Made by a program: the position numbers and the translations under genes
Notes under the pieces: model-generated
What the model saw: only the letters and a program-made list of their open reading frames with translations
Told to the model about the DNA's origin: nothing
Databases searched by the model: none
Assembly (NCBI GenBank): GCA_016929065.1
Contig: JAFGJO010000053.1
Coordinates: 1 to 34,201, forward strand
Length of the DNA stretch: 34,201 nucleotides
Source: Spirochaetales bacterium
Lineage (GTDB): Bacteria > Spirochaetota > Spirochaetia > SZUA-6 > RPPD01
Reading direction: 5' to 3'
In this document: positions 1 to 34,201 of the stretch, piece by piece
How positions within the stretch are numbered: position 1 is the first letter of the stretch
Layout of the letters: the number at the start of each line of letters is the position of its first letter

Positions 1-70
1 AACGTTCAGTGGCAAGTGCGCATTTACGGCATTATAATTCCATGACAATGGCGGAGCCGCCTTCTTTTTC

Positions 71-160
71 TGCATTCCTCTTTTCCTTATAAATTCTTCT
101 TCCTGCATTCCTCTTTTCCTTATAAATTCTTCTTCCTGCATTCCTTATTGTAAATTCTCT
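71..160. repeat. 33-bp direct tandem repeat, 2.7 copies
   Basis: Two identical 33-bp units (71-103 and 104-136) are followed by a diverged partial third copy (137-160). Each unit begins TGCATTCCTC and ends TTCTTCC. The units are strongly pyrimidine-rich on the + strand. The array lies just upstream of the -35-like element of the DUF2934 gene. It does not encode protein in any convincing frame. Such short arrays usually arise by slippage and can vary in copy number between strains. Confidence 0.9.
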
Positions 161-188
161 TGACGCGAGGATGCAAATAGCTGATATT
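160..188 (+). promoter_or_regulatory. candidate sigma70-type promoter for the DUF2934 gene
   Basis: A TTGACG -35 element (160-165) is separated by 17 bp from GATATT (183-188), a 4/6 match to the -10 consensus. It sits about 20 bp before the start codon at 208. The ribosome site GAGAGG lies 5 nt before that ATG. The call rests on consensus matching only. Confidence 0.35.
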
Positions 189-207
189 TCATTGAAGAGA
201 GGTATTT

Positions 208-432
208 ATGGCAGAAACAAAAAAAACCGCCGCAAAAACCAACTCGCACGGCGCAAAAACCCGGGAACCGGCTGCTGTTCGGGAAAAAAAGGTTCCATTG
301 GCAAAAAAGCATGCAACAACAAATGTTGCCTTGCGGGCCTATGAAATCTACCTCGAACGAAAGAAAAACGGTATTCCTGGCAGTTCTGAATCTGACTGGA
401 TGCGTGCCGAGAAAGAAATCCGCGGCAACTGA
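208..432 (+). CDS. DUF2934 domain protein
   Basis: This is a 74-residue basic protein. The first ~35 residues are Lys/Ala-rich, low-complexity and probably disordered. The C-terminal ~35 residues match the DUF2934 pattern: a tyrosine-containing RAYEIYLERKKNG helix, then G-S-x-x-x-D-W-x-x-A-E-K-E. The function of DUF2934 is unknown. It is typically a short, soluble, single-domain protein, sometimes with a basic tail as here. The start at 208 is supported by GAGAGG at 5 nt spacing and an upstream promoter-like element. The gene is convergent with the phosphomannomutase gene. The call is confident for the family, and no role can be assigned. Confidence 0.8.
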   Translation: MAETKKTAAKTNSHGAKTREPAAVREKKVPLAKKHATTNVALRAYEIYLERKKNGIPGSSESDWMRAEKEIRGN

Positions 433-433
433 T

Positions 434-452
434 TTTCCTGTTGTACAGGAAA
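434..452. terminator. hairpin after the DUF2934 gene
   Basis: A perfect 7-bp inverted repeat, TTTCCTG/CAGGAAA with a 5-nt loop, begins 2 nt after the DUF2934 stop codon. No clear U-tract follows on the + strand. It may be a weak terminator or a 3'-end stabilising hairpin between convergent genes. Confidence 0.4.
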
Positions 453-570
453 GCCACATCTGCTCAAATAATTATATACAACACTGGCGTGTTTTCATGT
501 CTCTGGGACTGCATACGCTCAGCATGAAAAATTTACAGGATGCTGCAACAAATCCGTCACCCGTGAATTA

Positions 571-1908
571 TTACACGTGCTTCAAAAGATCTTCTATTTT
601 TGCAAGCGCTGCATCGGCTGTTCCCTTGTCTTTTCCCTCAAGGCGCACCCGCAAAAGCGGTTCGGTGTTGCTTGGCCGGACATTAAACCAGAAATCGGGG
701 TACTCGACACTTACCCCATCCAGCTTGTCGATGAGAGCGTCCGAAAAGGTTTTTTCGATCATTGCAAGAGCTTTTGATTTGTCGGCCACCTGCATGTTCA
801 CCTCTTTCGCCTGATAGAACTGTGCTGAAAGCGGAGCAACCAGCTCTGAAAGCGGAACATTTTTTTCTGAAAGCAGCGAAAGCATGATCATCATGGCGTA
901 CGCGGCGGATTCGGTGTAATAAGAATCATCGACCTTGAAATAGACATGGCCGGAGGTCTCTGCGCCGAACACCGCTCCTGTTTCAACCATTTTATCATAG
1001 ATGAATGTGTATCCCACTTTCGCTTTTTCCGGTATGCCGCCCTTGTTTGTGATATGGGCTGCGAGTACCTTTGACGAGATAAGGTCATACACAATTGAAG
1101 CACCCGGAGTATTTTCAAGAAGTTTTTCGGCAATAAGTGCGGAGATAAAATAATTCTCTATTGCTTTGCCTGCTTCATCAACAAAGATGATCCGGTCTCC
1201 GTCACCGTCCATGATGACCCCAAAACGGGCATTGTTCCCGAGTACAGCCTCTTTTATCTGTATTCGGCTTTCTTCTTTTAAGGGATTGGGATCATGGTTC
1301 GGGAAATTGCCGTCGGGTTCTTCATTAATGATCACCGCATTCAACCCGAGCCGTTCAACCAGCTTCCGGAATACCGGACCGCTCGATCCATTGGCTGTGT
1401 CGATGACCAGTTTTAAATCATTTTTTTTCCCATTGCCCACTGCCGCCAAAAAATTTATATATGAATCCATAGTTGGCCCTGATACAAGCGTCCCCCGGCT
1501 TTTTTTCGGCATTTCTGTTATGTGTTCAATCATCTCTTCGATCTTGTTCAGGCCCTTTGCATAGCTCACTGACCCGCCGGATTCGTCAAAGAATTTGAAT
1601 CCATGGTATTCCTTTGGATTATGCGACGCGGTCACCATAATTCCGGCCCCGCATTTCTGCAGCATCTGTAAAAAATGCATCTGCGGCGTCGATGAAAGGC
1701 CTATCCCGATTACATTCACTCCTTCATCCAGCAGGCCTTCGATAACTGAATCATACAACTGCTTTGAGTACAACCGCGCATCATATCCGACAAGTATTGC
1801 GTCCTTGTTTATAAAAACCGCAAACGCCCGCCCAAGAGCATACGCAAGATCTGTTGAAACATCCTGTCCATAAATTCCGCGGATGTCGTATGCGTGAAAA
1901 GCCCCCAT
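571..1908 (-). CDS. phosphomannomutase/phosphoglucomutase (alpha-D-phosphohexomutase)
   Basis: This 445-residue enzyme interconverts hexose 6-phosphate and hexose 1-phosphate in the cytoplasm, supplying precursors for nucleotide sugars and envelope glycans. All four family signatures are visible. The phosphoserine loop TASHNP has its catalytic Ser near residue 95. The Mg-binding loop DGDGDR spans 234-239. The sugar-specificity loop GAETSGH spans 315-321. The C-terminal phosphate-binding loop RPSNTEP spans 411-417. Length is normal for the PMM/PGM (ManB/AlgC-like) group. Specificity for mannose versus glucose cannot be decided from sequence. The GGGGG-containing ribosome site overlaps the stop of the upstream SH3 lipoprotein gene and the intergenic gap is only 15 nt, so the two are co-transcribed. 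Confidence 0.93.
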   Translation of the reverse strand: MGAFHAYDIRGIYGQDVSTDLAYALGRAFAVFINKDAILVGYDARLYSKQLYDSVIEGLLDEGVNVIGIGLSSTPQMHFLQMLQKCGAGIMVTASHNPKEYHGFKFFDESGGSVSYAKGLNKIEEMIEHITEMPKKSRGTLVSGPTMDSYINFLAAVGNGKKNDLKLVIDTANGSSGPVFRKLVERLGLNAVIINEEPDGNFPNHDPNPLKEESRIQIKEAVLGNNARFGVIMDGDGDRIIFVDEAGKAIENYFISALIAEKLLENTPGASIVYDLISSKVLAAHITNKGGIPEKAKVGYTFIYDKMVETGAVFGAETSGHVYFKVDDSYYTESAAYAMMIMLSLLSEKNVPLSELVAPLSAQFYQAKEVNMQVADKSKALAMIEKTFSDALIDKLDGVSVEYPDFWFNVRPSNTEPLLRVRLEGKDKGTADAALAKIEDLLKHV

Positions 1909-1923
1909 TCGTAATGCCCCCTA

Positions 1924-3216
1924 TTAAAAATTGAAGACAATTACCAAAGGTGCCGGGCCGAGCTGGCGTATTTCATTGTCCTTTATATTGCTCTGCGGAA
2001 CATGAATAAATTTTACACTTTCGGCATTCATGGTATATAAAAACGTAACCGGCAGGGACGGCACATTATCAAATACAAAGGTGATCGTCCCGGTGTAAGC
2101 TCCTTCAACCCGACGGCTGATTGCCGCGTTGAAATTCACCCTTCCGGAGCCGGATGCATCCGGCGGAATTGCTATATTTTTTAACGCAGTGAAGTTGTCC
2201 CAGGTAAACCGGGCATCCGCATCAAGAGTAATTGTCCCGTAGGAACTCGAGGAAATGATCCCGCCCTTGTTTACAAATGCCAGAAGCAAATTTTGCCGGC
2301 GGTCTTTTTCATTTTTGACAATTCCTTCCACATCCTTGTCGACCAGAACAAATTCCCTGGTAACAAACACATTATTATGATGGTAGCTCACGCGAACCTT
2401 GTCATCGATCAAAACCTGGATCTTTAAATCTGCCCCCTCGAAAGAATAGGTATCACCGGACAGTTTTTTAATCTCTGTGTAAATAAAATCCTGGGTAAAA
2501 TCTTCATTGGAAACTGAAATAATATTCTGATCAGGCTTTGGCGTAAGTGCATAATTTTTTTCCATTATGGTCATGTCAATTTTTCCCGTTGCGATCATCC
2601 TCTCAACTTCAAGCGGGCGCCAGACATTTCCCAGGAGTTTGTCTAAATTGGGGTCATCCTCCAGCATCGCAGATATCCGTGCGTCCAAATCGGCTTTACC
2701 GGTAATTTCTTCCAGATGATACCCATAGGCATACCCCTTGACCCCATCCCCGGAAAGCAGATGATACCAGTATGCACTCAGGTTGCCCACCTGGATTGGC
2801 TCTGCATCACGGCCGATGACCTTGAAAATCTGCCCTGCCTTGATTTTATAAATCATATTGGAGGTGGAATTGGGTTCTGCCCGCATGGGGAGATAGCCGT
2901 ATTTTTTTGTAAACACATACGTATTATAAAAGGGTTCATATGCTTTTGTAAACTTTTCGGCCTCTGACCGGCTGTTGAAAAACTCGATCTGCCACATCGG
3001 TATATTTACCAGGTCCTCATTTAACTCTACTTCGTAATAATTATCTACATTAAATACCGTCGAGATGTTGAGAATATCCCCCACAGAAACAGGCAGAGCT
3101 TCATTTTCTACCAATAATACACCATATCCGCGGTAGTTTTCACAACTACTTGCCGAAAATAAAATAGTACAAGCAGCAATAATGCAGAACACTGCCGGAA
3201 TACCTGTTTTTCTCAT
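1924..3216 (-). CDS. SH3-domain lipoprotein
   Basis: This is a 430-residue predicted lipoprotein. An MRK start, a hydrophobic stretch (about 8-20) and an ASSC lipobox with Cys25 indicate export and lipidation, with the relaxed lipobox typical of spirochaetes. Residues ~104-172 form a bacterial SH3-like segment (leucine/arginine-rich 'YLPMRAEP' opening, 'VKGYAYGYHLE' ending), a fold often used to bind peptidoglycan or peptides. The remaining ~250 residues are not recognised. The C-terminal part looks beta-rich and resembles envelope proteins seen in Treponema. The start is supported by AGAGG at 9 nt. The phosphomannomutase gene follows after 15 nt. Whether the two proteins are functionally linked is unknown. 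Confidence 0.8.
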   Translation of the reverse strand: MRKTGIPAVFCIIAACTILFSASSCENYRGYGVLLVENEALPVSVGDILNISTVFNVDNYYEVELNEDLVNIPMWQIEFFNSRSEAEKFTKAYEPFYNTYVFTKKYGYLPMRAEPNSTSNMIYKIKAGQIFKVIGRDAEPIQVGNLSAYWYHLLSGDGVKGYAYGYHLEEITGKADLDARISAMLEDDPNLDKLLGNVWRPLEVERMIATGKIDMTIMEKNYALTPKPDQNIISVSNEDFTQDFIYTEIKKLSGDTYSFEGADLKIQVLIDDKVRVSYHHNNVFVTREFVLVDKDVEGIVKNEKDRRQNLLLAFVNKGGIISSSSYGTITLDADARFTWDNFTALKNIAIPPDASGSGRVNFNAAISRRVEGAYTGTITFVFDNVPSLPVTFLYTMNAESVKFIHVPQSNIKDNEIRQLGPAPLVIVFNF

Positions 3217-3268
3217 CTGTCTAAACCTCTATAATATTAATTTTTGCAGTTAATATGTTACTGATGTA

Positions 3269-3526
3269 CTATACCCTCAAAATACATGAGTCTCTGTTAT
3301 ACACATCATAAATTTTGCTGTATCCATCATTGTAAAGAATTTCATCATTTTTGCAAACATATTCCATATAAAGCAATTTACATTGTCCGGTATTTAAATT
3401 GAAGGTAAAGCAAAATTCATCAATCGTCAACGGGAAATCGTGTGTTTTCTGATGTGTTTGAGGCTTTTTTTCTTTGACGATCGGCTGAATTCTTTGTAAT
3501 ATATTCGGAATAATTTCAATGTGCAC
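3269..3526 (-). CDS. doubtful small hypothetical protein
   Basis: This 85-codon ORF starts with GTG and fills most of the 320-bp gap between the divergent SH3 lipoprotein and membrane-protein genes. The amino-acid mixture is protein-like, but no domain or signal peptide is visible and there is no good ribosome site. The A+T content is higher than in neighbouring genes. It would be transcribed from inside the 5' region of the neighbouring gene. It may be a degraded gene remnant or simply intergenic DNA. Confidence 0.25.
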   Translation of the reverse strand: MHIEIIPNILQRIQPIVKEKKPQTHQKTHDFPLTIDEFCFTFNLNTGQCKLLYMEYVCKNDEILYNDGYSKIYDVYNRDSCILRV

Positions 3527-3537
3527 CCGGAGTGAAG

Positions 3538-4332
3538 ATGTCCAGAAAAGACAATATAGAAATTGCCCCCTCCCATAAAAAGAAAAAAAAATTACCTGTT
3601 ATCATCATTACGATCTGTTTTATTATTTTGCTGATTTCTTTTATTGTATTCAGATGCACCCATATCCCCCTCACGTTTCAAATTGCAGTCGGAGATATCA
3701 GTGAAATACAGCAGAAAATCGATATGCTCGAAAAAAAAGCAATCAAGGGTGAATATTTTTCTATTGAAGAAAAAAACTTTTGTGTGAAAGTCTTTGACTC
3801 ACTGACATTCGGCGGCAGGGTTATGGGATACAGGGAAGCATCCGAAATGCTCTCCCATTACATCCATGGAAATGGTATCGCCATGGAAACGGGAAAGGAA
3901 GCCTTTGTTCAGAATAAAAAAGTCCAACAGGCCTGCCGCCAGATCCTCCTCCGGCTGGAAGCTGATATCCGAGCCCAGCGGTGGCACGAAAAACACCGTT
4001 ATGGGTCACCGACACTGTTTATTTCCCAGGATGAGGATTCCCGGCTGTTTTATCTTTCAAATGTGTTTGAAGTGACTGCAACTGCAAAAAAAACCGGTAA
4101 AAACAGTTACCGGGTAGAATTCCGGGTAGACCGGTTTTATCAGTTTTCCTCGTATCAGGCTCAGATCAAACGGTTTGATACGCCCAAACACCTTGTCTCC
4201 TACTTCCCTACCTCCGTCCCCGGAAAAACCCTTACGATTGACGACGGGCTTTCGGAGTATCTGGTAAGCCAGGGGATTGCAAAAGAATTCGATTATTTTG
4301 CTGTATGGGAAGATGAACTGAAGATATTTTAA
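3538..4332 (+). CDS. single-pass membrane-anchored protein of unknown function
   Basis: This is a 264-residue protein with a short cytoplasmic tail containing a run of lysines (about 14-18), one strong membrane helix (about 20-39) and an extracytoplasmic domain of ~225 residues. The domain is not recognised. It is mixed alpha/beta by eye, with an arginine-rich middle and a beta-like C-terminal half. ATG at 3538 is preferred over in-frame GTG 3532 because GGAG (3529-3532) lies 5 nt upstream of the ATG. The gene is divergent from the SH3 lipoprotein gene and convergent with the kinase gene. No function is proposed. Confidence 0.7.
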   Translation: MSRKDNIEIAPSHKKKKKLPVIIITICFIILLISFIVFRCTHIPLTFQIAVGDISEIQQKIDMLEKKAIKGEYFSIEEKNFCVKVFDSLTFGGRVMGYREASEMLSHYIHGNGIAMETGKEAFVQNKKVQQACRQILLRLEADIRAQRWHEKHRYGSPTLFISQDEDSRLFYLSNVFEVTATAKKTGKNSYRVEFRVDRFYQFSSYQAQIKRFDTPKHLVSYFPTSVPGKTLTIDDGLSEYLVSQGIAKEFDYFAVWEDELKIF

Positions 4333-4351
4333 AAAGAGGAAAAATGACCGT

Positions 4352-4366
4352 CTGCTGAGCGAGCAG
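4352..4366. terminator. weak hairpin between convergent genes
   Basis: CTGCT/AGCAG with a 5-nt loop lies in the 46-bp space between the unknown membrane protein and the kinase. The stem is short. T-rich DNA occurs a few bases away on both sides, so it could act weakly in either direction. Confidence 0.25.
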
Positions 4367-4378
4367 TTGCACGATTTT

Positions 4379-6748
4379 CTATAAACCGGTTTTTGTATTC
4401 GTCAGGATACCTGCAATTGTTTTAAGAATATCTTTTTTCCGAAATGGTTTTGTAACAGCACCCATAAATCCGAACCGCTTATAGTCCGACAATACTTCAT
4501 TGCTTGAATAACCGCTCGATACAACCGCCTTGACATCAGGATCGATATTTTTTAATTCCTGAATAGTCTTGATTCCCCCTATTCCGCCGGCAATGGTCAA
4601 ATCGAGAATCACCATGTCGAAAGGCCTTTTTTCATCCATTGCACGCCGGTATTCTTCCAGTGCATCTTCACCTCTTTTTACCGGACAAACAGCCACCCCG
4701 GCAGATTTCAGGATGGCACAGAGCATATCAAGAACCATCTCTTCATCATCCATGACCAGAATTCGTCCGAAAATGACCGGCAATGACTCTTCCTCTTCCT
4801 CAACAGGTACTGGTCTTGCATCGGTTGCCGGCAGCCAAAAACTGAAATGTGTTCCGACCCCGGGAGGTGATGATACAACGATATGCCCGCCGTGTTTTTT
4901 TATTATGGAATATACCGTGGCCAGGCCAAGGCCCTGCCCTTCTTTTTTCGTTGTAAAAAACGGATCAAAGATCCGCGTACGGATTTCCTCGGGAATTCCT
5001 GCCCCCTCATCCTGAATTGAAATCTCCAAGTATCTGCCGGGGTCAAGAAGAATTTCATTCTCGCCGGACAATTCCCTGTTGGCGACCTGGATGACAACCC
5101 GCCCTCCCTCAGGCATGGCCTGACGTGCGTTAATGAGCAGATTACTGAATACCTGCGTCAGCTGTCCGGCATCACCGATAACCAGCCATAAATTATCAGT
5201 ATACACAACCTCACTGCGAATACTTGAGCCGGAAAAAGAAAGGTCCAGAGCATCCGTAATAATTCCCTCCAGGGGAACAATTTCCTTTACCGGCATACCG
5301 CCCCGGGAAAATGTCAACAACTGCCGCGTAAGGTCCTTTGCCCGGTGGTACGCTGATAATGCCTTTTCCAGGTTTTTGCCAACTTCCGCTGCGCTGTCGC
5401 ATGATTCATAGGCCATCTCAACGTAGCCGAATATTGCTCCAAGCAAATTATTGAAATCATGGGCAATTCCACCTGCCAGGATTCCCAGGGATTCCAGTTT
5501 CTGTGCTTTCTGCAGTTCTTCCTCTGTCTTTTTATGCCGTGTTTCATCTGTATAAACCGTGACGATTTCTCCGGAGGGAAGCTTGAATACATAATTGTCC
5601 CGCCATCCATGGATAAATGTATCCTGGTAAAATGAAACAGGAAAATGTTCCGGCTCGCCTGTCTTGAATACCCGTTCGAATACATCAAGCAGGCCGAACG
5701 TTCTTACACCCGGAAAAACCTGTTCAACCGGTTTCCCGGTTATTGCTTCACGTTTTACTTTCTCGATATTCTCTGCAGCGCTGTTGAAATCTTTTATAAC
5801 ATATACATTGTCATCGGTCCGCTCATATATCGCAACACCTGCCGGTATATTTTCAACGACCTGCCGGAATTTATTTTCGCTCAGAAACAACGCCTGCTGA
5901 TTCTGTGATAATTGCCGGACTGTTGCCTGCAGCTGCTGTTCATTCGCAGACAATTGCTGATTTGCAGCCCGCAGCTGCTGCTCCGATGCCATTAATTGCT
6001 GGTTGCCTGCACGGAGCTGCTGCTCGTTCGCAGCAAGCTGCTGATTCCCCGCACCCAGTTGACTGTTTGCGGCAGAGAGTTCTCCAATTAAACGCTGCCG
6101 CTCCCCAATATACCGGTATAAAACAATCCCGATTACAATAATAAACAATACCGTCAGAATTTTTAAGGTATTGTCAATCACACTGACGAAATCGATATAT
6201 TCCTTCATTTTGCGCTCTAGCTGAACATCTACAAAGGAAAGCGAGTTGCGCAGTTGTCCGAACTGCAGGTCGTATTCCTGGTCAATACGAGTCCCCGCCT
6301 GCCCCTGCCGCAGCAGCCGCGCCCGTCGTACGGTCAGATCATTCAATCCCTGAAAGTTGACAATACTGAACCCGAATTCGGCAAGTATTTCCTCTCTGCC
6401 GCCGAACAGGAACACCAGCGGTTCCTCCCTCAGTTTTTTTTCCACCGTTAAAAGCAGCTGGTAATGCTCTTCATTTTTTTTATTGACAATGTTTAAATCA
6501 ATACTGATATCGCCGGTCAAATATTCTTCAAACCAGAGATGCGATTCAGTAAGATTATTTTTAATTTCATCCATTGAATTCTGTATGGGCAGGAAAAAGC
6601 CGGAAATCTGCGAACTGATGAACAAGGTCGTTACCGTACTCAGCACTACTATCAGAAAAAAGACAAAAAGAAGAATCAGTATCCATACACGCCGCGGGCC
6701 CGAGAAAAGGAAACGGGCTGATATTAATTTCGGGGAAACAGACGGCAT
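4379..6748 (-). CDS. membrane hybrid histidine kinase with PAS, HisKA, HATPase and receiver domains
   Basis: This is a 789-residue sensor kinase (numbering from ATG 6748). TM1 is ~21-44, the extracytoplasmic sensor ~45-194 and TM2 ~195-213. A Gln-rich heptad helix follows at ~225-285, then a PAS domain at ~292-405. The HisKA motif GGIAHDFNN has the phospho-acceptor His430. HATPase boxes are NLLINARQAM (536-545), DEGAGIPEE (580), FDPFFTTK (594) and GQGLGLATV (604). A C-terminal receiver domain (~661-784) has phospho-acceptor Asp716 and Lys767. The helix carries six consecutive A-x-x-Q-Q-x-x-A heptads (DNA 5924-6052). ATG 6748, with GGGGGAG upstream, is preferred over an in-frame GTG at 6781. 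Either start overlaps the CheD-like gene upstream, which implies translational coupling. No DNA-binding response regulator is nearby, so the output is unknown. Confidence 0.92.
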   Translation of the reverse strand: MPSVSPKLISARFLFSGPRRVWILILLFVFFLIVVLSTVTTLFISSQISGFFLPIQNSMDEIKNNLTESHLWFEEYLTGDISIDLNIVNKKNEEHYQLLLTVEKKLREEPLVFLFGGREEILAEFGFSIVNFQGLNDLTVRRARLLRQGQAGTRIDQEYDLQFGQLRNSLSFVDVQLERKMKEYIDFVSVIDNTLKILTVLFIIVIGIVLYRYIGERQRLIGELSAANSQLGAGNQQLAANEQQLRAGNQQLMASEQQLRAANQQLSANEQQLQATVRQLSQNQQALFLSENKFRQVVENIPAGVAIYERTDDNVYVIKDFNSAAENIEKVKREAITGKPVEQVFPGVRTFGLLDVFERVFKTGEPEHFPVSFYQDTFIHGWRDNYVFKLPSGEIVTVYTDETRHKKTEEELQKAQKLESLGILAGGIAHDFNNLLGAIFGYVEMAYESCDSAAEVGKNLEKALSAYHRAKDLTRQLLTFSRGGMPVKEIVPLEGIITDALDLSFSGSSIRSEVVYTDNLWLVIGDAGQLTQVFSNLLINARQAMPEGGRVVIQVANRELSGENEILLDPGRYLEISIQDEGAGIPEEIRTRIFDPFFTTKKEGQGLGLATVYSIIKKHGGHIVVSSPPGVGTHFSFWLPATDARPVPVEEEEESLPVIFGRILVMDDEEMVLDMLCAILKSAGVAVCPVKRGEDALEEYRRAMDEKRPFDMVILDLTIAGGIGGIKTIQELKNIDPDVKAVVSSGYSSNEVLSDYKRFGFMGAVTKPFRKKDILKTIAGILTNTKTGL

Positions 6749-7221
6749 TCCTTTTCTTCTCCCCCGGTACAATATACGCACCCGCCTGCAACATCAAGCC
6801 GCACGCTTCTGCGCTCGTACCCGCCCAGCGATAGAGCTGCAACAGCAAGCTTTTTTTCTTCAAGAAAGTCAAAAATACTTGTTATGTTATTCATACAAAT
6901 GGTATCATCATCCCGCCGCAGTACATTCCCGCCCCCCGCAAGGCACAACACACATGATTGCCCATGGGCTCCCTGTTTTTCCAACAGTGAGAAAAGCCTG
7001 CTGATACCATCATGCGCATAACGTAACGGTTCCTGCGATCCCTTCGGCGATCTGCCGGGAAGCATGATGTGTGCCAGCCCTCCGATGCATGCATCCCTGC
7101 AGAAAGCAGCAACAACCACGCAGGAACCAATTCCCCGGGAGACGAGCTGGCATGGCTGCGTTGTGACAAAAACTTCACCGGTAAACACATTAATAATTTG
7201 ATCAATCGCGATAATGTTCAT
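6724..7221 (-). CDS. cheD: CheD-like receptor glutamine deamidase
   Basis: This is a 165-residue protein of the CheD family. CheD converts specific glutamines of chemoreceptors to glutamate and, in Bacillus, binds CheC. The signature IGSCV (Cys34) followed by IGGLAHIMLPG (His51) gives the catalytic Cys-His pair with the correct 17-residue spacing. The third member, a Thr six residues before Cys in Thermotoga CheD, is Ser28 here. The C-terminal GGxxRRxxRLD segment resembles the family's SLGGxxGR end. ATG 7221 is used; TTG 7227 is an alternative. No other chemotaxis gene is in the window, and the gene overlaps the histidine kinase gene by about 25 nt, so its likely partner is that kinase rather than an MCP. 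Family assignment is good; the target is inferred. Confidence 0.82.
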   Translation of the reverse strand: MNIIAIDQIINVFTGEVFVTTQPCQLVSRGIGSCVVVAAFCRDACIGGLAHIMLPGRSPKGSQEPLRYAHDGISRLFSLLEKQGAHGQSCVLCLAGGGNVLRRDDDTICMNNITSIFDFLEEKKLAVAALSLGGYERRSVRLDVAGGCVYCTGGEEKECRLFPRN

Positions 7222-7336
7222 GGCCAAATTCAGTTTAATCCATTTTTACCGGAAATGGCAAAGTATTTTTGGCAGAAAATACAACAGAGAATTGCGTGCC
7301 GGCTATTTCAGCGGTTGCTCACTATATAATAATCGT

Positions 7337-8497
7337 TTATTTCATCCGTTCCAGAAACTTTACCACATCCGCTTTTGTGAACACAATCAGGTTCCCGGTT
7401 GTGTCGCCGCGCATTGACTTTGCCGCGATATCTTCAAACCGGTCGAAAGGAATCCCCAGATCAGAAAGTTTCTGCGGGAGACCGAGTTGTTTATAAAACT
7501 TGCTTGTTTGTTCTATTCCCCTTTTCGCGGCAGTCATGTCATCGGGCTCCTGTATGTTCCAGATATTCCGGGCATAGCGGGCAAACCGGTGCATTGTTTT
7601 TTCGCTTAATGCTGCATCCATCCAGTACGGAATAATAAGTGCAAGGCCCTCTCCATGGGATATATCGTACAGGGCGCTCAAGGCATGCTCGAGACTGTGC
7701 AAAAGCCCGTCAAAAAGCTTGCCACGTGAAGAAACCCCGTTCAAAGCCATACTGCCTGCCCAGAGGAGATTTGCCCTTGCTTCATAATTTGCTGGTTCAT
7801 CTATCGCCTGTTTTCCATATTTAATGACTGTTCTCAGCACCCCTTCACAGAACTCATCCTGCAGGGTGGCACCCGGAACCTCAATAAAATAATACTCAAA
7901 CACGTGGGACATGATATCGGCGATGCCGGCCGCGGTTGGACGTTTTGGAACCGTCACAGTATATGCAGGGTCCATGATCGCGAACTTTGGAATAAGCATG
8001 TCATGACCGAACCCCTTTTTCTCCTCGGTATCGGGATTACTGATCACAGAGTTTTTGTTCATTTCACTGGCGGTCGCCGCAAGCGTAATGACCGCGCCCA
8101 CGGGAAGCGCCTTCTTCGGCTCGGCCTTCTTTGCCCAGATATCCCAGGGATCACCGTCATATTTTGAAGCTGCGGCGATCGCCTTGGAGCAATCAATGAC
8201 ACTGCCGCCGCCGACACCGAGCACAATCTGGATATTGTTTTCTTTACAGACCCGGGCGCCTTCACGGACAGTTGAAATTCGTGGATTGGGGTCAACACCC
8301 GAAAGTTCGATAAAAAAAATATCGCTCTTTTTCAGCTGAGAGACAACATCATTATAGATGCCGTTTTTTTTGATACTGTCCTTGCCGTATACCAGAAGCA
8401 CCCGGTTTCCGAATTCTCTGATGCAACCCGGGAGTTTTTCGACCTGATTTTTTCCAAAATATACTTTGGTGGGGATATAGAAATAGAAATTGTTCAT
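7337..8497 (-). CDS. iron-containing alcohol dehydrogenase, BdhA/YqhD type
   Basis: This 386-residue cytoplasmic NAD(P)H-dependent dehydrogenase probably reduces aldehydes to alcohols (butanal/butanol type) in fermentation or aldehyde detoxification. The nucleotide-binding VGGGSVIDCSK loop is at ~95-105. Metal ligands are Asp194, His198, His267 and His281, at the same positions as in E. coli YqhD. The stretches TKVYFGK, ELSGVDPNPR and TAAGIADIMSHVFEYY are closest to clostridial butanol dehydrogenase A as I recall it. The ORF extends 31 codons further upstream. ATG 8497 is chosen because AGGAG precedes it and because it matches the family N-terminus (MNNFYFYIPT). An extended -10 promoter lies upstream. 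Alcohol specificity and cofactor preference cannot be read from sequence. Confidence 0.92.
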   Translation of the reverse strand: MNNFYFYIPTKVYFGKNQVEKLPGCIREFGNRVLLVYGKDSIKKNGIYNDVVSQLKKSDIFFIELSGVDPNPRISTVREGARVCKENNIQIVLGVGGGSVIDCSKAIAAASKYDGDPWDIWAKKAEPKKALPVGAVITLAATASEMNKNSVISNPDTEEKKGFGHDMLIPKFAIMDPAYTVTVPKRPTAAGIADIMSHVFEYYFIEVPGATLQDEFCEGVLRTVIKYGKQAIDEPANYEARANLLWAGSMALNGVSSRGKLFDGLLHSLEHALSALYDISHGEGLALIIPYWMDAALSEKTMHRFARYARNIWNIQEPDDMTAAKRGIEQTSKFYKQLGLPQKLSDLGIPFDRFEDIAAKSMRGDTTGNLIVFTKADVVKFLERMK

Positions 8498-8543
8498 GAA
8501 TGCTCCTGAGATGGTGTATGAATAAATATAATGAAAATCAATT

Positions 8544-8552
8544 ATTATACCA
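8544..8552 (-). promoter_or_regulatory. extended -10 promoter element for the alcohol dehydrogenase
   Basis: Read on the minus strand, this is TGGTATAAT: a perfect TATAAT preceded by the TGn extension. No good -35 is seen, as expected for an extended -10 promoter. It would give a leader of about 40 nt to ATG 8497. It also argues against the longer ORF, whose first codons lie upstream of this element. Confidence 0.5.
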
Positions 8553-8674
8553 AGTGAGAAATAGTTTTTTTGGAGAGTTTGCCCCCGCATTCTTAAATAC
8601 CGGAATCATCACTCAAAAAAAGCCACAGTCTATGGATTGAAATTAAAAGGCTCCGAGGGCAATGAAAAGTTTTT

Positions 8675-10141
8675 TTATTTACCGGAAGCGATTACCTCAA
8701 ATATCCCCATCATTCCCTGATCCTCATGCTCCAAAAGATGACAGTGATACATATACTTTCCAAGGTACTCATCAAACTGTACAAGAATACGAAAGGCATC
8801 ACCCGGCCACAATAAAATGGTATCCTTGTACCCGGCAAGCTGTCCGGGAGGCGGCTCGCCATTGACAGCTAACACCAGAAACTGTGTATCATGAATATGA
8901 AAGCTGTGCGGGATATTCATCATTCCCATTCCCCGGGTGTCATTGACAATCTCCCATACTTCCGGTGTATTCACCGGTATATATTCATCAACACGGTTCA
9001 TATCCATTTTTTTATTATTTATCGTAAGAGTACCGGAAACCCCCATACCCATCGACATTGTTGACAAGACAAACCTTCGGGTGTTCATATTCTTTGATTG
9101 CTTAGGAGGAAACAAAGATACAAGAGTCTTTGGTATTGAGGAGCGTGATATTTTCATCTCGCCTGTATCTATTACAAGGGCGGTATATTTATTGCCGGAA
9201 TAGACATCTGCAATCAGATTTTTATTATTTCCCCGCACCTCTTCTTTTAAAATATCCACCAGAATTTCAGCTCTCTCACCGGGGGAGAGTACCAGTTCCT
9301 GCCGTTTAACCGGCTTTCGCAGAAATCCCCCGTCAGACGCGATCTGATAAAACTCAGTCTGATCCTCAAAATAAAACCGCAGGACACTTGAGTTGCTGCC
9401 GTTCAAAAGCCGAAAGCGTGTCAAAGATTCTTTTACCGTAAAAACGGGCTTGATCATACCATTCGTGAGTAGCGCGTTCCCGTAATACCCATGCATAATA
9501 TCAGGCTGAGCTGGACTGTAGGAAAATGTCCCGTCCTTTAAAAAGCGACGCTCCTGTACGATCAGCGGGATATCATTGATCCCGTACTTTTTCGGCAAAG
9601 AAAGTGCCGCAGACGCCTCATCCTCGATAATAACAATTCCCGCAAGCCCGCGGTATACCTGTTCTGCGGTTGTTCCTGCAAAATGGGGATGATACCAGAG
9701 GGTGGCAGCCTGCTGTTTCACGGTAAAATGCGGCAGCCAGGTTTTTCCCGCATCGATGACATGCATGGGAAGCGGGCCGCCGTCCATTTCCGACGGAAGG
9801 CGCATCCCATGCCAGTGCAGGGTTGTTTTCTCTGCAAGTGAATTGTGTACCGCAAAAGAAACCGTCTCACCGGCAGCCATTCTTATGGTCGGGCCAAGAA
9901 AATTGCCGTTATACCCGATCGTTTTTGTCATGCTGCCGGGAATGAATTCACTTTCACCGGATTGTACATTGATGGTGTAATGAGTACCGGCTTCATTCTT
10001 TGAATCCGGCTGCAATAAAGGCGGAATAAACAGGGCTCTGCCCGGTGCCGTATCCGCACCCTTCGCCGGGGAAGTTTCAACACAACCAATAAAAATAAAA
10101 AACACAATAGTCATTGCAAAAAAGCCGGGCAGTATTTTCAT
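8675..10141 (-). CDS. multicopper oxidase lipoprotein (CueO/CotA-like laccase)
   Basis: This is a 488-residue, three-cupredoxin multicopper oxidase. Enzymes of this type oxidise Cu(I), Mn(II), Fe(II) or phenols with reduction of O2 to water. All copper ligands are visible: HWHG (His109, 111), HPHFAG (His151, 153), HSFHIH (His412, 415, 417) and HCHLLEHEDQGMM (His466, Cys467, His468, His472, Met477). The usual Pro of HPxHxH is Ser. The N-terminus is a lipoprotein signal ending FIGC with Cys20, so the enzyme is anchored outside the cytoplasm. ATG 10141 (MKIL) is preferred over ATG 10156 because GGAG sits 9 nt upstream. The Met-rich insert of CueO is not obvious. The substrate is unknown, and no copper regulator or transporter is adjacent. 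Confidence 0.93.
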   Translation of the reverse strand: MKILPGFFAMTIVFFIFIGCVETSPAKGADTAPGRALFIPPLLQPDSKNEAGTHYTINVQSGESEFIPGSMTKTIGYNGNFLGPTIRMAAGETVSFAVHNSLAEKTTLHWHGMRLPSEMDGGPLPMHVIDAGKTWLPHFTVKQQAATLWYHPHFAGTTAEQVYRGLAGIVIIEDEASAALSLPKKYGINDIPLIVQERRFLKDGTFSYSPAQPDIMHGYYGNALLTNGMIKPVFTVKESLTRFRLLNGSNSSVLRFYFEDQTEFYQIASDGGFLRKPVKRQELVLSPGERAEILVDILKEEVRGNNKNLIADVYSGNKYTALVIDTGEMKISRSSIPKTLVSLFPPKQSKNMNTRRFVLSTMSMGMGVSGTLTINNKKMDMNRVDEYIPVNTPEVWEIVNDTRGMGMMNIPHSFHIHDTQFLVLAVNGEPPPGQLAGYKDTILLWPGDAFRILVQFDEYLGKYMYHCHLLEHEDQGMMGIFEVIASGK

Positions 10142-10234
10142 ATCCTCAAACTCCATTCTTTATTTTTAACGTACTCATAACCGTATAGATATGGCAATAC
10201 AATTATAGAGGACACGGGAATCAGGCATTTTTTC

Positions 10235-10262
10235 TTGATTTTTCCTTTTTATGCAATATACT
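10235..10262 (+). promoter_or_regulatory. candidate promoter for the TPM-domain gene
   Basis: TTGATT (10235-10240), a 16-bp spacer and TATACT (10257-10262, 5/6) form a good sigma70-type match. Transcription would start near 10268. That is downstream of the first in-frame ATG (10251) and so supports TTG 10284 as the true start. Confidence 0.5.
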
Positions 10263-10283
10263 TGTTTCCCAGGGAGCATTATT

Positions 10284-11339
10284 TTGAGACATATTTTACT
10301 TATCGCAGTACTGTTTTGTCTTTTATTCATGTCGCCGGCCTTTGCAGATTATCCCGGGTATTCAGATTTATTTATCAACGATTATGCAGAGATACTTTCC
10401 ATGGCAGATGCCGATGAAATTCGTACAGAACTGCAATCATTGAAAACCCACAAAGACATAGAGGCTGTGCTGGTTACAATTAATTCCTACAGTACCTACG
10501 AAACCGGAGACTTGACCTTTGAATCGTTCGCCACAAACCTGTTCAATACCTGGGGCATCGGGAATGAACAGACAAACACAGGAATTCTCATTCTGTTTTC
10601 CCGCTTTGACAGAACAGTCCGGATAGAACTTGGAAAAGGCTACAGCAGCAGCTATGACCGTGTCATGAAATCAATTATTGACAACATTATGCTCCCCGAT
10701 TTCAAAAAAGAAGAATACAGTGAAGGTCTGAAAAACGGAATCAGTAACTTAACCATATCCATGATGTCAAATGAATCTGATTTGCATGAATATGAAGCGG
10801 CTGATTTAAAGAAGGATGCTGTAAATCCTGTTGTCATCATCATCCTCATCATGAGCGCCGGTGCAGGGATTGCAGGATTTATCCTGATCCGCCGGTTTCT
10901 CCGGTTTCGTCCGAGAATGTGCGCGGACCGCGGCGTAAAGATGGAAATGCTCGATGAAGCTTTGGATGACAATCACCTCAACAAGGGGCAGCAGACAGAG
11001 GAAATGATCAATTCTGTTGATTATGATGTGTGGTACTGTTCCCAATGCGAAAAAAAAGAAATACACCGCTATGGCAAATGGTTTTCGGGATACCGCGGCT
11101 GCCGGCAATGCAGCTATAAGACCATGCGGGTGAGCAGGCAGACAATTACCGCGGCGACGTATTCCTCGTCAGGCACCGGCATGGAAACCGGAAACTGTGT
11201 GCAATGCGGCTACCATTACCAGACCACTTATACGATCCCCAGGCTGGAGCGTTCAACATCCTCGGGCTCCGGCTCTTCATCGTCGGGTTCTTTTTCCGGA
11301 GGAAGTTCGTCCGGCGGCGGCGCGAGCGGCAGCTGGTAG
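10284..11339 (+). CDS. TPM-domain (YgcG/Psb32-like) membrane protein
   Basis: This is a 351-residue exported membrane protein. A signal peptide (cleavage after AFA, about residue 21) is followed by a TPM domain (~25-145) with the family opening 'F-I-N-D-Y-A-E-I-L'. A membrane helix lies at ~182-203. The cytoplasmic part holds three CxxC pairs (CSQC, CRQC, CVQC) suggesting a zinc ribbon. The Ser/Gly-rich tail ends SGGGASGSW, the classic end of YgcG-type proteins. TPM proteins are linked to membrane protein turnover and envelope stress, but their biochemical role is unsettled. The start is TTG 10284: AGGGAG (10271-10276) is 7 nt upstream and the signal peptide begins there. The stop is only 4 nt from the convergent methyltransferase stop. 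Confidence 0.85.
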   Translation: MRHILLIAVLFCLLFMSPAFADYPGYSDLFINDYAEILSMADADEIRTELQSLKTHKDIEAVLVTINSYSTYETGDLTFESFATNLFNTWGIGNEQTNTGILILFSRFDRTVRIELGKGYSSSYDRVMKSIIDNIMLPDFKKEEYSEGLKNGISNLTISMMSNESDLHEYEAADLKKDAVNPVVIIILIMSAGAGIAGFILIRRFLRFRPRMCADRGVKMEMLDEALDDNHLNKGQQTEEMINSVDYDVWYCSQCEKKEIHRYGKWFSGYRGCRQCSYKTMRVSRQTITAATYSSSGTGMETGNCVQCGYHYQTTYTIPRLERSTSSGSGSSSSGSFSGGSSSGGGASGSW

Positions 11340-11343
11340 TAAT

Positions 11344-12285
11344 TTATTTTCTGATGATCCAGCACTTGTGGATTTTTGTTCCCATGAAATCTTCGGGCAT
11401 GGTTTGATTGGTCAGGTCCCGGACAAAATGCGTATCTGCGATTCTCCTGTCCAGGACAAATTTTCTTGAGTTTGTCGAAAAAATTATTGCACCCTTTTTT
11501 GATGAAATTGAGAAACAGGCCTCGAGCAGGGCAGCATGGTCTTTTTGAATGTCGAGAACTTTTTCCATTTTTCTGCTGTTGGAAAATGTCGGCGGGTCCA
11601 GGATGATCAGATCCCATTTCCGTCTGCCCTTTCTTGCGGCTTTTAAAAACTGTGCAACATCCTCGTTTATATATTCATGGTTTTTTGCAATAAACCCGTT
11701 TGATGTCATATTTTTCTGTGCCCATTGGAGATAGACATTCGACAAGTCTACAGTAGTTGTCGACATTGCCCCGCCGTCCGCAGCATAGACGCTGAATGCG
11801 CCGGTATACCCGTACAAATTGAGCACATTCATTCCCGCTGCGTTTTCCCGAACCATCAGGCGGGTATCGCGGTGATCCAGAAACAGGCCGGTATCAAGAT
11901 AGTCCGACAAGTTTACATGAAAAGTCAACCCGTATTCCTGCACCTCTGCCCACACTCCCTCGGAAGCATAGCGTGAATACTGCTTTTTATCGGTGAGCCG
12001 TTCTCGGTATTTGAAGAAAATTCGTTCTTCGGGAAAATACAGGGAATTCCCCGCTGCCGTCACCAGCTGCAGCATCTGATCCTCGGTTATTTTTCCGCCT
12101 TCCTGTTCGTGCAGGACGACATGAAGATATTTTCCATAAATATCGATCATCAGCGGAATGCTTCCAATGTCGCGGTGATACACGCGGTAACACTCAATCC
12201 CGAGTTTTGACGCCCATACACGCAGCTGGGCATGACGTTTTTTAAGAAGAGCAGTGAATTTTTTCAGATCGGCTTGTTCGGGCAT
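11344..12285 (-). CDS. rlmK: standalone RlmK-type 23S rRNA methyltransferase
   Basis: This 313-residue SAM-dependent methyltransferase matches the C-terminal (RlmK) half of E. coli RlmKL, which makes m7G2069 in 23S rRNA. Matching landmarks in order are the N-terminal substrate domain with 'GIECYRVYHRD' (~29-39), DYLDTGLFLDHR (128-139), the SAM loop LNLYGYTGAFSVYAA (155-169), STTTVDLS with acidic Asp180, catalytic DPPTFSNS (230-237) and the end 'IHKCWII'. The THUMP-containing RlmL half found in E. coli is absent, so this is a single-domain version. AGGA lies ~6 nt upstream of ATG 12285. The exact target base is inferred from similarity. Confidence 0.85.
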   Translation of the reverse strand: MPEQADLKKFTALLKKRHAQLRVWASKLGIECYRVYHRDIGSIPLMIDIYGKYLHVVLHEQEGGKITEDQMLQLVTAAGNSLYFPEERIFFKYRERLTDKKQYSRYASEGVWAEVQEYGLTFHVNLSDYLDTGLFLDHRDTRLMVRENAAGMNVLNLYGYTGAFSVYAADGGAMSTTTVDLSNVYLQWAQKNMTSNGFIAKNHEYINEDVAQFLKAARKGRRKWDLIILDPPTFSNSRKMEKVLDIQKDHAALLEACFSISSKKGAIIFSTNSRKFVLDRRIADTHFVRDLTNQTMPEDFMGTKIHKCWIIRK

Positions 12286-12410
12286 TGTTTTTCCTGAAAG
12301 ACAGTATCGCAGAAATGATGTTTTTAAGGAAGCCGGTCAGTCGACGGTTTATGGCTCAATATCAAAATGATGATAAAGTGCTGGATCTTTTATAAAGTAT
12401 AGTTGTGGAT

Positions 12411-12428
12411 GTTTCAGCGCTGCGAAAC
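12411..12428. terminator. hairpin downstream of the LRR lipoprotein gene
   Basis: GTTTC/GAAAC arms flank an inner CAGCGCTG palindrome, 39 bp past the LRR gene stop. No clear U-tract follows on the minus strand. It may mark the transcript end. Confidence 0.3.
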
Positions 12429-12466
12429 GTTTCCTTTCCTGCCTTTCCTTATCGTTAATCATCCTG

Positions 12467-14572
12467 TTATTCTTCCGGGAGATTGTTGAGTATTTCGGTT
12501 ACCGCCGATTCTACATCACTCTCCAATACGGTCAATCCCTTTGGACTGCAGTAATAACTTACGATTACAAAAAACGGCTCATGTTTGAAAATATAGAAGC
12601 GGCGCGACTGGCTGGATACGACTGCCGATTCTCGCCAGACAGTCTTGTCTCCAAGCGTGACAAACTCACTTGTATAGGAAAGACCGGGATCAGGAGTAAA
12701 AATCTGGTCAATCAGCGGAAGTGCCGATGCATTTGCAATAAACTCCTCTATTGTATAATCCCAGGATTCGTCATTACAGGACACTATCCCCGCATAAACA
12801 AGTTCATGCGTCGGGCCGACAATCGCTCCCGAGTATTCTGCATATGCCACATAATTTATAACTGTATCATACTCAAATGTTGCATCGGTGTAACTAAAGG
12901 AGCTGTAGTACCCCCCGAATGTATTACTGAACACTGACCGGATAACAGAGGTCAATTCTGTTTTTGCAGATTCATCGGTTATATTTCCGGCAATATAGTC
13001 AGAGTCCCCGCCGAGCGCCCTGTTCTGCTGTATGATTTCATAGTTCGCACTGCCCATGCGGACATCCATGTTATTGTAGGTGACAACCAAAACGGAAACA
13101 GGGAGCAGATCTGCAAGGCCGGTGATATCCGACAGGGTGTTGTACCGTGCCACCAGATAGTACAGGCTGGCCATCCCCTCCAGCCCGTCAAGGCTGGTCA
13201 ATACATTTCCAGAGACGTCAAGAAACGCCAGCGACGGAAGATTGCCAAAAGAATCCAGATTTGTAATGGCATTGTCATACAGATGCAGTTCCTGGAGCGA
13301 GGCATGATCAAACGCAGCTATTTCTGTGATCGCATTCGAATCAAGCTGAAGCAGCTGCAAGTGAACCAGAGAAGAAAGATTGATAAGTGTCGTGATCCGG
13401 TTATGCTGGCAAAACACCTCTTCGATTCCCTGAATGGCAAGGAGCCATTCAAGCCCAGGCAGATCGTTGTTGTACACAAGCATTCTGCGTAATGCAGGAC
13501 AGTTTTGGAAACCGGTCACCGATGCGATTTGGTTATCGGCAACATCAACCGTCTGCAGCACCGGGCAATTGTTAAACCCGCTGACACCGGTAATGCCGCA
13601 CTCTCTGATTTCGATGGAAACAAGAGACGGAAAGTCAGAAAGCAAGTCAAGTCCGGCAAGTGTACAGTAGTATAGTTTCAGATTTCTTAAAGAACCATGA
13701 GCAGCTAGCGGAGTAAGGTCTATCGTACCACAGCCGGAAAGCGACAATGACTGGAGTGAAACGCATTGTGCAATCGAAGTACAATCGTCCAGAGGGGATT
13801 CGAACAGCTCCAGGGACTGCAAGCCTGGCATGGCGGGAAGAACACTGAAATCGGCAAAAGTGCAGTACTCTATTTTCAAGAATGCCGTTGGAGTAGATGC
13901 CAATGCGCCCACATCCGCAACCGTCGTCGATTCAAGAATAAAACTGGAAAGTGCAGGAAAATCAAGGAGGACCTCAAGAGAATCATAGCTTCCTCCAACA
14001 AACCCCAATGTTTTTATATTGATGCAGTATTCAATCCCGGTAAAATCATCAATTTGCGGAAGCAAAAGCGAGGTAATCGGCTCAAGATCTTCTGCGTAGA
14101 ATTTATCATCGACGCTTTTTCCAGGTACGCCAAGCGAGATGGCCAACCGCAATGCATCATCCGGAATCGAAATAAAATTGTCGATAAAGCCGGAATCGAT
14201 GCCGGTCAATTCTGTGGAGGTATCGGTTTTTACTGCTTCAATCTGATAATAATAAGAGTCGTGAAAGTTGAGGACCTGTACAGCATCAACGAACATGAGA
14301 TCGTCCCAGGCGGTATCTGCTGTTCGGGCAATTTCCGTATACTCGCCATTCTCTGCTGTCGCACGAAAGACGATATATTCCGCAGCATTCAGGAATTCAT
14401 CCCATTCGACCACAATACGATCGTTGTACTCACCATCGCTGGCAGAAATTTCCGCCTCCGGGCCTGTGATTCCCCCGGCACCCGTTTTCCCGGACAATTC
14501 GCACCCTGTTACAAAAACAGCAGAACATGCCAAAAAAATAACAAAAATTCCCTTCAAAACCCGGTTTTTCAT
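12467..14572 (-). CDS. leucine-rich-repeat lipoprotein with FN3-like domain
   Basis: This is a 701-residue predicted lipoprotein (lipobox VTGC, Cys24). Residues ~35-125 look like a fibronectin type III domain ('ISASDGEYNDRIVVEWDEF' start, 'YYYQIEAV' strand). Residues ~140-515 hold a run of ~22-residue SDS22/internalin-like repeats of the form L-x-x-L-x-L-x-x-N-x-I. The C-terminal ~180 residues are unrecognised and Tyr/Ser-rich. Surface LRR lipoproteins usually bind proteins or host/neighbour surfaces; the ligand here is unknown. ATG 14572 is chosen over an upstream extension of 32 codons because AAGGAG lies 7 nt upstream and a typical lipoprotein signal begins there. A strong 13-bp inverted repeat lies 37 bp upstream. 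Confidence 0.85.
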   Translation of the reverse strand: MKNRVLKGIFVIFLACSAVFVTGCELSGKTGAGGITGPEAEISASDGEYNDRIVVEWDEFLNAAEYIVFRATAENGEYTEIARTADTAWDDLMFVDAVQVLNFHDSYYYQIEAVKTDTSTELTGIDSGFIDNFISIPDDALRLAISLGVPGKSVDDKFYAEDLEPITSLLLPQIDDFTGIEYCINIKTLGFVGGSYDSLEVLLDFPALSSFILESTTVADVGALASTPTAFLKIEYCTFADFSVLPAMPGLQSLELFESPLDDCTSIAQCVSLQSLSLSGCGTIDLTPLAAHGSLRNLKLYYCTLAGLDLLSDFPSLVSIEIRECGITGVSGFNNCPVLQTVDVADNQIASVTGFQNCPALRRMLVYNNDLPGLEWLLAIQGIEEVFCQHNRITTLINLSSLVHLQLLQLDSNAITEIAAFDHASLQELHLYDNAITNLDSFGNLPSLAFLDVSGNVLTSLDGLEGMASLYYLVARYNTLSDITGLADLLPVSVLVVTYNNMDVRMGSANYEIIQQNRALGGDSDYIAGNITDESAKTELTSVIRSVFSNTFGGYYSSFSYTDATFEYDTVINYVAYAEYSGAIVGPTHELVYAGIVSCNDESWDYTIEEFIANASALPLIDQIFTPDPGLSYTSEFVTLGDKTVWRESAVVSSQSRRFYIFKHEPFFVIVSYYCSPKGLTVLESDVESAVTEILNNLPEE

Positions 14573-14608
14573 ATCATTGCTCCTTTGATTAAAATTCTCC
14601 ATTATTTC

Positions 14609-14641
14609 CTTATGTTGGTTTCCATTATAAACTAACATAAG
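14609..14641. promoter_or_regulatory. 13-bp inverted repeat upstream of the LRR lipoprotein
   Basis: Arms CTTATGTTGGTTT and AAACTAACATAAG are reverse complements except for one mismatch, with a 7-nt spacer. The element lies 37-69 bp upstream of ATG 14572, in the expected 5'-leader or core-promoter zone. It could be a repressor operator or, in RNA, a stable leader hairpin. No known binding motif is assigned. Confidence 0.55.
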
Positions 14642-14658
14642 TGTATCACCAAAAACCA

Positions 14659-14679
14659 GGCCTTTCAATTAAGAAGGCC
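14659..14679. promoter_or_regulatory. small GGCCTT/AAGGCC inverted repeat
   Basis: GGCCTT and AAGGCC arms flank a 9-nt spacer, 18 bp from the larger inverted repeat. It may be part of the same control region. It lacks a U-tract, so a terminator is unlikely. Confidence 0.35.
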
Positions 14680-14980
14680 CGAATTTACAACTATTTTACA
14701 TATGGAATCAGCAAAGATGCATTTCTCCCCGCCCCAGAAATTCAGGAATACTATGGAAAGACGCACGGTTAAAGCTTTCAGCTTGCCTGCACATTTTTTA
14801 GAATATATGATTTTTATTAATGATTTTTTTCTGAAAAAGCAAAATGATATTAAAAAAGATCACCCCCTTCCTTTCCTGTTTATTGCAGCATTTCAATAAT
14901 CGGTGTATATTAATAAGTGGCTATCTGAAGCATGGGTTATACCACATGCTGTAAATCGATGTGTAAGGATGTTAATTATC

Positions 14981-15421
14981 ATGTCTGACTTCCCCGACGC
15001 GGTACATGCGAAAATTGAAGCTCTGTGCGAAAAGGGCGATGTTCTGGTTGAGAACAGCAAGTTTGACAAGGCGCTCGAACAGTATGAAAAAGCCCTGCAG
15101 CTGGTTCCCGACCCAAAAACAGATTACGAAGCGGCAACCTGGATATACGCCGCACTCGGGGATACCTATTTTTTCATGCAAAAATATGATGCAGCAAAGA
15201 ACAGTTTTTATGATGCATTAAACTGCTTTCAGGGACAGGGGAATCCGTTTATTCATTTGCGGTTGGGGCAGCGCCTGTTTGAGCTCAATGATCCTGTCAA
15301 CGCCGCAGACCAGTTAATGCGGGCGTTTATGGCAGAAGGCCCGGAAATATTCATGGAAGATGACCCCAAGTACCTCACCTTTTTAAAATCCCAGATAGAT
15401 GCAGAAACTGAAAACAAGTAA
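14981..15421 (+). CDS. tetratricopeptide-repeat protein
   Basis: This is a 146-residue soluble protein with about three TPR helical hairpins: residues ~10-40 (EALCEKGDVLVENSKFDKALEQYEKAL class), ~50-80 (A-A-L-G-D-x-Y-F) and ~85-120 (I-H-L-R-L-G-Q-x-L-F-E-L). It ends in a conserved-looking 'EDDPKYLTFLK'. TPR proteins mediate protein-protein contacts. Similar short stand-alone TPR proteins occur in many bacteria, and some sit in immunity-type gene clusters, but a role cannot be assigned here. ATG 14981 is chosen because AAGGA lies ~11 nt upstream and the family-like MSDFPD start occurs there; the ORF is open for 26 more codons. Confidence 0.8.
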   Translation: MSDFPDAVHAKIEALCEKGDVLVENSKFDKALEQYEKALQLVPDPKTDYEAATWIYAALGDTYFFMQKYDAAKNSFYDALNCFQGQGNPFIHLRLGQRLFELNDPVNAADQLMRAFMAEGPEIFMEDDPKYLTFLKSQIDAETENK

Positions 15422-15578
15422 CGACTCCCCGGGAGATGTTGGGCCAGTGACCAGCTGCCCGAAGACAAATTATGCAGAGATCAACAATAATTTCGGAAAA
15501 GTTAATGACAAACCAATGGAAAAGATATTATCATCAACTTAAAAACTTTGGTAACTACGGGAGAAAAGGAGCGATATC

Positions 15579-15812
15579 ATGGAAATTGCATTGATTGTCG
15601 CCGGCGGTCTGGTTCTGATGACTTTTTTTGCAGCCGGATTTGATTTTTTGACAAAAAGAAGAAACAAGCTCGATCAGGAAACAAAGGACAAGGTAGGAGA
15701 GCTCGAGAAACGGATAAAAAACCTTGAAGCCTCGGTTGAGGAGCGTAACAACAGAATAGAACACATTGAGAATGATGTCGCTTTTTACAAAAATCTGATA
15801 GAGAAGAAATAA
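15579..15812 (+). CDS. small membrane coiled-coil protein
   Basis: This is a 77-residue protein with one N-terminal membrane helix (about 3-24), a basic stop-transfer segment (KRRNK) and a charged coiled coil (about 30-70). The topology resembles PspB (phage-shock protein B), but the sequence match is not strong enough to name it. AAGGAG lies 7 nt upstream of ATG. The HAD gene follows after 15 nt, so the two are probably co-transcribed. Confidence 0.65.
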   Translation: MEIALIVAGGLVLMTFFAAGFDFLTKRRNKLDQETKDKVGELEKRIKNLEASVEERNNRIEHIENDVAFYKNLIEKK

Positions 15813-15827
15813 CAGCAGTGTGGGGCA

Positions 15828-16469
15828 ATGAAAAAGAAATATATCCTCTGGGACAATGACGGGGTACTCGTCGATACCGAACCATGGTATTTTGAAGCCA
15901 ATAAATCAGCATTATCAGAACTGGATATTTCGCTCACAAGAGAAGAGTATATGCACTTCATGCAAACCGGTACAAGCGTCTGGACGATCGCCGAACAAAA
16001 AGGAATAGAACCGTCTCGCATTGCCGTACAGCGGAAAAAACGCAACCAATATTATCAGTATTTTATTGAAACAAAAGACATTAATATTCCCGGCGTGACT
16101 GACATATTGACCGAATTAAGCAAATTATATTCCATGGCGATCGTCACCACCTCAAAAAAAGAGGACTTTCTGCTTATTCATAAAGACCGGCATATTCTTC
16201 AATACATGGATTTTTATCTTGCAGGGGGAGACTATGCAAGGTCCAAGCCGGCGCCTGACCCCTACCTCGCCGCCATGGCCCGGTTTCATGCTGCAGCTGA
16301 TGAATGTATTGTGATCGAAGATTCTGCACGCGGACTGCAGTCGGCAATCGCAGCCGGCATAGACTGTATTATCGTGAGAAATGAGTTTACCGCAACGCAT
16401 GACTTTTCCGGTGCGTATAAAATTATTGATTCTCTCAGAGACCTCAGCCGGGAATTAAGCAAATGGTGA
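15828..16469 (+). CDS. HAD-superfamily hydrolase (beta-phosphoglucomutase-like)
   Basis: This 213-residue cytoplasmic phosphatase or phosphomutase belongs to HAD subfamily IA. Motif I is DNDGVLVDTE with nucleophile Asp9 and acid/base Asp11. Motif II is the Thr/Ser in IVTTS (~108-112). Motif III is the Lys in SKPAPDPY (~139). Motif IV is VIEDSARG (~161-168). The cap between motifs I and II is helical, as in the PGMB/phosphatase group. The substrate is unknown; small sugar or nucleotide phosphates are typical. The ribosome site is weak (GGGG very close to ATG), so translation may be coupled to the preceding small membrane protein. Confidence 0.88.
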   Translation: MKKKYILWDNDGVLVDTEPWYFEANKSALSELDISLTREEYMHFMQTGTSVWTIAEQKGIEPSRIAVQRKKRNQYYQYFIETKDINIPGVTDILTELSKLYSMAIVTTSKKEDFLLIHKDRHILQYMDFYLAGGDYARSKPAPDPYLAAMARFHAAADECIVIEDSARGLQSAIAAGIDCIIVRNEFTATHDFSGAYKIIDSLRDLSRELSKW

Positions 16470-16522
16470 ACCAGTACGCTGTAATCGGCAGCGGGTATTT
16501 CGGCGACAAAACGGGAGCAATC

Positions 16523-16552
16523 TTGACATATAATCAGATTCACCGGTACTGT
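16523..16552 (+). promoter_or_regulatory. possible promoter for the TM2 gene
   Basis: A perfect TTGACA (16523-16528) lies 18 bp before TACTGT (16547-16552), a poor -10. An immediately adjacent TATAAT (16529-16534) is too close to pair with it. It lies ~30 bp upstream of ATG 16582. Confidence 0.3.
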
Positions 16553-16581
16553 TACATCAGGATAACATTCAAGGAGCGAAA

Positions 16582-16779
16582 ATGAAATCAAAAGGAATAG
16601 CATTTCTTTTATGGTTTTTGGGCGGGTTTGGTATTCTGGGGCTGCACCGCTTTTATCTGGGAAAAATCGGAACCGGGATCATCTGGCTTCTCACTGCCGG
16701 GGTTGGGGGTATCGGCGCAATTATTGATTTATTCACTCTCGGCACCCAGGTGGATTCATATAATGCACTGCACCGATAG
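16582..16779 (+). CDS. TM2-domain small membrane protein
   Basis: This is a 65-residue protein with the whole TM2 pattern: helix 1 (~6-20), the linker G-L-H-R-F-Y-L-G-K with the conserved HRFYLG, then [11 protein letters not shown] helix 2 (~30-50) and an acidic I-D-L-F end. TM2 proteins are small inner-membrane proteins of unknown function. AAGGAG (16571-16576) lies 5 nt upstream of ATG. Confidence 0.9.
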
Positions 16780-16839
16780 AAGGGAACGGGGGATTCCTCC
16801 GGTCAATCGGGGAAATGAGAGCATCCATTTACCCACAAA

Positions 16840-17481
16840 ATGGATATGAAAAGCATGAACAAGACGTTGGATGATTTAACAACAGAAGAACTGGGAAAGC
16901 TGTTCCCGATCACTCTGTCTGCACCACAAACCAACTGGAACATTCTTTTTGAACAGGAACGGCAACAACTCATCCAGGTCATCGGCGAGTCTTTCATCCT
17001 GCGAATAGAGCATATCGGCAGTACGGCCATTCCCGGTATCCGTGCAAAACCCACGATCGATATTCTGGCAGAGATTGGAGCAGACTCCAACTGCAGCCAG
17101 ATAATAAACGGCATGCGCAATGCACACTATCATGTTATTCCCCGGCCAAAGAATCCCGCACCGCACCTTATGTTTACCAAAGGATATACAATAAAAGGAT
17201 ATAATGGTCAGGCAGTGCATATACACATGCGGTATCCGGGAGACTGGGATGAAATTTATTTCAGGGATTATCTGCGGGGAAACGAAACGGTTGCCAGAGA
17301 ATACGAACAGTTAAAAACAGACCTGGAAAAAAAATTCAAATATGACAGGGAAGCTTATACAGAGGGAAAGACCGATTTTGTTACACGCATATCCGCCCGT
17401 GCCAAATTCGAACACAACAGGAGACTGCATGACAGGAAGCAACAAAAAACTGAACAAACAGCTATAAATGGCTATTTTTAA
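16840..17481 (+). CDS. GrpB/DUF157 family nucleotidyltransferase-like protein
   Basis: This 213-residue soluble protein belongs to the GrpB family, a nucleotidyltransferase-fold group related to the GNAT-linked CoaE-fusion proteins. Diagnostic is residues ~52-72: R-I-E-H-I-G-S-T-A-I-P-G-I-R-A-K-P-T-I-D-I, followed by a histidine-rich strand (VHIHMRYPGD, ~128-137) and a C-terminal E-x-L-K-x-x-L-E-K-K helix. The biochemical role is not established. There is no good ribosome site at ATG 16840; ATG 16846 or 16855 are possible starts. The C-terminal ~15 residues are Gln/Lys-rich and atypical. Confidence 0.88.
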   Translation: MDMKSMNKTLDDLTTEELGKLFPITLSAPQTNWNILFEQERQQLIQVIGESFILRIEHIGSTAIPGIRAKPTIDILAEIGADSNCSQIINGMRNAHYHVIPRPKNPAPHLMFTKGYTIKGYNGQAVHIHMRYPGDWDEIYFRDYLRGNETVAREYEQLKTDLEKKFKYDREAYTEGKTDFVTRISARAKFEHNRRLHDRKQQKTEQTAINGYF

Positions 17482-17497
17482 CACAGGAGGCGTTGTA

Positions 17498-17920
17498 ATG
17501 CAGAACTCCAAAATTTATTTTTATGAATTCATCGGGATCATTCCTTCCGACAAACCGGAATACATGCTCAAGAATAACGGCAACCCGGAATTCCAGGATC
17601 AAAATAATTCAATTCATCCCGGAGTACTGGTGACCCTAACAGAAGCAACGGCCAGAGAATATCTACAAATAACTTTTCCCGAATATACCAATAATCTGAA
17701 TCCCATCCTTCAAAAATTAACCGTGCAGTTCAAGCGAGCCGTGAAATCAACCATATATTCAAAAGCTGACGTGTCAAAGGAAAAAAAAGAAAAACTGCTG
17801 TTTGAACTGGATGAAAAAGGCAGATCCACAATCGAAGTGAATGTCGAATTGTTCGATGCTGAACACTTTAGAATAATGTCTGCTGTTCTTGAATGGTATA
17901 TAATATTGGAGAATAAATAA
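17498..17920 (+). CDS. hypothetical protein
   Basis: This is a 140-residue soluble protein with no recognised domain. It has an N-terminal beta-like stretch (YFYEFIGII), a central Asn/Gln-rich part, and a C-terminal half that is helical then amphipathic. No signal peptide or membrane helix is seen. ATG 17498 is clear: AGGAGG (17485-17490) lies 7 nt upstream. The gene begins 17 nt after the GrpB gene and is probably in the same transcript. Base composition is somewhat more A+T-rich than in the large genes nearby. Confidence 0.7.
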   Translation: MQNSKIYFYEFIGIIPSDKPEYMLKNNGNPEFQDQNNSIHPGVLVTLTEATAREYLQITFPEYTNNLNPILQKLTVQFKRAVKSTIYSKADVSKEKKEKLLFELDEKGRSTIEVNVELFDAEHFRIMSAVLEWYIILENK

Positions 17921-18069
17921 TATTGGTCAAGACAGGGGCGAAACCCTTGGTATCTTTTATGCAATCGAAAAGAAATACATATTTTTACATTTTTTTACTT
18001 ACCAAATGCATGTTTCTGCGTAATAATATTATATAATAGTATAAATAATACCCAGGGAGCTGTAGTATC

Positions 18070-21000
18070 ATGAAAAAATCAACGATCCTTATTTTTACCG
18101 TAATTTTGATATCCATTTTTTTTTCATCGTGTAATAATATCGATATTGCAGGCGAATCCGATGCAGCGGCTTCACTTGCAAAGGCGGATATACTGTTTGA
18201 TAAAGGACAGTTTCAGGAAGCGCTCACCCTGTATGAGCAGGTGCATGAAACCGCGATGGACTCCTTTATAAAAACGAAAGCCTTTATACGGATGTGCGAG
18301 TCCAATGCACATTTGTTTCGGTATGGAAAGGCTGCCGACCTCCTGCTTCATACCCCGCTCCCCGAACAGCCGGCTGACAAGGCGAGGGTATTATTTGTAA
18401 AAACAGGACTGCTGGACATTTTCTCTCTTCAATATTCAAATATCCTTCAGGCCGAAAAAATACAGGGTGAAAACGGATCCCAAAACGTATTTCGTCTGTC
18501 AAAAACACAGCTCAAAGAAAAAATAATTGATACATTCGATACACTCGCCGGCATGAAAGATATTCTGCTTTCCATGAAGCTTGAAGCACAGTCATACTAT
18601 TTTTATGTCAAGAATATTGATTTTGCAGAATTCCCGACAATGTATGATTTTTATGTGTTCAACAAAACAAATTTCCTTACCCGGGGAGAAACCGTCTCGG
18701 CCAATGACATACGATTTCTCCTGAAAGATGATTTCACTGCCCCGTCAGATCCTTCCCCGATTCTGCAGGCAGCTGATCTGATGGAATCGGTGTCGCGGCT
18801 CCACCAGAAGAATCATCCTGCAGCAGGTGAACGCTGGAAAATCCGGCGGCTTGCGCTGATGTTTTCCCTGACCTGGGATAAGGATGCCGGCAGGCTGCAT
18901 ATCGATACACGGAAGTCGGCAATTGATATTTATTTAAAGTGGATGGAGACATTCACGTCCGACAGTGCAAAGGCACACGCCGGATATTCAGCGGCAAACA
19001 TGTACAATCAGGCAGGGTTGTATGTCGATGCCAGGACTCTCTGCGAAAAAATAACCGCAATGTTCCCCGGCACCTTTGCCGCGAATAATGCTGCAGTCCT
19101 CCGGCAGCAGATCATCAATCCCTCTCTGTCGGTTTCGGTAAAAAATATGACCCCGAAAATCCAGAAAACCATCACGGTCTACTCACGAAATTTGAAAACT
19201 GTTTATTTTCAGGCATACAGACTGCCTCTCGAAATACTCGGCAAGATTGAAAAAGATCCGTCTCTTCTTGAAGGGCTCCATTACGCATCACAGGATAATC
19301 CGCTTCTTAAAAACATAATGGGTAAAAAACCTGACTTTTCCTGGCAAGTGGAAACCGGCGACAAGGGAGATCATGCATATCTGAATCAGCTGTATGCCCC
19401 GCCGGCTCTGTCCGAGGGAATATACATTGTACTGGCATGCAGCAATGATTCATTCACGGAAGGAGAGACACTGCTTTCGAGAGTGCTCCTGAATGTCAGC
19501 TCGATCACCTTTGTCGCTACATCCGGGATCACCACAAAAGCAAACGACGCGTATTTTTCGATGCTCGATAACAACGGACCGCACAAGGTAAGCGATTCGG
19601 TTATCCGCTATTATGTTTTTGATGCACATTCCGGAAAACCGGTCCCCAAAACCGATATATTCAGTACATGGTATGCCAATTATGAAAATAAACAGTATAA
19701 AACCCTTTCCACCAATACAACCGGAACAGCAGCATTCAACGCAGAGGTACAGCTTGAGTATTATACATACAATTATTTTTCCATATTCCCCCTGGTAAAA
19801 AAGGGATTATCATACTCCTATCCAAATAACCAGGAATATATTGGATTTTCAATGCCGCATCCGGTGGAGATTTTCAGTCAGACCGATCGCCCCATTTACC
19901 GCCCGGGGGATGCAGTCCAGATAAAACTTACTGCTCTTCGCCGCATGCCTGACGGGTATAAAACCCTGAAAGGCCCGCAGACTATTCAATTCAATATTTC
20001 TGACCCGAACGGCAACCAGCTTTTTTCCAAATCATTGCCGCTGAACGATACGGGCAGTACAAGCACAGAGTTTGAAATTCCCCGCGGACGTCTTTTGGGA
20101 CAATACTCTTTCAATGCAGACTATGCATACGGCATTTTTACCGGTAATGCAGGCGGCTCGTTTATGGTAGAAGAATACAAGCGGCCGGAATTTGAAGTCA
20201 CCCTTAAGGATCCGAAGGTACAGTTTCAATTTGACAAACCGGCCGAGATTTCGGGAACGGTCTCCTATTATTTCGGCGGCGCAGTTCAGAATGCCCCGGT
20301 TCATTACACAGTCAAAAAGAGTACCTATATCCCGTGGTATTTCCGGTCCTGGATGTTTGACTATAATGCCGACAGCGGTGAAGAAATCGCATCCGGCGAT
20401 ACGGTGACCAATGACCAGGGGAATTATACTGTCAGTTTTGTCCCGAAAAAAGAACACATTACCCTGCCCGGATGGCTCCAGACAGGCATGGTTCCCGAAA
20501 TTGCGAACTATACCGTCACGATTGAAGCCCGTGATGAAGGCGGCCGTACTATCCAGACAACCGGTGCGTATAAAGTCGGCAAACAGGGATTCTATTTTCT
20601 GATCGAACCGGATAAAGGATTTTTTATTGCAGGGGAAAAGGCGGGATTTTCGCTGAAAAAACTTACGGTCAATGATGTTCCATTAGAAGGGACCGCCGGG
20701 GTGAGCGTGTACTCACTGAAAAAGCCTGTCCTGAAAACCTGGCAGGATTTGGGCATGCCGCAGTATGAGCGGGGCGACATGTACGAATCGCTTCCCGGCA
20801 TTGATTTCCAGCTGAAGGATGCGGAAAACGATAAACTTGTATTTCAACATACTGCAAATTTCGATCCAGACGGCAAGTCATCCATCAGCATTCCTTCATT
20901 AGATTTCGGAGCATACCGTATCATCGTAACTTCAAAAGATTCGGGCGGCGAACCGGTAATTCAGCAAAAAACAGTTATTGTTGCTCCCGGTACGGACAAT

Positions 21001-24000
21001 GCCCTGCCGCTCAACTGCACGTCAGTCACCGAAGTGGAAAAAGATACATATGCTGTCGGGGAAACCGCACAGTTGTTGATCGGTTCCGGACATGTTGCCG
21101 GCACCTATGTTGTCGAACTCTGGGCCGGAAAGCAGTTTATCAAAAACATGTTTATCGACAATGCAAAACCCATTCAGCAAATATCAGTTCCCGTCACCAA
21201 AGAAATGAAAGGCGGATTCAGCGTCCGATGGTTTGGGGTTCATGATACCATTGTGTATCACGGAACAGTGAACATAGCAGTTCCGTGGTCTGAAAAACAG
21301 CTTGCAATAGAACTCTCCCCGTTCCAGAAAACTCTTGCTCCCGGTGAAAAAACCGAATGGGGCATTCAGGTAAAAAACAACAACGGAATAATGCAGGATG
21401 CAGAAGTGCTCATGCTGATGTATGACCGCTCGCTTGAGTATTATAATACATCAGGCAACATCGGGTTTACCTCGTTATACCTTCCGCGCCCCCTTCCGGA
21501 AACCGCATCATCGTCACTACGCGAACCATGGTTTTACTCTGTTGCGGTAAAACAAGGCGCCTTGTACGACCAGCTGTACAACCAGCGTATCACTACAGAA
21601 CCGCAACCCGGCATATTTGCCCTGCAAACGCATGTCAATTACCGCTATTTGGACGGTGATGTCCGCTTTTCAAGAAAGGAGGATGATTTTGCCCAGCCCT
21701 CAAGTCCTTTGGGTGTTACTGATATGGCAGCAGAGACAACTGCCGCAGATCTCAAGTCCGGAGAATTCAAGGGTGACGAGCCCCCGGCGTACAAGGACCT
21801 TTCGGGCGGCAGTAATGCACAGGGCGATTCAATTCAGGCAAGAAAGGCATTCGCTGATACTGCCTTCTTTCTGCCGCACGTTCAAACAAAAAACGGCGCG
21901 GGGAGCTTTTCTTTTACCGCACCCGAACAGCTCACCAGCTGGAAGATCATGGCGATTGCGCTCACTGCTGACGCTGCATACGGGATGATTGAAGAGGAAG
22001 CAGTCACCAAAAAAGATCTGATGGTGCGGCTCGACCTGCCCCGTTTTTTCCGTGAAAAAGACAAAGGGACGATTACTGTCATGGTACATAATGAATCCGA
22101 AAAGCGCCTCACCGGTTCGGTCATCATTGATGTCCGCGAGGAAGGTGAGTCCATCATAAAAAAGATAAACCTGTTCGGGCCGCAGAAATCATTCTCGATT
22201 GAACCTCATACACTCACCAGCATTGACTGGCCGCTTGATGTACCAGCCGGCATGACCAGCTATACATTCCGTGCCTCGGCAACAGCCGGGACACTCACCG
22301 ATGCTGAAGAGCGTGCTATCCCAATCCTCCCCTCGCGCGAGCGGCTCATCGAATCTGCTTTCAAGGTGCTCAAGGGGAGCGGCACCCATACCGTAGCAAT
22401 CAGCATGAAAGAGGATCCCACCCGGTTAAGCGAACAGGCGGTCCTGCAGATCGATCCGCAGCTGACCTTGAATATTTTAAACACCATTCCCTTTCTGATC
22501 GACTATCCTTACTCCTGCACGGAACAGACACTCAACCGCTATGTACCGCTGGCGATCGTCAATGCACTGTATAATGAATTCCCCGAAGTAAAGGAACAGG
22601 TTTCCAAAATACCAAAACGCGATACGGTTACCCCGCCATGGGAAGAAGATGACCCGCAGCGGCTGATCACCCTGCAGGAGACACCGTGGGGATGGGAATC
22701 AAAAGGACGTCCGACAATATTCCCCGTCATCGATTTGCTGAATCCGCAGATTGTAAAGACCTACGGGGAAACAACCTTCGCGCGCCTCAAGTCGCTGCAG
22801 CTTTCTTCCGGCGGATTTCCGTGGATGCCGGGCGGACGGGCAAATCTGTACATGACACTCTACGTCCTTACAGGGCTGGCAGAAGCGAAAAAATACAATG
22901 TGACGCTGCCTGCTGACATGATCAACCAGGCACTTGCCTATATCAACAGCGAGATTCCGCAAAATTACAAACCGGACAAATACAGTGTCGCAATCGTATC
23001 ATACGCCGCATACGTCGTGACCCGCTATGCAGCAAAAGACTATTCCAATGCAGGCGCAAGCCATGAGCTGGTTAAAAAATGGCTTTCGTTTCTGGAAGAA
23101 CATATTTATGCACTCACCCCCTTTGGCAAGGCATACCTCGCCGCAACATACCTGGAATTGGGCAATACTGTTCGTGGCGAAGAAGTGCTCGCAATGGCTC
23201 TTGACGGGTCTCAGGTGGATCCGGTTGCCGGTGTCTTTTGGACTCCGGAAGAGTATTCGTGGGTATGGTATTCCGACACTGTTGAAAAACACGCATTCTT
23301 TTTAAAGCTGCTGCAGCAGTACAAGCCCGATGACGAGCGGATTGACGGCATGGTCCAGTGGCTGCTATTCAACCGGACGGGCAATGTGTGGAAATCCACC
23401 AAGGCCTCGGCAGCAGCGATATTTGCACTTCTTGACTACCTGAAAGCAGGCGGCGCCTTGTTTGCCGATGAATCATATTCTTTTGACTGGGGAAATGAAA
23501 AACAGACACTCAATGTCAAAGGAACCGATTTTGTCGGGGAACCGTTCCGGCTCATTGAAACCGGGTCCGGCATCACCGCTGAATCCCTGTCTGTCCCGAT
23601 AGAAAAAAAGGGAAAAGGCACGAGTTTCGCAAGCCTGACGTATACTTATACGACCGATCAAATCCCCGAAGCCTCCAGCCCCGGGCTCATCGAAATGACC
23701 CGTATATTCTATATTCGGGTCAAAGAAAACAATGAATACGTGCTCAAGCCCGTAAAAAGCGGCGATACGGTAAAGGTGGGCGACCAAATCGAGGTGCAGC
23801 TGAAAATCAACACGAAAAGCCAGTTTGAATACATGCATATAAAAGACCCCAAGCCCGCGGGATTCGAAGCCGAGACACTCACCAGCGGATGGAAATATCA
23901 GCCCCTATGGTTTTACGAGGAACCGAGGGATTCTACCACCAATTTCTTTTTTGACTGGCTCCCGCACGGCGAGTATGTTTTAAAGTACCGCCTGCGGCCG

Positions 24001-24105
24001 ACGAAACCCGGTGAATACCGCGTGGGCGCGGCAATCCTGCAGTCAATGTACGCACCGCAGCTCACTGCACACAGTGCAGGATTTGTAATAACGGTGGAAA
24101 AGTAA
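18070..24105 (+). CDS. bacterial alpha-2-macroglobulin lipoprotein with thioester
   Basis: This 2011-residue giant envelope lipoprotein has signal 1-20 and lipobox SSC with Cys21. A TPR-like helical segment (~35-65) is followed by MG domains, including the MG2 signature SQTDRPIYRPGD (~603-614) and VEEYKRPEFEV (~697). The A2M core is at ~1255-1300 (FFLPHVQTKNGAGSFSF...LTSWKIMAIALT). The thioester-containing helical domain has PYSCTEQTL, with thioester Cys1483 and the Gln of CTEQ intact. The C-terminal MG10-like domain (~1870-2011) has PKPAGFE and YRLRPTKPGEY. Bacterial A2Ms trap proteases covalently when a bait region is cut, and are often paired with PBP1C; no pbpC is here. AGGGAG precedes the ATG by ~10 nt. 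A TATAAT at 18032-18037 may be the -10. Confidence 0.95.
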   Translation: MKKSTILIFTVILISIFFSSCNNIDIAGESDAAASLAKADILFDKGQFQEALTLYEQVHETAMDSFIKTKAFIRMCESNAHLFRYGKAADLLLHTPLPEQPADKARVLFVKTGLLDIFSLQYSNILQAEKIQGENGSQNVFRLSKTQLKEKIIDTFDTLAGMKDILLSMKLEAQSYYFYVKNIDFAEFPTMYDFYVFNKTNFLTRGETVSANDIRFLLKDDFTAPSDPSPILQAADLMESVSRLHQKNHPAAGERWKIRRLALMFSLTWDKDAGRLHIDTRKSAIDIYLKWMETFTSDSAKAHAGYSAANMYNQAGLYVDARTLCEKITAMFPGTFAANNAAVLRQQIINPSLSVSVKNMTPKIQKTITVYSRNLKTVYFQAYRLPLEILGKIEKDPSLLEGLHYASQDNPLLKNIMGKKPDFSWQVETGDKGDHAYLNQLYAPPALSEGIYIVLACSNDSFTEGETLLSRVLLNVSSITFVATSGITTKANDAYFSMLDNNGPHKVSDSVIRYYVFDAHSGKPVPKTDIFSTWYANYENKQYKTLSTNTTGTAAFNAEVQLEYYTYNYFSIFPLVKKGLSYSYPNNQEYIGFSMPHPVEIFSQTDRPIYRPGDAVQIKLTALRRMPDGYKTLKGPQTIQFNISDPNGNQLFSKSLPLNDTGSTSTEFEIPRGRLLGQYSFNADYAYGIFTGNAGGSFMVEEYKRPEFEVTLKDPKVQFQFDKPAEISGTVSYYFGGAVQNAPVHYTVKKSTYIPWYFRSWMFDYNADSGEEIASGDTVTNDQGNYTVSFVPKKEHITLPGWLQTGMVPEIANYTVTIEARDEGGRTIQTTGAYKVGKQGFYFLIEPDKGFFIAGEKAGFSLKKLTVNDVPLEGTAGVSVYSLKKPVLKTWQDLGMPQYERGDMYESLPGIDFQLKDAENDKLVFQHTANFDPDGKSSISIPSLDFGAYRIIVTSKDSGGEPVIQQKTVIVAPGTDNALPLNCTSVTEVEKDTYAVGETAQLLIGSGHVAGTYVVELWAGKQFIKNMFIDNAKPIQQISVPVTKEMKGGFSVRWFGVHDTIVYHGTVNIAVPWSEKQLAIELSPFQKTLAPGEKTEWGIQVKNNNGIMQDAEVLMLMYDRSLEYYNTSGNIGFTSLYLPRPLPETASSSLREPWFYSVAVKQGALYDQLYNQRITTEPQPGIFALQTHVNYRYLDGDVRFSRKEDDFAQPSSPLGVTDMAAETTAADLKSGEFKGDEPPAYKDLSGGSNAQGDSIQARKAFADTAFFLPHVQTKNGAGSFSFTAPEQLTSWKIMAIALTADAAYGMIEEEAVTKKDLMVRLDLPRFFREKDKGTITVMVHNESEKRLTGSVIIDVREEGESIIKKINLFGPQKSFSIEPHTLTSIDWPLDVPAGMTSYTFRASATAGTLTDAEERAIPILPSRERLIESAFKVLKGSGTHTVAISMKEDPTRLSEQAVLQIDPQLTLNILNTIPFLIDYPYSCTEQTLNRYVPLAIVNALYNEFPEVKEQVSKIPKRDTVTPPWEEDDPQRLITLQETPWGWESKGRPTIFPVIDLLNPQIVKTYGETTFARLKSLQLSSGGFPWMPGGRANLYMTLYVLTGLAEAKKYNVTLPADMINQALAYINSEIPQNYKPDKYSVAIVSYAAYVVTRYAAKDYSNAGASHELVKKWLSFLEEHIYALTPFGKAYLAATYLELGNTVRGEEVLAMALDGSQVDPVAGVFWTPEEYSWVWYSDTVEKHAFFLKLLQQYKPDDERIDGMVQWLLFNRTGNVWKSTKASAAAIFALLDYLKAGGALFADESYSFDWGNEKQTLNVKGTDFVGEPFRLIETGSGITAESLSVPIEKKGKGTSFASLTYTYTTDQIPEASSPGLIEMTRIFYIRVKENNEYVLKPVKSGDTVKVGDQIEVQLKINTKSQFEYMHIKDPKPAGFEAETLTSGWKYQPLWFYEEPRDSTTNFFFDWLPHGEYVLKYRLRPTKPGEYRVGAAILQSMYAPQLTAHSAGFVITVEK

Positions 24106-24240
24106 AAGAAGGATGCCGCTCACACAACGGCCGGGAGGAAGTAAAAGCCGGGAAATGAATATCAAAAAATCATGCTGAAGCTCAACTCTTTTCTCTATTA
24201 TCTTTAACAGTATGATTTTTCGATATTTTTTGATAACCAC

Positions 24241-24269
24241 TTGCTCAGTGCTGTTTTTTTTTCTACACT
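24241..24269 (+). promoter_or_regulatory. possible promoter giving a leaderless GHKL ATPase mRNA
   Basis: TTGCTC (24241-24246), a 17-bp spacer and TACACT (24264-24269, 4/6) are followed 9 nt later by the start codon. If used, transcription would begin within a few bases of ATG 24279. That fits the lack of a Shine-Dalgarno sequence. The consensus match is only moderate. Confidence 0.25.
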
Positions 24270-24278
24270 GGTTTACAG

Positions 24279-26117
24279 ATGAAATCCAAAAGAAGTCCTC
24301 GACAAAAAACAAATAACACAACGGGAAAACTCAAGATTGGGGACAACTGGAGCGCTATTTCCATTATTGCACTTTCACAGAATAACCCGCTGAAAGCGAT
24401 TGCCGAGTTTGTTGAAAACTCCATCGATGCAAGGGCGAAAAACATTACGATAGTCCGGGGGAAAGAACGCGGGGATCAGTATCTGAAAATTATTGATGAC
24501 GGCGAGGGAGTTCCAAAAAATGAGGAAGGAATTCCCAATTTTGCCTATGTTGCCACACATATTTGCGATTCAATTAAAAAACGGCTAAAGAAGAACGGAA
24601 TGCAGGGAATTCAGGGAGAGTTTGGAATTGGATTATTAAGTTTCTGGACTGTCGGCGAGCGGCTCTCCATGTCCTCGGCCGGTACTGACGGCAGTCTCTA
24701 CCGAATGGAAATGACACGGGATGAACAAGGGTATTCAATAACATCAAAAAAAATGCTTCTCCCGGACGAGGGAACAGAGCTGGTCATTCACCCTCTCCTT
24801 CCCGGTCTGCGGCAGCTCTCCGGTGAAAAAATACAAAATTATCTTGCATCGGAACTGCGGGACAGAATACGGACATCAGGTGTCATCATTACCATAAAAG
24901 ACCGGTATTCACGAAAAGAACTGGTTGTCGAACCACGCCAATTTGAAGGGCTGCTGATCCACGATATTCCTTTAATCGAAACACCGTTCGGCGAGATTTA
25001 TCCTGAAATCTATTTGAATGCCTATAATCAGGAAAATACAATTGCCCTTCACCGTCTTGGAACCAGGGTTTTTCCGGATATCACCAAAATTGATGAATTC
25101 AACGAGCATCCATGGAACAGCGGCTACCTTCAGGGAATGATCGACGTCGGATTTCTGAATCTCACCCCGGGGACAAGGGATGGCGTAATCCGCGACGACC
25201 GATACTTTCATTTCATAAATGCACTCGCTGCGATAGAATCAATGCTGTCAGAAATTATTGAGCAGGAAAAAAAGGCCGAGGAAGAAAAGGCAAGCAAAGA
25301 TATTTTAAAGAGTGTGCAAAAAGCCTTGAAAGAAGCATTTCTGGCCTTACCAGCCGAGGAATATGCATGGCTTGATCTCTATGGCGGAAAAGGAACCAAA
25401 CAGGGGAAACAACCGGAATCATCAGACACGGTACAATCCGAACTTCCGCCCGACAATGATGCCGTCATCATGAAAGAAAAAAATCTGGAATTGGGGCTCA
25501 CGGAAGAGAAAAAATTCTATGAATATGCCGGGCCGTTATACAGCGTAATTGTTACTCCCTCTTCATCAATTATTAAAACCCGTGAGAATAAAAATCTGAG
25601 AATTATCGCACGGGACAAAAACCGGCGGCTTGTGGAAAATGCCATTGAAACCAGCTGGTCAATAAAGGAAGGAGCAGGGACGCTTACCAAGACTGCCGGA
25701 GAGATGACAACATTTGAAGCCGCAGAGGAACCTGGAATTACCGTCATAACAGCGGTTGTCACACAGCATAATATTCAGTGTACCGCAGAAAGCATTATTA
25801 CTGTTACCGAAGAACTCATTAAAAAAGATGCTGACAGCCAGACAGGTTCTTCCATGGGACTCCCAAGTTATACATTCAAACATTCGCCGGGAGAACTATG
25901 GCGGTCACGCTATGATAAATCCACAAATGTAATTATCATCAATAACGGACACGCGGATTATCACTTTGCTGCAAAAAAAAATACCAGAAAACTCAAGTAC
26001 ATCACAAAGCTCTATACAAAGGAACTTATTCTGCACAATTTCGCAGGGTACACCAAAGAAGAAATTCTTGAGCGGATGGTTGAACTGGAATTGTATACAG
26101 AAGAAAATCTGAAATAA
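24279..26117 (+). CDS. GHKL (HSP90/MutL/MORC-like) ATPase with Ig-like segment
   Basis: This 612-residue soluble protein has an N-terminal Bergerat-fold ATPase (~20-200). The N-box is EFVENSIDA, with catalytic-type Glu43 and Mg-binding Asn47. The G1 box is DDGEGVP (Asp73) and the G2 box GEFGIGLLSF (~113-122). These fit the HATPase_c_3 group (MutL/HSP90/MORC) rather than sensor kinases. A transducer-like region follows to ~320, then a charged helix (~322-357). A beta-rich Ig/Big-like segment is at ~420-512 and a C-terminal helical module at ~535-612 (SRYD...NVIIIN...ADY...KLKYITKLYTKEL). There is no signal peptide, so the Ig-like part would be cytoplasmic. The ribosome site is absent and a promoter-like pair ends 9 nt before ATG. 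The function is unknown; DNA-associated or defence roles are possible. Confidence 0.85.
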   Translation: MKSKRSPRQKTNNTTGKLKIGDNWSAISIIALSQNNPLKAIAEFVENSIDARAKNITIVRGKERGDQYLKIIDDGEGVPKNEEGIPNFAYVATHICDSIKKRLKKNGMQGIQGEFGIGLLSFWTVGERLSMSSAGTDGSLYRMEMTRDEQGYSITSKKMLLPDEGTELVIHPLLPGLRQLSGEKIQNYLASELRDRIRTSGVIITIKDRYSRKELVVEPRQFEGLLIHDIPLIETPFGEIYPEIYLNAYNQENTIALHRLGTRVFPDITKIDEFNEHPWNSGYLQGMIDVGFLNLTPGTRDGVIRDDRYFHFINALAAIESMLSEIIEQEKKAEEEKASKDILKSVQKALKEAFLALPAEEYAWLDLYGGKGTKQGKQPESSDTVQSELPPDNDAVIMKEKNLELGLTEEKKFYEYAGPLYSVIVTPSSSIIKTRENKNLRIIARDKNRRLVENAIETSWSIKEGAGTLTKTAGEMTTFEAAEEPGITVITAVVTQHNIQCTAESIITVTEELIKKDADSQTGSSMGLPSYTFKHSPGELWRSRYDKSTNVIIINNGHADYHFAAKKNTRKLKYITKLYTKELILHNFAGYTKEEILERMVELELYTEENLK

Positions 26118-26143
26118 AATTTACCGCGGAGAGCACAAAGAAA

Positions 26144-26174
26144 GGGGCTGCCCAATGCATAACCGGACAGCCCC
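26144..26174. terminator. bidirectional terminator between convergent genes
   Basis: GGGGCTG and CAGCCCC arms extend through a further CC/GG pair, around an 11-nt loop. The hairpin lies in the 80-bp space between the GHKL ATPase (+) and the OmpA-like gene (-). T-rich runs follow on both strands (CTTCTTTCC on +; TTTCTTT on -), so it can serve both transcripts. Confidence 0.8.
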
Positions 26175-26197
26175 GTCTTCTTTCCTTGAAACCGTCT

Positions 26198-28960
26198 CTA
26201 CTTCAGCAGGATGAACTCCACCCGTCTGTTTTTCCAGAGGTTTTCTTCATCGCTGAACGGAACGATCGGCCGCGAGGCGCCCACACCCACCGTCGAGATA
26301 CGCGTTTCATCAATCCCCAGGGTGCCCAGTGCCTGCTTGATTGCCTCTGCACGTTTCTTGGCCAATGGAATAAGCTCTTCCACCTGCTCCTGTTCGGCAC
26401 GCACCTTGTCTTTCCAGTACACACTCACCGCGTGGCCTTCGATCAGAATATTGTAGTTTTTATATTTTTTAAAGATCCGTGCAAGACGGTCAAGCGTCCA
26501 CATGTTCTTTTCCAGTGCCTCTTTTGCAACCGCCTTGTAGTCGGCAGTATCCGGCTTGAAGGTAATTGACGGAACCCTGATATACAGCTTGTCGCCATCG
26601 CGGATAACCAGCACGTCAACAGCGATTACTTTTTTAAAGCTCGCTTTGTTGCCGACCGTGTCGGAAATCGCCATGGTCAGTGTATAGTCAGAGGCTGCCT
26701 GGACCAGTTCGCCGTCATCAGAGAGCCCGTCCCACACGATCGATGTTGACGGAGTCCCTTTTCCGGTAAAACTGTTGAAGTGCTTGCCTTTCGGATCGGT
26801 AATTTCCATTGTCCATGAATCAATCCCCGAAGCTTCTTCTATTGCTGATTTAATATACAGTTCGTCCTCAACTCCGTCGTTGTCAGGCGAAAACGGATCG
26901 GGTGAAAACGCAATATCCACAACCGGTGCACTGATATCGAGCCTGAAGCCCTTGCTTGATGCAACCGGCTTGTCGCCCTTGACATATTCAACAGTCAGGC
27001 GCGCGGTGTACAATCCTTCATCAGCAGTCTGACGGTCATCCTTTTTTCCATCCCAGCTCACCGTCTCGCCGACCTTGCCGGTTCCGGTGATCTTCCGCTC
27101 GACGCCGTTTTTTTCATGTACTATTTCCAGCGTCCATGAACTGATGCCATCAGGATTACCGAGAATTACATTAAAGTCCACTGTATCAACTACACCGTCG
27201 CTGTTCGGTGAAAATACCGTCTTGTCGACCGTGATAAAAATCGGTGTTTCCTGGGTATTAATAATAATATTGTCGAATTTCCGGGTCGAGGCATTTCCCG
27301 CACGGTCTGTGCTCGAAAGCGCAACACTGTACACACCGTCAGACAACAGTTTGCCGCCGGAATCTTTTCCATCCCATGCAAAATCCTGGGGCTGCCCTTT
27401 CCACTCAAATGTGTTGACAACTTTTCCGGTTGAATCGGCGACCTCGCCCTTCCAGCTGTCTTCGGCAGACCCGGAAAGCTTTAAAGGCAGCGAATCCTTG
27501 TTGCCGTCATTGTTCGGTGAAAAAATGGTATACGATGCTTTAATTTCTGCTTTTGGAGGAACAGAATCAATTACGACCGGTTTTGCAGGAGTCGTTCCCC
27601 TGTTTCCATTGTCATCCCATGCTTCTACTTCATAGGTATATTTTCCATCGGGGACAACGGCGCCGTTATCATTTTTCCCGTCCCAACTAATGGTCTCTGG
27701 AACTTTCACGCCTTCCTTGACATACAGGAGCCTGTTTACAACATTGTCCAGTTCAAGATTTTCCGGGCGGTATTCCTTGTTTTCGATGGTACGAACAACA
27801 TCGCCTTTTTCGTTTTTGATGACAAGCTTGTAGCCTTTGACGTAGCGTTCATCGCTGATGGAAACCGGCAGATCAAGGTTATCCTGTGTTCCGTCGAGAT
27901 TTGGCGAAACATAGACTGTTTCATCATCTGCTGCCTGGCTTTCCGGTTTGACCGGACTCAGATTCACCTGCGGCGGCTTGTTGTCGGTCAATCCCAGGGC
28001 AATGTTCACACCGCCGCCCAGGGCAAATGCGCTGTCGGAAAGCGGTGCAAATGCGCCGTTGACCTTGATGTCGCTCTTGCTCCAGCCGCGTTCAGTTAAA
28101 AATTCGACATTTTCTTCGAGATCAATTTTAAAATTGACCGAGAACCCGAAGGTGAACGGAAACCGGGTATTGTTGTTGTTCAGTATTTCATTGACATCAA
28201 GTTTGTAGGAAGCCCGTGCAGTAAATGTCTGAAAGATTTCAAACTCTGTTCCCGCATAAAACAGAATATTGCTGCATGTCGGGGACGAAACATCGGCATA
28301 CAGCGTCCATGAGAAGGGTTCTGACTTGAACATTTTCATGGAAATACTCGCTGCCGGGGTGAATGCCGCAGGAAAATAATCGCTCGTGCTGCTGTTGGGA
28401 ACATATCCTTTTCCCATATTGCGAATCGACGCTCCAATGGCAACATCTTCCAGAAATGCCAGTTTTCCCAGCAGGTATATTGCACCGATATCGGCACCAA
28501 GGCCCCAGTCGGTACTCCCCGCCTGTTCACCGAATATTCCCGACACTGACAATCCCACCAACAAATTTGGGAGCAGATCCTTCGAGAATGCGACATGCAG
28601 GCCGCCAAGACTGCCATAATTTGCAGACTGAAGATCTGATCCGGTGTAATTTCCCTGAAACGAAAATACCCCGAAGTTCGTCGGCAGCGACACCCCTGCG
28701 TTGATGACACTGCCGCCCCCGGTATTCGCATCGGAACCGATAAGCGCCAGATAGTTCAAATCCAGCCGGATTCGCTGTTCAAGCGCTGCAGCAGCAGGGT
28801 TGTATGCTGTGGCAACCGGAGCTTCCATCGAGGAGGTCTGCGGTCCCAGCCCGAAGAAAAAGGGCGAATACAGCTCTTCCACATGCTGTGCCTGAGCGCT
28901 GACGATTGATGCTGTAAACAGTATTACAACTGAAAGTGCTTTTACAAGGTTTTTGTTCAT
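26198..28960 (-). CDS. composite outer-membrane protein: PorV/UPF0164-like, FlgD-like Ig repeats, OmpA domain
   Basis: This 920-residue exported protein has a signal peptide cleaved after AQA (~24). Residues ~25-320 resemble the UPF0164/PorV-FadL-like barrel family of Treponema (A-x-N-P-A-A opening, alternating Gly/aromatic strands). Four FlgD-like Ig modules follow, each opening with (F/V)SP(N/D)xDGxxD at ~353, ~482, ~585 and ~690 and containing a WDGK turn. Residues ~790-920 are an OmpA-like peptidoglycan-binding domain (GHAVSV, LAKKRAEAIKQAL, NRRVEFIL). A role as outer-membrane scaffold or porin tethered to peptidoglycan is inferred. ATG 28960 is chosen over an upstream extension because GGAG lies 8 nt upstream and the signal peptide begins there. 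Dyad elements lie upstream. Confidence 0.88.
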   Translation of the reverse strand: MNKNLVKALSVVILFTASIVSAQAQHVEELYSPFFFGLGPQTSSMEAPVATAYNPAAAALEQRIRLDLNYLALIGSDANTGGGSVINAGVSLPTNFGVFSFQGNYTGSDLQSANYGSLGGLHVAFSKDLLPNLLVGLSVSGIFGEQAGSTDWGLGADIGAIYLLGKLAFLEDVAIGASIRNMGKGYVPNSSTSDYFPAAFTPAASISMKMFKSEPFSWTLYADVSSPTCSNILFYAGTEFEIFQTFTARASYKLDVNEILNNNNTRFPFTFGFSVNFKIDLEENVEFLTERGWSKSDIKVNGAFAPLSDSAFALGGGVNIALGLTDNKPPQVNLSPVKPESQAADDETVYVSPNLDGTQDNLDLPVSISDERYVKGYKLVIKNEKGDVVRTIENKEYRPENLELDNVVNRLLYVKEGVKVPETISWDGKNDNGAVVPDGKYTYEVEAWDDNGNRGTTPAKPVVIDSVPPKAEIKASYTIFSPNNDGNKDSLPLKLSGSAEDSWKGEVADSTGKVVNTFEWKGQPQDFAWDGKDSGGKLLSDGVYSVALSSTDRAGNASTRKFDNIIINTQETPIFITVDKTVFSPNSDGVVDTVDFNVILGNPDGISSWTLEIVHEKNGVERKITGTGKVGETVSWDGKKDDRQTADEGLYTARLTVEYVKGDKPVASSKGFRLDISAPVVDIAFSPDPFSPDNDGVEDELYIKSAIEEASGIDSWTMEITDPKGKHFNSFTGKGTPSTSIVWDGLSDDGELVQAASDYTLTMAISDTVGNKASFKKVIAVDVLVIRDGDKLYIRVPSITFKPDTADYKAVAKEALEKNMWTLDRLARIFKKYKNYNILIEGHAVSVYWKDKVRAEQEQVEELIPLAKKRAEAIKQALGTLGIDETRISTVGVGASRPIVPFSDEENLWKNRRVEFILLK

Positions 28961-28982
28961 TTTTTTCTCTCCACTTCTGTTT

Positions 28983-28988
28983 AATATA
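28983..28988 (-). promoter_or_regulatory. possible -10 of the OmpA-like gene
   Basis: TATATT on the minus strand (5/6) lies 22 bp before ATG 28960. The -35 zone is T-rich without a clear TTGACA. The ATGCCA dyad sits just upstream. Confidence 0.3.
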
Positions 28989-29011
28989 CCATCTTCCCAA
29001 TAAATAAAAAC

Positions 29012-29037
29012 ATGCCAAATGGCATATTTTTCGAAAA
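29012..29037. promoter_or_regulatory. dyad cluster upstream of the OmpA-like gene
   Basis: ATGCCA-AA-TGGCAT (29012-29025) is a perfect 6-bp inverted repeat. TTTTCGAAAA (29028-29037) is a perfect palindrome immediately beside it. Both lie 52-77 bp upstream of ATG 28960, in the likely -35/operator region. No specific regulator is recognised. Confidence 0.4.
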
Positions 29038-29063
29038 TCATATTGTACAAGTGAAATTACCGG

Positions 29064-29075
29064 TTTTTCGAAAAA
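29064..29075. promoter_or_regulatory. second TTTTTCGAAAAA palindrome
   Basis: This perfect 12-bp palindrome is centred 37 bp from the TTTTCGAAAA element at 29028-29037. It lies just past the DUF1707 stop codon on the minus strand and could be a second operator copy. Confidence 0.35.
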
Positions 29076-29084
29076 TCCACAAGA

Positions 29085-29723
29085 TTATTCAAGAATTTTA
29101 TTGATGATCCGTCGCAGCACATTCGGTTTTCGCGGGCCCTTGATTTCAACGCCGCCCATAAAGGTAAATCCCTTGATATGTATTGTCGGCGCGCCGGGAA
29201 GAGTGGCTCCATGCACATGGTTTTCAAATCCACCCATAAATGCCAGACCGTCGTTGATTACATTGACGCCTTCCGGCACCCGGATATCTACCCCGCCCAT
29301 AAATGCAAAGATGGTTATGGATATGCCGCCCGGCGGAATCAATGCTTTGGAAAAATCAAGGTCCACTCCGCCCATAATGGCAACCGATTTGATGTTTTTT
29401 GCCGGCCGCCACTCTCCCTTTCTGGTAACACCGGAGAACACGCTGATAAAATTGTCGGATTCCGGGACATTTCCCCTGTTTATGGAAAACAAGGCAGAGT
29501 CTGGTTGTGTTTGACCGGCAGGAGGTGCCTGATTAATATCTTCGACCGGGATGTCCTCGACGAGTTCAATGAGGTCTGCACGATTTCGGGTATTTGTTGC
29601 GATATCAAGACGCTTCTCGAAATCATCATCTTCAAGATAATCTTTTGCATACGCGTGTTTGAGATGGTCGATTACTTTTTGACGGGCAATTTTGGAAATC
29701 CCGATATCCAGTTCTTTTGACAT
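29085..29723 (-). CDS. DUF1707 / LiaF-like protein
   Basis: This is a 212-residue protein without a membrane helix. Residues ~10-60 match the DUF1707 (SHOCT-like) helix pattern (A-x-D-Y-L-x-x-D-D-F-E-x-R-L-D-x-A, R-A-D-L-x-x-L-x-x-D-I-P). Residues ~95-198 are a LiaF/YvqF-like beta-helix with four MGG turns: IMGGVDL (~116), FMGGVDI (~141), FMGGF (~162) and FMGGVEI (~188). Related proteins act in cell-envelope stress sensing (LiaF inhibits the LiaRS system), but no LiaRS is here. AGGATATAAT precedes ATG 29723 by ~8 nt. The gene is divergent from the ABC transporter pair, which may share its control region. Confidence 0.85.
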   Translation of the reverse strand: MSKELDIGISKIARQKVIDHLKHAYAKDYLEDDDFEKRLDIATNTRNRADLIELVEDIPVEDINQAPPAGQTQPDSALFSINRGNVPESDNFISVFSGVTRKGEWRPAKNIKSVAIMGGVDLDFSKALIPPGGISITIFAFMGGVDIRVPEGVNVINDGLAFMGGFENHVHGATLPGAPTIHIKGFTFMGGVEIKGPRKPNVLRRIINKILE

Positions 29724-29807
29724 ATTATATCCTGATTCTTCACAGTATGAAAATTGGCTTTTATAGTCAAGATGATTTTCTGTTTTTCAGGCTCCTGCCG
29801 TATTATT

Positions 29808-29836
29808 TTGACTTTATGGAAATATTCACGTATCTT
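29808..29836 (+). promoter_or_regulatory. promoter for the ABC transporter operon
   Basis: TTGACT (29808-29813, 5/6) and TATCTT (29831-29836, 4/6) are separated by the ideal 17 bp, 45 bp before ATG 29881. Confidence 0.5.
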
Positions 29837-29880
29837 CACAATGAAGAAAACAAACTGCCTGAATAAAAAGGTCTGCGAAT

Positions 29881-30762
29881 ATGGATAGTATTCTTGAAAT
29901 AAAAAATCTTAAAAAATATTACAAAGAAGTCAAAGCAGTTGACGGGATTGATTTTAGTGTACAGGCAGGAAGCTGTTTCGGCCTTTTGGGGCCCAACGGG
30001 GCCGGAAAAACCACGACGATCGAATTGATTGAGACCATTCTAAAACCCGATGCCGGCACGATTCTTTTTCAGGGAAAACCCATAGACCATTCATTCAAAA
30101 ACAGCATCGGGATTCAATTTCAGACAACCGCGCTGCAGGAGTTTCTCACCGTGCGGGAAACCCTCGAATTGTTCGCCAAATTATACCCCAAAAAAAAGCC
30201 GATTGACGAAATCATCGCGATCTGCTCCCTGGAAGACATCATCAAACGGGATAACAGAAAGCTCTCGGGAGGACAGCGCCAGCGGATGCTTTTGGGCATT
30301 GCCCTGATCAATGATCCAGATATTCTTTTCCTCGATGAGCCGACCACCGGCCTTGACCCGCAGGCGCGGAGAAATTTCTGGCAATTGATCGAAAATATAA
30401 AAAATGAAAAAAAGACCGTGATTCTTACTACCCATTACATGGAAGAAGCGGAAGTGCTCTGCGATGATATCGCGGTGATGGACCACGGGAAAATAATCGA
30501 ACAGGGGCATCCCGCGCTGCTCCTTGAGAAATATTTTCAGGGCGTTATTCTGAAAATTCCATCAGAATCATTCCCGAAGAATCCGTCTGTTTCTTTTTCA
30601 TTCGAAAAACGGAACGGCTATGTCCATGTCGTGACCCGGAATGTTGAGAAAACAATCCATGAACTCATCAGGGAAAAAGTACCAATCGAAGGATTAAAGA
30701 TCGACAAGCCGAACCTTGATGACCTGTTTATTACATTGACCGGTTCATCACTCAGAACCTGA
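29881..30762 (+). CDS. ABC-2 type exporter ATP-binding protein
   Basis: This is a 293-residue cytoplasmic ATPase of the drug/lipid exporter (CcmA/DrrA-like) class. The Walker A motif is GPNGAGKTT (~38-46). The Q-loop is in GIQFQ (~78-82), the signature LSGGQRQR (~129-136), the Walker B ILFLDEP (~149-155) and the H-loop TTH (~184-186). The last ~85 residues form the extra domain seen in this class. The permease follows after 18 nt. The substrate is unknown. The upstream gene on the opposite strand is a LiaF-like protein, hinting at envelope stress or antimicrobial export, but this is inference. Confidence 0.93.
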   Translation: MDSILEIKNLKKYYKEVKAVDGIDFSVQAGSCFGLLGPNGAGKTTTIELIETILKPDAGTILFQGKPIDHSFKNSIGIQFQTTALQEFLTVRETLELFAKLYPKKKPIDEIIAICSLEDIIKRDNRKLSGGQRQRMLLGIALINDPDILFLDEPTTGLDPQARRNFWQLIENIKNEKKTVILTTHYMEEAEVLCDDIAVMDHGKIIEQGHPALLLEKYFQGVILKIPSESFPKNPSVSFSFEKRNGYVHVVTRNVEKTIHELIREKVPIEGLKIDKPNLDDLFITLTGSSLRT

Positions 30763-30780
30763 CTGTAACGGAGAAATAAA

Positions 30781-31773
30781 ATGAGACGCTTCTTGGCCAT
30801 ATTTAATGCACGGAATCTGGAGTTTTTCAGGGACAGGGGAAATTTTTTCTGGAACATGTTTCTGCCCATATTCCTTATTTTCGGATTCGCCTTCGCGTTC
30901 TCGGGCAACAACGACGCACAATATAAAATCGGCCTTTCCGGCCAAACTCCTGATACCCTTGAGTTTTTAGGTTTCAAATATCTTCAATTTATTCCCTATA
31001 AAGCTGGTGACGCCGCCCTTGACAAACTGCGCCATCACCAGCTTGACATGTATATCGACTTTGATGCCGGTAATTACTATGTCAATACGGATTCACCAAA
31101 GGGTTACATCGTCGAACGCCTGCTGTTATCCGATCGGGGACAATCATTGCACCGGCAGTCAGTTTCCGGACAGAGTATCAGATACGTCGACTGGTTTGTG
31201 CCGGGGGTTATCGGCATGAACATCATGTTCGGCTGCATCATCGGTGTGGGATTCGTGATCATCCGCTACCGGAAAAACGGGGTGCTCAAACGGTTCAAGG
31301 CAACCCCCATTCACCCTGCCGAGTTTATCAGCGCGCAGATGTTTTCCCGGTTTTTTATCATGGCGCTCATGTGCACGGTTCTGTTTGCCGGGACCAATTT
31401 CTTCCTGCATTTCATGATGAACGGCTCCTACCTGGACCTGGCCTTTATCGCCGCGCTCGCCATACTGTGCCATATTTCACTGGGACTTTTGTTTTCCACG
31501 CGGATAAAAAGCCAGGAACTGGCCGGCGGGGTCATGAACATGTTTATCTGGCCGATGATGTTTCTTTCGGGCATCTTTTTTTCCCTGGAAGGCACTCCGC
31601 CGGTGCTGCAGACCATTTCCCGCTTTTTCCCGATCACCCATTTTATAGAGGCTGCCCGAAAAATCATGCTCGACGGTGCAACGCTGGCCGGCGTTATGGA
31701 CAATATCCTGATCATGGCAGGGATGACTCTTTTATTCCTGATCACCGCTACCCTGATTTTCAAGTGGGAATAG
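30781..31773 (+). CDS. ABC-2 type exporter permease
   Basis: This 330-residue integral membrane protein has TM1 (~22-41), a long extracytoplasmic loop (~42-138), then five membrane helices (~139-161, 182-205, 215-235, 248-265, 303-325). Between TM2 and TM3 it carries RYRKNGVLKRFKATP, the typical coupling element of ABC-2 permeases. GGAG lies 7 nt upstream of ATG. It pairs with the preceding ATPase to form an exporter; one copy of each would dimerise. The substrate is unknown. Confidence 0.92.
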   Translation: MRRFLAIFNARNLEFFRDRGNFFWNMFLPIFLIFGFAFAFSGNNDAQYKIGLSGQTPDTLEFLGFKYLQFIPYKAGDAALDKLRHHQLDMYIDFDAGNYYVNTDSPKGYIVERLLLSDRGQSLHRQSVSGQSIRYVDWFVPGVIGMNIMFGCIIGVGFVIIRYRKNGVLKRFKATPIHPAEFISAQMFSRFFIMALMCTVLFAGTNFFLHFMMNGSYLDLAFIAALAILCHISLGLLFSTRIKSQELAGGVMNMFIWPMMFLSGIFFSLEGTPPVLQTISRFFPITHFIEAARKIMLDGATLAGVMDNILIMAGMTLLFLITATLIFKWE

Positions 31774-31787
31774 CACCCGCCGTCAGG

Positions 31788-31804
31788 GGAAAAATGACTT
31801 TTCC
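31788..31804 (+). terminator. weak hairpin after the ABC permease gene
   Basis: GGAAAA/TTTTCC arms with a 5-nt loop lie 14 bp after the permease stop. No U-tract follows. It could attenuate read-through into the DUF6765 gene. Confidence 0.25.
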
Positions 31805-31846
31805 AAATTTGAATCAACCGCTATACTGTGGTTTGAGAAAAAATCA

Positions 31847-32863
31847 ATGAATATTGAATTTCACTATTATATGACATATATTCTCGCCAAATATGCGGGA
31901 CTGGAAGAATATGACTGCATCACGGTCGCATATTCTTCCCAGTATGTTGACAACAATCTCGTTGGTCACCGTATCCACACCGACGGGAAGGCCTACGAGA
32001 CAACGGTGACCCACAATTACAGCTGGTGGAGCGACTGGTTCCCCCTGCACGTGTACGTGCCGTTTCATTTTTTCCCCGGAGACCTTACCTATTACGGCGC
32101 CCGCCGCACCGACGGAAAAAGACACCGTCTCAATACCACACCCGGAGGCCAGTTCGTGCGTGAACTGGCGCGCAGGGCATTTTCAACCGGGAATTTGTAC
32201 CGGATCGGGCTGGGGCTTCATACCCTTGCCGACTCCTGGGCACATCAAAACTTTACCGGCACGAATGATGAGTGGAATACCTATTCGCCGAACTCGCCCA
32301 TCCCCAAGGTGGGCCATGCCGATGCCATCACTGCACCGGACGCGATAACCGGGAAATGGATCGACAGCCGTCTTGAAGGAGAATATCAATATATTGACAA
32401 TGAAGCCCGTTTCCTTGAGGCCGCACAATGTTTATATGGGTATCTGTGTGAATATACCGGTAAGTGGCAGCGCACCACAGATCCCGCAGATCACCCTGAT
32501 GACTGGGAAAAAGTCCGCAGCCGGATAAAATACCTTATCGGGGATTATGACGAGTTTAACATGCGCCAGACAGAACGGATCAACGGGTATATCCTGGAAG
32601 AAGAACTTCTGGAATACAACAAATACGACTGGTTTCGGGAGGCGGTCCATTACAATGAGAGTGAATCAAAGCTCGAAGACATGTTCAAAGGGTATGACAA
32701 GCTTGCCTGGTTTAAAGAGGAGTTCCTGCATAAAACCGGCTTCCTGAAAAAATCGCCACTGGTTGGCCGCGACAGTTTTTATTTCTCTCATTATTTCAAC
32801 TGGCATGAGGCTGCAAAAGAGCATGTAAAAGATGCACGGCTAATTTTAAAAGGAGTACTGTAG
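31847..32863 (+). CDS. DUF6765 family protein
   Basis: This is a 338-residue soluble protein resembling DUF6765. It opens M-N-x-E-F-H-Y-Y-M-T-Y, then A-Y-S-S-Q-Y-V-D. The central LHTLADSWAHQNF gives His125-x3-Asp129-x3-His133, and further histidines occur near the N- and C-termini (His6, HYFNWHEAAKEH). This arrangement recalls the zinc ligands of the phospholipase C / P1-nuclease fold, but that is my inference; the family function is not established. No signal peptide is seen. The ribosome site is weak. The DNA methyltransferase start lies only 3 nt after the stop, so the two genes are tightly coupled. Confidence 0.72.
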   Translation: MNIEFHYYMTYILAKYAGLEEYDCITVAYSSQYVDNNLVGHRIHTDGKAYETTVTHNYSWWSDWFPLHVYVPFHFFPGDLTYYGARRTDGKRHRLNTTPGGQFVRELARRAFSTGNLYRIGLGLHTLADSWAHQNFTGTNDEWNTYSPNSPIPKVGHADAITAPDAITGKWIDSRLEGEYQYIDNEARFLEAAQCLYGYLCEYTGKWQRTTDPADHPDDWEKVRSRIKYLIGDYDEFNMRQTERINGYILEEELLEYNKYDWFREAVHYNESESKLEDMFKGYDKLAWFKEEFLHKTGFLKKSPLVGRDSFYFSHYFNWHEAAKEHVKDARLILKGVL

Positions 32864-32866
32864 CGG

Positions 32867-33877
32867 ATGGAACACTTCCCCCTGCCCCGCCTTGAAAAAA
32901 CAACTCCCGCGCGGGAGATAATTCTGCCCCTGTGTCGTCTTTCTCCCGGAGATGTCTGGACAGATCCGGTTTCCGGCCATCGTGTCGGTTGTCTGGATGC
33001 AGCGGATACCCGGCACATCGATACCCTGATGAACAACAATAAAGCCGCTTGTGCAATTCATGACCCGCCGTACAACCTTGTTGCGTTTCAGGAACAATCT
33101 GTCGAGGCCTTCCTTGAGTGGTGCAGCCGATGGATCGACAATACAAATAATGTCCTTGATGACGACGGCTCACTGTATATCTGGCTCGGCGCAGACCAGA
33201 ATGACGGGTTCCAGCCCTTTCCCGACTTCATGATCATGATGAGGGAAAAAAAATCTTTCAAATCCCGCAGCTTCATTACCATGCGCAATCAGCGGGGGTA
33301 CGGAACACAGAAAAACTGGATGGCGATCCGGCAGGAACTGCTCTATTACACAAAGGGGAATCCCGGTTTCAATATCGACGCCGAGTACACCGACATACCA
33401 AAAATTCTGAAAGGGTACTACAAGGAAGTAGGAGGAGTAATCACTGAAAACACAGAGCGGTCAAAATCAGACTGTATCCGCGCAGGAAATGTCTGGGTGG
33501 ATATCCAGCAGGTGTTTTACCGGATGCAGGAAAATGTCAATGGATGCTATGCGCAAAAACCGCTGCAATCAATAGAGCGGATCATCAGTGCCTCATCGCA
33601 GCCTGAAGATATCGTTATAGACTTTTTTACGCACGCGGGAACAACCCTGATTGCCTGTGAAAAGATGAAAAGAGTATGCTTTACCGCGGATATTGATCCG
33701 GTGTTTTGTGAAATCACAATACGGCGGCTGGAGCATCTGCAGGGAACCGGGAAAACCGGCTGGCAGAACTCGAACCCGTTCGCGGAAGAATTGATTTCCA
33801 TGGGCATAACGGGCTTTGATGAGAAGGGTAATCCAATACATGGAAAACCGGACTTGCGGCAACAGAGTCTTTGGTAG
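32867..33877 (+). CDS. orphan DNA N4/N6 methyltransferase, class beta
   Basis: This is a 336-residue site-specific DNA methyltransferase. Catalytic motif IV DPPY (66-69) comes first and the SAM-binding motif I region DFFTHAGTTLIACE (252-265) near the C-terminus, the order of class beta enzymes. Motif I is FTHAGTT instead of the common FxGSGTT. A TADIDPVFCEI strand carrying the acidic motif II residue follows. The target sequence is unknown. No restriction endonuclease or specificity subunit is adjacent, so it is an orphan, possibly regulatory. Translation may be coupled to the preceding DUF6765 gene: AGGAG lies 11 nt upstream, inside that gene, and there is only a 3-nt gap. Confidence 0.9.
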   Translation: MEHFPLPRLEKTTPAREIILPLCRLSPGDVWTDPVSGHRVGCLDAADTRHIDTLMNNNKAACAIHDPPYNLVAFQEQSVEAFLEWCSRWIDNTNNVLDDDGSLYIWLGADQNDGFQPFPDFMIMMREKKSFKSRSFITMRNQRGYGTQKNWMAIRQELLYYTKGNPGFNIDAEYTDIPKILKGYYKEVGGVITENTERSKSDCIRAGNVWVDIQQVFYRMQENVNGCYAQKPLQSIERIISASSQPEDIVIDFFTHAGTTLIACEKMKRVCFTADIDPVFCEITIRRLEHLQGTGKTGWQNSNPFAEELISMGITGFDEKGNPIHGKPDLRQQSLW

Positions 33878-33920
33878 AATAAAACTCAAAATACAGTGAG
33901 CTCGTAGTAAAAATCAGGGA

Positions 33921-33973
33921 CAGGAAATCAGGAAAACAAAAGAATTTATAATGAAAACAGGAAAGGCAGGAAA
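33921..33973 (+). repeat. four CAGGAAA repeats in a purine-rich tract
   Basis: CAGGAAA occurs at 33921, 33929, 33958 and 33967, as two closely spaced pairs within polypurine DNA after the methyltransferase gene. A similar GGAAAGGCAGGAAA string occurs on the minus strand near 12430-12450. Confidence 0.5.
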
Positions 33974-34074
33974 AGAGAAGAGGGGCGCTCCGCGCTTGCG
34001 GCAGGACATATTTCAAACAAGCGTCTGAATTACTTGAGTTGATGCTCATGAGAATATCGATAAGGAAAGCAGCT

Positions 34075-34116
34075 ATGATAAAAGTCAAGAACTTTTTTAA
34101 GCTGCGATACCTTTAA
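34075..34116 (+). CDS. possible 13-codon mini-ORF, copy 1
   Basis: ATG to TAA encodes MIKVKNFFKLRYL, a short cationic (+4) amphipathic peptide. AGGA lies ~8 nt upstream. The ORF is exactly contained in the 49-bp repeat unit. It may be chance, a leader peptide or a small toxin; there is no further evidence of translation. Confidence 0.2.
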   Translation: MIKVKNFFKLRYL

Positions 34117-34123
34117 GGCAGCT

Positions 34124-34165
34124 ATGATAAAAGTCAAGAACTTTTTTAAGCTGCGATACCTTTAA
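34124..34165 (+). CDS. possible 13-codon mini-ORF, copy 2
   Basis: This is an identical peptide to copy 1. Here AAGG (34115-34118) lies 5 nt before ATG and overlaps the stop of copy 1, so the two would be translationally coupled if expressed. Confidence 0.2.
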   Translation: MIKVKNFFKLRYL

Positions 34166-34201
34166 GGCACTCCTCATAAAATATCCGGGCCTTTTGAATG
34201 T

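Follow-up and report, generated by a model that had tools for sequence, protein, structure and literature searches.

CheD deamidates glutamines in the coiled coils of chemoreceptors, and CheD/CheR sites follow the pattern [A/S]-x-x-[Q/E]-[Q/E]-x-x-[A/S]. Work on the protein so far has dealt with its role in chemotaxis. In Bacillus subtilis, residue M101 of CheD is needed for deamidation of McpA, a Met-Phe pair contacts CheC, and chemotaxis depends more on binding by CheD than on its catalysis (PMC3513319). The closest precedent for the gene pair described here is found in B. cereus, where the hybrid kinase RsbK is methylated on its signalling helix by RsbM, and it shows that modification of such a helix can control a sensor kinase (PMC4574943). 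In a search of the open literature, we found no report of a CheD-kinase module or of a CheD counterpart of RsbK/RsbM.

The locus of interest lies in a stretch of 34,201 nucleotides from a Spirochaetales bacterium, which we refer to as the window. Its minus strand carries, in order, genes for an Fe-alcohol dehydrogenase, a CheD-family protein and a hybrid sensor histidine kinase. The cheD gene spans 6724..7227 from a TTG start at 7227, with the ATG at 7221 the likelier start, and the kinase gene spans 4379..6748 from an ATG at 6748 (the alternative GTG at 6781 would add 11 residues). A sequence-only reading of this DNA had placed cheD directly upstream of the kinase gene with an overlap of about 25 nt and no CheR or CheB gene nearby. 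Indeed, given the ATG start, the 3′ end of cheD at 6724 overlaps the kinase start by exactly 25 nt, and no CheR or CheB gene adjoins the pair in the window. Like RsbK and RsbM, the pair would unite a hybrid kinase with a dedicated enzyme for its signalling helix in one operon, although the modification is proposed here and known for RsbK (PMC4574943). The two systems differ in that RsbM is a methyltransferase, and neither a CheD nor a QQ array is mentioned for RsbK/RsbM in the accessible part of that report (PMC4574943). An RsbK/RsbM-type system encodes its methyltransferase with the kinase, and the neighbor of the window kinase is instead a CheD with no adjacent CheR.

The iron alcohol dehydrogenase gene (7337-8590) is directly upstream of cheD, and a multicopper oxidase gene (8675-10156, minus strand) is located near the pair. 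Farther away are genes for a leucine-rich-repeat protein of 733 aa (12467-14668, minus strand), whose internalin-like NCBIfam matches are far under cut-off, and for a bacterial alpha-2-macroglobulin of 2011 aa with A2M, MG2, bait-region and bMG10 domains (18070-24105, plus strand).

The window protein is a CheD-family member by Pfam score, fold and catalytic residues. It scores 56.2 bits against PF03975 (gathering cut-off 25), and its best score against the NCBIfam chemoreceptor-deamidase equivalogs is 72 bits versus 240, below their cut-offs of 223 or more. Its AlphaFold model (pLDDT 94.8) matches Thermotoga maritima CheD (2f9z_C) with an E value of 4.4e-15 and TM scores of 0.84/0.91, and more weakly matches other amidohydrolases of the CheD-type fold. 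The active-site Cys and His recognized in the sequence-only reading align with this structure. The predicted nucleophile Cys36 (codon 7120..7122, minus strand) corresponds to T. maritima Cys27 and lies in a GSC motif, and catalytic His53 (codon 7069..7071, minus strand) corresponds to His44 and lies in an AHIMLP motif. The third T. maritima site residue, a Thr, is Ser30 in the window protein. In its fold, Cys-His dyad, and GSC and AHxMLP motifs, the protein resembles the CheDs of both T. maritima and B. subtilis.

The partner of this protein has domain scores over cut-off for HisKA (29.8 bits), HATPase_c (89.3 bits) and REC (60.8 bits), as is expected of a hybrid histidine kinase. All of its parts are encoded on the minus strand. 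A membrane sensor part comprising TM1, a helical extracytoplasmic domain and TM2 (6098..6694) is helical in the structural model and is common to the kinases of five other genomes (G627, G554, G723, G439, G440). It is followed by the glutamine array (5924..6052) and a PAS-like domain (5546..5890), which matches PF13188 just under cut-off (E 0.00098) and has the corresponding fold in the model. The remainder consists of the HisKA dimerisation/phosphoacceptor domain (PF00512, 5300..5479), the HATPase_c catalytic domain (PF02518, 4823..5176) and the C-terminal receiver domain (PF00072, 4415..4762). In the kinase model, built with seven sequences (pLDDT 74), residues 164-291 make up a single unbroken helix that runs from TM2 through the array.

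Within this helix after TM2 are six consecutive AxxQQxxA heptads in register (AGNQQLAA, ANEQQLRA, AGNQQLMA, ASEQQLRA, AANQQLSA and ANEQQLQA). The sequence-only reading had put their Gln pairs at residues 236/237 to 271/272, a numbering that is exact for the ATG start. The array resembles known chemoreceptor targets of CheD in that its QQ pairs are flanked by small residues in heptads, and it resembles the methylation helices of MCPs in carrying [AS]xx[EQ][EQ]xx[AS] sites in heptad register. MCPs differ in having few sites, mostly EE, and an MCP signalling domain that works with CheA rather than a kinase core of their own. Among 100,000 shuffles of the helix segment, the longest in-register run was three, and a run of six never appeared. 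The silent third positions of the window heptads have a mean nucleotide identity of 0.58, which is near saturation, and on this sequence evidence the array is old and maintained rather than a product of recent DNA slippage. Because the heptads in the silent-site comparison were chosen by motif, the constancy of QQ is judged instead from 348 heptads. Their consensus is A-x-[N/E]-Q-Q-L-x; the two pair sites are Q in 95 and 97% of cases, and the starting residue is A in 94%. The shuffles, the saturated silent sites and the rarity of the pattern rule out a chance or low-complexity origin.

The rarity of the array became evident in searches for the double heptad AxxQQLxAxxQQLxA that took no account of CheD. 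These blind surveys are samples, covering about 1,160 genomes in four taxonomic groups, and the strict pattern misses degenerate arrays. In the 387-genome sample of the window's phylum, the window kinase alone has the double heptad. Within the order, represented by 26 genomes, a sister pattern picks out just the window kinase and the kinase of G018, whose two genomes are also the two that have the array-linked CheD clade (chance 1/325). In the G437 phylum (246 genomes), CheD is directly upstream in both new array genomes, and in the G439 phylum (132 genomes) it is adjacent in four of four. The G435 class (397 genomes) was searched with a pattern that accepted E as well as Q at the pair positions, and yielded 17 new QQ-array genomes, 16 with an adjacent CheD. 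This CheD gene is upstream on the same strand in 14 cases and convergent downstream in two (G896, G1086). Isochorismatase-family genes (L347:1811-2455 and L350:7180-7836) lie upstream of both array kinases with a convergent CheD. Altogether, 22 of 23 new array genomes have an adjacent CheD gene; they are related within groups and do not represent 22 independent events, and the groups span several phyla.

The sequence-only reading had asked whether similar kinases are common without any CheD, and such kinases prove to be the exception. G1181 is the one genome of the 23 in which no array kinase has an adjacent CheD, and second array kinases without one occur in G914, G1133 and G1068. In G1133, in-frame stops interrupt the kinase that is next to CheD. 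Whole-genome searches of six array/CheD genomes found the array in the CheD-adjacent kinase only. In G440, the array kinase gene is split inside the array between the end of L283 (contig C45) and the start of L284 (C63), and short-read assemblies may hide further members in this manner. Viral contigs gave 26 pattern matches, almost all of them two heptads in unrelated proteins and none with CheD, and so two heptads alone mean little. The E-allowed pattern also gave isolated matches in unrelated frames in 13 genomes, with CheD in none of the 12 genomes whose loci were examined.

Searches that began from CheD gave the same picture, and the adjacency that the sequence-only reading proposed to survey is kept across several phyla in both directions. 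The nearest order-level relative, in G018 (42% identity), is directly upstream of an array kinase. A scan of GTDB genome contigs found relatives in records named Sedimentisphaerales, Aminicenantes, Nitrospirae, Zixibacteria and Bacteroidales. All six of the nearest relatives with readable flanks, from several phyla, adjoin an array kinase; the GTDB-scan loci doing so are L055, L056, L057, L059 and L060, and the contig-edge loci L058 and L061 were left out of the count. No array was found in the flanks of the next-ranked CheD matches (L062-L074), and a tblastn search of plasmids returned only distant CheDs of about 30% identity. Genes beyond the pair are unconserved; the exception is a LuxR-type response regulator gene close to some of the HisKA_3 kinases.

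Array-linked CheDs also form a group of their own. All 31 fall in one clade versus 75 other CheDs (SH-aLRT 98, single label change) in a tree made by a quick method with SH-aLRT support and no bootstrap. The residues Cys36, His53 and Ser35 never vary, with the Cys and His present in 30/30 array-linked CheDs, and the position of the T. maritima Thr is Ser in 22/30, Thr in 1/30 and Ala or Val in 7/30. Unlike chemoreceptor CheDs, these proteins have clade-specific residues that include N101, L103 and R139, have Val/Ile-Leu in place of the CheC-contacting Met-Phe pair, and have a histidine kinase as their partner. Because B. subtilis M101 aligns with Val/Ile, their binding surface differs from that of B. 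subtilis CheD, and the replaced pair points to another binding partner. The kinases themselves vary in their cores (HisKA, HisKA_2 or HisKA_3), in their sensor parts (CHASE, 4HB_MCP with HAMP, receiver, or none) and in array length, from few to about 30 heptads. For example, the CheDs of G820 and G1107 are close relatives, yet the first is next to a HisKA_3 kinase and the second to a HisKA_2 kinase. Since sensor and core types swap, the array and CheD are the constant parts of the module.

The distribution of chemotaxis proteins bears on what this CheD acts upon. No MCP signalling domain was found in four draft genomes of unknown completeness that have array-linked CheD (G435, G436, G439, G441), which is suggestive, within the limits of draft genomes, that chemoreceptors are not the general substrate of these proteins. 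The window genome has 19 MCP matches, whose site motif is the same and mostly EE, and two further CheDs encoded in ordinary che clusters, the first of which includes CheR, CheB and an MCP and the second CheY and CheX. The sequence-only reading had proposed that the change might be one-way or might rely on a distant CheR. The latter is present in the window genome, which has four CheR matches away from the pair, and in seven other genomes, but CheR was not found in three draft genomes with the pair (G435, G436, G439). Thus, within draft-genome limits, methylation is not obligatory there. A related arrangement exists in CheB-CheR-PAS fusions with an EE heptad array (NEELxSTNEELQ) that fits the methylation-site pattern, at L362:227-3187 minus (G437) and L363:49-2361 plus (G018). 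These have the same heptad grammar next to PAS domains, and differ in that the enzymes are fused in cis, EE is already encoded and CheD is lacking. In these few examples, EE arrays accompany methylation enzymes and QQ arrays accompany CheD.

From the gene pairing, array conservation, clade specificity, catalytic dyad and CheD fold, we consider it likely that CheD and the kinase form a dedicated module in which CheD binds and deamidates the glutamine array and thereby sets the state of the kinase. The CheD-clade protein would bind the parallel coiled coil between sensor and kinase core and turn glutamines in the repeated QQ pairs into glutamate, each chain offering up to twelve candidate sites in its six heptads. 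In the likely register, with Leu at d and Asn/Glu at a, the QQ pairs would be exposed, at positions b and c. Their extra negative charge after deamidation might alter coiled-coil packing and shift the kinase/phosphatase balance, as the amidation state does in chemoreceptors. Where CheR is present, the new glutamates might also become methylated; where it is not, the change would probably be one-way and reset by new synthesis. More tentatively, and with somewhat less than even confidence, we speculate that irreversible, graded deamidation of a tandem array serves as a rheostat or molecular memory without chemoreceptors or a methyltransferase, which would make CheD chemistry independent of chemotaxis.

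Several observations count against deamidation as the function of the pair, namely Ala or Val at the T. maritima Thr site in 7/30 proteins, the change of M101 to Val/Ile, and array kinases without an adjacent CheD. So does the finding that the binding of B. subtilis CheD outweighs its catalysis for chemotaxis (PMC3513319). The main rival takes up this last point and holds that CheD regulates stoichiometrically by gripping the QQ helix and that its catalysis is incidental. A B. subtilis mutant with normal deamidase activity and weak binding is null-like (PMC3513319), and glutamines that stay 95-97% encoded as Q are what a binding motif would need. However, an invariant Cys36 and His53 would be unexpected if catalysis were dispensable, and the QQ pairs fit the deamidation-site pattern, so we regard binding alone as unlikely.

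We also think it improbable that the system performs fully reversible, receptor-style adaptation, in which glutamates exposed by CheD are methylated and demethylated by chromosomal CheR and CheB. This proposal is a stronger form of the deamidation module and is compatible with it, and both the CheR genes of the window and seven other genomes and the methylation of the RsbK helix by RsbM (PMC4574943) speak in its favor, against which stand the three pair genomes in which CheR was not found and the lack of an adjacent CheR or CheB. A far less probable account makes the array a generic coiled-coil spacer born of repeat expansion, beside a CheD that serves chemoreceptors. Heptad linkers are common in kinases, and the variable array length is as a spacer would allow. 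Yet the array is rare outside the company of CheD, it has kept QQ despite saturation at its silent sites, four genomes lack detected chemoreceptors, and the CheDs belong to a separate clade.

The pairing also offers a rule to annotators, since a CheD neighbor can be predicted from an AxxQQLx array, and such an array from this CheD. If the deamidation module is real, it would provide a function for a recognisable class of coiled-coil linkers and a two-gene system for direct tests of graded charge on a signalling helix. It would also mean that covalent adaptation of the kind used by receptors tunes ordinary sensor kinases as well, including those in genomes without a detected chemoreceptor.
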